This document shows, piece by piece, positions 1-49,846 of a DNA stretch of 49,846 bases. This DNA is from Candidatus Gastranaerophilales bacterium (GTDB lineage Bacteria > Cyanobacteriota > Vampirovibrionia > Gastranaerophilales > Gastranaerophilaceae), in contig CALURX010000011.1 of assembly GCA_944323265.1 (NCBI GenBank), positions 1-49,846 on the forward strand, written 5' to 3'. Position 1 is the first letter of the stretch; every line of letters starts with the position of its first letter. The translations under genes were made by a program, and so were the position numbers. A model generated the notes under the pieces. The model saw only the letters and a list, made by a program, of their open reading frames with translations. It did not search any database and was not told the origin of the DNA.

Positions 1-75
1 ACGACGTAGATAGGATGCAGGTGTAAGAGTGGCAACATTTTCAGCCGAGCATTACTAATCGGACGAGGGCTTTTT
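1..75 (+). rRNA. 23S ribosomal RNA, 3' end (partial)
   Basis: The first ~75 bases match the end of bacterial 23S rRNA: the domain VI segment ACGACGTAGATAGGATGCAG is followed by the closing part with ATTACTAATCGGACGAGGGCTT, close to the cyanobacterial form of the 23S terminus. Most of the gene lies before the window. The exact 3' end is estimated from similarity to remembered 23S ends, so it is uncertain by several bases. 5S rRNA follows about 250 bases downstream on the same strand, as expected in an rRNA operon. Confidence 0.88.
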
Positions 76-324
76 CTAAAAGCGTTAGCCGGTGTGCAGT
101 CTGGAAAACACTTGCCGAAGTAAAGCAGTGTTGCGTGAGCAACACGATTTACGGAGAGCAAGGGTTTGTAGGATGAAACACTACGATACCGCCGTAGCAA
201 TCTTTGATTGCCCAGGCGGATAAGAGAAGGCACGCAGAGAATTAGTAGAATTGATGAAAATCTTATGCAATCTTCAGCGTACAGCTGAGGCCTTGAATAA
301 AAGGAGATCAGCAAACGGCAAGTT
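76..324 (+). other. 23S-5S internal transcribed spacer, long and structured
   Basis: About 250 bases separate 23S from 5S. No tRNA cloverleaf is visible. Three hairpins can be read: 128-145, a perfect 7-bp stem with a GTGA (GNRA-type) tetraloop, extended outward by GTAAA (120-124) pairing with TTTAC (148-152); 189-219, an outer CCGCC/GGCGG stem enclosing a perfect GCAATC/GATTGC stem; and 272-290, CTTCAGC pairing with GCTGAGG (one G:U). They probably serve in pre-rRNA processing. That is an inference. Confidence 0.6.
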
Positions 325-441
325 TGTTGGTGGCCAATCGTGAGTAAACCACCCGTTCCCATCCCGAACACGGTCGTAAAGACTTACAGAGGCGACAATA
401 CTTGGCGGGCCACCGCCTGGGAAGATAGCACGCTGCCAACA
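325..441 (+). rRNA. rrf: 5S ribosomal RNA
   Basis: A 117-nt 5S rRNA. The ends TGTTGG (325-330) and CCAACA (436-441) pair as helix I. The conserved loop segment ACCCGTTCCCATCCCGAACA and the 3' part GGCGGGCCACCGCCTGGGAAGATAG are typical of bacterial 5S. It is followed at once by a strong intrinsic terminator, so this is the end of the rRNA operon. Confidence 0.93.
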
Positions 442-454
442 TCTATTTTAGAAA

Positions 455-499
455 AGACCTTAGATTTAATTGGATAATTAGAATCTAAGGTCTTTTTTT
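455..499 (+). terminator. Intrinsic terminator of the rRNA operon
   Basis: A perfect 12-bp stem (AGACCTTAGATT 455-466 with AATCTAAGGTCT 482-493) is followed by a run of seven T. It ends transcription just after 5S rRNA. Confidence 0.92.
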
Positions 500-510
500 G
501 TGCAAAAGAA

Positions 511-532
511 AAGAGCCACTAGGAAGGCTCTT
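511..532 (-). terminator. Hairpin, possible minus-strand terminator
   Basis: AAGAGCC (511-517) pairs with GGCTCTT (526-532). On the minus strand it is followed by TTCTTTT, so it could act as a second, backup terminator that keeps minus-strand transcription from the gene at 691-885 out of the rRNA operon. There is no T tract on the plus strand. Confidence 0.45.
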
Positions 533-645
533 GGAATTAAGAATAGCTGGAAGTATGAAAAAGATTTAATATACTTATATTAAACTCATTTTTTTTAATT
601 AATGCTATTAGCTACTAAGGTTATTTATTCAAAAAATGGGCATGT

Positions 646-673
646 AAAAAGCCCAGCTATTAACCGGGCTTTT
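646..673 (-). terminator. Intrinsic terminator of the small gene at 691-885
   Basis: AAAAGCCC (647-654) pairs with GGGCTTTT (666-673), and the minus strand continues with five T. It lies just after the stop codon of the minus-strand gene, which supports that gene being expressed. Confidence 0.8.
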
Positions 674-690
674 GTCCTATTAGTATTGAT

Positions 691-885
691 TTACAGCATT
701 CTTTCGATGCTGTCTGTCATTTCTGCGTTATATCTTGCGATAGCTTCTGCAGAAATTTCTACGGTATCTTGGATTAAGCTGCCAGCAATATAGCTTGTTT
801 GTTGAGACATGCTCATACATTTTGCTGCATACTGTGCCTGAACCTCAGGTGTAAGAGCGCTTCCGCCTACTGAACTAATATCCAT
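691..885 (-). CDS. Small helical protein, weak resemblance to YjfB-type motility proteins
   Basis: 64 aa, no cysteine-rich or membrane segment and no signal peptide. The MDI start, the Met/Ser/Gln-rich middle and the Glu-rich helical end recall the short YjfB-like putative motility family, but the match is by eye and weak. A good ribosome binding site (GAGGAT, about 6 nt before ATG) and a clean terminator after the stop show that this is a real gene. The upstream sequence TACATATTTATAA lies 27 nt before ATG and partly matches the TACATATATATAA block found at a similar distance before the small-protein genes near 12.8, 35.8 and 36.2 kb, so co-regulation with them is possible. The plus-strand ORF over the same bases is a shadow. 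Confidence 0.7.
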   Translation of the reverse strand: MDISSVGGSALTPEVQAQYAAKCMSMSQQTSYIAGSLIQDTVEISAEAIARYNAEMTDSIERML

Positions 886-979
886 AATATCCTCTTCTAT
901 AAAATTGGTATGTACATATTTATAATAACATTATTTCGATATTTATGCAATACTATATATATCATATCTGTATAATTTA

Positions 980-1009
980 TTGACAGTGAGTAAGTGAAAA
1001 ATGTATAAT
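980..1009 (+). promoter_or_regulatory. Near-consensus sigma-70 promoter of the metalloprotease gene
   Basis: TTGACA (980-985), 18-nt spacer, TATAAT (1004-1009). Both hexamers are perfect. The expected start of transcription (about 1015-1017) is only a few bases before the ATG at 1020, so the message would have practically no leader. Confidence 0.75.
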
Positions 1010-1019
1010 TAGTGTAATT

Positions 1020-1568
1020 ATGAAAAAGTATTTAGTATTTGTATTATTGTTAATAACCTCTTTGGCTTGTTTTGCCTTAGAGAAACCTCGTTGGGTGGGG
1101 CTTCCTATATATGTTTATATACCTGAAAATGGTCAGATGAGTAAGCTTATGAAACAGGCTTTTGAGTCTTGGGAGGAGAGTTCCAAATCTTTGGTTCGTT
1201 TTAAGTTTGTAAATAATCCGAATACAGCAAATATAGAAGTTGAATTTGTTGATTTCGTTGCCAATTGTAATGATGCGGGGGCTGTTGGTTGTACTGAGAT
1301 GATGACAAGAGGCGGTCAGTATTATAAGGCTTATGTAACGATTGGTACAAAGGAATATTTGCGTACATATGAGGGCGGACAATATATAAGAAAGATTGTT
1401 ACTCGTTCAAAGGATCATATTTATGGGGTAATGCTGCATGAAGCCGGACATGCTATTGGATTAAATCATTCACCAAATCAGGGAAGCATTATGTATCCTT
1501 ATGATTTAGACTCAATGCAATATCTTACGGACGAGGACATGCGGTTATTATACAATAAGTATCATTAA
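1020..1568 (+). CDS. Secreted matrixin-like zinc metalloprotease
   Basis: 182 aa. Residues 1-19 form a Sec signal peptide (MKK, hydrophobic stretch with LLLITSLACFA). The C-terminal part has the extended zinc motif HEAGHAIGLNH (three His ligands plus catalytic Glu, HExxHxxGxxH), followed by SIMYP, whose Met is the met-turn of metzincins. The order and size fit a minimal peptidase M10A (matrixin) catalytic domain. No propeptide cysteine switch or hemopexin domain is seen. It is probably exported to periplasm or medium to cut proteins or peptides; the substrate is unknown. There is no Shine-Dalgarno sequence, because the promoter -10 box lies 10 nt before the ATG. The gene stands alone between the rRNA operon and rpoB. 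Confidence 0.88.
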   Translation: MKKYLVFVLLLITSLACFALEKPRWVGLPIYVYIPENGQMSKLMKQAFESWEESSKSLVRFKFVNNPNTANIEVEFVDFVANCNDAGAVGCTEMMTRGGQYYKAYVTIGTKEYLRTYEGGQYIRKIVTRSKDHIYGVMLHEAGHAIGLNHSPNQGSIMYPYDLDSMQYLTDEDMRLLYNKYH

Positions 1569-1642
1569 TTTTGTAAATTTTTGTAAACAATACACTTGAA
1601 AAATTGTACATTATACCCTTATTAACTTGACGAGGATTTTTG

Positions 1643-1741
1643 ATGTTGTACGATAAAAGAACATGCTGTATATGGGATAATTATGTCCGAAATAAAAGTA
1701 GAACAATAACAAAAATTTTATATAGTACATCATTAGAATAG
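1643..1741 (+). CDS. Possible 32-aa leader ORF before rpoB
   Basis: A short ORF starts at an ATG preceded by GAGGA at good distance (1632-1636) and ends with TAG at 1741, 13 nt before the rpoB start and overlapping the first base of its ribosome binding region. The product is basic and has a Cys-Cys pair near residue 8. It might couple translation into rpoB or be a regulatory leader peptide. A candidate promoter TTGACG (1627-1632)/TACGAT (1649-1654) would start inside this ORF, in which case the ORF would not be translated. Both readings are inference. Confidence 0.3.
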   Translation: MLYDKRTCCIWDNYVRNKSRTITKILYSTSLE

Positions 1742-1754
1742 ATGAGGTGAATTA

Positions 1755-4700
1755 ATGTCGACAGAATATGCAAAAAGAGTAACTCCAATGGGTATTCCTA
1801 ATACACGTTTGGATGATTTACCGGATTTAATTGACGTGCAAAAAAAATCATTTGAATGGTTTTTGAAAGAAGGGCTTAAGGAAGAACTTCTTGCTTTTTC
1901 TCCTGTAAAGGATTATACAGGACGTTTAGAGCTCCACTTCCTGCCAAACTACACGTTTGATAATGCAAAATACACAGTTGAAGAAGCTCGTATTCATGAC
2001 GCAACTTATGCAAAACAGCTTCGTGTTATGGTTAGACTTGTTAACCGTGACAGCGGTGAAATCAAAGAACAAGAAGTTTACATCGGCGATATCCCTACAA
2101 TGACAGATAAAGGTACTTTCATTGTAAACGGTGCTGAACGTGTTATCGTTTCTCAGATTGTTCGTTCTCCGGGTGTTTACTTTAAAAGAGAAATCTCTCC
2201 AACAGGTAAGAGACTTTATAACGCTACAATGATTCCTAACCGCGGTGCATGGTTAAAAATAGAAACTGATTCTAACGATATTATATATGTTAAGATTGAT
2301 AAAAACAGAAAAATCCTCGCTACAACTCTGTTGAAGGCTATGGGCATTACAGTTTCCGAGATGGAATCTTTGTTCACTCACTTTGAATTCTTGAAGAAAA
2401 CTTTGGATAAAGATACTACTGAAACTACAGATGATGCTTTAATTGATTTATATAAAAAATTAAGACCGGGCGACCCTGCATCTGCTCAAGGCGGACGTCA
2501 GATTCTTGAATCAAGATTCTTTGATGATAAGAAATACGACATCGGTCGTGTAGGTCGTTATAAATTAAACAAAAAATTGAATTTGAATATTCCTAAGAAC
2601 CAAAGAACATTAACTGTTCAAGATATCGTTGCATCTATAGAATACTTGATTAACTTAACTTATGATGAAGGTTCTCTGGATGATATCGACCACTTAGGAA
2701 ACAGAAGAATCCGTTCAGTCGGTGAACTTCTTCAAAACCAGTTCAGAGTAGGTTTGTCAAGAATCGAAAGAATTGTTAAAGAAAGAATGACCCTTCAGGA
2801 TTCTGAAACATTAACTCCTTTGAACTTGTTGAATACAAAGCCGTTGGTTGCTTCTTTGAAAGAATTCTTCGGTTCTTCACAGTTATCACAGTTCATGGAT
2901 CAGATTAACCCGCTTGCTGAATTAACACACAAAAGACGTATTTCAGCATTGGGACCTGGCGGTTTGCAGAGGGAAAGAGCAGGTTTTGCTGTTCGTGATA
3001 TTCACCCTTCTCACTACGGACGTATTTGTCCTATTGAAACTCCGGAAGGTCCGAACGCAGGTTTGATCGGTTCATTGGCTACTCACGCAAGAGTTAATGA
3101 TTATGGATTTATTGAATCTCCGTTCTTTGTTGTTAAAGACGGAAAAGTTACGGATGAAGTTGTATATATGACAGCTGACGAAGACGAAAATTATCGTTGC
3201 GCACCTGCTGACGTACAATTGAATCCTGATAATACTTTTAAAGCCGCTCAAATCCCTGTTCGCTACAGATCAGAGTTTATTATGAGTGACTCTTCAAAAG
3301 TTGACTATATGGGTGTTTGCCCGATTCAGATTATCTCTGTTGCAACATCAATGATTCCGTTTATCGAACACGATGATGCTAACCGTGCTTTGATGGGTTC
3401 AAACATGCAACGTCAATCAGTACCTCTTCTTATTACTGAAAGACCTGTTGTAGGTACAGGTATGGAAAGAAGAGTTGCAAAAGACTCAGGTATGGTAGTT
3501 TGTGCAAGAGTTGACGGTGTTGTTTCTCGTGTAACAGGTGAAGAAATTGTTATCACTGATCAGGGCGGCAAACAACATTTACATACATTAATGAAATATG
3601 TACGTTCTAACCAGGATACCTGCATTAACCAGAAGCCGATTGTTAATGAAGGCGACAAGGTTCAGGCAGGCGATGTAATCGCTGACGGTGCTTCAACAAG
3701 CTGCGGCGAACTTTCAATCGGTAAAAACATTTTAGTTGCTTATATGCCTTGGGAAGGGTATAACTTCGAAGATGCTATCCTGCTTTCTGAAAGATGCGTA
3801 CACGATGATATCTTCACGTCAGTTCACATCGAGAAATTAGAAATAGATGCTCGTCAGACTAAGCTCGGACCGGAAGAAATCACAAGAGAAATCCCGAACG
3901 TTTCGGAAGAAGCTTTGAGACACTTGGATGAGCGCGGTATTGTTCGTATCGGTGCAAGAGTTTATGCTGATGATATCCTCGTTGGTAAAGTTACTCCGAA
4001 GGGTGAATCTGAACATCCGCCGGAAGAAAAATTGTTAAGAGCAATCTTCGCTGAAAAAGCAAGAGATGTTAAGGATAATTCACTTAGAGTTCCTCACGGT
4101 GAAGGCGGAAGAGTTCTTGATGTTAAGGTATTTGACAGAGAAAAAGGCGATGAATTACCGCCGGGTGCAAATACTGTAATCAGAGTTTACATCGCTCAAA
4201 AACGTAAGGTATCTGTAGGTGATAAATTGTCAGGCCGTCACGGTAACAAAGGTATCGTATCAAGAATTCTTCCAAAAGAAGATATGCCGTTCCTGCCAGA
4301 TGGAACACCTGTTGATATAGTTCTTAACCCTCTTGGTGTACCTTCTCGTATGAACGTTGGTCAAACTTATGAATGCTTGTTAGGTTTGGCTGCATACTTG
4401 ACAGGTGAACATTATGAGGCTCCTTCTTTTGATGAAAGATATGGTGATAACCAGTCTGAAATCGCAACTAAGGCTGAGCTTCTAAGAGGTATTAAAGAAT
4501 CAGGATGTGACTGGGTAAGAGAAGACGGTAAGGTTTACCTGATTGACGGAAGAACCGGCGAACCGTTTGATGAACCGATTGCGGTTGGTTTATCTTATAT
4601 CCTGAAACTTGTTCACCTTGTTGACGATAAGATTCACGCTCGTTCAACAGGTCCTTACTCACTTGTTACACAACAACCGCTTGGTGGTAAGGCTCAATTC

Positions 4701-5069
4701 GGCGGACAAAGATTCGGTGAAATGGAAGTTTGGGCGCTTGAAGCTTACGGCGCTGCATATACTCTTCAAGAAATGTTGACAATTAAGTCTGACGATGTTA
4801 ACGGACGTAACAGGGCTTATGAATCAATCGTTAAGGGTGATAATATTCCGAGACCGGGTATTCCTGAATCATTTAAGGTACTTGTAAGAGAATTGCAAAG
4901 TATCGGTTTAGATATTACAGTTGCTAAGAAAAATGGTGTGGAAGTTGATTTGATGTCTGATATGGATGACCTCCGTAAGTCAGCTCCAAAGAGAACTCTA
5001 TCAGATATTGATTCAGAGTTATTGAATATTAACTTCTTTGAAACTTCTACAACATTAGGCGAAATATAA
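1755..5069 (+). CDS. rpoB: DNA-directed RNA polymerase subunit beta
   Basis: 1104 aa, normal for a compact cyanobacterial-type beta subunit. ATG at 1755 follows AGGTGA. The rifampicin-pocket region (about residues 370-405) reads [14 protein letters not shown] followed by [12 protein letters not shown], with the Asp, His and Ser positions that confer rifampicin sensitivity unchanged from the usual wild type. Further core motifs are the [16 protein letters not shown] region near residue 425 and [15 protein letters not shown] near residue 822. It forms the polymerase core with beta' (split here into two genes), alpha and omega. It heads the operon with rpoC1 12 nt downstream. No rplJL genes precede it, unlike many bacteria. 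Confidence 0.98.
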
Positions 5070-5081
5070 GGAGATAGGAAA

Positions 5082-6791
5082 TTGTCTACAAGTATTGATT
5101 ATTTTGATTATATACGCATAAGCATCGCTTCACCTGAAAGAATTTTGAAGTGGTCTTACGGCGAGGTAACAAAACCTGAAACTATTAACTATAGAACTTT
5201 AAAACCTGAAAGAGACGGTTTGTTCTGCGAAAGAATCTTTGGGCCTACAAAGGACTGGGAATGCTATTGCGGAAAATATAAAAGAGTACGTCATAAAGGT
5301 ATTATCTGCGAAAGATGCGGCGTTGAAGTTACAGATTCTAAGGTAAGACGCCACAGAATGGGACACATTAAGCTTGCTGCTCCTGTTTCTCATATCTGGT
5401 TCTTAAAAGGTATTCCTTCATATTTAGGCTTGCTTCTTGATATGACTTTAAAAGATTTAGAACAGGTTATTTACTTCAATAATTATGTTGTAATTGACCC
5501 GGCAGACAGTCCGTTCAAGAAATTACAGCTTCTTTCTGAAGAAGAATATGAAGACTTTATGATGGAAAATGAAGAGTCAAAACTTGAAGTTGGTATTGGT
5601 GCAGAAGCTATTAAAAAGCTTTTGGGCGAAATCAACGTTAAGGAATTGGCTGAAGAAATCAGAACAGAGCTTGCAGGTCATGTAACATCTGTTCAGAGAA
5701 AAGGTAAGCTGATTAAGAGATTGAGATTGTTGGATTCATTAATCTCTTCTGAAACTGACCCGACCTGGATGATTATGGATGTTCTTCCTGTTACTCCTCC
5801 GGATTTGAGACCGATGGTTCAATTAGACGGCGGAAGATTTGCTACATCTGATTTGAATGACTTATACAGAAGAGTTATTAACAGAAACAACCGTTTACAG
5901 AGACTTCTTGAAATGGGAGCTCCTGAAATTATCGTAAGAAACGAAAAACGTATGCTTCAGGAAGCTGTTGATGCTCTTATTGATAACGGCAGACGCGGAA
6001 GAACTGTTGTTGGTCCAAACAACAGAGCGTTGAAGTCATTATCTAATATTATTGAAGGTAAACAAGGTCGTTTCCGTCAAAACTTGTTAGGTAAACGTGT
6101 TGACTACTCCGGTCGTTCAGTAATCGTAGTTGGTCCTACATTGAAGCTTAACCAGTGCGGTTTACCGAAGGAAATGGCTATTGAATTATTTAAACCATTT
6201 GTTGTAAATAAACTTATCGAAAGAGGATTTGTTCAAAACATTAAATCTGCAAAGAAAATGATTGAACGCTCAGACGCTAAGGTTTGGGATATATTGGAAG
6301 AGATTATTGACGGACATCCGGTATTGTTGAACCGTGCTCCAACCCTTCACAGATTAGGTATTCAGGCGTTTGAACCTAAACTTGTTGAAGGACGTGCAAT
6401 TCAGCTTCACCCATTGGTATGTACAGCATTCAACGCTGACTTCGATGGTGACCAAATGGCTGTTCACGTACCGCTTTCAATAGAAGCTCAAACAGAAGCA
6501 AGAATGCTTATGCTTGCTACAAATAATATTCTGGCTCCTGCTAACGGCAGACCGATTATTACACCTTCTCAGGATATGGTTCTGGGTATGTACTACCTGA
6601 CTATTATGAAGAATCCGGAACAGGAAGTTCAAGGTTACTTCTACAGCTTCCAGGATGCAATCTCTGCATTAGAGGCTAAGGTAATCACTCTTCACGATAA
6701 AATTGTAGTACGTGATGAAAAGGGCAAGAGAATTGAAACAACTGTCGGAAGAATTATATTTAATGAAGCCGTCAGATCAGCTTTAGTATAA
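5082..6791 (+). CDS. rpoC1: RNA polymerase beta' N-terminal part (gamma subunit), split rpoC
   Basis: 569 aa, covering the N-terminal part of beta'. It starts at TTG (5082) after AAGGAG with 8-nt spacing. Residues 60-90 hold the zinc site [20 protein letters not shown]. The catalytic loop NADFDGDQM begins near residue 451, with the three Asp that bind the active-site Mg2+. The protein stops at 6791 and the remainder of beta' is in rpoC2, 25 nt on. This division is the fixed arrangement in Cyanobacteria and plastids, so it is not a frameshift. It is slightly shorter than photosynthetic cyanobacterial RpoC1 (about 620 aa). Confidence 0.97.
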
Positions 6792-6816
6792 GTTAAGGAT
6801 TAAAAGGAAATATAAA

Positions 6817-9800
6817 ATGGAAAATACATACGCACATACAAAACAAACTCCGGAGTTTATTAATAAACAAATGGATAAAGGCGGTTTAAAGAAACTGCTT
6901 TCGCAGATGTATTTGGAATACGGCGGTGCAAAAACAGCCGAATTGGCTAATACACTGAAAAACCTTGGTTACAAATATGCGACCAAATCTGGTGTAACTA
7001 TTTCTATTGCAGACCTTTCTGTTCCGGAATCTAAAAAAGCTTTGTTGGAAGAAGCTGAAAAGGAAATCGAAAAGTCTACAAACAGATACTTAAAGGGTGA
7101 AATTACAGAAGTTGAAAGATATACAAAGGTTATTGATACCTGGTCAGAAACAACAGCTAAGCTGACAGAACAGGTTGTTGAGAACTTTGATAAATTAAAC
7201 CCTGTATATATGATGGCATTCTCCGGTGCGAGAGGTAACTTATCTCAGGTATCACAGCTGGTTGGTATGAGAGGTTTGATGGCAGACGCACAGGGACAGA
7301 TTATCGACTTGCCGATTACTTCAAACTTTAAAGAAGGTCTTTCTTGTACTGAATATATTATTTCATCTTACGGTGCAAGAAAAGGTCTTGTAGATACAGC
7401 TCTTAAGACAGCTGACTCCGGTTACTTGACAAGACGTCTTGTTGACGTAGCTCAGGATGTTATCATAAGAGATACTGACTGCGGTACTGATAAATATATC
7501 AACATGAAGCCTATTTGCGATGGCGATAATATTATCGTTCCTTTGATTGACAGACTTTTGGGCAGAACTGTTGCAGAAGATATTTACGATGAAGACGGTA
7601 AAACTCTTCTGGTTGCAAAAAATACAACATTAGACAGAAAAGATATCAAGAAGATTTCTCACTTGAATCTTCAAGAATTAAAGGTTCGCTCAGGCTTAAC
7701 CTGCGGACTTGAATATGGTGTTTGCCAGAAGTGCTACGGCTGGGCAATGACAACTCAAAAACTTGTTGATGTCGGTGAAGCAATCGGTATTATTGCAGCT
7801 CAGTCAATCGGTGAACCTGGTACACAGTTAACAATGAGAACATTCCACACCGGTGGTGCTGTAGGCGTTAAAGAAGCTACAAGAGAAATTCACGCAAACG
7901 AAGCCGGTACTGTATCATCTAAGCTTAAAACAAGAGAGCTCAGAACTCGTCACGGTGATGTTGTAAGAGTTTCTATTTATGAAGCTGATATCGAAGTTAA
8001 AGGTTCTAAAAAGACAACTTCTTACCATATTCCTGCTGGTGCTACTGTATTCTTTGAAGACGGAATGGAAATTGAAAAGAACTTTAAACTTGCTGAATAT
8101 AAACCAAATTCAAATGATAGCGGCCGTTTGACAGAAAAAGCTACAAAAGATATTAATGCTGATATGTCAGGTATGGTATTGTTTGAAGACTTCGTTGCAG
8201 ATGAAAAGAAAGACAGACAAGGTAATATTTCAAGAACTGCAAACAAAAACGGTATTGTATGGATTATAGGCGGTGATGTTTATAATCTTCCGGGCGGTTC
8301 AAAAGTTCTTGTTGCTGACGAACAAAAGGTTAAAGCCGGGGATAAGCTTGCTGAAACAATTATGATTTCGGAACACGGCGGTGAAGTTCGTTATGCGGAA
8401 GATTTAGTGGTAGAAGCTGTTAAATCCGGAAAGAACAAGATTAACAAGATTGTTCAAGGTAAGGAAATTACTATTGTAATAGCTTCCCTGAACCCTGCTA
8501 ATGCAACATTTGAACAAACTAAGAAAGAACAGTTATGGACAGTTAAGAAAACAGGTGAAAAATATATTGTAAAAGCTCCTGTAGATACAACTGTTGAAAA
8601 CGGTATGATTATTGCAGAGTTAGTTGATGACGAGTGCTCTGTATCTTCATCAGGTGAAATTAAGTATGTTGATGTAGAAGTTGATGATAATCAAATCGTT
8701 ACAAAACCGGGTAATATCGTGTTTGTTCCGGAAGAAGTTCATCAGGTTAACAAAGACGCTTCATTGAGAATGGTTGATAACGGAACTTTTGTAACTGCAG
8801 GTACTGAAGTTGTAAAAGATGTTTACTGCCATATCGACGGTATCGTTGAGTTCAAGGAATTTAACGAGGTTATCCATGAAGTTACAATCAGACCTGGTGA
8901 AGTTCATACACTGTCAAGTGTTTCTGAATTGAAGGTAGAAGAAGGTGCTGTTGTAGAAGAAGGCACTGTAATTGCTAAAGGTATTAAGGCAAAAGAAACT
9001 TCTATCGTAACAATAATGGAAATGGATTTTGATGATTTGGATATTGATGATTTAGACGAAGAAATCGATACTTCATCATTAGAAGAAGAATCAATTGAAG
9101 ATAAACCTATTCAGATATTGGTAAGACCGGTTCAGCCAATGTTTATTGAACAGAAAGATGTTTCTATTGAGTTCAATACAACTGATGAATTGATTAATAT
9201 TGTACCTGTAACTCAGCTTCAATACAAAGATGGTGCAAGAGTTAGAAACTTAGACGGTGCAACATTAACAAGAACAAGCTTAGTTCTTCAAATGCAGGGT
9301 TACTTATCACACCTGAAAGGTTTAGTAGAACTTGATGAAAAAGGCGAGTTGAAGATTGTTGTATTGGAAACATTGATTGTTCGTCGTGAATTAGAGGGTA
9401 ACTCTAAGATGAACAATTCTTTACAAACGGAACTTCTTGTAGAGAACGGTCAAGTAATTGATCCTAAGACTCCGATAGCTAAGACAGAAGTTTTGGCTCT
9501 GAATGACGGTGTTGCATCTATCAAAGGCGATTTAGGAGAATCAAGAAGACTTCTTCTCAACTGTGCAAACTTTGAAACAGTTATTGATACTAAATCGAAA
9601 CCATCTGTTAAGAAAGGTGATTTTATAAAATTAGACACAGTTCTTGCAGAATCAGGCGAAGTTGCTACTGTTTCAGGTAAGATTATTGATGTAACTCCAA
9701 AATCAGTAACTATCAGAAACGGCAGACCATACTTAATCAGCCCTGGTACTATGTTACAGGTAGAAGAAGGCTCTCTGGTACTTAGAGGCGATATGCTTGC

Positions 9801-10680
9801 AACATTGGTATTTGAAAGAGAAAAAACAGGCGATATCGTACAAGGTCTTCCGAGAGTTGAAGAACTTCTAGAAGCAAGAAAACCCAAAGATTGTGCAATC
9901 TTGGCAGAAACTGACGGTGTTGCTGAAATCGAAATCGAAGATGATGTTCCGAGACTCTTCCTGGTATCAGATGGCGGAAGCAGAACTGAAATCAAATTTG
10001 CAATCGATGCAAGTATTGTTGTTCAGAATAAGCAGAAGATTAAGAAAGGTCAGCCTTTAACAAGCGGTCCTTTGAATCCGCACGATGTAATCAGACTTTG
10101 CGGACCGGAAGAAGCTCAACAGTATCTGGTAGACGAAGTTCAACGTGTATACCGTTCACAAGGTGTAGAAATTGCGGATAAGCACATTGAAATTATCGTT
10201 CGTCAGATGACTAAGAAAGTAAGAGTTGTTGACTCAGGTGACACGAACCTTCTGCCGGGAGAACTTGTAGAGGTTCAGGTATTTGAGAATGAAAACAAGG
10301 CTGTAAGAGAACATGACGGTCAGGAAGCTACTTGTGAATATATGCTGTTAGGTATTACAAAAGCTTCATTGAATACTGAAAGCTTTATCTCAGCTGCTTC
10401 ATTCCAAGAAACAACCAGAATCTTGACAGAGGCTGCTGTAGAGGGTAAGAAAGACTTGTTAAGAGGTTTGAAAGAAAACGTTATTATCGGTCGTTTAATC
10501 CCTGCAGGTACCGGCTTCTATCACTTATCTTGTGCAAATGAAGAACGTGATAAAGAGGCTCAAAAGCGAGCTGCACAGAGAAATCAGGCAAGAAAACCTT
10601 CGGCTATCTTGGAAGAGATAGAAGGTATGTTCGGAGCTCCTGAACTGACCGCTGGTACAGATTCTTCTGATAAAGAATAA
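6817..10680 (+). CDS. rpoC2: RNA polymerase beta' C-terminal part, split rpoC
   Basis: 1287 aa, the C-terminal part of beta'. After an N-terminal segment there is the second zinc site (GLTCGLEYGVCQKCYGWA, near residues 295-310), then the trigger-loop region IGIIAAQSIGEPGTQLTMRT and FHTGG. A long insertion of sandwich-barrel hybrid motif repeats follows, as in cyanobacterial RpoC2. It includes an acidic stretch near residues 728-750 (MDFDDLDIDDLDEE). The C-terminus returns to conserved beta' sequence (GLPRVEELLEARKPK and the final ITKASLNTESFISAASFQET block). The start ATG at 6817 follows AAGGAA. The operon ends in the terminator at about 10.7 kb. Confidence 0.97.
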   Translation: MENTYAHTKQTPEFINKQMDKGGLKKLLSQMYLEYGGAKTAELANTLKNLGYKYATKSGVTISIADLSVPESKKALLEEAEKEIEKSTNRYLKGEITEVERYTKVIDTWSETTAKLTEQVVENFDKLNPVYMMAFSGARGNLSQVSQLVGMRGLMADAQGQIIDLPITSNFKEGLSCTEYIISSYGARKGLVDTALKTADSGYLTRRLVDVAQDVIIRDTDCGTDKYINMKPICDGDNIIVPLIDRLLGRTVAEDIYDEDGKTLLVAKNTTLDRKDIKKISHLNLQELKVRSGLTCGLEYGVCQKCYGWAMTTQKLVDVGEAIGIIAAQSIGEPGTQLTMRTFHTGGAVGVKEATREIHANEAGTVSSKLKTRELRTRHGDVVRVSIYEADIEVKGSKKTTSYHIPAGATVFFEDGMEIEKNFKLAEYKPNSNDSGRLTEKATKDINADMSGMVLFEDFVADEKKDRQGNISRTANKNGIVWIIGGDVYNLPGGSKVLVADEQKVKAGDKLAETIMISEHGGEVRYAEDLVVEAVKSGKNKINKIVQGKEITIVIASLNPANATFEQTKKEQLWTVKKTGEKYIVKAPVDTTVENGMIIAELVDDECSVSSSGEIKYVDVEVDDNQIVTKPGNIVFVPEEVHQVNKDASLRMVDNGTFVTAGTEVVKDVYCHIDGIVEFKEFNEVIHEVTIRPGEVHTLSSVSELKVEEGAVVEEGTVIAKGIKAKETSIVTIMEMDFDDLDIDDLDEEIDTSSLEEESIEDKPIQILVRPVQPMFIEQKDVSIEFNTTDELINIVPVTQLQYKDGARVRNLDGATLTRTSLVLQMQGYLSHLKGLVELDEKGELKIVVLETLIVRRELEGNSKMNNSLQTELLVENGQVIDPKTPIAKTEVLALNDGVASIKGDLGESRRLLLNCANFETVIDTKSKPSVKKGDFIKLDTVLAESGEVATVSGKIIDVTPKSVTIRNGRPYLISPGTMLQVEEGSLVLRGDMLATLVFEREKTGDIVQGLPRVEELLEARKPKDCAILAETDGVAEIEIEDDVPRLFLVSDGGSRTEIKFAIDASIVVQNKQKIKKGQPLTSGPLNPHDVIRLCGPEEAQQYLVDEVQRVYRSQGVEIADKHIEIIVRQMTKKVRVVDSGDTNLLPGELVEVQVFENENKAVREHDGQEATCEYMLLGITKASLNTESFISAASFQETTRILTEAAVEGKKDLLRGLKENVIIGRLIPAGTGFYHLSCANEERDKEAQKRAAQRNQARKPSAILEEIEGMFGAPELTAGTDSSDKE

Positions 10681-10697
10681 TCTTGGATATTAATAAT

Positions 10698-10729
10698 AAA
10701 AGCATACAGTTTTTACTGTATGCTTTTTT
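10698..10729 (+). terminator. Intrinsic terminator of rpoB-rpoC1-rpoC2
   Basis: AAGCATACAGT (10700-10710), TTTT loop, ACTGTATGCTT (10715-10725), then T6. A perfect stem shortly after the rpoC2 stop. Confidence 0.92.
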
Positions 10730-10768
10730 GTTTATTTATGATAATATTTCTTAAAGAGGTTTTAAATT

Positions 10769-11521
10769 TTGACGATAAAAATAGCAGTAACAGGAAAAAG
10801 CGGAAGCGGAAAAACTACAATAACTAAAGCTTTTATGAAAGTGATTCAGGAATATTTTCCTGAAAAATCTATTTTGCTTTTTGACAATGATTTAACCAGC
10901 GAGCTTGGGCATTCTTTCGGGCTTGATATAAGGAATACTATTTACGGTATAAGAAGCGGGAAGCACGAGTATAAAACCGGAATTCCAGAGGGGATGACAA
11001 AGCATGAGTATGTAGAATGGGCTATGGAGGATATAATAGTTCCTCTAAACGATACTACAGATATTATTGTATCGTGGTTTGTCGGAGCAAAGGACTGCAG
11101 GTGCCCGATTACTTCGCAGATAAATGATGCCTGCCAAAAGCTAATTGAACGATATGATTTTGTTATTTTTGATTGCGAGTTTGATTTGAAATATTTGAAT
11201 CAGCTTGTTGATACAGATATTGATTTAACGGTTATTACTGCGAATCCTACAATTGATTCCGTAAATCTTGCAAAGCGTATAAGTGAATTTTCTGCCAAAT
11301 ATGCTGCCGGTGGACAGATGGGTGTTATTGTGAACAAGGTTGGCAATGAGGATATGACTGCAGTATACGAACTTATGAGAGAAGCAGATTTAGAAGTATT
11401 AGGAGCAGTACCGCTTGATAAAGATTTGACAGAGGGTTCTGTGGATAAAGAATCTGAAATAGTAAAAAATGCTATTAAAGCCTTGTATTGCAGATTAAAC
11501 CTGCCGCAGGAGAATTGTTAA
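10769..11521 (+). CDS. CooC-like P-loop ATPase (putative nickel-insertion type)
   Basis: 250 aa, starting with TTG at 10769 after AAAGAGGT. The deviant Walker A motif TGKSGSGKTT (residues 8-17) keeps the signature Lys10 of the MinD/NifH/CooC group. C110-R-C112 sits where CooC1 has its metal-binding CxC motif at the dimer interface, and the overall length fits. Known CooC proteins insert nickel into carbon monoxide dehydrogenase or acetyl-CoA synthase; no such enzyme is in the window, so the client is unknown. Its stop overlaps the folD start by one base (TAATG), indicating translational coupling with a one-carbon gene. Other MinD-family ATPases remain possible. Confidence 0.75.
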   Translation: MTIKIAVTGKSGSGKTTITKAFMKVIQEYFPEKSILLFDNDLTSELGHSFGLDIRNTIYGIRSGKHEYKTGIPEGMTKHEYVEWAMEDIIVPLNDTTDIIVSWFVGAKDCRCPITSQINDACQKLIERYDFVIFDCEFDLKYLNQLVDTDIDLTVITANPTIDSVNLAKRISEFSAKYAAGGQMGVIVNKVGNEDMTAVYELMREADLEVLGAVPLDKDLTEGSVDKESEIVKNAIKALYCRLNLPQENC

Positions 11522-12342
11522 TGATTCTGGATGGAAAGCTTGTATCACAGAAAATACTGGAAGACGTGAAGAGAAAGGTTGAGGAACTTGATGTTCAACC
11601 GCATCTGGTCGTTATTTTGGTTGGCGAAGATGCTGCAAGTAAGATTTATGTGAAAAATAAGAAAAAAGCTGCGGAAAAGGTTGGGATTAAATCAACTATT
11701 ATAGAGCTCAGCGAAACTATTTCCGAAGCAGAACTTTTACGCCAAATTGAACTCTTAAACAATGATAAAGATGTTACAGGAATTTTAGTGCAGCTGCCGC
11801 TTCCTGTTCATATAGATAAAAATAAGGTTGTTATGGCGATATCCCCGAAGAAGGATGTTGATGGGTTTACACCGGAGAATGTTGGTCGACTTGCAATAGG
11901 GTTGGAACCATATTTTTATCCTGCAACTCCACAGGGAATAATTATGCTTCTTGATGAATATAATATACCTATTGAGGGAGCAGATGCAGTTGTCGTCGGA
12001 CGTTCTAACATTGTTGGAAAGCCTATGGCTCAAATGCTTTTGAAGAGAAATGCCACAGTTACAATGTGCCACTCTTTCACTAAGGATTTAGAAGACAAAA
12101 TAAAAACCGCCGATATATTGATATCTGCGGTGGGTAAGAAAATTGTAAGATGTAAGATGGTTAAGAAAAATTCTTGTATAGTTGACGTTGGAATTTTTAG
12201 AGATTCTAACGGCAAACTAACCGGTGATATTGATTTTGATTATGTATCCGATAGCACCGGATATATATCACCTGTTCCGGGTGGGGTTGGACCGATGACC
12301 ATAGCTTCTTTAATGTACAATGCTTCAAAGGTATATAGATGA
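11521..12342 (+). CDS. folD: Bifunctional methylenetetrahydrofolate dehydrogenase/cyclohydrolase
   Basis: 273 aa. I place the start at ATG 11521, overlapping the preceding stop, because AGGAG (11508-11512) lies at good distance; an in-frame upstream start at 11488 lacks such support. FolD interconverts 5,10-methylene-, 5,10-methenyl- and 10-formyl-tetrahydrofolate with NADP. Family motifs are present: YVKNKKKA with the catalytic Lys, the block TGILVQLPLP, KDVDGFTPENVG, the NADP-binding VVVGRSNIVGKPMA and the C-terminal PVPGGVGPMTIASLM. It supplies one-carbon units and links to the glycine cleavage genes at 43-45 kb. A GATGAGGA/TCCTCATC hairpin begins at its last codon. Confidence 0.96.
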   Translation: MILDGKLVSQKILEDVKRKVEELDVQPHLVVILVGEDAASKIYVKNKKKAAEKVGIKSTIIELSETISEAELLRQIELLNNDKDVTGILVQLPLPVHIDKNKVVMAISPKKDVDGFTPENVGRLAIGLEPYFYPATPQGIIMLLDEYNIPIEGADAVVVGRSNIVGKPMAQMLLKRNATVTMCHSFTKDLEDKIKTADILISAVGKKIVRCKMVKKNSCIVDVGIFRDSNGKLTGDIDFDYVSDSTGYISPVPGGVGPMTIASLMYNASKVYR

Positions 12343-12358
12343 GGATTATATCCTCATC
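12338..12358. terminator. Hairpin between convergent folD and small-protein gene
   Basis: GATGAGGA (12338-12345) pairs perfectly with TCCTCATC (12351-12358) and includes the folD stop codon. No clear T tract follows on either strand, so it is at best a weak terminator. The facing minus-strand gene ends nine bases on. Confidence 0.4.
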
Positions 12359-12366
12359 ATTTACCA

Positions 12367-12798
12367 TTATGATTGTAAAAGTCCTGTATCTTGAGCTGCT
12401 GTAGAAGTTGCAGTCTTTTCGCTTTCCTGTTGAGCTCTCATTTCTTCTAACAATGTATCATACATAGATTTCATTGTGTCATATTCTATATCTAAGTCTG
12501 CGAGTTCAAGTGATAACTCTTCATCATATTGTTTAACTTTTGCGTGAGCATAGGCGTCTGCAAGCATTTCATTGTTGTTGCCTTCTGCAACTGTAACTCC
12601 GCCGGCCTTTAATTCTTTTGTATTATCAATGGCTGAGTCAAATGCGCTTTCCCATTTTTCTTCATATTTAACTTGTTCATTTAACTTAGCACTGTTAGCT
12701 TCATACTTAGCATTCCAGTATATAGATTGCTGAGTATAGTAGTTAATATCTGCGTTAGTGTTTAATAAGTTTCCTAATAATGCTGCTGTGTTTGCCAT
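12367..12798 (-). CDS. Orphan 143-aa helical protein, WExA family
   Basis: 143 aa, acidic, strongly helical, no cysteine, no signal peptide and no membrane segment. Around residue 49 it carries WESAFDSAID. A similar WETALDAQ segment occurs in the 143-aa protein at 35366-35797, where the length is the same. The two also share a promoter block at the same distance from the ATG. The tail is Ser/Thr/Gln/Ala-rich and probably disordered. Such features are common in substrates or chaperones of flagellar/type III export, and the export genes begin 0.8 kb away, but no known family was recognised and the role is open. Confidence 0.78.
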   Translation of the reverse strand: MANTAALLGNLLNTNADINYYTQQSIYWNAKYEANSAKLNEQVKYEEKWESAFDSAIDNTKELKAGGVTVAEGNNNEMLADAYAHAKVKQYDEELSLELADLDIEYDTMKSMYDTLLEEMRAQQESEKTATSTAAQDTGLLQS

Positions 12799-12822
12799 CT
12801 TCTTATACCTTTTGTTTCATCT

Positions 12823-12884
12823 TACATATATATAAAGTATTTATAAATTATTGAATTTCACAAAGGCTTTATTTTGTTACAAAA
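12823..12884 (-). promoter_or_regulatory. Shared promoter block with 13-bp palindrome (copy 1)
   Basis: Read on the minus strand: TTTTGTAACAAAA (12884-12872, a palindrome with one central base), then exactly 29 nt containing CTTTGTGAAATT, then the 20-mer AAATACTTTATATATATGTA (12842-12823), then 24 nt to the ATG at 12798. The same arrangement with the same distances stands before the gene ending at 35797. The 20-mer probably holds the -10 element and the palindrome may be an operator. Both roles are inferred. Confidence 0.65.
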
Positions 12885-12925
12885 CTTAATATTCATATCT
12901 AAGTTACTATTTATATGCAAACCAG

Positions 12926-12954
12926 TTTATTTTTTATATTTTATGTGCTATAAT
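12926..12954 (+). promoter_or_regulatory. Probable ispF promoter
   Basis: TATAAT at 12949-12954 with a weak -35 TTTATT at 12926-12931, 17-nt spacing. It lies 37 nt before the ispF start and diverges from the small-protein promoter at 12.82-12.88 kb. Confidence 0.5.
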
Positions 12955-12990
12955 AAATATATACGGAACGATACAGAGGAAGGTTTTATT

Positions 12991-13482
12991 ATGGCTGAAC
13001 AGAAATATAGAGTCGGGATAGGCTATGATATTCATAAGCTTGTAGAAAACAGACCGCTTATAATTGGCGGAGTTGAAATCCCTTATGACAGGGGTTTGTT
13101 GGGACATTCTGATGCGGATGTTTTAATCCACGCAATAATAGATGCTCTTTTAGGGGCATTATCTATGGATGATATTGGAACAATGTTTCCGGATACTGAT
13201 GATAGATTTAAAGATGCTGATAGTTCAATATTGTTAAAAAGGGTATATGATAAAGTACAGGCTCAAGGTTATTGGATAAATAATGTTGACTGTAATATTA
13301 TTGCTCAGGCTCCAAAATTAATGCCTTATATTCCGCAAATGAAAGAGGTTATTGCGCCGCTTTTGGGATTAGATTCTATGGATATTTCCATTAAGGCAAA
13401 AACAAAAGAGGAACTTGACTCTGTAGGTTTTAAGCTTGCAATAGAGGCTCAGGTCGTTGTGTTGCTTGAGCGAATCGGCTAA
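12991..13482 (+). CDS. ispF: 2-C-methyl-D-erythritol 2,4-cyclodiphosphate synthase
   Basis: 163 aa. The start is placed at ATG 12991 (MAEQKYRVGIGYDIH) behind GAGGAAGG; the longer in-frame ORF from 12874 would run through the promoter. IspF makes the cyclic diphosphate intermediate of the non-mevalonate isoprenoid pathway and works as a trimer with Zn2+. D13-x-H15 and the HSDADVLIHAI segment carry the metal-binding residues; DIGTMFPDTD and the C-terminal IKAKTKEELDSVG match the family. It is a single-gene unit with its own promoter and terminator. Confidence 0.96.
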   Translation: MAEQKYRVGIGYDIHKLVENRPLIIGGVEIPYDRGLLGHSDADVLIHAIIDALLGALSMDDIGTMFPDTDDRFKDADSSILLKRVYDKVQAQGYWINNVDCNIIAQAPKLMPYIPQMKEVIAPLLGLDSMDISIKAKTKEELDSVGFKLAIEAQVVVLLERIG

Positions 13483-13503
13483 TAAGTAACATTGTAAAAA
13501 TTT

Positions 13504-13531
13504 AACCCTGCTTAGTTAAGCAGGGTTTTTT
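13504..13531 (+). terminator. Intrinsic terminator of ispF
   Basis: AACCCTGCTT, AGTT loop, AAGCAGGGTT, T6. Perfect stem 22 nt after the ispF stop. Confidence 0.92.
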
Positions 13532-13554
13532 GTTTTGCAATAAAACTTAATGAT

Positions 13555-13584
13555 TTGCCATGCCTTTTAAAACTCCGATATAAT
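13555..13584 (+). promoter_or_regulatory. Promoter of the flagellar export operon
   Basis: TTGCCA (13555-13560), 18 nt, TATAAT (13579-13584), about 35 nt before fliP. This is a housekeeping-type promoter. The CTCCGATA just before the -10 resembles the flagellar sigma-28 -10 box, but no TAAA box lies at the required distance, so sigma-28 control is not supported. Confidence 0.6.
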
Positions 13585-13619
13585 ACTATCGGGTAATTAG
13601 TCGATTTTAAGGATTTATT

Positions 13620-14378
13620 ATGAAGTTATTTAATATAAATAAGTGGGCAGGAGCAGTAGGCTTATTCTTGTTGTCTGCAATACCATCGCAGGCTGCAATG
13701 ACGTTTCCTAATATTAATATAGGGCTCCAAAATGCAAATACTCCGCAAGATTTTACAAATGGTCTGCAAATATTGATTTGGTTGACTATCTTGACCCTGG
13801 CGCCAAGTATTTTGATAATGACGACTTCTTTTATAAGGCTTGTTGTAGTGCTTTCTCTAACAAGACAAGCAATTGGTGCCGGAACATTGCCTCCTAACCA
13901 GGTTATAACAAGTTTGGCATTGATTTTAACTTTCTTTATTATGGCGCCGACTTTTAATGAAATTAATGAAAAGGCTCTGCAGCCTTATATGAATAACCAA
14001 ATTACACAGCAGGCAGCCATAGACAGGGGGATTGAGCCTATTAGAACTTTTATGTTTAAGCAGACGCATGAAAAGGAATTGGCGCTTTTTGTGAGAATGG
14101 CAAAGATAGAAAAGCCTAAAAACAGGAACGATGTTCCAACTTATGTCCTGCTTCCTGCGTTTATTCTAAGTGAACTGAAAACGGCCTTCACTATAGGCTT
14201 TGTTGTTTATATGCCGTTCCTTGTAATTGATATCGTTGTTTCATCAGTTCTTGTATCAATGGGTATGATGTTTCTGCCTCCGACGATGATTGCTCTTCCG
14301 TTTAAACTTATTATGTTTGTTATGGTTGACGGATGGTATCTTGTTGTTAAATCTCTTGTTGAAAGCTTTGTGAGGTAG
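13620..14378 (+). CDS. fliP: Flagellar-type export apparatus protein FliP
   Basis: 252 aa. A cleavable signal peptide (residues 1 to about 26, ending SQAA) is followed by the FliP core: TM segments at about 50-75 and 95-115, the conserved FIRLVVVLSLTRQAIG, the LPPNQVI segment, the periplasmic loop, and the C-terminal pair with TAFTIGFVVYMPFLVIDIVVSSVLVSMGM and MFVMVDGWYLV. FliP forms the export gate pore with FliQ and FliR. First gene of the operon; fliO is not next to it. Sequence and the signal peptide favour the flagellar over the injectisome (SctR) form. Confidence 0.95.
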   Translation: MKLFNINKWAGAVGLFLLSAIPSQAAMTFPNINIGLQNANTPQDFTNGLQILIWLTILTLAPSILIMTTSFIRLVVVLSLTRQAIGAGTLPPNQVITSLALILTFFIMAPTFNEINEKALQPYMNNQITQQAAIDRGIEPIRTFMFKQTHEKELALFVRMAKIEKPKNRNDVPTYVLLPAFILSELKTAFTIGFVVYMPFLVIDIVVSSVLVSMGMMFLPPTMIALPFKLIMFVMVDGWYLVVKSLVESFVR

Positions 14379-14384
14379 TGGAAA

Positions 14385-14660
14385 ATGAATCAGGACGTAG
14401 TTATAACGATATTGCAAAAAATGTTTATATTAACTCTTGAGATGTCTGTTCCGATCTTATTGGTCGGGGTTGTACTGGGGCTTATGGTTAGTATATTCCA
14501 AACAGTAACACAGATTCAGGAGTCTACTCTTACGTTTGTTCCTAAAATTGTAGGGTGTGTGCTGCTTCTAATCTTTCTTATGCCCTGGATGTTCAGTGTA
14601 TTTATTACAACGGTGAATGAGTTTATGGATATGATTCCACAATTAATCGGCGGGTTCTGA
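14385..14660 (+). CDS. fliQ: Flagellar-type export apparatus protein FliQ
   Basis: 91 aa, two membrane helices separated by a short loop containing SIFQTVTQIQESTLTFVPKI, the FliQ hallmark. Six nt after fliP; its TGA overlaps the fliR ATG by one base. Four copies are expected per export gate. Confidence 0.95.
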   Translation: MNQDVVITILQKMFILTLEMSVPILLVGVVLGLMVSIFQTVTQIQESTLTFVPKIVGCVLLLIFLMPWMFSVFITTVNEFMDMIPQLIGGF

Positions 14661-15439
14661 TGTTTAATCTGGATGTGTTATTTTCAGTCGGGAATATAAT
14701 ACTTTTTATGGCAATTTTAACGAGATTGTCAGGTCTGTTCGCGTCAGCTCCTTTATTTTCAACATATCCGATTCCTATGCAGGTAAAAATATGGCTTGCT
14801 GCATCAATTGCCTTTATACTTTTCCCAATTGTTCAGCATAATACGCAATTTGTTGTTCCGAATTCTGTCCCTGCATTGACATTGATTTTATTTAAAGAAT
14901 TTTTAATCGGCTTTGCAATGGGATTTTGTGCAAATATAATTTTCGTGGGAATAGAACTCGGTGTAAATATGTTCGCAATCCAGATGGGTATATCTGCAGA
15001 CCAGGCATTAAACCCTTCATCCGGCGGAAACTCTCCAGTTATAACTCAAGCATACACCTATCTTGCTTCTATGCTTTTTATTATAATAGGGGCCCATCAG
15101 TGGTTATTTTCTGCTATTTACAATAGTTTCAAAACCATGCCTGTAGGATACGGCTTTGCTTTTTCTCCGGAAATTATAGGTGAAATTGTGAGGATGACAA
15201 GCCAGCTTTTTAGCATAGGACTTAGTATTGCTTTACCAATTTTTGGGGTGTTATTTATAACAGACATCCTGCTTGGGTTTACGTCTAAGATGATGCCGCA
15301 GATGAACATATTTATGGTATCAATACCTTTAAAAATTTATCTGGGGCTTTTGTTATCACTCATATTTGTGCGCCCGATGGCAGAGTATATGGTAGTTATG
15401 ATAGAACGATTTATTGAGCAGATAGCTTTGGTATTTTAA
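14660..15439 (+). CDS. fliR: Flagellar-type export apparatus protein FliR
   Basis: 259 aa with about six membrane helices. Conserved parts are the N-terminal RLSGLFASAPLFS, the middle KEFLIGFAMGFC and GVNMFAIQMGIS, and the C-terminal TDILLGFTSKMMPQMNIFMVSIPLKIYLGLL. FliR is the single-copy gate subunit that closes the FliP5Q4R1 helical assembly. Overlap with fliQ implies coupled translation. Confidence 0.95.
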   Translation: MFNLDVLFSVGNIILFMAILTRLSGLFASAPLFSTYPIPMQVKIWLAASIAFILFPIVQHNTQFVVPNSVPALTLILFKEFLIGFAMGFCANIIFVGIELGVNMFAIQMGISADQALNPSSGGNSPVITQAYTYLASMLFIIIGAHQWLFSAIYNSFKTMPVGYGFAFSPEIIGEIVRMTSQLFSIGLSIALPIFGVLFITDILLGFTSKMMPQMNIFMVSIPLKIYLGLLLSLIFVRPMAEYMVVMIERFIEQIALVF

Positions 15440-15460
15440 GATAGGATAAAATATTAACAG

Positions 15461-16540
15461 ATGGGGAACGAAGCAGCAGAAAAAACCGAAGAAGCCACCA
15501 CCCGACGGCGAACGAAAGAAAGGGAACGCGGTAATGTAGCAAAAAGCCGTGATATGGATTCTGCGCTTGTTATGGTTGCGGGGATTGCTCTGCTTGCGAT
15601 TTTTGCATCCGGCATGATAGAAAATATCCAAAACATGCTAAGAGATACTTTTTCTCATCTCAATGTCTCTGAAGTGGATGTTAACAATATTCTGGGACTC
15701 TTGTCGCCTTATTTGATATACTTAGCAAAAATCCTCCTTCCGTTTCTTGTTCTGCTTTTGATAGCTTCAATATTTATAATACGTTTTAATGTCGGGCATG
15801 TATTTGCTCTCCAGAGAGCAAAAATTGATTTAAATAATCTTTCACCAAGAAGGATGCTTCAAAATGCCAAGCGTATGTTTAACCCTTTTGAACCGCGTTC
15901 AATGGTAGAATTTGCAAAGTCTATTTTGAAAATCGTTGTTGTAGGTGCTTGCGGTTATTCTGCAATAAACAGCAGAAAGGGTGATTTGTTAGGGCTTATC
16001 GGGCTTGAAATCCCTGTTGCGCTTAATATTATTGTATCAATAATAATTAATATGATTATCAATATGTGTCTTGCAATGCTTGTTCTCGGGTATCTTGACA
16101 AGAAGTACCAGAACTACGAGTATGAAAAATCCATTAAGATGACAAAGCAAGAAATTAAAGACGAGCATAAGGATACAGAAGGTGATCCGAAGATAAAGGC
16201 CAAAATCAAGTCTATACAAATGCAGATGGCAAGGCAGCGAATGATGGCAGCAGTCCCTGAAGCGGATGTTGTAGTAACAAACCCGACGCATTATGCTGTT
16301 GCAATAAAATATGATAAAACCAAGGCTCCTGCGCCTATGGTTACTGCAAAAGGTGTTGATTATCTGGCATTCCAGATAAGAGAGATTGCAAAAGAAAATA
16401 ATGTACCGATTGTAGAGAATCGACCGGTTGCACGAGCCCTCTACAATTCTGTACCAATTAATGGTATAATACCATCAGATATGTATGTTGCTGTTGCAGA
16501 AATTCTGGCTTATGTTTTCAGACAGAAAAATGAACAGTAA
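15461..16540 (+). CDS. flhB: Export gate switch protein FlhB, autocleaving
   Basis: 359 aa. The charged N-terminus (EKTEEATTRRRTKERERGNVAKSRD read in two pieces) is followed by four membrane helices and the cytosolic domain. The autocleavage motif is N274-P275-T276-H277 in VVVTNPTHYAVAIKYD; cleavage between Asn and Pro switches substrate class. The C-terminal KGVDYLAFQIREIA and VENRPVARALY are conserved. Twenty-one nt after fliR and 33 nt before flhA. Confidence 0.96.
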   Translation: MGNEAAEKTEEATTRRRTKERERGNVAKSRDMDSALVMVAGIALLAIFASGMIENIQNMLRDTFSHLNVSEVDVNNILGLLSPYLIYLAKILLPFLVLLLIASIFIIRFNVGHVFALQRAKIDLNNLSPRRMLQNAKRMFNPFEPRSMVEFAKSILKIVVVGACGYSAINSRKGDLLGLIGLEIPVALNIIVSIIINMIINMCLAMLVLGYLDKKYQNYEYEKSIKMTKQEIKDEHKDTEGDPKIKAKIKSIQMQMARQRMMAAVPEADVVVTNPTHYAVAIKYDKTKAPAPMVTAKGVDYLAFQIREIAKENNVPIVENRPVARALYNSVPINGIIPSDMYVAVAEILAYVFRQKNEQ

Positions 16541-16573
16541 AGGGCTTGGGAGAAGTTAATAAAGAGGTAGGAA

Positions 16574-18676
16574 TTGGGTAAGTTAGCAAAATTACTTAGC
16601 AATAATGATATCGTCCTTGCAATAGGCTTGGTCGTTATCGTATGCATGATGGTAATTCCGCTGCCTGCTCCATTATTGGATATTTTATTAACGATAAACA
16701 TATCTCTTGCTGTAGTAATTCTTCTTGTTTGTCTTTATACGCAAGAACCTCTTGATTATTCATCATTCCCTACTGTACTTCTTATCGCAACACTGTTTCG
16801 TCTGGGTCTGAACGTAAGTTCAACGCGTTTAATTCTGCTTCATGGGCAGGCGGGTAATGTAATCAGCTCATTTGGAGAGTTTGTTGTCGGCGGGAATTAC
16901 GTTGTAGGTGCGGTAATATTTTGTATTCTGGTTTTGATTAACTTTATGGTAATCACAGGCGGTGCAACTCGTGTTGCTGAAGTATCTGCAAGGTTTACAT
17001 TGGATAAAATGCCTGGTAAGCAGTTAAGTATTGACGCGGATTTAAATTCAGGATTAATAAACGAAGATCAGGCAAAAGAAAGAAGAAGAAAACTGGAAAG
17101 AGAAACCGACTTCTACGGTACAATGGATGGTGCATCTAAATTCGTAAAGGGCGATGCAACGGCAGGTATTGTTATTACTGTTGTAAACATTGTCGGCGGC
17201 TTGATTATCGGAGTTGTGCAAATGCACATGAACATACAGACCGCACTTACTACTTATACAATACTGACTGTAGGTGATGGTCTTGTATCACAAATTCCAG
17301 CGCTTTTGATTTCAACTGCAACAGGTTTAATCGTTTCAAGGGCCAGCGGAAAAGATGAATCTCTTTCTCAGGATATTAAAAATGAAATGTTTTCTGACCC
17401 TAGAGTTCTCGGTGTTGTATCCGGTCTTTTAGGATTTATGGGGGTAGTTCCCGGCATGCCAACAGGCCCATTTCTTTTGATAGCGGCTGTTGTTGGGGGT
17501 ATGGCTTATTGGAAGGCTAAAGAGAAAAAAGAACTTATTCAAACCCAGCAGGAAGAGATGGTACAGCAGGCACAGCAGGAAAAACTCGGCAAAAAAGAAA
17601 AACGTGCAAAAGCTACAAGAGAAAGTGTTATGGAACTTCTTAACGTTGATACAATCGAAATAGAAGTCGGATACAGGCTGGTTCAGCTTCTCAATGTAGA
17701 AATGGGCGGAGATTTGCTTGAACGTATTGCACAAATCAGACGTCAGACAGCGTTGGATTTGGGGATTGTACTTCCGTCAATACGTGTTAGAGATAATTTG
17801 CAATTATCACCGAATTCATACCAGATTAAGCTTAAGGGTGTTGCTCTTGAATCAGGTGAAGTTTATCCAGAACGGTATCTTGCTATGTGTGCGGGAGACC
17901 CTGTAGGAAATTTTGCGATAAATGGTATACATGCAATTGAGCCGGCATTTGGGCTGCCTGCTTTATGGATAGAAGGCAAGGATAAAGATATGGCAGAAAT
18001 GTCCGGCTACACGGTAGTTTCTGCGTCTGCCGTAATTTCTACGCATATTACGGAGGTTATTAAGAAGTGTGCATCTGAAATTCTTTCAAGATTTGACGTT
18101 CAACAGCTTATTGATAACCTTAAAAAAGAAGTTTCGGAAGATTATGTCAACGATATTATGAAAGATATCTCTGTGGGTGATGTTCAGCTTGTAATGCAAA
18201 ACCTTCTTAAAGAGGGAGTTGCAGTTCGTGATTTGAAAACTATTCTTGAAACAATGAGCGTACAGGCTAAAATTAATAAAAATCCGAGCTTCCTTACAGA
18301 GCATGTACGTCAGGCACTTTCCAGAAATATTTGCAAGCAGAACCTTGCTGATACCGGAGAATTGTACGTTATTACTCTGGCTCCTGATGTCGAAAATACA
18401 ATTGCAAAAGGAGCAAGTCCTGATGGGCAGAGCGTTACGCTGGATCCAAGCTTTACGAAGAATATGTTTGATAAGATGAATGTAGAATTAGAAAAAGCAA
18501 TTACTGCAACTGGAAATCAGCCTGTAATCCTGTGTTCATCACCAATAAGACTTTTGTTTAGAAAATTAGTTGAAAGAACATACCCGCAAATTGCGATTAT
18601 GGCTTATAATGAAATTAGCCCTAACGTTAAGGTAAAATCTGTAGGTATGGTAAAAGTGGAAGCTGTTAAACGATAG
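16574..18676 (+). CDS. flhA: Export gate protein FlhA
   Basis: 700 aa, TTG start at 16574 after AGAGGTAGG. The N-terminal half has about eight membrane helices and the FHIPEP-family signature RLGLNVSSTRLILL, followed by the cytosolic loop with the conserved ISTATGLIVSRAS. A Gln/Lys-rich linker (about 318-345) leads to the cytoplasmic ring-forming domain that receives export chaperones and substrates. Normal length for flagellar FlhA. The operon lacks ATPase, C-ring and rod genes here, so these must lie elsewhere if the flagellum is complete. Confidence 0.96.
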   Translation: MGKLAKLLSNNDIVLAIGLVVIVCMMVIPLPAPLLDILLTINISLAVVILLVCLYTQEPLDYSSFPTVLLIATLFRLGLNVSSTRLILLHGQAGNVISSFGEFVVGGNYVVGAVIFCILVLINFMVITGGATRVAEVSARFTLDKMPGKQLSIDADLNSGLINEDQAKERRRKLERETDFYGTMDGASKFVKGDATAGIVITVVNIVGGLIIGVVQMHMNIQTALTTYTILTVGDGLVSQIPALLISTATGLIVSRASGKDESLSQDIKNEMFSDPRVLGVVSGLLGFMGVVPGMPTGPFLLIAAVVGGMAYWKAKEKKELIQTQQEEMVQQAQQEKLGKKEKRAKATRESVMELLNVDTIEIEVGYRLVQLLNVEMGGDLLERIAQIRRQTALDLGIVLPSIRVRDNLQLSPNSYQIKLKGVALESGEVYPERYLAMCAGDPVGNFAINGIHAIEPAFGLPALWIEGKDKDMAEMSGYTVVSASAVISTHITEVIKKCASEILSRFDVQQLIDNLKKEVSEDYVNDIMKDISVGDVQLVMQNLLKEGVAVRDLKTILETMSVQAKINKNPSFLTEHVRQALSRNICKQNLADTGELYVITLAPDVENTIAKGASPDGQSVTLDPSFTKNMFDKMNVELEKAITATGNQPVILCSSPIRLLFRKLVERTYPQIAIMAYNEISPNVKVKSVGMVKVEAVKR

Positions 18677-18687
18677 AAAGGATATAT

Positions 18688-19287
18688 ATGAGAGAACTTA
18701 TAAAAAAAGATCAGCTGGTAACAATTGTTCCGCAGGATTTTAAGAATACTAATAAGGGAAGAGTTTTAGATGTGTCTATGGACGGCTTCCGAATGGAGTT
18801 AAAATATAAACCTGTAGGATTAATGGTTAATCATATATGCGATTTTTATTCTTTTACCGATAATGGATATTTGTATTTTGAATCTTATATTCAGAAATTG
18901 GAAAACAATGTTGTGACCATTGCAAACCCTGTAAAACACAGATTCTTACAGAGACGTAAATTCACTCGTATCAAATTTATTGAGGATCTGGAACTGGTTT
19001 CCGGTGATATTACACACAAAATAAGAACTCTTGACCTTTCTGCAGGCGGTATGAAGCTTGTAACCTCTGATAACATTGATATTGAAAAAACTTATGATGT
19101 TTCAATAAAATTAAGCGAGGAACAGCTTATAAAATGTAAATACCAGCTAATCAGGGTTGAGAAAAATGACAGCGGTCAATATACAATATCCGGAAGATTT
19201 GTAAACTTAAGTAATATTGATAAGATGACACTGGTTCAATTCTGTATGAAAAAAGATATGGAAAACTTGAGTAAGTCAGGAAAATAA
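18688..19287 (+). CDS. PilZ-domain protein, YcgR/FlgZ-like
   Basis: 199 aa. The N-terminal half (about 5-85) looks like a YcgR N-terminal beta domain. The C-terminal half is a PilZ domain with the c-di-GMP binding residues R90-x3-R94 (RKFTR) and D116-x-S118-x2-G121. It lies 11 nt after flhA in the same operon, so it most likely links cyclic di-GMP to motor braking or export. Ribosome binding site AAAGGAT. A related but degenerate protein is encoded at 25216-25818. Confidence 0.88.
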   Translation: MRELIKKDQLVTIVPQDFKNTNKGRVLDVSMDGFRMELKYKPVGLMVNHICDFYSFTDNGYLYFESYIQKLENNVVTIANPVKHRFLQRRKFTRIKFIEDLELVSGDITHKIRTLDLSAGGMKLVTSDNIDIEKTYDVSIKLSEEQLIKCKYQLIRVEKNDSGQYTISGRFVNLSNIDKMTLVQFCMKKDMENLSKSGK

Positions 19288-19288
19288 G

Positions 19289-19639
19289 ATGGGATACAGC
19301 GATAATCTAAGACTGCTTTTTATAGTTGTAACAATGCTTGTTATAGGAACAACCTGTATTGTAAAAATTGGTACAATAGATATGCATACAATACTTTCGA
19401 CAAGCATTATTCTTGTTCCTGCTGTGGTTGTAATGGGATATTTGGGGCATCGTATGGGAGAAATTATTGACAATCCTAGAAACAAAGCAGATGCTGATTA
19501 TAAAATAGCGGTTTTGAACGCTCTTAAAAAAATGGATAAATCAATTACATTGCAAGAGTTGAATGAAAAACTGACCAAGCAGGTTGCAGAGCCGGATTTA
19601 CCGGATCAGGAAGAACCGGAAGATGATATTGATGTATAA
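19289..19639 (+). CDS. Small two-helix membrane protein in the flagellar operon
   Basis: 116 aa. Two hydrophobic segments (about residues 7-27 and 33-52) are followed by a soluble helical part with a DNPRNKADADYK segment and an acidic end (PDLPDQEEPEDDIDV). It starts one base after the PilZ gene stop, so it belongs to the same operon. No family recognised; it could be a partner of the PilZ protein or an assembly factor. Last gene of the operon; leuS has its own upstream region. Confidence 0.75.
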   Translation: MGYSDNLRLLFIVVTMLVIGTTCIVKIGTIDMHTILSTSIILVPAVVVMGYLGHRMGEIIDNPRNKADADYKIAVLNALKKMDKSITLQELNEKLTKQVAEPDLPDQEEPEDDIDV

Positions 19640-19701
19640 GTTTTATTCATAAACTCCCTATTTTGTGTTAATATAATACCAGAATAATTAGGGAGGTATA
19701 A

Positions 19702-22182
19702 ATGAAAGAGTCGTATTTTCCTCAGGAAATAGAAAAAAGATGGCAGGAAGTTTGGGAAAGAAATAATGTTTTCCACACTCCTGATAATAGTGATAAGCCT
19801 AAATATTATGCTTTGTCAATGTTTCCGTACCCATCCGGCAAGCTTCACATGGGGCATGTTAGGAATTATACAATTACTGATGTAATTGCAAGGTTTAAGA
19901 AGATGCAGGGATATAATGTTCTTCATCCGATGGGTTGGGACAGCTTCGGGCTTCCGGCAGAAAATGCTGCAATGAAGCATGGTGCAGATCCTGCCAAATG
20001 GACTGATGAGAACATTGCCTATATGACAAAGCAGCTTAAGATGTTAGGGCTTTCTTATGACTGGCAGAGAGAAGTTACGACATGTAAACCTGATTACTAT
20101 AAATGGACACAGTGGCTGTTTATACAGTTATTCAAAAAAGGCCTTGCTTACAAGAAAGAAGCTGCTGTTAACTGGTGTGAAAACTGCGGTACTGTACTTG
20201 CAAACGAACAGGTAATTGACGGCAAGTGCTGGAGATGCGATAGCGTTGTTGAGAAAAAATACCTCTCACAATGGTTTTTCAAGATTACAGATTACGCGGA
20301 AAGATTACTTGAAGACTTGGATAAGCTTGACGGCTGGGGTGATAATGTTAAAACAATGCAGGCAAACTGGATTGGAAAATCCCAGGGTGCTATATTCCGC
20401 TTCAAAGTTAAAGAAATCGAGGGGCTTGAGGTTCCGGTTTATACTACAAGACCGGATACAGTGCATGGTATAACATATCTTGTAGTAGCTCCTGAATATA
20501 AGGATATAGAAAAACTTACAACTCCTGAAAATAAAGAGGCTGTTGAAGAATACAGAGCAAACGCAAGAAAGATGACAGAAATTGAGCGTCTTTCAACTGA
20601 TAGAGTAAAAACAGGCGTTCCTCTCGGGACACACTGTATAAATCCGTTTACCGGAGAAGAATTCCCTCTGTGGACAGCGGATTATGCTCTTGTAGAATAC
20701 GGAACAGGTGCTGTGATGGCTGTTCCTACGCATGATACCAGAGACTTTGATTTTGCAAAAAAATATAATCTACCGTTGAAGGTTGTTATTCAAAATCCTG
20801 AAAACCCTTCTGACTGCAAAGACGGTGCTTACACAGAAGAAGGAGTTCTTGTTAACTCAAATGAATTTAACGGAATGAAAAATACTGAAGCTAAACAGGC
20901 TATTACACAAAAAGCTGTAGACGGAGGCTTTGGAGAATTTAAAACACAGTACAGATTAAGAGACTGGCTGATTTCAAGACAGAGATACTGGGGAGCTCCG
21001 ATTCCTGTTGTATATTGCGATAAGTGCGGTATTGTTCCGGAAAAAGAAGAGAATCTTCCGGTAATGCTTCCGACAGATGTGGACTTCTCTGTTGTTGGAA
21101 AATCTCCTATTACAACATCAAAAACATTTGCGGAAACAACCTGCCCAGTATGCGGCGGAAAAGCCAGAAGAGAGTTGGATACAATGGATACCTTTGTATG
21201 CTCAAGCTGGTATTACATGAGATATTCCGACCCTAAAAATACAGAACGGCCATTCTCGAAAGAACTTGTGGACAAATGGCTTCCGGTTGACCAGTATGTA
21301 GGCGGTATTGAACATGCAATTCTGCACCTGTTATATTCACGATTCTTTACTAAGGCATTGAAAGATATAGGACTTTTAAGCTTTGATGAACCGTTCAAAA
21401 ACCTTTTAACACAGGGAATGGTTCTAAAAGACGGCTCTAAAATGTCAAAATCTAAGGGAAATACGGTAGATCCGGACGAAATATTTGAAAACTACGGAGC
21501 TGATACCGCAAGATTGTTTATACTCTCAGATTCACCACCGGCGAGAGATTTTGACTGGTCAGATGCAGGTGTTGAGGGCTGCTATAAGTTCCTAAACAGA
21601 GTTTGGAGACTGGTGAGCGATAATCAACAAAACCTGATTAAGGATTACAAATTAGAGTTTCCTCTTACAAGAGAAAACGATGATTTAGTCAGAACTGTAC
21701 ATATAATGATTAAGGAAATCACAAACGATATTTCAAACGATTTCCAATTCAATACGGTCATATCTAAGTACAGAGAATTGACTAATGCAATCTATGAATG
21801 GAGAGGAGCTAAAAAGGAATTAAGCGAAGAAGACAAAAATGTTTTAAGCTTTGCTATTATTACCTTAATCAAGCTTATGTCACCTGTTACAGTTCACATG
21901 TCTGAAGAAATATGGCATGAACTTGGCTTTGACGGCTCAATCCACGACCAAATGTGGTGTGAGTGGGACGAAAATCTTGCAAAAGCAAGTAAGTTTACGC
22001 TGGTTGTTCAAATCAACGGTAAAGTTAAAGACAAGATTGAGGCTGATGAGGGAGTAACTGACGAGGAACTTAAGGCTATAGCTCTTTCGAGTGCAAAAGT
22101 TAAAGAACTGATTGCGGGAAAAGAGATTGTAAAAACGATAGTTGTTCCTAAAAAGCTTGTGAACATTGTTGTAAAAGGATAA
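19702..22182 (+). CDS. leuS: Leucine--tRNA ligase
   Basis: 826 aa, full length for bacterial LeuRS. Class I signatures: HMGH in GKLHMGHVRN (near 50) and KMSKS in DGSKMSKSKGN (near 577). Zinc-binding cysteines CENCGTVLANEQVIDGKCWRC (about 159-178), then the CP1 editing domain with VPTHDTRDFDF. The C-terminal anticodon-binding and LTVVVQINGKVKDK-type region is present. AGGGAGGT precedes the ATG and a TATAAT lies at 19672-19677. Terminator follows. Confidence 0.97.
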   Translation: MKESYFPQEIEKRWQEVWERNNVFHTPDNSDKPKYYALSMFPYPSGKLHMGHVRNYTITDVIARFKKMQGYNVLHPMGWDSFGLPAENAAMKHGADPAKWTDENIAYMTKQLKMLGLSYDWQREVTTCKPDYYKWTQWLFIQLFKKGLAYKKEAAVNWCENCGTVLANEQVIDGKCWRCDSVVEKKYLSQWFFKITDYAERLLEDLDKLDGWGDNVKTMQANWIGKSQGAIFRFKVKEIEGLEVPVYTTRPDTVHGITYLVVAPEYKDIEKLTTPENKEAVEEYRANARKMTEIERLSTDRVKTGVPLGTHCINPFTGEEFPLWTADYALVEYGTGAVMAVPTHDTRDFDFAKKYNLPLKVVIQNPENPSDCKDGAYTEEGVLVNSNEFNGMKNTEAKQAITQKAVDGGFGEFKTQYRLRDWLISRQRYWGAPIPVVYCDKCGIVPEKEENLPVMLPTDVDFSVVGKSPITTSKTFAETTCPVCGGKARRELDTMDTFVCSSWYYMRYSDPKNTERPFSKELVDKWLPVDQYVGGIEHAILHLLYSRFFTKALKDIGLLSFDEPFKNLLTQGMVLKDGSKMSKSKGNTVDPDEIFENYGADTARLFILSDSPPARDFDWSDAGVEGCYKFLNRVWRLVSDNQQNLIKDYKLEFPLTRENDDLVRTVHIMIKEITNDISNDFQFNTVISKYRELTNAIYEWRGAKKELSEEDKNVLSFAIITLIKLMSPVTVHMSEEIWHELGFDGSIHDQMWCEWDENLAKASKFTLVVQINGKVKDKIEADEGVTDEELKAIALSSAKVKELIAGKEIVKTIVVPKKLVNIVVKG

Positions 22183-22190
22183 AATCAAGA

Positions 22191-22220
22191 GGCTGAGCAA
22201 AAGCTCAGCCTTTTGATTTT
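22191..22220 (+). terminator. Intrinsic terminator of leuS
   Basis: GGCTGAGC, AAAA loop, GCTCAGCC, then TTTTGATTTT. Flanking AAAATCAA upstream can extend pairing, so it could work in both directions. Confidence 0.92.
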
Positions 22221-22239
22221 AGTATTTATATATTTACAT

Positions 22240-22430
22240 CTAAACATTGTGCTATCACATAGCCATTCTTTCCCTGTTGGGATAAGGCCTACAGGCTTGG
22301 CGTTTTGGGGATGGAATTGCCACTCCCTAAATAAAGTATATTTACCCCGCACGCGTGTGAGCGAAGCGAGCCATAGCGTGCGTGAAAGATTGGGCGAAGC
22401 ACAATAACAAACCACATTTGAGCGGTAGCG
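22240..22430. repeat. Repeat-like intergenic segment, higher GC than surroundings
   Basis: Between the leuS terminator and the triplex element lies a segment whose composition differs from the neighbours: CGCACGC (22348-22354) pairs with GCGTGCG (22376-22382), and phrases such as GAGCGAAGCGAGC (22359-22371) and GAGCGGTAGCG (22421-22431) recur in variant form. Both strands are open for 60-70 codons without ribosome binding sites. It looks like a dispersed non-coding repeat. The minus strand shares the pieces GGGTAAATA, AAGCC and GGGAA-GAA in the same order with the gcvT-gcvH gap at 44.25-44.38 kb. Copies elsewhere in the genome cannot be checked here. Confidence 0.45.
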
Positions 22431-22450
22431 AAAATGTAGAAAACAACAGC

Positions 22451-22509
22451 TTTTTTCTTCTCTTTTGGTTCTGTTTTCTCTTCTTTTTTTTGCTAAAAAG
22501 AAGAGAAAA
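22451..22509 (+). other. Polypyrimidine mirror repeat plus complementary purine arm, triplex-capable
   Basis: TTTTTTCTTCTCTTTT (22451-22466) and TTTTCTCTTCTTTTTT (22474-22489) are exact mirror images separated by GGTTCTG. The purine arm AAAAAGAAGAGAAAA (22495-22509) is the perfect reverse complement of 22474-22488 (15-bp hairpin, 6-nt loop). The first arm matches the purine arm in parallel orientation, so 15 consecutive T(U).A-T and C+.G-C triples can form within one strand, or H-DNA in duplex DNA. It is not a usual terminator because no T tract follows the hairpin. Confidence 0.8.
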
Positions 22510-22526
22510 TGAACATATATGTAAAT

Positions 22527-22539
22527 TTTTGTAACAAAA
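22527..22539. promoter_or_regulatory. 13-bp palindrome TTTTGTAACAAAA (copy 3)
   Basis: Same sequence as the palindromes at 12872-12884 and 35871-35883, here in a convergent gap followed by TAGACTTAAA, similar to the CTTAATATT that follows the other two. No protein gene starts nearby, so if it is an operator it would serve an unseen RNA. Confidence 0.45.
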
Positions 22540-22592
22540 TAGACTTAAACCCTAAAGATTTTTGAATTTGTGCCGTAAATACGAGTATTAAT

Positions 22593-22616
22593 GTAACTCA
22601 ATATGTATTGTGTTAC
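22593..22616. other. Imperfect hairpin in the convergent gap
   Basis: GTAACTCAAT (22593-22602) and ATTGTGTTAC (22607-22616) pair over 10 bp with one mismatch. Together with the repeat-like part and the triplex element, it makes this gap rich in structure. No coding sequence is seen in 22221-22669. Confidence 0.4.
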
Positions 22617-22630
22617 TTGTAAATTTCTAT

Positions 22631-22664
22631 AAAAAGAGGTTAGTTTATAAACTAACCTCTTTTT
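22631..22664 (-). terminator. Intrinsic terminator of the kinase-like gene
   Basis: AAAAAGAGGTTAGTTT and AAACTAACCTCTTTTT form an almost complete palindrome, a terminator in either direction, six nt beyond the minus-strand stop codon at 22670. Confidence 0.9.
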
Positions 22665-22669
22665 CCCAT

Positions 22670-23554
22670 CTATCCCTCAAAATTATTAGTTATTGTATGA
22701 ATATATTCCAGAATCTGTGAAAAATATGCAAGATTGGTATCACCGTTAATAATGATATCCGCTTCTGCTCTGTATGGCTGAACATATTTCTCACCTGCGC
22801 CTAAAATATATTCCCAGTGTTTTTTTGCGTTTTCTAAATCTTGATTACGCTCTGTGCAAGCGCGTGTCATAAAACGATCTCGTCTGATATTTATGTCTGT
22901 TTCAACATAAACCTTGATATCAAAAATATCCTTATTATCACCAAACATAGATGCCATACCTTCAACAACAACAATCTTATTAGAAGGTACATGTTTTGCC
23001 TTAGGAACAGACACGCCTGTCCCATTAAGCAAATATTCCGGAGAATACACATCCTCTCCGTGTGAAATCTTATCTAAATCTTCCTTTAATACATCCAGCT
23101 GAAAACTGTTAGGCGAATCAACATCATAGCCGTTGTCTCTAAGGTTATCAAATGTGCCGTATTCTTTTATAAGCTCGGATATATCGTTAAAATAGTTATC
23201 CGTAGTCAGTATTGTAACCGGCATATTAAACTTTTTGATAACATTTTCAATTTCTCTGCATATTGTTGATTTCCCAGACGCAGATTCTCCTGTTATACCT
23301 ATCATAATCCTTTTGGAGGGATTCGTGATAAGTCTTCTTGAAAACTTCTGTATAAAATCATACCGAACCTCAATAAAAATCGGCTCGGCAGCTTTGTTAT
23401 CATACGCAAGAACTTGTTTAAATTTTGATTGCAGGTAAAATGCAAGGAGTTCGCGTCCTGTTTTCTGATTAAAATCAGGTTTTAATATCTTATCAGAGGA
23501 ATTTAATTCCTTTTCTATTAAATGGGAAATCCCGGTTTTATCATCTTCTGTCAT
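22670..23554 (-). CDS. P-loop kinase of the uridine kinase/phosphoribulokinase family
   Basis: 294 aa. An N-terminal extension of about 80 residues precedes the P-loop GITGESASGKST (86-97). TILTTDNYFND resembles the substrate-binding D-x-F/Y segment of uridine kinases, VVVEGMASMF follows as the Walker B-like strand, and RRDRFMTRACTERNQD holds the lid arginines. The reaction is probably ATP-dependent phosphorylation of a nucleoside or sugar phosphate; the substrate cannot be read from the sequence. A true photosynthetic phosphoribulokinase is unlikely without other Calvin-cycle genes. Last gene of a six-gene minus-strand block, 66 nt after the TPR gene. Confidence 0.8.
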   Translation of the reverse strand: MTEDDKTGISHLIEKELNSSDKILKPDFNQKTGRELLAFYLQSKFKQVLAYDNKAAEPIFIEVRYDFIQKFSRRLITNPSKRIMIGITGESASGKSTICREIENVIKKFNMPVTILTTDNYFNDISELIKEYGTFDNLRDNGYDVDSPNSFQLDVLKEDLDKISHGEDVYSPEYLLNGTGVSVPKAKHVPSNKIVVVEGMASMFGDNKDIFDIKVYVETDINIRRDRFMTRACTERNQDLENAKKHWEYILGAGEKYVQPYRAEADIIINGDTNLAYFSQILEYIHTITNNFEG

Positions 23555-23620
23555 ACTTTGTATCCGATATTTTTATATTATAACTGCAAGAAATTTAAAG
23601 GTAAAGAGGGTAAATTTACT

Positions 23621-25207
23621 TTATGACTCAAAAAGCTCGCTGATTTTATCTGCAATATCTCTTGGGTCAATTTCTTGTGTAACTTTATTTATATCCTGGG
23701 CTGTTTGATATAGTTTAGCAGCTTCAACCTTATCTCCAACAATTGAGATTGCTCTGGCAAGGTTAAAATGCGCGAGTGCATAATTAGGATTAGCCTCTAC
23801 AGCTTTTCTGAAGAGTTCTATTGCCTTGTTAACTCTGCCTAAATCATCAAGATATATAACACCCAGGTTGTTGTACGCAATATCATACGTGTTATTATAC
23901 TTGATTGCAAGCTCATAAGATTTGATAGCCTCTTCTGTATCTCCCTTACCCCAGTATAGGAATCCGAGATTACAATGAATTTTAGCATTGTGAGGCTGCA
24001 GCTCCAGAGCTTGTCTGTATACAGCAAGTGCATTTTTATAATCTTCTTTATCATAAAAAGCGCTGCCCAAGTTTACATAAATATCAATATCTTCCGGTGT
24101 TAAAACATAAGCTGTCTGATATGCGGAAATTGCCGCATCAGGATCTGATTTGTTTTCCTGATATACGAATCCCATAGTCTGCGCGATAACACTTGTCCAT
24201 GTTCTGTTAGGGTTGAGCGTTATAGCGTTTTGATAATTTGAAATAGCTAAATCAAATTCACCTTTTATATAATAAATGTTTGCTAGATTTGAGTATAAAT
24301 CCGGAATCGTTGGTGCCATTGCGATTAGTTTATTATAAATATCAATAGCTTGATTATAGTCACCCTGTTCTTCATAGGCTCTGCAAAGGTGTCTGTATGC
24401 GGCGATATTGAATGAATCTAGCCATATTGCCATTTTGTATTCAGTAATCGCATCCTCAAAATAGCCTGTAGAAAGATAAATGTCACCCAGCACACAGTAT
24501 AGCGGTGCAAACCCCGGAGCCGTCTCAACAGCTTCTTTATATAGCTCAATAGCTTTTGGAAAGTCTTTTAGCTGTATTGCATAAAAACCTTTCAAAAATA
24601 TAGGCAAGAAACGAAGGTAAAGTATGTTTTTTACAATATTTTCTCTTGCTATTTTATCAAACGGAGAAAGAAGTATGGAAAGTATTTTTTCTCCGAAAGC
24701 TTTAAATTTCGTACCTGTATTTTTAAAAGAAGAGGCATCATAAAGCTTGTATAACAAAAAGTGTGCACTTGATGAGCCGAAGCGCGAGCATAGAATTGCA
24801 GCTTGTGCTGCATCTATAGCATCTGTAAAGTGCGCTTTTTTTACGAACGTTTCTGCGAGCATATAGTAAGCTTCATAATAATGATTTTTCTTTTCAAGAG
24901 CAAGGGTGAGGTAGTTTATTGCCTTGTCTAAATCTCCTTTATGGTAAAATGCTACACCGAGTTTGTAATAAATTTCAGGAGAATCAATTAAAGATTCCAT
25001 TGCAAGCTGATATTCAGTAATAGCTTCATCAATATACTGGCAGGCATTAAAAATATCCAGATGCCATTTCATATATAAGTCACCAAGTCTTACATGCAGT
25101 TCCGGATTAGTTGGGTCTTTCTGCAAGTCAAGACGGCATCTCTCTATTTGGTCATACATTTTATTCTTTGTCGTATTTTTGGAATCATTATCTGCTAACT
25201 TTTTCAT
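23621..25207 (-). CDS. Tetratricopeptide repeat protein
   Basis: 528 aa made almost entirely of 34-residue TPR units, for example the runs with YYKLGVAFYHKGDLDKAINY, LYSNLANIYYIKGEFDLAI and IHCNLGFLYWGKGDTEEAI. About eleven repeats can be counted, with one interruption near residues 175-205 that is predicted hydrophobic-amphipathic. No signal peptide. TPR arrays are protein-docking scaffolds; the partner is unknown. It lies eight bases after the degenerate PilZ-like gene in the same block. Confidence 0.9.
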   Translation of the reverse strand: MKKLADNDSKNTTKNKMYDQIERCRLDLQKDPTNPELHVRLGDLYMKWHLDIFNACQYIDEAITEYQLAMESLIDSPEIYYKLGVAFYHKGDLDKAINYLTLALEKKNHYYEAYYMLAETFVKKAHFTDAIDAAQAAILCSRFGSSSAHFLLYKLYDASSFKNTGTKFKAFGEKILSILLSPFDKIARENIVKNILYLRFLPIFLKGFYAIQLKDFPKAIELYKEAVETAPGFAPLYCVLGDIYLSTGYFEDAITEYKMAIWLDSFNIAAYRHLCRAYEEQGDYNQAIDIYNKLIAMAPTIPDLYSNLANIYYIKGEFDLAISNYQNAITLNPNRTWTSVIAQTMGFVYQENKSDPDAAISAYQTAYVLTPEDIDIYVNLGSAFYDKEDYKNALAVYRQALELQPHNAKIHCNLGFLYWGKGDTEEAIKSYELAIKYNNTYDIAYNNLGVIYLDDLGRVNKAIELFRKAVEANPNYALAHFNLARAISIVGDKVEAAKLYQTAQDINKVTQEIDPRDIADKISELFES

Positions 25208-25215
25208 GGTGTTTC

Positions 25216-25818
25216 CTAATCGCTGTTGTTACTGTATAAGTACATGTAGTAAAGAAGTGTTTGTCTATCGTTTTCTGTCATACTTGAATAAGTAATTGTA
25301 TACTCATTTTCATATACAGGATCCACATCTGTTACGATTGCTGTAAATGTTATTATACCATAATCCTTAGGTAAAATTAACTCACAGGAAAAATTTTCAT
25401 CCTGAACAAATGGTGTTTCTGAATAAAATTTAATATATTCAGTAGAAATTGCAATTGTTTTTACAACGACTACACTATCTTCTTTTTTTATATTTAAGAC
25501 TTCGATTGCATTAATAACCGGCATATCTTCGCTTGCAGTAAGTCTCATTGCATTGTAATCAAGCTCTACAGAAAAAACATCTTCCATAGGAGATGTGATT
25601 ACTATGGTATTGAAGTCTATTGTGCCGATTTTAGAAAAGACTTTTGCTGTCAAGCGTTTCCCGACTTCCAGAAATTCTATGTATCTCATAAAATACGGCG
25701 GAAGTTCAATTACAATTCTATCTTCCAGTACATTGGAAATAGTGCATGACATTTCTACAAGATTCTCTTCTTTTGGGAAAAATAAACTTATTCTCTGTCC
25801 CGGCTTTAATAAATCCAT
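25216..25818 (-). CDS. YcgR-like protein with a degenerate PilZ domain
   Basis: 200 aa of mostly beta structure. The N-terminus (KPGQRISLFFPKEENLVEMS) resembles the YcgR N-terminal domain, and the layout parallels the PilZ protein at 18688-19287. Where that protein has RxxxR and DxSxxG, this one has YNAMRLTASEDMPV and IAISTEYIKF, so the c-di-GMP-binding arginines and the Asp/Gly are missing. It would be a non-binding PilZ-like protein, perhaps an adaptor. Homology is by layout and is less certain than the gene call. Confidence 0.65.
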   Translation of the reverse strand: MDLLKPGQRISLFFPKEENLVEMSCTISNVLEDRIVIELPPYFMRYIEFLEVGKRLTAKVFSKIGTIDFNTIVITSPMEDVFSVELDYNAMRLTASEDMPVINAIEVLNIKKEDSVVVVKTIAISTEYIKFYSETPFVQDENFSCELILPKDYGIITFTAIVTDVDPVYENEYTITYSSMTENDRQTLLYYMYLYSNNSD

Positions 25819-25860
25819 ATTTAATATTATAGCTTCTGCAGGCTAAAAAAACAATGATTC

Positions 25861-28800
25861 TTAATATGGAAGCTTATCAATAAATTCCGGAACCTTTACA
25901 TCATCCATCGGTACATCTTTTTGCCTTAGGGATTTCTGCGTATAAGATATCCAGTTAAACATAATAACCGAGCTAGGTTTATCAATAACACCATTAATAA
26001 TACTTCTAAACTCTTTTGTATTGCTTGTAGGAAGCTGAGGAAGCTTTTCAAAATCTTCTGGAAGAATATTATATTTAGTATCTTCTCCTGTCAGCATGAC
26101 CATAAGTTTATTCATCGAGAAGTCTCCAAAAGCACCAAGTCCGGAGATTATTTCATCTGACAAACGTCCCAGCACTACAAGTTTTGCATAATCGTTAGCC
26201 GGATTATACTGCCCCTTTATAAATAGCGTCATTAGCGGGCCTTGTGATTGAAGCATTTTTATGTTTGCAATACCGTCTTTGAGGTGAATATCTCCTCTTA
26301 AGTATTTAAACAAACCAGTATCCTTTAGCGTTATTGCCTTGGTTACAACGCTCAGGGATGTCCTTAGCATGCTGTCCGCTATAACGTTCTGTGCGTAAAG
26401 AAGGTGCTCCAGTTTTCCTAATGCACCCATGCGTCCGTTATGTACAATAAACAGAATATCTCCGTTTAGAGTTTCTTTTGTAGACAAGTCTCCGCATAAT
26501 TTTGAATCAAAATCCATTATACCGCTTATGGTTTCATTTCTGGCTGATATTACATCAAATATAGGGGCTGCACTTACACCTCTTGCTTGAATCTGGGAGT
26601 CAAAGTGTTCATCTTTTAAGTTGAAATCAAGACTTCCGGCAAGTTTACCATTAAAGATTTCTGAAGAGATGTTTTTGGCAGAAAGCTTGTTGTCTTTTAA
26701 TGTAAAATCACTGCTTAAAGCAGAGAAATATAATGGTGAGCCGTATATATTAACTAGAGCTTTTTCTGCATAAAATTTACCTTCTTTAATAACAATAGGA
26801 ATCGTCTTTAATAACGGACTATCTTTGTACATAAGAATTGTATCTGTATTGGTATATTTTGATTTAATATTAATATTTTTTACGGTGAGAGCTTTTGATA
26901 TATCAGTAAATAATGTAGAGTTAATACTGAATGCAGAGTCTGCAATTTTAACCTGGGGTGCATTTACTACTGCAATATTCTTATTGAAATCAATTGTCAT
27001 ATTATTAACGGCCATCTGCATAAACTGGTTGACAGCATTTTGTAATGATATCTGTCCGACAACTTCCGGCTGATTTGGCTTGCCGTTTACAAAGATATCG
27101 CCTTTGAGCTGAGCTACAGTGTCAAATAAATTTATGTTGAGCTGCTGCGGTATGAATACTCTAATATTCTTAAATGTTGGGTCTGTTATGTTTTCAATAT
27201 TTCCATTAACGATGATTTTTTTAGAGCCTTTAAGGTTTGCCTTAAAATCATTCTGGAAACGACCATTGAATGTCGATACGGACAGGTCATCTATTTTTAG
27301 AGTATTGTCGGTAATTTTTGACGATAAATTGATTATAGCAGGTTCATCCAGTATAATAGCATTTTCTAAAAGTATTTGTGAATTTAGGTTCTGAACATCT
27401 CTGTTGCCATTGAATACAAGCTTAACCGGATAAACTATTGAATATTTATTTAAACTTTTAATATCTCTTGAATTGATAAATCCGTCGACATTAAAATTAA
27501 ATGTTAAATCTTTAGTATTGTAATTCATCAAATCAGCTTTAGCTGTTAATTTTGAATTAGCCATAAAGATATTGGTGCTTGGCACTTTGATAGTATCTCT
27601 GTCAATATTAATTTTTAGCAAAGGAACTTTTATCAGTTCTGTTTGAGCTGTCTTTATATTGAGATTATTGATGTATGCTGTATTATCCTTGTTTGTATCA
27701 AGTTTAAGTGTAGAAAAACTGATGTTTCCGTTGCTATTTGATGCCTGAAATTTATCTATCTGTAAATTTTCTTTGTGTGAAATATTCTGGAGAGTTCCGG
27801 TTATATTGGCGACAAGTGATGCAATACCGTTCTCGATTCCAAAAGACGATGGGCAGAGGTGTTTTAGTTCAACTTTGTTCATTAATAATTCAATGTCAAT
27901 TGTCTTATCAATCTTACCTTTTGCCATAATCGGAGCATTGTTAACATACCCAACCGCGTCTGTTATATTAATTACGTTATTGGAAAAATCTATGTTTGAA
28001 CTTATTTTATTAATATTTACACCGCTTGCCGCTATTGCAGCATCAGAAACTTTAAGATAACCATTAGATTTTATTTTATTTAAATCCCCTTTTATGCTAA
28101 AATCAGCCTCTAAATTTCCGCTAATGGAGTTTATACCTTTTAAGCCGGAACAGTCAGCAAGGAGTTTTACTTTGTTATATAAATCTTTAAGCTCAATTTT
28201 ATCCGTTTTAACCTTCAAATCTAAGCCTGGTTTTTGTGAGTTATTTATAACCCCATCTATATAAACCTTTTTGTCTCCTGTTGCATAAATATTTGATAAT
28301 ACACCTATTTTATCTCCCAGGAATGTTAAATAAATAAAACTCTTAGGAGTTTTCTTGGCCGGATCAAGCACTGAAATATTATCAATATTTACCAGCCCTG
28401 ATATTTGCGTAGAGCCGTTTATGTTTTTATACAATTTTAAATCTGCAATTATATCAGAAGAAAAATCTAAATCTTCCATCTGTTCGATAAACTCTGCATA
28501 ATCAACAGTTTTTTTGCATTCAGGCATATCTATATTAGGCAGAATTGATAAATCATAGGATATAAATTTTTTGTCATTGATAAGAAATTCACCCATTGCA
28601 GCAAGTTTGAAGTTCTGGTAATTTACAAGTTTAGTTAATTCTACAGAAGGTCCTGCAATTTTATATTTTTTATCAATTTTCTTGTCGTAATATGTTATGC
28701 TATAGTTCTTGAATGTTATATCCGGTACTTCCGAAAAATCTTTACTGCGGAGCTTTGATAGGAATTTTCCAAGGTATTTGTCATTAGAGCCCGCTTTTAC

Positions 28801-29124
28801 AATAAACTTATCGGCATATATTCTTTTTACTATGACATCGTTTTTAAATAGTGTTGACCATGGTATAAAGAATTTGACATTATCTAGTTGAGCAAATTTT
28901 TGACCGTCTTCATACATCATGTGCATTACAGGTGCTTTAACTTTTAGCGACGGTCCAAATCTTAAAATTAACTTTTCTATATGTATATTAATTCCTAAGT
29001 CTTTTGTAACTTGTCCCTCAATTGCAGGAATAAAGCGTGTTGCATCTATAGGCACAAAGCATATTGATATACAAAAAGCTAATATAATAAAAGCTGCAAT
29101 TATATAATTTCGATACTTTCTCAT
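25861..29124 (-). CDS. AsmA/YhdP-like envelope protein
   Basis: 1087 aa. One N-terminal membrane helix (residues 7-27) anchors a long periplasmic part made of beta-rich repeats typical of the AsmA/TamB/YhdP group: many short strands with VKGRIDK/NGNIEN/DGVINN-type turns. Near the C-terminus, from about residue 845, FNGKLAGSLDFNLKDEHFD to KLMVMLTGEDTKYNI fits the AsmA-like C-terminal domain. Such proteins form hydrophobic grooves that carry phospholipids between inner and outer membranes. It follows the ABC ATPase gene by two bases. Confidence 0.85.
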   Translation of the reverse strand: MRKYRNYIIAAFIILAFCISICFVPIDATRFIPAIEGQVTKDLGINIHIEKLILRFGPSLKVKAPVMHMMYEDGQKFAQLDNVKFFIPWSTLFKNDVIVKRIYADKFIVKAGSNDKYLGKFLSKLRSKDFSEVPDITFKNYSITYYDKKIDKKYKIAGPSVELTKLVNYQNFKLAAMGEFLINDKKFISYDLSILPNIDMPECKKTVDYAEFIEQMEDLDFSSDIIADLKLYKNINGSTQISGLVNIDNISVLDPAKKTPKSFIYLTFLGDKIGVLSNIYATGDKKVYIDGVINNSQKPGLDLKVKTDKIELKDLYNKVKLLADCSGLKGINSISGNLEADFSIKGDLNKIKSNGYLKVSDAAIAASGVNINKISSNIDFSNNVINITDAVGYVNNAPIMAKGKIDKTIDIELLMNKVELKHLCPSSFGIENGIASLVANITGTLQNISHKENLQIDKFQASNSNGNISFSTLKLDTNKDNTAYINNLNIKTAQTELIKVPLLKINIDRDTIKVPSTNIFMANSKLTAKADLMNYNTKDLTFNFNVDGFINSRDIKSLNKYSIVYPVKLVFNGNRDVQNLNSQILLENAIILDEPAIINLSSKITDNTLKIDDLSVSTFNGRFQNDFKANLKGSKKIIVNGNIENITDPTFKNIRVFIPQQLNINLFDTVAQLKGDIFVNGKPNQPEVVGQISLQNAVNQFMQMAVNNMTIDFNKNIAVVNAPQVKIADSAFSINSTLFTDISKALTVKNINIKSKYTNTDTILMYKDSPLLKTIPIVIKEGKFYAEKALVNIYGSPLYFSALSSDFTLKDNKLSAKNISSEIFNGKLAGSLDFNLKDEHFDSQIQARGVSAAPIFDVISARNETISGIMDFDSKLCGDLSTKETLNGDILFIVHNGRMGALGKLEHLLYAQNVIADSMLRTSLSVVTKAITLKDTGLFKYLRGDIHLKDGIANIKMLQSQGPLMTLFIKGQYNPANDYAKLVVLGRLSDEIISGLGAFGDFSMNKLMVMLTGEDTKYNILPEDFEKLPQLPTSNTKEFRSIINGVIDKPSSVIMFNWISYTQKSLRQKDVPMDDVKVPEFIDKLPY

Positions 29125-29126
29125 AC

Positions 29127-30161
29127 TTAAATAACTTCTCCGCTGTTTTTATCAAAGAAAAACATATTATCAACAGATATTCTCAATTCAATTTTATCAC
29201 CAATAGGATAATCAAGCGGAAGTTTTGCAGAACATTTATTTCCGTTTAAGTAAAAATATGCAATTCTATCTCCGCCGGTCATCTCTACAATTTCAGGGTT
29301 AACAGCTATTTCAGTATCCCCGCAAATCATTTTTTCGGCTCTTATTCCTGCCGTAACTTCTTTTCTACTCCCTAAATCTCTATTGCAATTAAATCTGACA
29401 CCATTTATTTCAAAATAGTTATTTTCAAGTTTTATGTCAATAAAATTCATTTGTCCGATAAACCCTGCGACAAATTTGTTTTTAGGATTATTATATATTA
29501 CCTCCGGTGTATCAACCTGCTGAATTTTTCCCTTGTCAAGAATGACTATTCTATCTCCCATTGTAAGCGCTTCTGTCTGGTCATGGGTTACATACACAAA
29601 TGTTGTCTGCAGTTTTTGGTGCAGTTTTTTTATTTCAGATCGCATTTGCACCCTCAAGTTAGCATCCAGATTTGATAATGGCTCATCCATCAAGAAAACT
29701 TTAGGGTTTCTTACAATCGCACGCCCGAGAGCTACTCGCTGCCGCTGCCCCCCTGAGAGCTGCTTGGGTTTTCTATCTAAAAGCTCATCAAGGTTAAGAG
29801 ATTTTGCAACATCTCGAACCTTTTTATCGATTTCATCTTTAGGGTATTTACGCATTTTAAGACCGAAGGCGATGTTTTCATATACACTCATGTGCGGATA
29901 CAGAGCATAGCTCTGGAATACGAATGCAATATCTCTGTCTTTAGGATGTATATTATTTACTACACTGTTATCAATAAGGATTTCCCCTGATGTAATATCT
30001 TCAAGCCCTGAAATAAGTCTTAATATAGTTGACTTTCCGCAGCCGGATGAGCCTACCAGAACAATAAATTCTTTATCTTTTATTTCCAAATTTATATTAT
30101 CAATAATATTCTTTTTGCCATCATAGCTTTTTACAAGGTTTTTCAATATTACACTGCTCAT
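29127..30161 (-). CDS. ABC transporter ATPase, MsmX/UgpC/MalK type
   Basis: 344 aa. Walker [10 protein letters not shown] (37-45), Q-loop [22 protein letters not shown], signature [14 protein letters not shown] (about 136-149), Walker B with DEPLSNLDA, switch His in VTHDQTEAL, then a TOBE domain (from about 240) as in sugar-import ATPases of the CUT1 group. No permease or binding protein gene is next to it, as for the shared ATPase MsmX of Bacillus. Its place before an asmA-like gene could alternatively suggest lipid transport, but the TOBE domain favours carbohydrate or glycerol-phosphate uptake. Confidence 0.92.
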
Positions 30162-30184
30162 CTAAACCTCTTCATACTCCTAAC

Positions 30185-31273
30185 TTATACAATATTAGAC
30201 GGAATTAGTATATTAAAACTGGTGTTTTTAAGAATTTGTGATTCTACCCAGATAGTTCCGTTTAAAGATTGTACAAGGTTTTTGACGCTTGCAAGAACAA
30301 TAGCTCTTAATACATTTTTTCTGTTTGTAGAATCTACAATTTTGTATGGATCAAACATGCATTCTAAATCGTGTTCTGAAAGCAGAAGCGCATTACTTGA
30401 AAGTGTAATCATAGTATATACGCTTTGAGGCAGATTTTTTGAATTTATAAATTCTTCATCTGGAGTAGATAGTGTGATTGTAATATCTCCCAAATCCACA
30501 GATTTAAGGATTACTTCCAGAATATCCTGCAGAATATTTTTAATAATTTCTTCATCTGATGAAATTGTTTTCTTCAAATTAGCTTCCTGCTGAATATTTA
30601 TTTTGACGTCTTTTCCTTTGTATAGCTGTTCATTAAATCTCACAACCGAGTTAACAAGACCTAAAATGTCAAATGTTTTGTACTCAGGAACTTTGAGGGC
30701 TGATTCGGTTTGAGAAAGCTCAAGGAGCTTGCCGACAAAGTACATTAATTCAGACGAGTTCTTATTGATAATTCTGATATACTTTTCCTGTTGTTCTGTC
30801 ATGTTGCCGCCAAGGCCATCTGCCATGGCTTGTGAGAATCCGACTATTGACTGAATAGGTGATTTTAAGTCATTGGCTAGCTTTAAAAGAAAATTATTTT
30901 TTTCTCTATTGATAACTTCTTGAGCTTCATCCAGTCCTACTTCTGGAGCTGGTTGAGCGGCGTCTCGAAAATCTAAAACATAGCCTTCTTCGATTTCTTT
31001 GACTGTCATATCAAAATAAATCTCTTTGCCGATAAACTTTGTTATTACAGGTTTGTGCATAATAACGGAGTTTGTTATTAAAGTCATTGGATTTTCTATA
31101 AAATCAGAGATATTTGAAGTAAGCAAATGCATTTTTGATGTTTCAAAAATCTCTGCTGCAACATCATTTACCCATTGAATTTTGCCGTCTTTCCCGCATA
31201 GCACAATTGCGTCAGGAAGCGCTTTTTCAACGTCTATAGAATTTGTTCTAAATAAAATTTTCTTTATATCCAT
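30185..31273 (-). CDS. Histidine-kinase-like protein with lost catalytic residues
   Basis: 362 aa: PAS domain (about 15-105, DAIVLCGKDGKIQWVNDVAAEIF), then dimerisation helices and an ATPase-like domain. The H-box reads FLLKLANDLKSPIQ, so the phospho-acceptor His is Asn134. The N-box Asn (ILQDILEVILKS), the D-x-G-x-G of the G1 box (ITLSSNALLLSE) and the G2 glycines (RAIVLASVKNL) are also gone, whereas the F-box (CMFDPYK) and final GTIWVES remain. It should neither bind ATP normally nor autophosphorylate, yet the reading frame is intact. First gene of the minus-strand block. Confidence 0.85.
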   Translation of the reverse strand: MDIKKILFRTNSIDVEKALPDAIVLCGKDGKIQWVNDVAAEIFETSKMHLLTSNISDFIENPMTLITNSVIMHKPVITKFIGKEIYFDMTVKEIEEGYVLDFRDAAQPAPEVGLDEAQEVINREKNNFLLKLANDLKSPIQSIVGFSQAMADGLGGNMTEQQEKYIRIINKNSSELMYFVGKLLELSQTESALKVPEYKTFDILGLVNSVVRFNEQLYKGKDVKINIQQEANLKKTISSDEEIIKNILQDILEVILKSVDLGDITITLSTPDEEFINSKNLPQSVYTMITLSSNALLLSEHDLECMFDPYKIVDSTNRKNVLRAIVLASVKNLVQSLNGTIWVESQILKNTSFNILIPSNIV

Positions 31274-31300
31274 TATTTAATTTCCCTTATTAATGTATGT

Positions 31301-31323
31301 ATTTTATCACAAACTTAATATTC
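31301..31323 (-). promoter_or_regulatory. Degenerate copy of the palindrome block before the pseudokinase operon
   Basis: On the minus strand GAATATTAAGTTTGTGATAA (from 31323 leftwards) resembles the GAATATTAAGTTTTGTAACA found before the small-protein genes, about 30 nt upstream of the gene start. It may include the -35 part of the promoter for the six-gene block. The gap 31274-31403 also holds the dnaJ-like promoter (TATAAT at 31384-31389). Confidence 0.35.
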
Positions 31324-31403
31324 TTATAATTAAAAAAAGATTAACTTTATTAAGAATTGTAATTTTTTGTATTAATATATAAATATAATATAAAGGATAA
31401 ACT

Positions 31404-32438
31404 ATGAAGTACAAAGATTACTATGAAATATTAGGGGTAAAGCGTGATGCAGATACTGCAGCGATAAAATCGGCATACAGGAAGCTTGCAAGAAAATATC
31501 ATCCGGATGTAAATAAAACTAAAGAAGCAGAAGAAAAGTTTAAAGACATAAACGAAGCTTATGAAGTTTTATCAGATAAGGCAAAACGTCAGAGATATGA
31601 CAGCCTTGGCTCAAACTGGCAAGGCGGTGCTGATTATACTCCGCCTCCGGGATTTGAAAATTTCAGCTTTAATTTTAATCAGGGTGGTGCCCAGTCGTTT
31701 GATTTTGGCGGCAGCGGGTTCTCTGATTTCTTTAGCTCTTTGTTTGGAGACATGATGGGAGCCGGAATGGGCGGCGCAAGACAGACACAAGCTAATTTCG
31801 GCGGATTCGATTTTACAGGAGGCGCTAGTTCTGCAAGGCAGAGAAGGACTTCACAGGCTCCAAAGCAAGAAGATTTGGATATAACAAAAAATTTGAATGT
31901 TACGGCAAAAGAGATTTTTGACGGTAAGCCAATTTCCGTTACTTTTAATCAAATGGAAAAATGTACACAATGTCATGGCGGAGGTTACTGTTCAAACTGC
32001 GGCGGAACAGGTATTGTATCCAATTCAAAGACCGTAAAAGTAAAACTCCCTAAGGGGATAACCGAGGGGAAAAAGGTTCGTCTTAAAGGCGAAGGTAAAA
32101 CTGATGCCTACGGTAATAAGGGGGATTTGTACTTTATTGTACATTTCAAAGACAGTGAGTATGACTTTGACGGTGAAAATCTGGTTAAGGAGGTTGATAT
32201 TACCCCTCCGGAAGCTGTTCTGGGCTGCTCTAAAGAAATTGAAACTCTTCATGGAAAAATTAACATTAAAATTCCTGCAGGAGTGTCAAGCGGACAATCT
32301 CTGAGATTGAAACAAATGGGATTACCTAAGACTACCGGATACGGAGATTTGAACGCAAAAATTAAAATAGTCGTTCCTAAAAATATGCCAAAAGAAGTCA
32401 TTGATTTATATAAACAAATTCAAAAGCTAACGAATTAA
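31404..32438 (+). CDS. DnaJ/CbpA-type co-chaperone with reduced zinc finger
   Basis: 344 aa. J domain at 1-70 with HPD at 33-35, which stimulates DnaK ATPase; Gly/Phe-rich linker (about 75-145); then a zinc motif with only two CxxCxGxG-like halves (C187, C190, C196, C199) instead of the four in DnaJ; then the two beta-barrel substrate-binding domains (LPKGITEGKKVRLKGEGK, PPEAVLGCSKEIETLHG, IPAGVSSGQSLRLK). It lies between DnaJ (two zinc sites) and CbpA (none). AAAGGAT lies before the ATG and the terminator overlaps the stop codon. No dnaK or grpE is adjacent. Confidence 0.9.
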   Translation: MKYKDYYEILGVKRDADTAAIKSAYRKLARKYHPDVNKTKEAEEKFKDINEAYEVLSDKAKRQRYDSLGSNWQGGADYTPPPGFENFSFNFNQGGAQSFDFGGSGFSDFFSSLFGDMMGAGMGGARQTQANFGGFDFTGGASSARQRRTSQAPKQEDLDITKNLNVTAKEIFDGKPISVTFNQMEKCTQCHGGGYCSNCGGTGIVSNSKTVKVKLPKGITEGKKVRLKGEGKTDAYGNKGDLYFIVHFKDSEYDFDGENLVKEVDITPPEAVLGCSKEIETLHGKINIKIPAGVSSGQSLRLKQMGLPKTTGYGDLNAKIKIVVPKNMPKEVIDLYKQIQKLTN

Positions 32439-32464
32439 GAGACCAAAAGGTCTCTTTTTTTTTG
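32438..32464 (+). terminator. Intrinsic terminator of the dnaJ-like gene
   Basis: AGAGACC, AAAA loop, GGTCTCT followed by T10. The stem begins at the last base of the stop codon. Confidence 0.93.
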
Positions 32465-32535
32465 CATATCCTCTATTTATTTGATTACAAATTATAAATA
32501 ATCCTATAAACTGTAAATATCAAATGGGGAGAGAT

Positions 32536-33411
32536 ATGTCTAGAACGAATTTAAAAACAAAAAATGCCGTTAGTAAGGCAGACCTTAAAGTTGTTGATAA
32601 TAATGCTGTGAAAACAACCGCCTATAGCGATATAAATCTAAAGAAATGGCGTGATTATGACTATATTAAAACCGATACTTTATGGGAATTCCCTTCTCGT
32701 CTAAAAGAGGGCGGACATTCAAACGAGTATCATGGGAATTACATTCCTCAAATAGCGCAGCAAATTTATGAAAGATTTACTAAAAAACATGATATAGTTC
32801 TGGATTTATTCTTTGGCTCTGGCACGTCCGGTATAGAGGCAATCAATATGGACAGAAGATGTATAGGTGTAGAGCTAAAAGAAGATCTTGCAGAATCTGT
32901 TTCTGAAAAATTTACTCCTAAACAGTTGGTTACGGATGTTAATATAATCTGTGCAGATTCCGCAAGCGAAACTGCACGAGATAAAATTCAAGCCCGCCTT
33001 GATATTATGGGGCGTAAGCAGGCTCAGCTTCTTATGCTTCATCCGCCGTATGATGATATTATAAAATTTTCTGATAAGAAAGAAGATTTGTCTAATTGTG
33101 CTACTACCGAGGAATTTTATGACCTCTTTGAAAAAGTTGCTAAAAATGGGTATGACTTCCTTGAAAAAGGAAGATTTGCCTGCCTGATAATTGGTGATAA
33201 GTATGCAAATTCTCAGCATATTCCGCTTGGTTTTGAGTGCATGGCAAGAATGAATAAATTAGGATTTATAACAAAGGCAATAATCATAAAAGATATGCAG
33301 GGAAATGAACGTGCTAAAGGAAAGACCGCTAATCTTTGGCGTTACAGAGCTCTTGCAGGCGGTTTTTATATTTTTAAGCACGAGTACGTAATGGTTTTCC
33401 AAAAAGTATGA
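32536..33411 (+). CDS. Orphan N4/N6-type DNA methyltransferase
   Basis: 291 aa from ATG 32536, which has GGGGAGAG just before it; the in-frame ATG at 32524 lacks a ribosome binding site and is the alternative. Motif I is VLDLFFGSGTSGIEA (AdoMet binding) and the catalytic motif IV is HPPY in LMLHPPYDD, a variant of the usual D/S/N-PPY. The order (target-side block LWEFPSRLKEGGHSN, then I, then IV) fits the N4/N6 amino-methyltransferase family. No restriction endonuclease is adjacent, so it may be regulatory or solitary. The last four bases overlap the DUF167 gene (ATGA). Confidence 0.85.
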   Translation: MSRTNLKTKNAVSKADLKVVDNNAVKTTAYSDINLKKWRDYDYIKTDTLWEFPSRLKEGGHSNEYHGNYIPQIAQQIYERFTKKHDIVLDLFFGSGTSGIEAINMDRRCIGVELKEDLAESVSEKFTPKQLVTDVNIICADSASETARDKIQARLDIMGRKQAQLLMLHPPYDDIIKFSDKKEDLSNCATTEEFYDLFEKVAKNGYDFLEKGRFACLIIGDKYANSQHIPLGFECMARMNKLGFITKAIIIKDMQGNERAKGKTANLWRYRALAGGFYIFKHEYVMVFQKV

Positions 33412-33695
33412 TAAAAGATACTGAAAATGGGCTTGTTATTCAAATAAGAATAGTTCCGAACTCTTCCAAAAATGAGATTATTTTAGAAGAAGAGTTTGTA
33501 AAGGTTAAGATTACCGCCCAACCTGTAGAAAATAAGGCAAACAAGGCTTTAGTTGAGTTTTTGTCAAAACAATTCAAGGTTCCTAAAACAAGTATTGAAA
33601 TTTTGAAAGGTCATACATCTAAAGATAAAACTCTTTTGTTTTCGATATCGGATGAGAATAAGAAATCTTTTATAATTTCTCAATTGACAAAATAG
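33408..33695 (+). CDS. DUF167 (YggU-like) protein
   Basis: 95 aa. The pattern IRIVPNSSKNEI, VKVKITAQPVENKANKALVEFLSKQFKV and IEILKGHTSKDKTL is the DUF167/YggU fold. Biochemical role unknown. It overlaps the methyltransferase gene by 4 bases, so translation is coupled. A near-consensus promoter for the next gene lies inside its 3' end. Confidence 0.92.
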   Translation: MIKDTENGLVIQIRIVPNSSKNEIILEEEFVKVKITAQPVENKANKALVEFLSKQFKVPKTSIEILKGHTSKDKTLLFSISDENKKSFIISQLTK

Positions 33696-33712
33696 TGTAA
33701 AACCTATACTAT
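33684..33712 (+). promoter_or_regulatory. Promoter for the 101-aa gene
   Basis: TTGACA (33684-33689), 17 nt, TACTAT (33707-33712). The -10 lies within the short palindrome CTATACTATAG (33704-33714). The -35 is inside the DUF167 coding sequence. Confidence 0.65.
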
Positions 33713-33740
33713 AGTAAATATAGAGTATAGAGAGGTAAGA

Positions 33741-34046
33741 ATGTACAAACGCTGGTATGATGTTGACCCTACAGTAAGCTTGGCAGTAAGTTTGATGAGA
33801 AATGCAAATATCATGACACAATACAAGTGTGCAGATATTATTGTTAAAAAATCAAAAGATAATGGTATTGATTTATCAGAAAATATTCTCACAGATGCCT
33901 TTACTTATGTATTAAGACGCTGGTACGATACTGATCAAAAAATAGCAGAATCGTTTGAATACCTAAAAACTTTACCACTTGATTTACAAAAAGAGGCTGC
34001 TCTTGATATAATTAATTTCTTGCAGGAAGAAGAAACGCATAAATAG
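33741..34046 (+). CDS. Small helical protein of unknown function
   Basis: 101 aa, mainly helical and soluble. RWYD occurs twice (residues 4-7 and about 56-59), each followed by a similar pattern (RWYDVDPTVSLAVSLM and RWYDTDQKIAESFEYL), suggesting an internal duplication of a roughly 50-residue unit. AGAGAGGT gives a good ribosome binding site. The Na+/H+ antiporter gene starts two bases after the stop, so the two are probably co-expressed. Family not recognised. Confidence 0.8.
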   Translation: MYKRWYDVDPTVSLAVSLMRNANIMTQYKCADIIVKKSKDNGIDLSENILTDAFTYVLRRWYDTDQKIAESFEYLKTLPLDLQKEAALDIINFLQEEETHK

Positions 34047-34048
34047 TT

Positions 34049-35365
34049 ATGGGTACGTTTATAAATTTTATTTTGAATCCTGCATTAATTTCGGTTGTTT
34101 TACTTTGCATATTATGCCTTAGAAAAATAAATGTACTTCTGGCGATAATTATATCGACTCTTTGTGCCGGGCTGATTTCCGGTATGGATGTAAGAGATGT
34201 AATGAGTGTTTTCATATCCGGAATGGGCGGAAATTCTGAAACAGCCTTAAGCTATATTTTGCTGGGGGCTTTTGCTGCAACAATGGCCCATTCAGGATTT
34301 ACAGATGTTATTTCCAATAAAATCGCAAAATTTGTTGCTGATAGAAAGTATGTGTTGCTGGGAATTTTAACCTTGATTGCAATGGCTTCTCAAAACCTTA
34401 TACCAATACATATTGCTTTTATTCCAATTATTATCCCTCCGCTATTGGGTATAATGAATAAACTTGATATAGACAGACGAGCTGTTGCCTGCGTATTGGC
34501 ATTTGGGTTAAAAATGCCATATATTGCAATTCCGGCAGGGTTTGGGCTTATTTTCCAGAATCTTATAGCAGATAATATGGTTCAAAATGGGGTTCACGTT
34601 TTAAGAAGTGATATTTGGAAATTCAATTCTATCCTGGGATTAGGAATGGTTGCAGGTTTATTAATTGCAGTCTTTATTTCTTATCGAAAACCCAGGATTT
34701 ATGAAAATAAACCGATTGCAAATTCAGATTTGCACGCAGCGGAATTCAGACCGAAGCATTGGATAGTAATTCTTGCAGCACTTGCAACTTTTATCGTGCA
34801 GCTACTTACACAATCTTTACCTCTGGGGGCATTGGTTGGGCTTGGAATAATCTTTTCTTTTGGAGTAATTCCGCAGAGCAAGATGGATCATATGATGAAT
34901 GAAGGCATTTATCTTATGGGATATGTAGCATTTGTAATGCTTGTTGCAGCAGGGTTTGCCTCTGTATTGAAAGAGACCGGAGCAATTGACAGTCTCGTTA
35001 AGATTGTTTTGAACTACCTTCCTTCAAGCATAATTCTAACTTCGTTGATAATTTTGTTGTTGGGTTTATTTATAACAATCGGAATAGGAACTTCATTTGG
35101 CACAATCCCTATAATAGCAGTCCTGTTTTTACCTATATGTATAAAAATGGGATTTAATGTTCCGCAAATGGTTATCTTGGTATCAGCAGCTGCAGCTCTT
35201 GGTGATGCGGGTTCTCCGGCTTCTGATACAACATTAGGCCCAACTGCAGGTTTAAATGCAGATGGGCAGCATAATCATATTTTTGATACCTGTATTCCGA
35301 CTTTTTTGCACTATAATATTGCTTTGATACTCTTTGCATTAATCGGAATTTCAATTTTTGGTTAA
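34049..35365 (+). CDS. Na+/H+ antiporter family membrane protein
   Basis: 438 aa with about eleven hydrophobic helices. Conserved features of the NhaC-like/Na_H_antiporter group are the AMASQNLIPIHIAFIPIIIPPLL segment, PYIAIPAGFGLIFQNLI and the C-terminal ALGDAGSPASDTTLGPTAGLNADGQHNH. It probably exchanges Na+ for protons at the inner membrane, but amino-acid/H+ antiport cannot be excluded. The stop codon lies inside the perfect palindrome GGTTAATTAACC (35360-35371), which also carries the stop of the facing minus-strand gene. Confidence 0.85.
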   Translation: MGTFINFILNPALISVVLLCILCLRKINVLLAIIISTLCAGLISGMDVRDVMSVFISGMGGNSETALSYILLGAFAATMAHSGFTDVISNKIAKFVADRKYVLLGILTLIAMASQNLIPIHIAFIPIIIPPLLGIMNKLDIDRRAVACVLAFGLKMPYIAIPAGFGLIFQNLIADNMVQNGVHVLRSDIWKFNSILGLGMVAGLLIAVFISYRKPRIYENKPIANSDLHAAEFRPKHWIVILAALATFIVQLLTQSLPLGALVGLGIIFSFGVIPQSKMDHMMNEGIYLMGYVAFVMLVAAGFASVLKETGAIDSLVKIVLNYLPSSIILTSLIILLLGLFITIGIGTSFGTIPIIAVLFLPICIKMGFNVPQMVILVSAAAALGDAGSPASDTTLGPTAGLNADGQHNHIFDTCIPTFLHYNIALILFALIGISIFG

Positions 35366-35797
35366 TTAACCATTCAATCCATAGTTAAAGTCTTCTTGGA
35401 TATTGTTGGTTAACATTGTGCTCATTGATTCGATATAAGCATTTACTTCTTCAAGTTCAGCACTATCAGTTGTCATTTGAGCATCGAGTGCTGTTTCCCA
35501 GGCTGTTAACTCATCAAGCTGGTCTTGGTATTTAGCAGTAAGCTTATCGATTTCTTCTTCAAAATCAGGAATCTGAGTATAGTCTTTGTATTCAGCCTGT
35601 AATTCTTCATCACTTTCATATAGAGATTTGAAGTAATCTCTGATTGAGTGTTGTTCAGATGATTTCAAAGATTGAGCATCTGCCTGAGAGTAAGTTGCCA
35701 GAGTTTTCTGGTTTTGAAGCTGAGTGATTTCAAGGTTCAACTCATTTCTTCTTAACTTATAGCTTAATAATGTTTCGTGTAAATTTGCGATTGCCAT
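35366..35797 (-). CDS. Second 143-aa helical protein, WExA family
   Basis: 143 aa, acidic, almost all helix with coiled-coil character (NLEITQLQNQKTLA; DFEEEIDKLTAKYQDQLDEL), no Cys, no Trp other than in WETALDAQ near residue 92, no signal peptide. It has the same length as the protein at 12367-12798, a related W-E-x-A-x-D segment, and the same upstream block at the same 24-nt distance from ATG. A role as secreted, filament or chaperone-like substrate of the flagellar-type exporter is a guess; no known family recognised. It is 3' to 3' with the antiporter with no gap. Confidence 0.78.
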   Translation of the reverse strand: MAIANLHETLLSYKLRRNELNLEITQLQNQKTLATYSQADAQSLKSSEQHSIRDYFKSLYESDEELQAEYKDYTQIPDFEEEIDKLTAKYQDQLDELTAWETALDAQMTTDSAELEEVNAYIESMSTMLTNNIQEDFNYGLNG

Positions 35798-35821
35798 CTT
35801 TGTTCACCATCATTTTTATCT

Positions 35822-35883
35822 TACATATATATAAAGTATTTAAATGATATCTAATTTCAAAGACGATATATTTTGTTACAAAA
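35822..35883 (-). promoter_or_regulatory. Shared promoter block with 13-bp palindrome (copy 2)
   Basis: Minus strand: TTTTGTAACAAAA (35883-35871), 29 nt including CTTTGAAATT, then AAATACTTTATATATATGTA (35841-35822), 24 nt before ATG. The 20-mer and the palindrome are identical to those at 12.82-12.88 kb and both distances are the same, although the bases between them differ. Confidence 0.65.
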
Positions 35884-35906
35884 CTTAATATTTTCTATAC
35901 CAAATC

Positions 35907-35935
35907 AAAAAGCCCTCTTTTAAAGAGGGCTTTTT
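35907..35935 (-). terminator. Intrinsic terminator of the 67-aa gene
   Basis: AAAAGCCCTCTTT and AAGAGGGCTTTTT pair around TA/AA; the minus strand runs on into T5. It separates the 67-aa gene from the promoter block of the next minus-strand gene. Confidence 0.88.
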
Positions 35936-35952
35936 GATAATTATTAATTGTA

Positions 35953-36156
35953 TTAATTATTGCTCAAAACAAGTCTAAATGTTGCCAGGTTTTTGATAGA
36001 AAGCATTCTGTGTTTGTTTCCCTGCTTTTCTGCTATCTGGAAAATTCTGCAGATTCTCTGGATTTCTTCAATATCCTTTCTGCTTTCAAGCTTATATACG
36101 TTGTTTATTGGATCTGCTATGACTGACATTGCTGCATTTAGTTCTTGTTCTTTCAT
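35953..36156 (-). CDS. Small basic helical protein
   Basis: 67 aa from ATG at 36156 (MKEQELNAAMSV), preceded by AAGGA at 8 nt. A longer in-frame start at 36207 is rejected because its first 17 codons run through the promoter core. The product is helical, with RKDIEEIQRICRIFQIAEKQ in the middle and a basic end. No signal peptide, no recognised family. Its promoter core is 19/20 identical to that of the two 143-aa genes. Confidence 0.72.
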   Translation of the reverse strand: MKEQELNAAMSVIADPINNVYKLESRKDIEEIQRICRIFQIAEKQGNKHRMLSIKNLATFRLVLSNN

Positions 36157-36179
36157 GATAAAATCCTTTACAAACTGTC

Positions 36180-36199
36180 TATATATATATAAAGTATTT
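36180..36199 (-). promoter_or_regulatory. Promoter core (copy 3, without palindrome)
   Basis: AAATACTTTATATATATATA on the minus strand, 23 nt before ATG at 36156, one mismatch to the core at 12823-12842 and 35822-35841. Further upstream AAGCCTTTTTCTGCAATT recalls the AAGCCTTTGTGAAATT of copy 1, but the TTTTGTAACAAAA palindrome is absent. Confidence 0.6.
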
Positions 36200-36307
36200 C
36201 TGTTCATGAAAATTGCAGAAAAAGGCTTAAATATGAAGAAATGTTAAGTAAAATTATTAAAAATTCCGACTGAAAGTATCACTATTGTTGCTAAATAAAG
36301 TTTTTTA

Positions 36308-37252
36308 GTGTATGTTATTCCTGTGGGTAGTAAAGTGTTCAATTATTCGGAAGTTTTGAATAGATGTGGGCTTGGCAGCGAACCCGCAGGCGATGTTGTC
36401 CGTAATATCGCAAACTTAGAGGAGTTTTATGATTCTGACGATTTGGTCGGAATATATAACTATGTTTTGCAAAACTGTTCGGAGCCGGAAGTTTTATCCG
36501 GGGTTATAAGGCTTGCAGATGCTCATAAATCTGCGGAAACACTTTCTATTTTATTGGATTTACTCCTGATGAAAAGGGATGGGATAGAGGATTCTGATAA
36601 TATGACATCCCTTAGGGTCTTATGCACCAAGGCAGTGTCAAATTATAAGGATACATCGACTGTCGGAGCTCTTTTGTACTGCTTGAATAATAAGAAAGAG
36701 GATTACAAAATCAGGCTGGCTTGCGCTGATGCCTTAGGAAGAATCGGAGATAAGTATGCGGTTGCACCGTTGATTGATGTTGTAAAAGACGAGGACGAAA
36801 AGTCTGTTTATGTAAAAGAGTCTGCGACTTTTGCTCTGGGTTTGCTCGGAGATACAAGCGCAATTGAACCGCTGGTTGAGATTATGGAATCAAAACAGGG
36901 ACTGTGGGATAAGTTTTCATTTCTAAAGGAGAGAATTGTCGAGGCTCTGGGTAAGCTTAATTTAAACAACACAAGAGTTTTAAAGGTTTTGAAACAGTCA
37001 TTGATGGATTCTTCTCCGATGGTTAGAATTAACGCGATTGAAGCATTGATGAACAGTGAATATGATGAGGCTTACGAACTTATTAAAGGATGTCTTGAGG
37101 ATGAGGACGATGAAGTTAAGCGAAATGCGCTTATAGCTCTCTATAATCTAAAAGGACGCAGTATTCTTGATGAAGTTATCGGGGGAAAATATTCTGAATT
37201 TCTTAAAACAGAGGCTCAATCAATACTTGAAGAGGAAGAAGATGATGAGTAA
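36308..37252 (+). CDS. HEAT-repeat protein
   Basis: 314 aa composed of about six HEAT-like units of 30-35 residues, for example RLACADALGRIGDKYAVAPLIDVVKD, KESATFALGLLGDTSAIEPLVEIM and RINAIEALMNSEYDEAYELI. The PBS-lyase-like HEAT variety is abundant in Cyanobacteria. The start is uncertain: GTG at 36308 has no clear ribosome binding site, and GTG at 36332 is possible. The acidic C-terminal end overlaps the start of queC, so the two are co-translated. Partner unknown. Confidence 0.85.
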   Translation: MYVIPVGSKVFNYSEVLNRCGLGSEPAGDVVRNIANLEEFYDSDDLVGIYNYVLQNCSEPEVLSGVIRLADAHKSAETLSILLDLLLMKRDGIEDSDNMTSLRVLCTKAVSNYKDTSTVGALLYCLNNKKEDYKIRLACADALGRIGDKYAVAPLIDVVKDEDEKSVYVKESATFALGLLGDTSAIEPLVEIMESKQGLWDKFSFLKERIVEALGKLNLNNTRVLKVLKQSLMDSSPMVRINAIEALMNSEYDEAYELIKGCLEDEDDEVKRNALIALYNLKGRSILDEVIGGKYSEFLKTEAQSILEEEEDDE

Positions 37253-37910
37253 GGGAATAATATTGCTGTCAGGAGGCTTAGATTCTCTGTGTGCATTAGG
37301 GCTTGCAAAGGATAAGTACGGAATAGAGCTCGGACTAACGTTTGATTACGGCCAAAAATCCGCTAAGCAGGAAATTGAAGCCTCTCGAAAAATCTGTGAG
37401 TTTTATAAAATTAAACATAAAATTATAGCTCTTGATTGGCTCAAGGATATTACGCAAACGGCCTTAGTATCAGAAAAAGAACTGCCTACAGAGGGGCTCG
37501 GGACAAAACAAAGCGCCGAAAGCGTCTGGGTCCCGAACAGAAACGGATTATTCCTGAATATTGCAGCCTGTTTTGCGGATTCTTACAAGTATGATTATAT
37601 AATTTTCGGCGCAAATAAGGATGAAGGCGAAACTTTCCCTGATAATACCGAGGCTTTCCGCAGAGAAATAACTAAAGTTTTTGAATCATCCACTCTGCAG
37701 AAGCCAAAAGTAGAAGCACCCTTGATTAATTATACCAAGAATGATATAGTTAAAATTGCGATGGAAAAATCCGTACCGCTTGAATTGGTAAGGAGTTGTT
37801 ACGGCGGAAGGGAAAAGCATTGCGGAGTCTGCGAATCCTGCAGGCATCTAAAAAAAGCACTTATTGCAAATCAAGGTGAAAAGTATATAGATATTTTATT
37901 TGAGAAATGA
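37245..37910 (+). CDS. queC: 7-cyano-7-deazaguanine synthase
   Basis: 221 aa from ATG 37245, within the end of the HEAT gene, behind GAGGAAG. QueC converts 7-carboxy-7-deazaguanine to preQ0 with ATP and ammonia. The PP-loop SGGLDSL (residues 8-14) starts the protein, VWVPNRNGLFLNIAA and FGANKDEGETFPDNTEAFR are the family blocks, and the C-terminal zinc site is CYGGREKHCGVCESC. preQ0 leads to queuosine in tRNA or to deazaguanine DNA modification; queD, queE and dpd genes are not in the window. It overlaps the next gene by 4 bases. Confidence 0.95.
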   Translation: MSKGIILLSGGLDSLCALGLAKDKYGIELGLTFDYGQKSAKQEIEASRKICEFYKIKHKIIALDWLKDITQTALVSEKELPTEGLGTKQSAESVWVPNRNGLFLNIAACFADSYKYDYIIFGANKDEGETFPDNTEAFRREITKVFESSTLQKPKVEAPLINYTKNDIVKIAMEKSVPLELVRSCYGGREKHCGVCESCRHLKKALIANQGEKYIDILFEK

Positions 37911-38464
37911 TTAAGACTAAATTTATAGAAGAAGAGATTAAGTATATCGGATCACAGCTTGCACCGCACTGGATTTATAAGAACTTTAAGATTCAAGGAG
38001 ATGCCATTGTTGCTTTCTGTGACGAGTGTAAGGTTGATTTAACAGAGATGGTTGATATTGAAGATGTTATAAATAATGAACCGATTTACAGCAAATATAT
38101 GCTAAGCTTTATCACGGAACAATTTTCAGTTGACTTAACAGAAGGTGTTTTCAGGCAGCGTCTGTTAATGTGTATTATAAAAGAACTGCTGGAAGAGCGA
38201 GGTATTTTTGTTGTAAGAAACGGCGATGATTTGATGATAGACGGCGCAAAATTGTCCGTATCTATTGCAACAAAATCAACAACTTCCATTCTTATTCACA
38301 CAGGCTTGAATATATTATCTCAAGACGCGCCGGTTAAAGCGTGCGGCTTGACAAGCGAGCTTGGGATTAAAGATATTAAAGAATTTGCACTTGAGGTTAT
38401 GAAAAGATACTCGGAAGAGATTGAAGATATAATATTAGCAGGAACAAAAGTTCGCGGAGTGTAA
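37907..38464 (+). CDS. DUF366 family protein
   Basis: 185 aa. KTKFIEEEIKYIGSQLAPHW and GDAIVAFCDECKVDLTEMVD, then FITEQFSVDLTEGVFRQRLLMCIIKELL and KLSVSIATKSTTSILIHTGLNI fit the DUF366 family known from Aquificae, Thermotogae and archaea. Function unknown. The 4-base ATGA overlap with queC means coupled translation and hints at a role near deazapurine or tRNA modification, which is inference only. Confidence 0.85.
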   Translation: MIKTKFIEEEIKYIGSQLAPHWIYKNFKIQGDAIVAFCDECKVDLTEMVDIEDVINNEPIYSKYMLSFITEQFSVDLTEGVFRQRLLMCIIKELLEERGIFVVRNGDDLMIDGAKLSVSIATKSTTSILIHTGLNILSQDAPVKACGLTSELGIKDIKEFALEVMKRYSEEIEDIILAGTKVRGV

Positions 38465-38469
38465 AATAA

Positions 38470-39096
38470 ATGGGAAAACAGTTTGGGTATAAAAAATACA
38501 TGAAGAAAGATGTTCGCAGAGAGGATCATCATTTGCTGAAACTCTTTGTTATAACATTATTTGGAATGCTGCTTGTGTTTACGTTTTTGATTAAATCATT
38601 TTCACCAAGCGTAGATGTCTCAATCGGAGATTATCAGGATGAGCCTGCGGAAACAGCAGAAGAAACTAAAAACCCTGTAGATGACAGACTTGCAATGATT
38701 CAGAATGAAGATCAGGGACGTAATTTTTCAGATTTAATGGCAAAACCTGACGACGTTGTACAGCGAGATGTTCATAAAGAAATCGAAACCTCACAGCCGC
38801 AGGCAGCGGCCGAGGAGCCTGCCGTAAATACAGAACCTGCACCTGTGGAACAACAGCCGCAGCAAGAGGTTGTATATAAAGTTTTTGTCGGAACTTATAC
38901 ATCAGCAGAACAGGCAAAAGTTGCAAAAGACATTATCCAAGAATCAGGAAGCGGCCTGAATCCGATTGTTAAATGCATAGGATCTAACAATTACACTTTG
39001 CAGGTCGGAATATTTAAGAATAAATCCAGTGCAGAAACTATGCTGTATACTGTACAGCAAAACCATCTGCCGGGGAGGATTGTACAGGATTATTAA
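38470..39096 (+). CDS. SPOR-domain membrane protein
   Basis: 208 aa. A basic cytosolic N-terminus (about 1-20), one membrane helix (about 22-45, LFVITLFGMLLVFTFLIKSF), a Pro/Glu/Gln-rich periplasmic linker, and a C-terminal SPOR domain (from about 132, VYKVFVGTYTSAEQA to HLPGRIVQDY). SPOR domains bind peptidoglycan glycans stripped of stem peptides at division sites. It starts 5 nt after the DUF366 stop with a poor ribosome binding site, so probably depends on upstream translation. Confidence 0.88.
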   Translation: MGKQFGYKKYMKKDVRREDHHLLKLFVITLFGMLLVFTFLIKSFSPSVDVSIGDYQDEPAETAEETKNPVDDRLAMIQNEDQGRNFSDLMAKPDDVVQRDVHKEIETSQPQAAAEEPAVNTEPAPVEQQPQQEVVYKVFVGTYTSAEQAKVAKDIIQESGSGLNPIVKCIGSNNYTLQVGIFKNKSSAETMLYTVQQNHLPGRIVQDY

Positions 39097-39160
39097 AGTT
39101 TGAAAAAAAATCTTTACATCACGCAATATTTTGATTTATTTTTCAAATTTTGTGGTACAT

Positions 39161-39166
39161 TATAAT
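39161..39166 (+). promoter_or_regulatory. Probable -10 box for the winged-helix gene
   Basis: TATAAT with no good -35 at standard spacing. The 137-nt gap 39097-39233 otherwise shows no hairpin or repeat. Confidence 0.35.
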
Positions 39167-39233
39167 TAATAAGTATTAAATCCGTTATGGGGAATTAAGT
39201 TAGACTATCATAGGTTAATATAGGAGATATTTG

Positions 39234-39848
39234 ATGCCTAATTATTTGACGAAGGAAGAGATAAGACAGTGGAGAAGTTCTTTGGAAAAAATTACGCTGG
39301 AAGAATTTGCAGCAAGGCTGGGTAAAACCGTTGAAGAGAGCAAACCGACTAATGATGTGGTTGATATTGTTATGTCAAAAGGGACATCTTCAAATACAAG
39401 CTCTCATATGAAGGACGGTTTTTCTGCAATAGCTCAAAGAGCATTTGAGCGCGAACGCAAAATATCTCATACACCATTTTCTATAAGAAAAAATGAATTG
39501 CAGGCAAAGGCTGCTGAACAAAGTTCTGTTAAGCCGGCTGCTCCTAAAAAATCAACAAAGAGTGTTAAAGCAGTTAAAGAATCAAAAACCGTATTAGATA
39601 AGGTTGAAGAAGTTTCATCTAAAAAGGATGCTCAAATTGTTCTTAAGAAGTCTTTAACAGATAGAGAACAGATGGTTTTTGAATACCTGCTTAATAATAT
39701 CGGCAAAACCGTTTTTGCAAAAGATTTGGCTAAACTGCTTGATTTGCCGAGAGATTATGTTTACAAATATATTAAAAACTTACGTGCCAAAATTGAAGGA
39801 GACAAACTCAAAAATGTTCCTTCAGGCGGGTTTGTTTTAACAGAGTAA
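39234..39848 (+). CDS. Winged-helix DNA-binding protein with disordered linker
   Basis: 204 aa from ATG 39234 (AGGAG at 7 nt; TTG at 39231 is the alternative). The N-terminus (YLTKEEIRQWRSSLEKITLEE) is helical, the middle (95-135) is rich in Lys/Ser/Ala and probably disordered, and the C-terminus (about 142-204) is a winged helix: LTDREQMVFEYLLNNIGKTV, AKDLAKLLDLPRDYVYKYIKNLRAKI and a wing with PSGGFVLTE, like OmpR-type effector domains. No receiver domain. The DUF262-like gene begins two bases after the stop, so the two are one transcription unit. Confidence 0.8.
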   Translation: MPNYLTKEEIRQWRSSLEKITLEEFAARLGKTVEESKPTNDVVDIVMSKGTSSNTSSHMKDGFSAIAQRAFERERKISHTPFSIRKNELQAKAAEQSSVKPAAPKKSTKSVKAVKESKTVLDKVEEVSSKKDAQIVLKKSLTDREQMVFEYLLNNIGKTVFAKDLAKLLDLPRDYVYKYIKNLRAKIEGDKLKNVPSGGFVLTE

Positions 39849-39850
39849 GA

Positions 39851-40942
39851 ATGGAAGTTGTAAATTTACTTGATTTTTTGAATATTGCCCGAGACTTATT
39901 CACCTTGGATTACGCAAAATGTGACGGCAAGCTGGTTAATTTTCTGGATTTGATGACAGAAGATGAGCAGTTCACGCAGAGAATCGATTTGGGTATTATT
40001 TTTATTAACCAGAAATCTGCAGATCAGTATACTATAGTCGACGGACTTAACAGGATTCTATCTCTATCTCTGCTTTTGCACGCAATATGCGAATGTTATA
40101 AAAAGACAACCAAGCAAAATGAAAAAGCAATAAGCACAATAAGAAAAAAATACCTTATTCACGGCTCTAAATCAAAGCTAAGGCTTAATGAAAAAGACGG
40201 AATACTTTATAACAAAATTATAAACGGCGAGCGATTATCCGGGAAAGAGAAGGAAACGCCGATGTTTATTCTGCTCCATAATTTCTGGTCGCAGATTAAG
40301 GAAGAAAAGCTTCAGGCGGCAAATATTTTTCGAATGCTTCAAAAGGTTACGGTAACACTTGCAGAAACGGACAAGGTTTCCAAGCGTAACTTGTATTATA
40401 AGCTTAATTCTTCTAGAAAACTTAATCAAATTCTTCTTATTGAAGATTTTTTGAAAGAAAATGGGGTTGAAGAAGAATGGAATCGGCTTAAAAAGCTCTA
40501 TTTTGCAAAAGAAAGAGATATTATAAGATTTTTAAAAGACTTTTTTGTAACTAAATTCAATTATAAAAAGTTTGAAGAAGACAGGCTGTACGAAAGCTTT
40601 GTAAACTATTTTGAGACAATGATGCAGTATATGCCGGAAGATGTTTTGATGAACAAAATTACCAAGGCTGCAGGGCTTTATTACAACATTTTGAACGTTA
40701 ATTTTGAAAATGATGATATCAAAAGAGCGTTTATCGATATTAAAATGCACTCCGGCGAAGATACTTACGCTTATATTCTTGATGTGTACGAGGATTTTGT
40801 TGAAAACAATATTTCGGAATCAACTTTTTTAGAGATTTTAAAAACTATTGATGAATACCTTAGAAACAGAAATATTCACGAGAATAACGTTGAGTTTAAT
40901 GAACTTATCAAATATTTAAACGCCTTTATTGCTTGTAAATAA
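39851..40942 (+). CDS. DUF262-like (GmrS/ParB-like N-terminal domain) protein
   Basis: 363 aa. YTIVDGLNRILSLSLLLHAI (residues 60-79) corresponds to the DUF262 hallmark Y-x-V/I-DGQQRLTTL; here DGQQR has become DGLNR (64-68). RNLYYKLNSSRKLNQILLIEDFL near residue 184 corresponds to the second family block (F-x-x-L-N-S...L-x-x-x-D-L-I). The DUF1524 HNH nuclease domain that completes GmrSD-type restriction enzymes is absent; the C-terminal half is helical. DUF262 domains hydrolyse nucleotides or act with nucleases. With the winged-helix partner it could be a regulator or a reduced defence module. Confidence 0.68.
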   Translation: MEVVNLLDFLNIARDLFTLDYAKCDGKLVNFLDLMTEDEQFTQRIDLGIIFINQKSADQYTIVDGLNRILSLSLLLHAICECYKKTTKQNEKAISTIRKKYLIHGSKSKLRLNEKDGILYNKIINGERLSGKEKETPMFILLHNFWSQIKEEKLQAANIFRMLQKVTVTLAETDKVSKRNLYYKLNSSRKLNQILLIEDFLKENGVEEEWNRLKKLYFAKERDIIRFLKDFFVTKFNYKKFEEDRLYESFVNYFETMMQYMPEDVLMNKITKAAGLYYNILNVNFENDDIKRAFIDIKMHSGEDTYAYILDVYEDFVENNISESTFLEILKTIDEYLRNRNIHENNVEFNELIKYLNAFIACK

Positions 40943-41036
40943 TCACAAATCCGAAAATATATTAATAATAATTTTTAAAATCGGTTTATACTATTAAATA
41001 TAAGTATGAACAAAGATTAATATATTGGAGGTCTTT

Positions 41037-41327
41037 ATGGAGAAAAACCATAGAAGCAGATTAATGAGCATTCAACAAGCCAACTTTAATGAGCTTTATA
41101 AGGCAGATTCTATCATCCAGCTTACAATACATTCCTGCCAGGAGCGTGAATTTGCCGGACAATATTACGGCGCAACAAAAGAGATGAAGAAAAAAATCAG
41201 CGAAGAGCGCAACAATTATATTAATATGCTAACCCTTTTGTCAGAGAGGGTTTCAAATATGATGGACATAAATCTTTCAATGGAAAGAGAAATTCTTCTA
41301 GAGCAGCACTCCGACAATTGCAGCTGA
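41037..41327 (+). CDS. Small helical protein of unknown function
   Basis: 96 aa from ATG 41037 behind GGAGGT; the in-frame TTG at 41025 lies in the ribosome binding site itself. The product is helical, with HRSRLMSIQQANFNELYKAD, then SCQEREFAGQYYGATKEMKKKISEERNNYINML. No family recognised. A TATACT lies upstream at 40986-40991. Its last 30 bases overlap the end of the convergent nucleoside transporter gene. Confidence 0.72.
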   Translation: MEKNHRSRLMSIQQANFNELYKADSIIQLTIHSCQEREFAGQYYGATKEMKKKISEERNNYINMLTLLSERVSNMMDINLSMEREILLEQHSDNCS

Positions 41328-42566
41328 TAAATAGCAGCTTAAAGTTCCGCAAATCAAAGCTCTTAAACCAAGACGTGCAAGGTTTTTCTTTTGATTCGGA
41401 GCAAGCTCGCCGATTCCGCCAATTTGAATGGCAATAGAGCCGAAGTTACCGAAGCTGCATAGTGCAAAACTTGCAATCATAAAGCTCTTAGGATCTAAAA
41501 TATCTTTAATTCTTGATAAATCAACGTACGCAACCATTTCGTTGAGTACAATCTTTGTACCCATAAGAGCACCTACTGTTGAGGCGTCGTGAAGCGGAAC
41601 GCCGATTATCAGTGCAAAGATTGCAAATATTTTGCCCAAAATAAGCTTTAATGATAAGTGGCTTAAGAAGGCAAAATGAGAGCAGCCCGGACAGAATTTA
41701 TACAAGAACATTCCGCCTAATCCCAGCACCCAGTCAATAAATGCTACAAGGGCAACAAGTGCCAGAATCATTGCTGTTACATTGATAGCAACTTTCATAC
41801 CTTCAGAGGCGCCATTTGAAATTGCTTCAAACACATTTGCAAAAGTGCGTCTTCTTGAAATTCTTATATTATCTCTTGTTTCAGGCTCGCCTGTTTCCGG
41901 ATAAATTATTTTGGATAGAATAAGTGCACCCGGCGCAGCCATAATTGAAGATGCCAGAATATAATGCGCAGGAATTCCCATTCCTATATAAATCGGCATT
42001 ATTGCGCCTGATATACAAGCCATACTTCCTGACATTGAAGCAAGAAGTTCCGAGCGTGTAAGTTTTTCCAGATACGGTTTAATCATTATTTGTGCAAGAA
42101 TTTGACCGACAAATGAGCTTGCGACGTTTGATAGAGCTTCTGCACCTGACACATGCATAAATTTATTCATCGCCTTGCCAAGCGCTGCTACTACTCGCTG
42201 CATTATTCCGTAATAGTACAAAATATTTACAAGAACCATCATAAATATATTTGTACAAATAAGCTGAACCGCAAAAATACTGCTGCCAGTACCGAATAGT
42301 TCAGCAAGTTTTGCTTTTTGAAGCAGCGGCCCGAATACGAATAAACCGCCTTCTGTTGCAAATTCCAATATCTTCTGGATAAACATTCCTATCATAAGGA
42401 ATATTTTCTGTCCCAGAGGAACTTTAAATATAAATACCGCAAAGATTATTTGCAATAAAAAGCCCATTCCTACTGTTTTGTAATTAATAGCCTTACGATT
42501 GTTTGACATTGCAAAAACTATTAAAAATATAACAACTATTCCGATAAGGCCTATAAATCTTTCCAT
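41298..42566 (-). CDS. Concentrative nucleoside transporter (CNT/NupC family)
   Basis: 422 aa with about ten hydrophobic segments. The order matches CNT proteins: N-terminal part with ILYYYGIMQRVVAALGKAM, the central GAEALSNVASSFVGQ and GSMACISGAIMPIYIGMGIPAHYILASSIMAAPGAL, and the C-terminal core NVTAMILALVALVAFIDWVLG and SFALCSFGNFGSIAIQIGGIGELAP. It would import nucleosides with Na+ or H+. It follows the gcv cluster on the same strand but behind its terminator. No terminator is seen after the stop, which overlaps the facing gene. Confidence 0.92.
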   Translation of the reverse strand: MERFIGLIGIVVIFLIVFAMSNNRKAINYKTVGMGFLLQIIFAVFIFKVPLGQKIFLMIGMFIQKILEFATEGGLFVFGPLLQKAKLAELFGTGSSIFAVQLICTNIFMMVLVNILYYYGIMQRVVAALGKAMNKFMHVSGAEALSNVASSFVGQILAQIMIKPYLEKLTRSELLASMSGSMACISGAIMPIYIGMGIPAHYILASSIMAAPGALILSKIIYPETGEPETRDNIRISRRRTFANVFEAISNGASEGMKVAINVTAMILALVALVAFIDWVLGLGGMFLYKFCPGCSHFAFLSHLSLKLILGKIFAIFALIIGVPLHDASTVGALMGTKIVLNEMVAYVDLSRIKDILDPKSFMIASFALCSFGNFGSIAIQIGGIGELAPNQKKNLARLGLRALICGTLSCYLSAAIVGVLL

Positions 42567-42597
42567 TGAAACTCCTTGTATGTTATTAAATTATATC

Positions 42598-42627
42598 AAA
42601 AAAAAGCTGTCTTTTATCAGACAGCTT
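42598..42627 (-). terminator. Terminator of the gcv cluster
   Basis: On the minus strand AAGCTGTCT, GATAAA loop, AGACAGCTT and T8. The stem includes the last codons and the stop of gcvPA, so the operon ends here, without gcvPB. Confidence 0.9.
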
Positions 42628-43855
42628 CAATATAATTTACAATTTCTTCTTCGGTATTCATCTCCGTTGCACAGACCAGTATCCGCCAGCTGTCGAGCTT
42701 TATACCGCCGAGAATATTCTGCTCTTTTAATCTGTTTAAAAATTCATCCGAATCCTTAACCTCAATTACAAATTCATTGAAAAAGTTCTGATTAAGCGTT
42801 CTTATACCTTTGCCCCTGAGCATTTTTGATAAGGCATGCGCCATATTTGCAGACATTATTCCTGTCTGCTTAAACCCTTTTTCACCCATAAGGCTTAGAT
42901 ATAAAGTCGCAGAGAGAGCAATAAGAGATTGATTTGAGCAAATATTGCTGGTAGCTTTTTCTCTTTTTATATGCTGCTCTCTTGTCTGAATCGTGAGTGT
43001 AAAAGCTTGTTTGCCGTCAGCATCAACGGTTCTTCCGACTAATCTTCCCGGAAGTTGTCTCATATAAGCCTCTTTACAAGCCATATAGCCTGCGTGCGGT
43101 CCGCCAAAATTCATCGGAATCCCGAGCGGCTGAATATCTCCGACAACTATATCTGCCTCAGAGGGCGGTTTAATTACAGATAGCGCAGACAAGTTTGCAC
43201 ACACAATTAAAACAGTATCCGGCTTTGTAATTTCCGTAATTTCACCGTAATAATCAGGATATTGAATAAGAACGCAGCAATAGTCTGCCGTGTTTTCAGG
43301 GAGTTCCTCAAACCATTCAAGCTCGATTCCCTGAGCCCAGGCATAGGTCTTAATAACCTCTGCATACTCAGGATTAAGCCTGTTTGAGATAAGTGCCTTA
43401 TTTTTCTTCCCTCTTGCAATCCTGTGCGCCATAAGAACAGCCTCGGCGCAGGCAGATCCGCCGTCATACATTGACGCGTTTGCAATATCCATGCCGGTAA
43501 GACGAGATATCATTGTCTGATATTCGTATATTACCTGCAAAGTTCCTTGCGAAATCTCTGGCTGGTAAGGAGTATATGCTGTTAAAAATTCAAACCTCTG
43601 TGCGACATAGTTTACACAGGCCGGAATAAATTTGTTATAAACTCCGCCTCCAAGAAAATTTGAATACTCAGTCTTGTTCTTTCTTGCAAGAGCCTTAATT
43701 TTTCTTTGAGCTTCCATCTCGCTTAAAGCATCCGGCATATTGAAATCCTTAAATTTTACCGGAATTTGAGTAAACAAATCTTCTATAGAACTGCAAGAAA
43801 CGTCATTCAGCATATCTTGCCTTATTTCATCTGTATGTGCAATAAAATTTTTCAT
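42617..43855 (-). CDS. gcvPA: Glycine dehydrogenase (decarboxylating) subunit 1
   Basis: 412 aa, N-terminal half of the P-protein in the two-subunit form. The start MKNFIAHTDEIRQDML matches the family's T-x-x-D-x-x-x-ML beginning; YTPYQPEISQGTLQVIYEYQTMI, the YDGGSACAEA block, PLGIPMNFGGPHAGYMA and MRQLPGRLVGRT with QTREQHIKREKATSNICSNQ follow. Full length at the C-terminus. The pyridoxal-phosphate-binding subunit 2 (gcvPB) would be needed for activity and is not in the window. The ATG overlaps the gcvH stop (TAATG). Confidence 0.96.
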   Translation of the reverse strand: MKNFIAHTDEIRQDMLNDVSCSSIEDLFTQIPVKFKDFNMPDALSEMEAQRKIKALARKNKTEYSNFLGGGVYNKFIPACVNYVAQRFEFLTAYTPYQPEISQGTLQVIYEYQTMISRLTGMDIANASMYDGGSACAEAVLMAHRIARGKKNKALISNRLNPEYAEVIKTYAWAQGIELEWFEELPENTADYCCVLIQYPDYYGEITEITKPDTVLIVCANLSALSVIKPPSEADIVVGDIQPLGIPMNFGGPHAGYMACKEAYMRQLPGRLVGRTVDADGKQAFTLTIQTREQHIKREKATSNICSNQSLIALSATLYLSLMGEKGFKQTGIMSANMAHALSKMLRGKGIRTLNQNFFNEFVIEVKDSDEFLNRLKEQNILGGIKLDSWRILVCATEMNTEEEIVNYIEAV

Positions 43856-44232
43856 TATTCAACTTCTTCTTTATAATCTGAGTAATCCAATAAATCTGCA
43901 AATTCAACCTGATCTGCTGAAGATTCTATTTTGATGAACCATTTATTTTCATAGCTCTCATCATTCAATAATTCCGGACTGTTTACAATTTCTTCGTTAA
44001 TCTCAACAACTTTTCCGGAAATAGGCATATATATTTCAGAGGCAGCTTTTACAGATTCTATTGTTGCAAAAACTTCATTCTTGGCAAATTCAGAACCAAC
44101 TTCAGGCAGTTCAATAAATACGATATCACCAAGCTGCTCAATTGCGTAATCGGTAATCCCGACTTCGTATTTGTTTTTACTTGTCTCAAGTACATATTCA
44201 TGAGTTTTGGTACATAACATACTTTCGTTCAT
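43855..44232 (-). CDS. gcvH: Glycine cleavage system H protein
   Basis: 125 aa, usual length. The lipoylation Lys lies in VFATIESVKAASEIYMPISG. Start MNESMLCTKTHEYVL with AGGAG 9 nt upstream. It shuttles the aminomethyl group from P-protein to T-protein. About 130 nt separate it from gcvT, an unusual gap within a gcv operon (see the element at 44240-44382). Confidence 0.97.
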   Translation of the reverse strand: MNESMLCTKTHEYVLETSKNKYEVGITDYAIEQLGDIVFIELPEVGSEFAKNEVFATIESVKAASEIYMPISGKVVEINEEIVNSPELLNDESYENKWFIKIESSADQVEFADLLDYSDYKEEVE

Positions 44233-44239
44233 TCAATTT

Positions 44240-44382
44240 GTCTCCTATTATATAATTACTATTCTTATTTGATAAACTTTTTAGTATCAATTGAAGGCTT
44301 CTTCCCTTGAGGACTTTGGCTTCATTTACCAAGATACTTTCCCCGACGGAATATTTACCCTCCCCTTTATGCCTTATTCCGT
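44240..44382 (-). repeat. Repeat-like element between gcvT and gcvH
   Basis: The gap contains the perfect 8-bp pair ACGGAATA (44346-44353)/TATTCCGT (44375-44382), spanning the gcvT stop, and on the minus strand the pieces GGGTAAATA, GAAGCC and AAGGGAAGAAGCC. The same order GGGGTAAATA, AAGCC, AGGGAAAGAA occurs on the minus strand of 22240-22350. The 64-aa minus-strand ORF that passes here has no ribosome binding site and overlaps both genes, so I do not call it. It does not show the tandem aptamer pattern of a glycine riboswitch. Confidence 0.35.
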
Positions 44383-45464
44383 TTGGCAACAAAAGGTTTT
44401 TTGACTATTTCGGCATTGTGGAATTTGTCACGTATCATTACTTGAATTGTAGAGCCTACAGTTAAATTGTCAAGAGGTTTTATATATGCAAGCGCTATAT
44501 TGTCACCTCTAATCGGAGAAATTCCTCCGCTTGTAATAATTCCAACCTTTTCATTGTTGTAGTAAACTTCGTATCCGTGGCGTGCAATCCCCCTATCCAG
44601 CATTTTAAGCCCGACAAGTTTCTTGCGTCCGCCGTTTTTGAGCTGATCTTCTATAACGCTTTTGCCGTTATAATCGGCGGTTTTTGTCTTGGAAACAGAC
44701 CAGCTGAGCCCTGCCTCAACAGGTGTTGTATCTTCGTCTAAATCATTACCATACAAATGGAGTGCTGCTTCCAGCCTCAAAGTATCTCTTGCACCAAGTC
44801 CAATCGGCTTGATTCCGAAATCCTTTCCTGCATCTAAAAGCTTATCCCATAAGTATTCGGAAAATTCGTTTCTTACAAGGATTTCAACTCCATCCTCACC
44901 TGTATATCCGGTTCTTGATACCCAGAGATTTATATTAAACAATTCGCCTCTTTTAATCTTAAAGAACTCGGGCAAATCTGTCAGTCCTAAGCTTTTTATC
45001 AAATCGCAAGCTTTCGGCCCCTGCACGGCAAGAAGAGAATAATTATGAGATTCGTTAACTATAGTTACGTCAAAACCGATTTTGTTTCTGACCATCCAGT
45101 TTAAGTCTTCATCAATTCTTGATGCGTTTGCAATTATTAAATATTTGTTTTCCTCAAGCTTATATATAATCAAATCATCAATAATACCGCCTTTTTTATT
45201 AGTCAGCTGGCAGTATACGGCTTTTAAATCCACAAGCTTTGTTATATCCTGTGGTACAAGCTTGTTTAAAAACGGAAGAGCATCTTCTCCATAAACAATT
45301 ATTTCTCCCATATGAGAAACATCAAATATACCCACAGCCTCTCTTACTGTCTTATGCTCCTCTATAATAGAAGAATACTGCACCGGCATTTCCCAGCCTG
45401 CAAAGTCAACCATTCTTGCGCCAAGCGCAATATGCTTATCGTGTAAAAAAGTCTGTTTAGTCAT
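44367..45464 (-). CDS. gcvT: Aminomethyltransferase (glycine cleavage T protein)
   Basis: 365 aa, normal length. TKQTFLHDKHIALGARMVDFAGWEMPVQY, the folate-binding FDVSHMGEI region, LLAVQGPKA, SRTGYTGEDGVEI, and the C-terminal GGISPIRGDNIALAYI fit the family. It releases ammonia and passes the methylene group to tetrahydrofolate, feeding the folate pool that FolD (11.5 kb) interconverts. First gene of the gcv cluster; GAGGGG precedes the ATG. Confidence 0.97.
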   Translation of the reverse strand: MTKQTFLHDKHIALGARMVDFAGWEMPVQYSSIIEEHKTVREAVGIFDVSHMGEIIVYGEDALPFLNKLVPQDITKLVDLKAVYCQLTNKKGGIIDDLIIYKLEENKYLIIANASRIDEDLNWMVRNKIGFDVTIVNESHNYSLLAVQGPKACDLIKSLGLTDLPEFFKIKRGELFNINLWVSRTGYTGEDGVEILVRNEFSEYLWDKLLDAGKDFGIKPIGLGARDTLRLEAALHLYGNDLDEDTTPVEAGLSWSVSKTKTADYNGKSVIEDQLKNGGRKKLVGLKMLDRGIARHGYEVYYNNEKVGIITSGGISPIRGDNIALAYIKPLDNLTVGSTIQVMIRDKFHNAEIVKKPFVAKRNKA

Positions 45465-45537
45465 ATCCCCTCATCTTTCTTATTTTATTTTCGTAATAAA
45501 TGCTATTCCTGTCAAGAGGCAAGATTTTGTTAATATA

Positions 45538-45572
45538 AAAATAATACCACCCCATTAAGGTGGCATTATTTT
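45538..45572 (-). terminator. Terminator of the Cys-rich protein gene
   Basis: On the minus strand AATAATGCCACC and GGTGGTATTATT pair (one G:U) and are followed by TTTATATT. It separates the Cys-rich gene from gcvT. Confidence 0.85.
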
Positions 45573-45593
45573 AAGTAGCAACAAAAAGGTTTA

Positions 45594-45950
45594 TTACTTA
45601 GTCATTTCTTGTAATCTGTCACAAGCATCGCAAGGCTGAGGAGCTGCTTTTTGACAAGGATTGCAAGGCGCTTTCTTCGCACAAGGATCACAAGGTGCGG
45701 CCTTCTTGCAAGGATCGCATTCTTGCGTCTTTATTGGTGCTGCAGCACCTGTGCAAGGATCACACTGGCATGGATCTTTTTTGCATTTGTCGCATTTTTT
45801 CTTTTCGGGTTTGCAGCCGCAATCCGCTTTTCTGCAATTACTTCCCCAGTATGCAGGATTTAAATTTGACCAGTCAAATGCGTTTGCGCTCTGACTTCCG
45901 ATAATTGATACTATCCCGAGAACAGCCAATACAGATAATGTTTTTTTCAT
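45594..45950 (-). CDS. Secreted cysteine-rich protein with PCxPC repeats
   Basis: 118 aa. A clear signal peptide (residues 1-24, MKKTLSVLAVLGIVSIIG to ANA) is followed by FDWSNLNPAYWGSNC and a tail of 16 Cys among Pro, Lys and Asp: units like CDPC and CNPC separated by KKAAP/AKKAP spacers. No enzyme domain. The paired cysteines could bind metal (metallothionein-like) or form disulfide-linked surface or matrix protein; the repeat pattern does not decide this. It has its own ribosome binding site (AAAGGAG) and terminator, so it is a monocistronic gene. Family not recognised. Confidence 0.82.
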   Translation of the reverse strand: MKKTLSVLAVLGIVSIIGSQSANAFDWSNLNPAYWGSNCRKADCGCKPEKKKCDKCKKDPCQCDPCTGAAAPIKTQECDPCKKAAPCDPCAKKAPCNPCQKAAPQPCDACDRLQEMTK

Positions 45951-46062
45951 CTCTTACTCCTTTTTTTACATTAATGAACTGTATTTTTAATACATATCTA
46001 TTGTAAAAAAAGAGAAGTGAATTACCATGAGCCACAAGGGGAAATTATAAATAGACACCCTG

Positions 46063-47088
46063 CTAATTGCGCGTTTTATCAATCAGTTTATTTTCATTAT
46101 TCCAATTGAAAGATGAGCGAATTTCGCTGCCTATTTTTTCAATTAAATGTCCTTTAGATTCCGCTCTTAATTTTGTAAATCTTTCTCCGCCGGATTTCAT
46201 CTCTTCCATAAACTCATTGGCATACTTGCCGTTTTGTATATCTTCAAGAATCTTTTTCATCTCAGCTTTAACATTAGCATTAATCAGTTTCCCGCCTCTG
46301 GTTAAATCTCCGTATTCTGCGTTATTTGATACCGAATAGTGCATATCTTCAATTCCGCCTTCATATATCAAATCAACAATTAGTTTAAGTTCATGGCATA
46401 CTTCAAAATATGCCATATATGGAGAATAGCCTGCCTCAACTAATGTTTCAAAAGCAGTTTTGATAAGTGCCGAACACCCGCCGCATAAAACAGCTTGTTC
46501 TCCGAACAAATCAGTCTCGGTTTCTTCTCTGAAGGTTGTTTCTATAATCCCGGTTCTTCCGGAGCCGATTGCCGCTGCATAAGATAATGCTACGTCTTTG
46601 GCGTCACCGCTTACATCACTATAAACAGCAATTAATGATGGGACACCTCGTCCTGCTTTGTATTCACTTCTAACAGTATGGCCGGGAGCCTTAGGAGCTA
46701 CCATAATAACATTGACACCCTTTGGAGGTTTAATAAATCCATAATGAATATTAAAACCGTGAGAAAACATCAGATACTGACCATCTCTTAAATACGGTTC
46801 AATTTCTTCCTGATAAACTTTTGCCTGTACTTCATCCGGGATAAGAATTTGGACAATATCCGCCTGCTTTACGGCTTCTGATATTGGCATTGTTGTTAGT
46901 CCGTAATCTTTTGCTTTTATATCGGAAGCTCCGCCCTGCCTTAGTCCAAAAATAACATCACATCCGGAATCCTTAAGATTAACCCCTTGACCATAGCCTT
47001 GTGAGCCAAAGCCGATAATTGCTATTTTTTTTGATTTGATTAATTCTTGATTAATATCTTTGTCTAAATAGATTTTTAAGCTTTCCAT
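46063..47088 (-). CDS. ilvC: Ketol-acid reductoisomerase (NADP+)
   Basis: 341 aa, class I short form. Rossmann motif GFGSQG (26-31), phosphate-binding loop LRQGGAS, catalytic His in FSHGFNIHY, and the Mg2+ site DLFGEQAVLCGG with the later E in CHELKLIVDLIYEGG. It converts acetolactate to dihydroxy-isovalerate in valine/leucine/isoleucine synthesis. The ATG overlaps the gyrA stop by one base (TAATG), an unusual partnership; no other ilv gene is near. Confidence 0.96.
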   Translation of the reverse strand: MESLKIYLDKDINQELIKSKKIAIIGFGSQGYGQGVNLKDSGCDVIFGLRQGGASDIKAKDYGLTTMPISEAVKQADIVQILIPDEVQAKVYQEEIEPYLRDGQYLMFSHGFNIHYGFIKPPKGVNVIMVAPKAPGHTVRSEYKAGRGVPSLIAVYSDVSGDAKDVALSYAAAIGSGRTGIIETTFREETETDLFGEQAVLCGGCSALIKTAFETLVEAGYSPYMAYFEVCHELKLIVDLIYEGGIEDMHYSVSNNAEYGDLTRGGKLINANVKAEMKKILEDIQNGKYANEFMEEMKSGGERFTKLRAESKGHLIEKIGSEIRSSFNWNNENKLIDKTRN

Positions 47089-49637
47089 TATTCTTCATCT
47101 CCCAATATGGAAGTTTGCTCTCCGGAAGGTGTCATCTCTTCAATTGAGCATCCTCCGGCGGGTTCGCTTTCATCATCTTTATCTGTATTGACAATCTTGT
47201 TAACAGAAACAACAGTGTCATTATCAACAAGGTTCTGTGCTCTTACACCTGTTGCAGGTCTGCCCTGACAAGAGATGTCTCCGGCCTTAATCCTTGTTAC
47301 AATGCCGTTTGCGGTTACAAGCATAATCTCGTCTTTTTCTTCAACGATTGTCAATGCAACAAGTCTTGACATATTTGATTTGAACTTGGTTGCAATCAAA
47401 CCGATTCCGCCTCTGTTTTGCGTACGGAATTCAGAAAGTTTTGTACGTTTGCCAAAGCCGTCCGATGTTACGACAAGCAGGTCCGCATCATAATTCTTAG
47501 GAACTATATCACAACCAATAATTGTGTCTGCTGAACGAAGTTTCATAGATGTAACACCGCGTGCGCTTCTGCCCAGAGGTCTCAAATCTTCTATCGGGAA
47601 TCTGATTGCCATACCGCAAGATGTACCGATTATGATTTCATCATTTGATTTTGCAAGTTTTACCCAATTTAATCTGTCGCCTTCTTCAAGAGATATTGCA
47701 ATAATACCGCTTCTTCTTATATTTACAAAATTATCAAGCTCAATTCTCTTGATGTAACCTTTTTGTGTAAGCATAATAAGATTCAACTCGTGAGAGAAGC
47801 TGCTTACCGGAACGACAGCCGTAATAGTTTCACCCTGCTCTATCGGAAGTACGTTCACTATCGGAAGTCCCTTAGACTGACGTCCGCCTTCAGGGAAGTC
47901 ATATACGTTAAGGCTGTATACAATACCTTTTGACGAGAAGAACAATACTTTATCATGCATCATTGCAGTAAAGAAGTGCTGAATATCGTCGTCATCTTTG
48001 GTTTTCATTCCTGCCTTACCGCGTGTTGCACGATTCTGGCGTTCAAAGGTGTCGAGAGAAATTCTCTTTAAATATCCTTGATGAGTGATAAACACTGCCA
48101 TCGGAGTATTCGGAGTTAAATCTTCAATTGTAACTTCTCCCTGTTCCGGAACTATCTGTGTTTTTCTGTCATCACCGTATTTTTCCTTGTCTTCCAGAAG
48201 TTCTTTCTTGATAATATCAAGAACTTTTTGTCTGTCGGCAAGAATTTCTTCATATTCAGTAATCTTTTTAAGAAGTTCATCGTATTCAGACTTAATTTTG
48301 TCTTGTTCTAAACCTGTTAACCTTCTTAATTGCATTTCCAGGATTGCATTAGCCTGATCCACATCAAGCCCAAATCTGCTCATCAACCCAACTCTTGCAT
48401 CATCAGTAGTTTTAGATTTCTTGATAAGTTCAATTACTTCATCCAAAGAGCCGAGTGCAATCAATAACCCTGCTAAAATATGCGCTCTGATTTTAGCTTT
48501 TTTCAAGAAGTAAATTGTTCTTCTCGTAACAATTTCAACCCTGTGTTCCACAAATTCGTTTAACACTTCATAAAGATTCAGAAGTCTCGGCTGCTTTCCG
48601 CACAACGTAACCATATTTACGCCGAATGTTGTAGCAAGCTGGGTATATTTGAACAAATTATTTTTAACAACTTCCGGTTTAGCATCGCGCTTAAGTTCAA
48701 TAACAATACGCATGCCGTCTCTGTCAGATTCATCACGCAAATCTGAAATGCCGTTGATTCTCTGGTCTTTAACCAATTCTGCAATTTTTTCAATAAGCTG
48801 CGCTTTGTTAACCTGATACGGAATCTCAGTAACGATTATAGCGGTTCTGGTTTGTCTTCCGCCTCCGCCTGGAATTTCTTCAATAGTTGCAACAGCAGAC
48901 ATTTTAATAGAGCCGCGGCCGGTTTCGTAAGCCTGTTTAATATCGTTTAGCCCTACAATAGTTGCGGCAGTCGGGAAATCCGGTCCTTTGATATGTTCCA
49001 TCAATTCAGATACGGTAATTTGAGGATTATCAATCAGAGCGATTGTTCCGTCAACAACTTCTCTCAGGTTATGCGGAGGAATATTTGTAGCCATACCAAC
49101 GGCAATACCTGATACGCCGTTTAATAAAAGCATCGGAAGTCTTACTGGAAGTACAGATGGTTCTTCTAATGAACCGTCGAAGTTTGGCACAAAATCAACA
49201 GTTTCACAGTCAATATCCGCAAGCATAGATGTTGTAATCTTGTGCATTCTTGCTTCTGTATAACGCATTGCAGCCGCACCGTCACCGTCAACAGAACCGA
49301 AGTTGCCGTGTCCGTCTACTGTCAGATACCTTGTAGAAAAATCTTGAGCCATACGTACAAGCGCATCATATACGGCAGTATCACCGTGAGGGTGGTATTT
49401 ACCGAGAACTTCACCAACAATACGAGCACATTTCTTGAACGGTTTGTCCGGTGTCATGCCAAGCTCGTTCATTGCGTATAAAATTCTTCTGTGAACTGGC
49501 TTTAAGCCATCTCTTACATCCGGAAGCGCACGACCAATGATTACACTCATTGCGTAATCTATATATGAACGCTTCATCTCTTCTCTTATATTAACCGGTA
49601 CAATCTTACCATCTGAAAACATGTTCTGTTGAGTCAA
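47088..49637 (-). CDS. gyrA: DNA gyrase subunit A
   Basis: 849 aa. Catalytic Tyr126 lies in [10 protein letters not shown]. The quinolone-determining region reads [20 protein letters not shown] with Thr87 at the Ser83 (E. coli) position and Asp91 at Asp87. The six-bladed C-terminal DNA-wrapping domain is present, with a GyrA-box form QNRGGIG (consensus QRRGGKG), which supports gyrase over topoisomerase IV. An acidic tail ends the protein. ATG is preceded by a purine-rich GAGGAGAAAG. ilvC is translationally coupled downstream. Confidence 0.96.
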
Positions 49638-49669
49638 AATCTTTCTCCTCTATCCCTCTGTATCTATAT

Positions 49670-49700
49670 ATTATAGTAGCACAAAAAACATTTGTGTAAA
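49670..49700 (-). promoter_or_regulatory. Probable gyrA promoter
   Basis: On the minus strand TTTACA (49700-49695), 19 nt, TATAAT (49675-49670), about 33 nt before the gyrA start. The spacing is slightly long. Confidence 0.5.
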
Positions 49701-49846
49701 GTTAACTATTATTGCATGCTACTATTTTTCTATATAAAATATATACCCTTTAAATCCAGTGTTTATAATATTACAGGATTCAAGAAGTAATCGCAACACT
49801 ATCTCGTAAAAGGTACTAAAATAGTAAAAGAAAGGAGATAGCCACG
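49701..49846 (+). promoter_or_regulatory. Upstream region and ribosome binding site of a plus-strand gene beyond the window
   Basis: AAAGGAGATAG at 49831-49841 is a strong ribosome binding site whose start codon would lie at or just after the last base. A TATAAT at 49764-49769 may be its -10; no clear -35 is seen. A small inverted repeat TACTA-AAA-TAGTA lies at 49814-49826. Confidence 0.5.

Follow-up and report, generated by a model that had tools for sequence, protein, structure and literature searches.

The element at positions 22451–22509 of the window (the whole 49,846-nt stretch of contig CALURX010000011.1 analysed here) is one copy of a repeat that is dispersed in its Gastranaerophilales genome and in many further bacterial chromosomes, and the three arms of this element co-vary between copies and between species as a triple helix folded from one strand requires, which suggests, on the evidence of sequence comparison, that the fold is under selection. 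The structural class itself is known (PMC4666352); the novelty lies in an A/T-rich family, in how widely it occurs and in the covariation of its three arms. Base-by-base inspection bears out the design drawn in a first-pass annotation of this DNA. The first pyrimidine arm, Y1 (TTTTTTCTTCTCTTTT, 22451–22466, + strand), is the exact reverse of the second, Y2 (TTTTCTCTTCTTTTTT, 22474–22489), and the purine arm, R3 (AAAAAGAAGAGAAAA, 22495–22509, + strand), is the exact reverse complement of 22474–22488. When the parallel complement of R3 is compared with Y1, all 15/15 positions match, giving 15/15 triplets in which Y1 would be the Hoogsteen (third-strand) arm, the segment 22474–22488 of Y2 the Watson-Crick pyrimidine arm (the mirror match extends to 22489) and R3 the central purine arm. 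On the same strand, the linker GGTTCTG (22467–22473) lies between Y1 and Y2, and the hairpin loop TTTGCT (22489–22494) lies between Y2 and R3. The GTTC within the linker (22468–22471) pairs with GAAC (22511–22514) as a 4-bp foot that closes the stem, and its 3′ half is also the right-hand end of the dispersed core, just beyond which the copies diverge. Feet in relatives read GGTTC, GGTTAC, GGTAC, CGTAC or GGTCC.

As the annotation had it, the element is placed between convergent genes, which we take from their translations to be leuS (+) and udk (−). Both terminators lie outside the element, one on either side: the leuS intrinsic terminator at 22180–22221 (+), found by terminator scan, and the udk terminator AAAAAGAGGTTAGTTT..AAACTAACCTCTTTTT at 22631–22664 (−), read directly from the sequence. 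The element is also no normal terminator, in agreement with the earlier claim, since an intrinsic terminator has a G+C-rich stem and a T run, and here the stem is A/T, the T run is missing and the terminator scan made no call. Promoter matches at the window copy are at chance level only. Could such an arrangement arise by chance? In 60 versions of the window simulated with a first-order Markov model, mirror repeats of at least 10 nt occurred at 0.03 per window, the longest was 10 nt and none was accompanied by a purine arm, while matches to a pattern of the hairpin part had an expectation of 0 in 100 shuffles. Together with the tracking of G and C between Y1 and R3 presented below, these controls reject chance or low complexity as the origin, and the contention that poly-pyrimidine drift is insufficient is upheld by them.

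The window element forms the 3′ (right-hand) end of the repeat, for which BLAST returned at least 11 copies in this genome (the one in the window and a further ten with 80–96% identity, besides partial matches), copy counts in all genomes being derived from searches rather than complete genome scans. Alignment of 11 copies and a consensus fold delimit a core of ~171 bp (22345–22515, +), in which the triplex module is preceded by three hairpins: CGCACGC..GCGTGCG, ATTGGGC..GCCCAAT (in the other copies) and ACATTT..AAAATGT. Search matches define a longer form of ~268 bp (22248–22515, +), the longest in the genome, that is common to four other copies. To the right of the core, a 26-bp palindrome TGTAAC..GTTAC (22592–22617) resembles the right-hand terminal inverted repeat of a larger unit; its left-hand partner is not recognisable at the window copy. 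In seven other genome copies a 26-bp palindrome (TGTAACNNAATANNTATTNNGTTACA) stands at either end, the two members of a pair being approximate reverse complements of each other, and these units measure 383–397 bp or 478–576 bp. Across the genus, palindrome pairs recur at fixed spacings, for example 392 bp in one genome (G007) and 283 bp in another (G070), and often with zero mismatches between the two ends. Such inverted pairs have the appearance of MITE-like unit ends at the window palindrome, at seven further loci (L002–L005, L008, L016, L018) and in G007 and G070, and the cargo between them varies, comprising A/T triplexes, a motif of the G/C-rich TMECO type discussed below, or other hairpins. 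Several repeat copies have no palindrome bounds, so the palindrome unit does not cover every copy. At three loci (L128, L103, L188), the part made up of loop, R3 and foot (CGTGAAAAGAAAAGTAAC or similar) is tandemly duplicated beside a complete element. Two relatives that share this gene order (G069, G022) have an empty leuS–udk site, where a short terminator region alone separates the genes, and in the close relative G070 the junction is rearranged such that other genes now flank each of the two (L209, L319).

One possible explanation, which we regard with some doubt, is that the repeat is selfish mobile DNA whose triplex hairpin would be a single-stranded site for a putative transposase or recombinase; this overlaps with the explanation preferred below and adds a name for its agent. 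The dispersal of the copies, the empty sites in relatives, the terminal palindromes and the proximity of copies to stop codons and tRNA 3′ ends all speak for it. However, the sole PF01797 transposase found in the genome has its own GTAGGTCAGGCATTGCCTGAC repeats, the PF01797 copies inspected in relatives have no adjacent triplex element, no clear target duplication was seen in the flanks inspected by eye, and no element matches were found in the phages and plasmids searched or in viral contigs (an IMG/VR scan for the GGTTAC-type element, which is present in at least 119 stretches of genome_contigs). REP sequences, mobilised by RAYT transposases, are short, dispersed, intergenic hairpins as here, but the window family lacks their GTAG head, and the RAYT (PF01797) genes inspected in the genome and its relatives are not flanked by the triplex element; mobilisation of the repeat by a RAYT was rejected, the transposase that was found having repeats of its own. 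That RAYT-like gene (L316, G000 C13:40477–40803) lies between the GTAGGTCAGGCATTGCCTGAC REP-like palindromes, with a partial match of 25 nt to the triplex element ~150 bp away. MITEs are non-coding and have terminal inverted repeats, comparable to the palindromic pairs of seven genome copies of the repeat, of which the window copy shows the right-hand member only; unlike in MITEs, the terminal repeats here are themselves palindromes, target duplication is not clear and several copies have no terminal repeats.

How far does the hairpin extend beyond this order of bacteria? Same-order relatives were found by a query that included Y1, and for this reason an independent set was drawn by scanning genome_contigs for GGTTAC-TTTTYYYYYY-loop-RRRRRRAAAA-GTAAC with nothing required upstream, leaving Y1 unspecified; the pattern fixes the foot and four T:A pairs and says nothing on their conservation. 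The scan yielded at least 119 stretches with the GGTTAC-type hairpin, and among the matches listed are Lentisphaerota, Bacteroidota, Gammaproteobacteria, Clostridia, Endomicrobia, Deltaproteobacteria and Leptospiraceae. In these other phyla, the element lies at the 3′ ends of genes and turns its purine side toward an oppositely reading gene in 36/50 tandem cases (p = 0.003), a count obtained with a crude ORF caller on partly related loci. Copies in Lentisphaeria have the foot immediately next to a stop codon or to the 3′ end of a tRNA. GGTTAC-type elements stand at about zero distance from a tRNA 3′ end or a stop codon at fourteen loci, and at three of these (L116, L123, L271) an intrinsic-terminator-like hairpin then follows in the sense of the gene. 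No replication-strand bias of the element was seen.

A further question is which strand, and which molecule, would carry the fold. With A-rich arms, the pyrimidine motif (T.A-T and C+.G-C) is the stable option, and the other strand would need A.A-T. Triplex chemistry thus points to the + strand as the strand of the window element that would form a stable triplex. The first-pass annotation had allowed for either an RNA or a DNA strand, and of these the RNA reading is not supported. Transcription of the Y-Y-R strand into an RNA triplex that protects or processes a 3′ end, like triplexes of the ENE/MALAT1 type, appears improbable. Pyrimidine-motif intrastrand triplexes are possible in RNA (PMC4666352), and the upstream hairpins of the core would suit a structured RNA. 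However, the window copy lies between two terminators, so that read-through from leuS or udk is unlikely to reach it, its promoter matches do not exceed chance, and no Rfam family reaches the gathering threshold for the element. Moreover, in the 36/50 tandem contexts described above the Y-Y-R strand is antisense to the neighbouring gene; an element co-transcribed with such a neighbour would yield Y-R-R RNA, and triplexes of the purine motif are not formed by RNA (PMC4666352). Taken with the terminators on either side of the window copy, this favours a DNA-level role over an RNA role.

The claim for selection is based on the way the three arms vary. Relatives of the same order, in which the first-pass annotation had proposed to look for recurrence, contain ~13 arm types, in nearly all of which both the mirror and the inverted match are exact, as exemplified by TTTCTCTTTTTCTTTT/TTTTCTTTTTCTCTTT/AAAGAGAAAAAGAAAA (L080) and TTTCTCTTTCTTTTC/CTTTTCTTTCTCTTT/AAAGAGAAAGAAAAG (L007). 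The independent set was enlarged with further copies from ten genomes of the matches listed, and the 151 distinct elements among the matches listed and these added copies were scored with no threshold: Y1 has T opposite A of R3 at 1165/1258 positions and C opposite G at 194/211. In the direct-order reading of Y1, by contrast, C coincides with C at 22/211. The mirror match spans the whole stem in 98/151 of the distinct elements, and in 58 unique elements preselected at a mirror match of at least 0.8 the interior triplets are consistent at 556/573 positions. Elements within a genome are related by descent, and copy counts are for this reason not event counts; distinct arm sequences, of which the GGTTAC set has 14 R3 types, provide the more conservative measure. 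A variant of the statistic, in which identical elements were collapsed and reverse-strand readings kept, is weaker and runs in the same direction. The covariation that had been proposed as a check is thus present, in that Y1 changes with the hairpin across many arm sequences and both the Watson-Crick and the Hoogsteen matches are kept.

These data bear on whether the hairpin alone might be functional, as a terminator, protein site or transposase site, with Y1 a pyrimidine tract that is alike merely by composition. Homologous loci with the hairpin only had been named beforehand as evidence against the triplex, and locally they exist: two of the 11 aligned genome copies (C53 and C49b) keep the hairpin and have a degraded third arm. 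They are outweighed by the cross-family covariation. Were the hairpin all that mattered, Y1 would not track it, yet C of Y1 follows G of R3 at the frequency given above; a mirror flank accompanies 85/122 asymmetric hairpins, compared to 25.3 ± 3.6 under a null in which flanks are swapped between elements, and 70 of these 122 hairpins are mirror-only and 1 direct-only. In addition, the + strand hairpin of the window runs into ATATATG, not into a T run. The mirror-flank excess and the tracking of R3 by Y1 reject the hairpin as the full account and leave this reading very unlikely. Least probable of all is that the mirror repeat alone matters, as H-DNA in supercoiled duplex, because, even though Y1 and Y2 form a perfect homopyrimidine mirror repeat, H-DNA has no need of R3, and R3 is nonetheless present in 74/77 asymmetric pyrimidine mirror repeats in all fetched DNA, two of the remaining three having R3 with a Y2 mismatch (L030, L068) and the third being a degraded copy (L116).

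This pattern is most simply explained by selection on a three-stranded fold, because arm-to-arm copying maintains an inverted repeat and cannot produce a parallel complement. The arms are, in our judgement, probably selected for an intrastrand pyrimidine-motif triplex rather than for H-DNA or a bare hairpin. At six loci (L023, L049, L027, L069, L070, L245), an internal purine interrupts Y2 while Y1 and R3 are still exact partners; a Y2 mismatch of this sort beside matched Y1 and R3, as at L049, L070, L027 and L245, is not what a pure stability argument predicts. The idea, taken from copies in G041 and G053, of a better-preserved Hoogsteen than Watson-Crick match fails as a rule, as interior oddities number 8 in Y2 and 7 in Y1.

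The design is not novel as such, contrary to its first description, as bacterial one-strand triplex elements are known (PIT/BoxC/TMECO, and class IV in ITxF; PMC4666352). Holder et al. 2015 drew up a catalogue of intrastrand triplex motifs from 5246 prokaryotic genomes and plasmids and used four classes, of which class IV makes up 4% of the motifs (PMC4666352); apart from that study, the literature search found nothing on point for this repeat or an equivalent family. The window element has the class IV (ITxF/PIT) arm order, with a 5′ Hoogsteen pyrimidine arm followed by a pyrimidine and a purine arm and with TAT/CGC triplets throughout its 15/15 positions. ITxF was limited to loops of 1–6 nt and stems of 6–15 nt (PMC4666352), whereas Hoyne et al. 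2000, as cited there, allowed 0–10 nt. The 7-nt linker of the window exceeds the ITxF loop limit (that of the GGTTAC relatives is 6 nt), but the assignment to class IV stands on arm order, because this limit belongs to the search and is not a biological criterion.

The G/C-rich TMECO motif (BoxC, PIT) of E. coli forms a triplex in vitro, and DMS footprinting by Holder et al. found none that was stable in vivo; earlier studies had seen neither promoter nor terminator activity, and its flanks are unstable (PMC4666352). TMECO and the window element share three arms on one strand that are able to form a triplex, as well as a dispersed, intergenic, multicopy distribution, and the TMECO arm order (Y-R-R, class II) is that of the complementary strand of the window element. 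Unlike TMECO, the window family is A/T-rich and best read as a class IV pyrimidine motif of 10–16 triplets, with a Watson-Crick foot (GGTTC/GGTTAC), highly varied arms and three-way covariation, and it is part of a larger repeat that also has further hairpins and palindromic ends. The TMECO/BoxC consensus CCCTCNCCC N3-6 GGGNGAGGG N3 GGGNGAGGG does not fit the A/T-rich window element. H-DNA mirror repeats share its homopyrimidine mirror symmetry, to which an inverted purine arm is nearly always added here. TMECO-type motifs are found in 13/16 genomes, including five in the window's own genome under a slightly relaxed pattern, whereas the backwards control of the pattern gave no matches in the 16 genomes. 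BoxC/TMECO-type motifs number up to 31 per genome, and those noted lie on five contigs of the window's genome and in five relatives (G026, G022, G069, G008, G009). One palindrome-bounded unit (L337) carries a TMECO-type CCCTCTCCTCAGGGAGAGGGCTGGGGTGAGGGG. By their sequence patterns, A/T-rich and TMECO-type triplex motifs thus coexist in one genus.

On balance, and with only a slight lean in its favor, we hypothesize that the window copy belongs to a dispersed repeat borne on chromosomes, and that selection acts on the 3′ module of this repeat for a class IV DNA triplex on the + strand that serves the repeat itself. As single-stranded DNA, the + strand would form a hairpin from Y2:R3 and the foot, and Y1 would be laid in the major groove of this hairpin as a parallel Hoogsteen strand, with T.A-T and C+.G-C triplets completing the intrastrand triplex. 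The fold would form in the cell and would act as DNA while the strand is transiently single-stranded, during replication, during repair or in a transcription bubble. It would serve the repeat and not the flanking genes, being recognised or tolerated both at the 3′ ends of genes and within a MITE-like, palindrome-ended unit; taken singly, this DNA-level, element-serving role of the triplex is tentative. The foot of 4–5 bp leaves 1–2 nt from Y1 to the base of the stem, such that foot and full triplex may be mutually exclusive.

Intrastrand triplexes in bacteria have been proposed since 2000 from sequence pattern, the in vivo evidence for them is weak, and the best-known motif is little varied. 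The A/T-rich elements, present in several phyla with many arm sequences, provide a covariation test for triplexes, and in them the Hoogsteen arm tracks the purine arm, position for position and in mirror order, a relation that ordinary duplication or palindrome correction cannot yield. A bolder and rather unlikely proposal is that the A/T-rich and G/C-rich one-strand triplexes might be two forms of one pan-bacterial chromosomal class, absent from phages, in which a triplex in single-stranded DNA would be read by a dedicated factor of the cell or of the element, either to spread or to mark the 3′ ends of genes. With the A/T-rich elements as natural variants, whether bacteria use DNA triple helices becomes directly testable.

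What the first reader, a model, noticed from the sequence alone, without database searches (positions are those of the whole stretch)
35366..36156. Family of small signal-less helical proteins that may be export substrates
Two proteins of exactly 143 aa (12367-12798, 35366-35797) share a W-E-S/T-A-F/L-D-S/A segment, acidic helical character and absence of Cys and signal peptide; a 67-aa helical protein follows the same promoter logic. The window also has a complete flagellar-type export gate (fliPQR-flhBA). Filament, cap, needle and effector proteins of such exporters are small, helical, Cys-poor and lack Sec signals. A linked set of substrates or chaperones is a testable idea.
Basis: inference. 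Interest (0 to 1): 0.6.

Follow-up and report, generated by a model that had tools for sequence, protein, structure and literature searches.

The report
Promoter-linked proteins of second export machine
Three small proteins in this gut bacterium share one distinctive DNA switch with dozens of other proteins that lack export tags, and one of them belongs to a family encoded beside a second, flagellum-like secretion machine that is kept even in relatives with no flagellum, so they may be its cargo or building blocks.

Summary
The two 143-aa proteins are real but not homologous; the shared WE-motif is chance. What links them, and the 67-aa protein, is a conserved promoter: AATACTTTATATATATGTAAG about 20 nt before each ATG, with conserved upstream elements. 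It occurs 21 times in the genome, 0 in the control; a profile finds 45 sites at E<=1e-4 and sites in 116 of 117 order genomes. Downstream proteins are mostly orphans; 0 of 37 have a hydrophobic N-terminus versus 35 of 100 background genes. The window's fliPQR-flhBA is the ordinary flagellar gate, present only in flagellin-bearing genomes. A second, divergent export apparatus (FliE/F/H/P/Q/R, FlhA2) is found in nearly all sampled genomes, including those without flagellin (80 of 117). P0002 (35366-35797) belongs to a large family with conserved end helices and variable middle; members lie 8-17 kb from flhA2 in 29 of 83 genomes, and a larger member models like flagellar axial proteins. In two genomes the promoter precedes the operon holding P0002's relative beside this apparatus. 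Best reading: P0002 is an axial-type substrate or helper of the second system. Export is inferred, not shown.

The parts
35366..35797 (-). P0002, 143 aa: two-helix hairpin protein, small member of the axial-like family
35819..35894 (-). shared promoter box of P0002 (profile R1 match, E=1.3e-12); core AATACTTTATATATATGTAAG 35820-35840; upstream TTAAGTTTTGTAACAAAATA 35869-35888
35953..36156 (-). 67-aa co-regulated protein of unknown function
36180..36244 (-). shared promoter box of the 67-aa gene (E=5.4e-9; core 36178-36198 with 3 mismatches)
12367..12798 (-). P0001, 143 aa: co-regulated orphan, not homologous to P0002; orthologue L081:1597-2040 (G076) 49% identical behind the same box
12820..12895 (-). 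shared promoter box of P0001 (E=9.8e-14); core 12821-12841
13620..18676 (+). fliP-fliQ-fliR-flhB-flhA, the flagellar export gate (context; probably not the exporter of P0002)

Best explanation
SHOWN: P0001, P0002 and the 67-aa protein are separate genes behind copies of one promoter type (GTTAA-N5-GTAACAAA ... T-G-[AC]-AATT, about 11 nt, AATACTTTATATATATGTAAG, ATG about 20 nt on) that also precedes about 45 other ORFs, mostly signal-less orphans, in this genome and is conserved across the order. SHOWN: most of these bacteria carry a second flagellar-type export apparatus (here T3SS2) with its own FlhA, FliF, FliP, FliE and FliH, kept where flagellin is lost. SHOWN: P0002 belongs to a paralogous family with conserved N- and C-terminal helices and a middle of very variable length; one member cluster (416-272-90-108 aa) lies beside T3SS2. 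INFERRED: the family forms, caps or helps build an external axial structure (needle, hook or filament-like) of T3SS2; P0002, reduced to the helical hairpin, is a small axial subunit or its helper; the shared promoter switches on this set together with further candidate substrates such as P0001 and the 67-aa protein.
For: Promoter: 21 sites versus 0 in the reversed-pattern control; none in Markov-shuffled window DNA; 45 sites at E<=1e-4 (19 sites trained the model); 116 of 117 genomes. In genus g1 a listed box lies 20-23 nt before 4 of the 5 other listed P0002 orthologues (tables cut, so the fifth is unseen, not absent). Signal-less set: 0 of 37 versus 35 of 100 hydrophobic N-termini, p=3e-6; lower Cys. 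Second apparatus: FlhA2 full-length in 113 of 117, flagellin in 37 of 117; two FliF and FliP types in 12 genomes; loci. Link: family in 117 of 117 order genomes; best hit within 20 kb of flhA2 in 29 of 83 (about 2% expected); FliE2 and FliF2 inside 22 of 80 fetched loci; class-wide 82 of 104 FlhA+ versus 1 of 42 FlhA-; in the FlhA tree the FlhA2 copies of family-bearing taxa form one clade, support 1.0. Box before the 90-108 aa operon beside T3SS2 in L203 (E=5.9e-5) and L196 (E=0.002), and before a 78-aa gene divergent from the 416-aa gene in L195, L196, L200, L226. Own genome: box before a 283-aa gene inside the T3SS2 locus. Structure: the 416-aa member gives 12 chains at Z>=8, 11 of them flagellar rod, hook, filament, junction or cap proteins.
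Against: No secretion data. T3SS2 structural operons themselves mostly lack the box: across 28 loci (481 kb) it was found only in this genome's C4 (one site, seen in two overlapping loci) and once weakly in L152. No sequence similarity between the family's ends and flagellin ends (hhalign), nor to PDB chains except weak coiled-coil-type hits. The 416-aa model has pTM 0.44, Foldseek gives no significant hit (best E 0.13), and Z 8-9 can reflect a common arrangement. P0002's own model matches any long helical hairpin. In this genome P0002 itself is not beside T3SS2. The regulon also holds likely cytoplasmic proteins (CopG-type regulators, HEAT repeats, HD domain) and boxes with no ORF. 22 FlhA+ genomes lack the family.
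Confidence: 0.45

Rival explanations
1. A general stress, growth-phase or response-regulator promoter controls many unrelated cytoplasmic and envelope proteins. P0001, P0002 and the 67-aa protein are ordinary internal coiled-coil proteins; the absence of signals and the T3SS2 neighbourhood are incidental.
For: The regulon includes CopG-type regulators, HEAT-repeat and HD-domain proteins; boxes without ORF; the T3SS2 structural operons mostly lack the box; no export assay.
Against: P0002's family sits beside flhA2 far above chance, tracks FlhA across the class, and the box occurs in the T3SS2-adjacent cluster.
Confidence: 0.3
2. P0002 and its 108-aa relatives are internal T3SS2 parts of the FliJ/SctO (stalk, chaperone-escort) or chaperone type, not exported substrates.
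For: Two-helix hairpin of about 110-143 aa; the solved YscO (4mh6) gives Foldseek probability 1.00 and TM 0.75 on the query; neighbourhood of T3SS2.
Against: E=0.19 in the same search, and unrelated hairpins score well too; relatives carry large beta-rich insertions and occur in many copies per genome, unlike a single stalk protein (recalled knowledge of FliJ/SctO).
Confidence: 0.15
3. They are substrates of the flagellar gate in this window.
For: Same window; the genome has nine flagellin-domain matches and a flagellar FliF-FliG-FliH-FliI cluster.
Against: The promoter and P0002's family are present in genomes without flagellin and without flagellar-type FlhA.
Confidence: 0.07
4. P0002 is an LXG/WXG-type protein of a type VII-like system.
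For: Weak LXG hit, E=0.0055.
Against: 17.1 bits, below the 26.5 cut-off; coiled-coil bias; type VII genes were not searched for systematically.
Confidence: 0.02

Closest known systems
Flagellar axial proteins (flagellin, FlgL, FlgG, FlgE)
   Same: Conserved N- and C-terminal helices flanking a variable middle; the modelled end helices of the 416-aa relative align with rod, filament and junction proteins (Z 8.2-9.2); encoded beside an export apparatus.
   Different: No detectable sequence similarity; no Pfam flagellin or rod domain; present where flagellin is absent.
Non-flagellar T3SS as profiled by Abby and Rocha 2012 (PMC3459982, passages read)
   Same: Core export genes kept without flagellin; their 'Myxo' group is a precedent for a motility-less relative without secretin.
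   Different: T3SS2 keeps FliE and, in deep branches, rod proteins, which that study used as flagellum-specific markers; FlhA2 scores under both the FlhA and the SctV cut-offs.
'Incomplete flagellar gene sets' of Gastranaerophilales (Soo 2014, PMC4040986; Di Rienzi 2013, PMC3787301; passages read)
   Same: Probably the same genes: Di Rienzi lists two flhA copies and a flgG-flgG-flgC-fliF-fliH-flhA-fliI-flgE stretch among genes shared by all four genomes.
   Different: [quoted passage not shown] the passages read do not describe a separate, widely kept apparatus or dedicated substrates.

Membership tests
Flagellin / flagellar axial proteins | Match to the flagellin, rod or hook Pfam models | tested here: not met
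   P0002 and the T3SS2-adjacent cluster proteins give no such Pfam hit
Flagellin / flagellar axial proteins | Sequence similarity of the terminal helices to flagellin | tested here: not met
   hhalign probability below 1% for all four end comparisons
Flagellin / flagellar axial proteins | D0/D1-like arrangement of end helices around a variable middle | tested here: inconclusive
   416-aa relative: 11 of 12 chains at Z>=8 are flagellar axial proteins, but pTM 0.44 and Z under 13; P0002 alone matches generic hairpins
Flagellin / flagellar axial proteins | Export through an FlhA-type gate and polymerisation | not testable with these tools
   needs proteomics and microscopy
FliJ/SctO stalk family | Two-helix coiled coil homologous to FliJ/YscO | tested here: inconclusive
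   4mh6 TMq 0.75, prob 1.00, E 0.19; no such sequence hit
LXG (WXG superfamily) | PF04740 above cut-off | tested here: not met
   17.1 bits against 26.5
Flagellum (for T3SS2) | FlhA equivalog TIGR01398 above cut-off | tested here: not met
   701 against 772.1 for the G014 copy; the window's FlhA scores 855
Flagellum (for T3SS2) | Flagellin present | tested here: not met
   37 of 117 genomes have Flagellin_N; FlhA2 full-length in 113 of 117
Non-flagellar T3SS (for T3SS2) | SctV equivalog TIGR01399 above cut-off | tested here: not met
   585.8 against 692.25
Non-flagellar T3SS (for T3SS2) | No FliE, FlgB, FlgC | tested here: not met
   FliE 61.1 bits against cut-off 30; rod-type genes in the G011 locus
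Non-flagellar T3SS (for T3SS2) | Secretin | not tested
   only a 122-aa protein with a weak T2SS-T3SS_pil_N hit (E 0.016, below cut-off) was seen in the fliPQR2 operon; no genome-wide secretin search

The most novel reading that the evidence does not exclude
Gut Gastranaerophilales and related Vampirovibrionia possess a further lineage of type III export machine, neither flagellum nor known injectisome, with its own many-copy family of axial surface proteins and a large promoter-defined set of signal-less export substrates, kept in nearly all host-associated lineages that have lost swimming.
Probability: 0.35. Interest if true: 0.88.

Novelty: new variant of a known kind. Interest (0 to 1): 0.66.

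Why it matters
Gastranaerophilales live in human and animal guts and are nearly all uncultured; their flagellar genes have been printed as a flagellum or as decayed remnants. If most carry a working second export apparatus with dedicated surface proteins and a recognisable promoter for candidate cargo, there is a concrete, testable route by which they could act on hosts or neighbours, and a new comparison point for how flagella turn into secretion systems. The promoter gives a simple way to list candidates in any genome of the group.

Tried and rejected
Homology of the two 143-aa proteins: rejected. Pfam, NCBIfam, PHROGs for P0001/P0002: nothing above cut-off. Flagellin homology by profile: none. 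Solved-structure sequence searches: nothing useful. Viral fold library with the 416-aa model: no clear match, best E 3.9e-3, prob 0.44. Fold tables for P0002: absence of a family from these lists is not evidence. P0001 was not modelled (both jobs went to P0002's family). Expecting the box in T3SS2 structural operons: not found apart from this genome's C4 and one weak hit. Literature: searches 'Melainabacteria + type III secretion', 'Vampirovibrionia + secretion system' (35), 'Gastranaerophilales + secretion system' (95), 'Melainabacteria + flhA' (103), 'Gastranaerophil + T3SS' (104), 'Melainabacteria + regulon' (105) returned nothing that, from listings and the passages read, describes this apparatus, family or promoter; the library is open-access only. 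Papers seen: passages of PMC4040986, PMC5877343, PMC3459982, PMC3787301, PMC4451040; listings otherwise.

Limits: model R1 was trained on 19 sites of this genome, so these match by construction; its E-values are rough and there was no reversed-model control; at most 40 candidates, 15 and 12 were scored per genome, so counts there are lower bounds. Background genes were ORFs of at least 100 aa from the window and four other stretches of this genome; regulon ORFs were at least 50 aa (37 of 48 kept: box score >=22, distance <=60). Start-codon choice was mechanical. The 83 genomes are those whose flhA2 and best family hit were both visible in cut tables.

Full report
1. The observation. The window holds two 143-aa genes on the minus strand, P0001 (12367-12798) and P0002 (35366-35797), both without Cys, and a 67-aa gene at 35953-36156. 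P0001 and P0002 are unrelated by BLASTP (E=51), and each finds only itself, apart from weak hits, in the genome. The 'W-E-S/T-A-F/L-D-S/A' segments lie at residues 49 and 100 and are not conserved in relatives. So 'family' does not hold for the pair.

2. What they do share. Upstream alignment shows the same block before all three starts: AATACTTTATATATATGTAAG, 0 or 3 mismatches, against 0.01 expected in the window. In the whole genome (2.24 Mb, 106 contigs) there are 21 matches at up to 3 mismatches and none for the pattern read backwards. Aligned sites add a bipartite upstream element (GTTAA-N5-GTAACAAA) and T-G-[AC]-AATT about 11 nt before the core. A sequence-only model (R1) finds 45 sites at E<=1e-4 and 60 at E<=0.01 in this genome, and sites in 116 of 117 genomes of the order: 4-39 per genome in the window's family and 0-8 in the other families. 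The core looks like a -10 region or an operator next to one; which factor reads it is unknown.

3. The regulon. Taking the nearest plausible ORF after each site gives 48 proteins; 5 listed sites had no ORF, and more such sites occur in relatives, so some boxes may drive RNAs. Most give no Pfam or NCBIfam hit above cut-off (24 distinct regulon proteins scanned besides those of the window; exceptions: an HD domain, a CopG-type regulator, HEAT repeats, and a protein with phage-lysozyme and LysM domains whose box is weak). None of 37 filtered members has a hydrophobic N-terminus, against 35 of 100 background ORFs (p=3e-6); 3 of 37 against 47 of 100 have any strongly hydrophobic stretch; Cys is lower; the first 30 residues are richer in P, Q, S, N and poorer in K, L, I, V. 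I recall that such bias is typical of type III signals; no predictor was run.

4. Which exporter? The window's fliP-Q-R-flhB-flhA is a true flagellar gate: FlhA scores 855 bits against the 772 cut-off. A second FlhA sits elsewhere (G000:C4). Over 117 order genomes, flagellin is in 37; the high-scoring FlhA type is in 35, all among those 37; the second type is full-length in 113, the four exceptions being perhaps split or missing in assemblies. FliF and FliP also come in two types in the 12 genomes checked, the second type alone in the six that lack flagellin (G086 lacked a second FliF). Loci read give a recurring set: fliE, fliF, an unknown ~340-aa protein at the usual fliG position, fliH, flhA2; and elsewhere a SpoA (FliN/SctQ-type) protein, fliO, fliP, fliQ, usually a small secreted protein, fliR (families checked for examples). 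Deep branches also have rod genes, a transglycosylase and an ATPase gene. FlhA2 is below the curated cut-offs for both flagellar FlhA and SctV. In a tree of 32 FlhA proteins the two types separate with support 1.0 and both extend beyond the order. I call this apparatus T3SS2.

5. P0002 belongs with T3SS2. A 108-aa protein 5.7 kb upstream of fliE2 in G014 resembles P0002 (E=5e-7). A profile of five members (A6) matches end to end, with variable middles, in 117 of 117 order genomes, up to 17 matches each. Members share an N-terminal helix (MGLxxSQxRLLxLTxRK...) and a C-terminal one (...LDxEM..L.TELEAI...NI..SF). In 29 of 83 genomes the best hit lies 8-17 kb from flhA2. A conserved cluster, 416-272-90-108 aa, precedes fliE2-fliF2-(340)-fliH2-flhA2. 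Across 146 genomes of the class the family is in 82 of 104 genomes with an FlhA and in 1 of 42 without (E=7.5e-4); the 22 exceptions are families f9-f11, whose FlhA2-like copies form a separate branch in the sample of the tree. A scan of species genomes gave 518 relatives; the 80 listed records are Gastranaerophilales/Melainabacteria, unnamed or apparently mislabelled bins, plus one short contig labelled Ruminimicrobiellum.

6. The promoter meets T3SS2. In 80 fetched loci R1 found 34 sites. They include the box in front of the 90-108 aa operon in L203 (E=5.9e-5) and, weaker, L196 (E=0.002), and in front of a 78-aa gene divergent from the 416-aa gene in L195, L196, L200 and L226. This genome's own 78-aa relative is boxed too (L053), as is a 283-aa gene inside its T3SS2 locus. 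A boxed 67-aa relative of the window's third protein is in L211. Against this, the structural T3SS2 operons mostly carry no box.

7. Structure. P0002 is predicted as a long antiparallel helical hairpin (pLDDT 92.7); such hairpins match many unrelated proteins, with the injectisome proteins YscO and IpaB among them. A 416-aa relative is predicted as a helix, a beta-rich middle and a helix (pLDDT 87, pTM 0.44). Foldseek gives no significant hit, but 16 of the top 50 rows are flagellar axial proteins (my count); the second aligner puts 11 flagellar axial proteins among the 12 chains with Z>=8, e.g. FlgL 5yti Z 8.2, rmsd 2.2 over 119. Sequence profiles of the ends do not match flagellin. This is a resemblance in arrangement, not proven membership.

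8. Reading. P0002 most likely is a small axial-type subunit, or a helper, of T3SS2. P0001 and the 67-aa protein are co-regulated candidates for the same system with weaker support (I would put each near 0.3). The flagellar gate of the window is a poor candidate as exporter. Nothing here shows secretion. In print (passages of PMC4040986 and PMC3787301) these genes appear as flagellar or as incomplete flagellar sets; six literature searches found no description of the second apparatus, its axial-like family or the promoter.

Noticed in passing
L294:7223-8701, L295:4039-5514, L293:4696-7683: Extra proteins that hold only the cytoplasmic part of the FlhA profile: 491-492 aa in a conserved BamA-like/Skp-like neighbourhood (G014, G067); in this genome a 995-aa protein whose start resembles the T3SS2 340-aa protein, followed by hydrophobic segments and the FlhA part. 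Could be a further substrate-docking platform.
   Followed up: partly
L026, L031, L049 and several loci of L078-L106: Strong promoter boxes with no ORF within 150 nt, conserved between genomes (L026 and L078); possible non-coding RNAs under the same promoter.
   Followed up: no
L138:11260-11628, L139:10792-11148, L142:8806-9213: Small proteins with apparent Sec signals between fliQ2 and fliR2, one with a sub-threshold hit to a secretin-type N-terminal domain.
   Followed up: no
L257:1539-2852: Relative of the 416-aa protein (35% identity) on a short contig labelled Candidatus Ruminimicrobiellum, recalled as Elusimicrobiota; transfer or mis-binning.
   Followed up: no
L058:5350-6453, L058:15862-16122 and other loci: Several non-boxed proteins begin with stretches like MQINRINSQPNFKAV or MQIKNSNIYTPHFKAK; a recurrent N-terminal pattern that might be a sorting signal (read by eye).
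   Followed up: no
window 35907-35936: GC-rich hairpin followed by a T-run (minus strand) between the 67-aa gene and P0002's promoter, read by eye; suggests separate transcription units.
   Followed up: no
window 1020-1568: Matrixin-like metallopeptidase of 182 aa (PF00413, E=9e-13).
   Followed up: no
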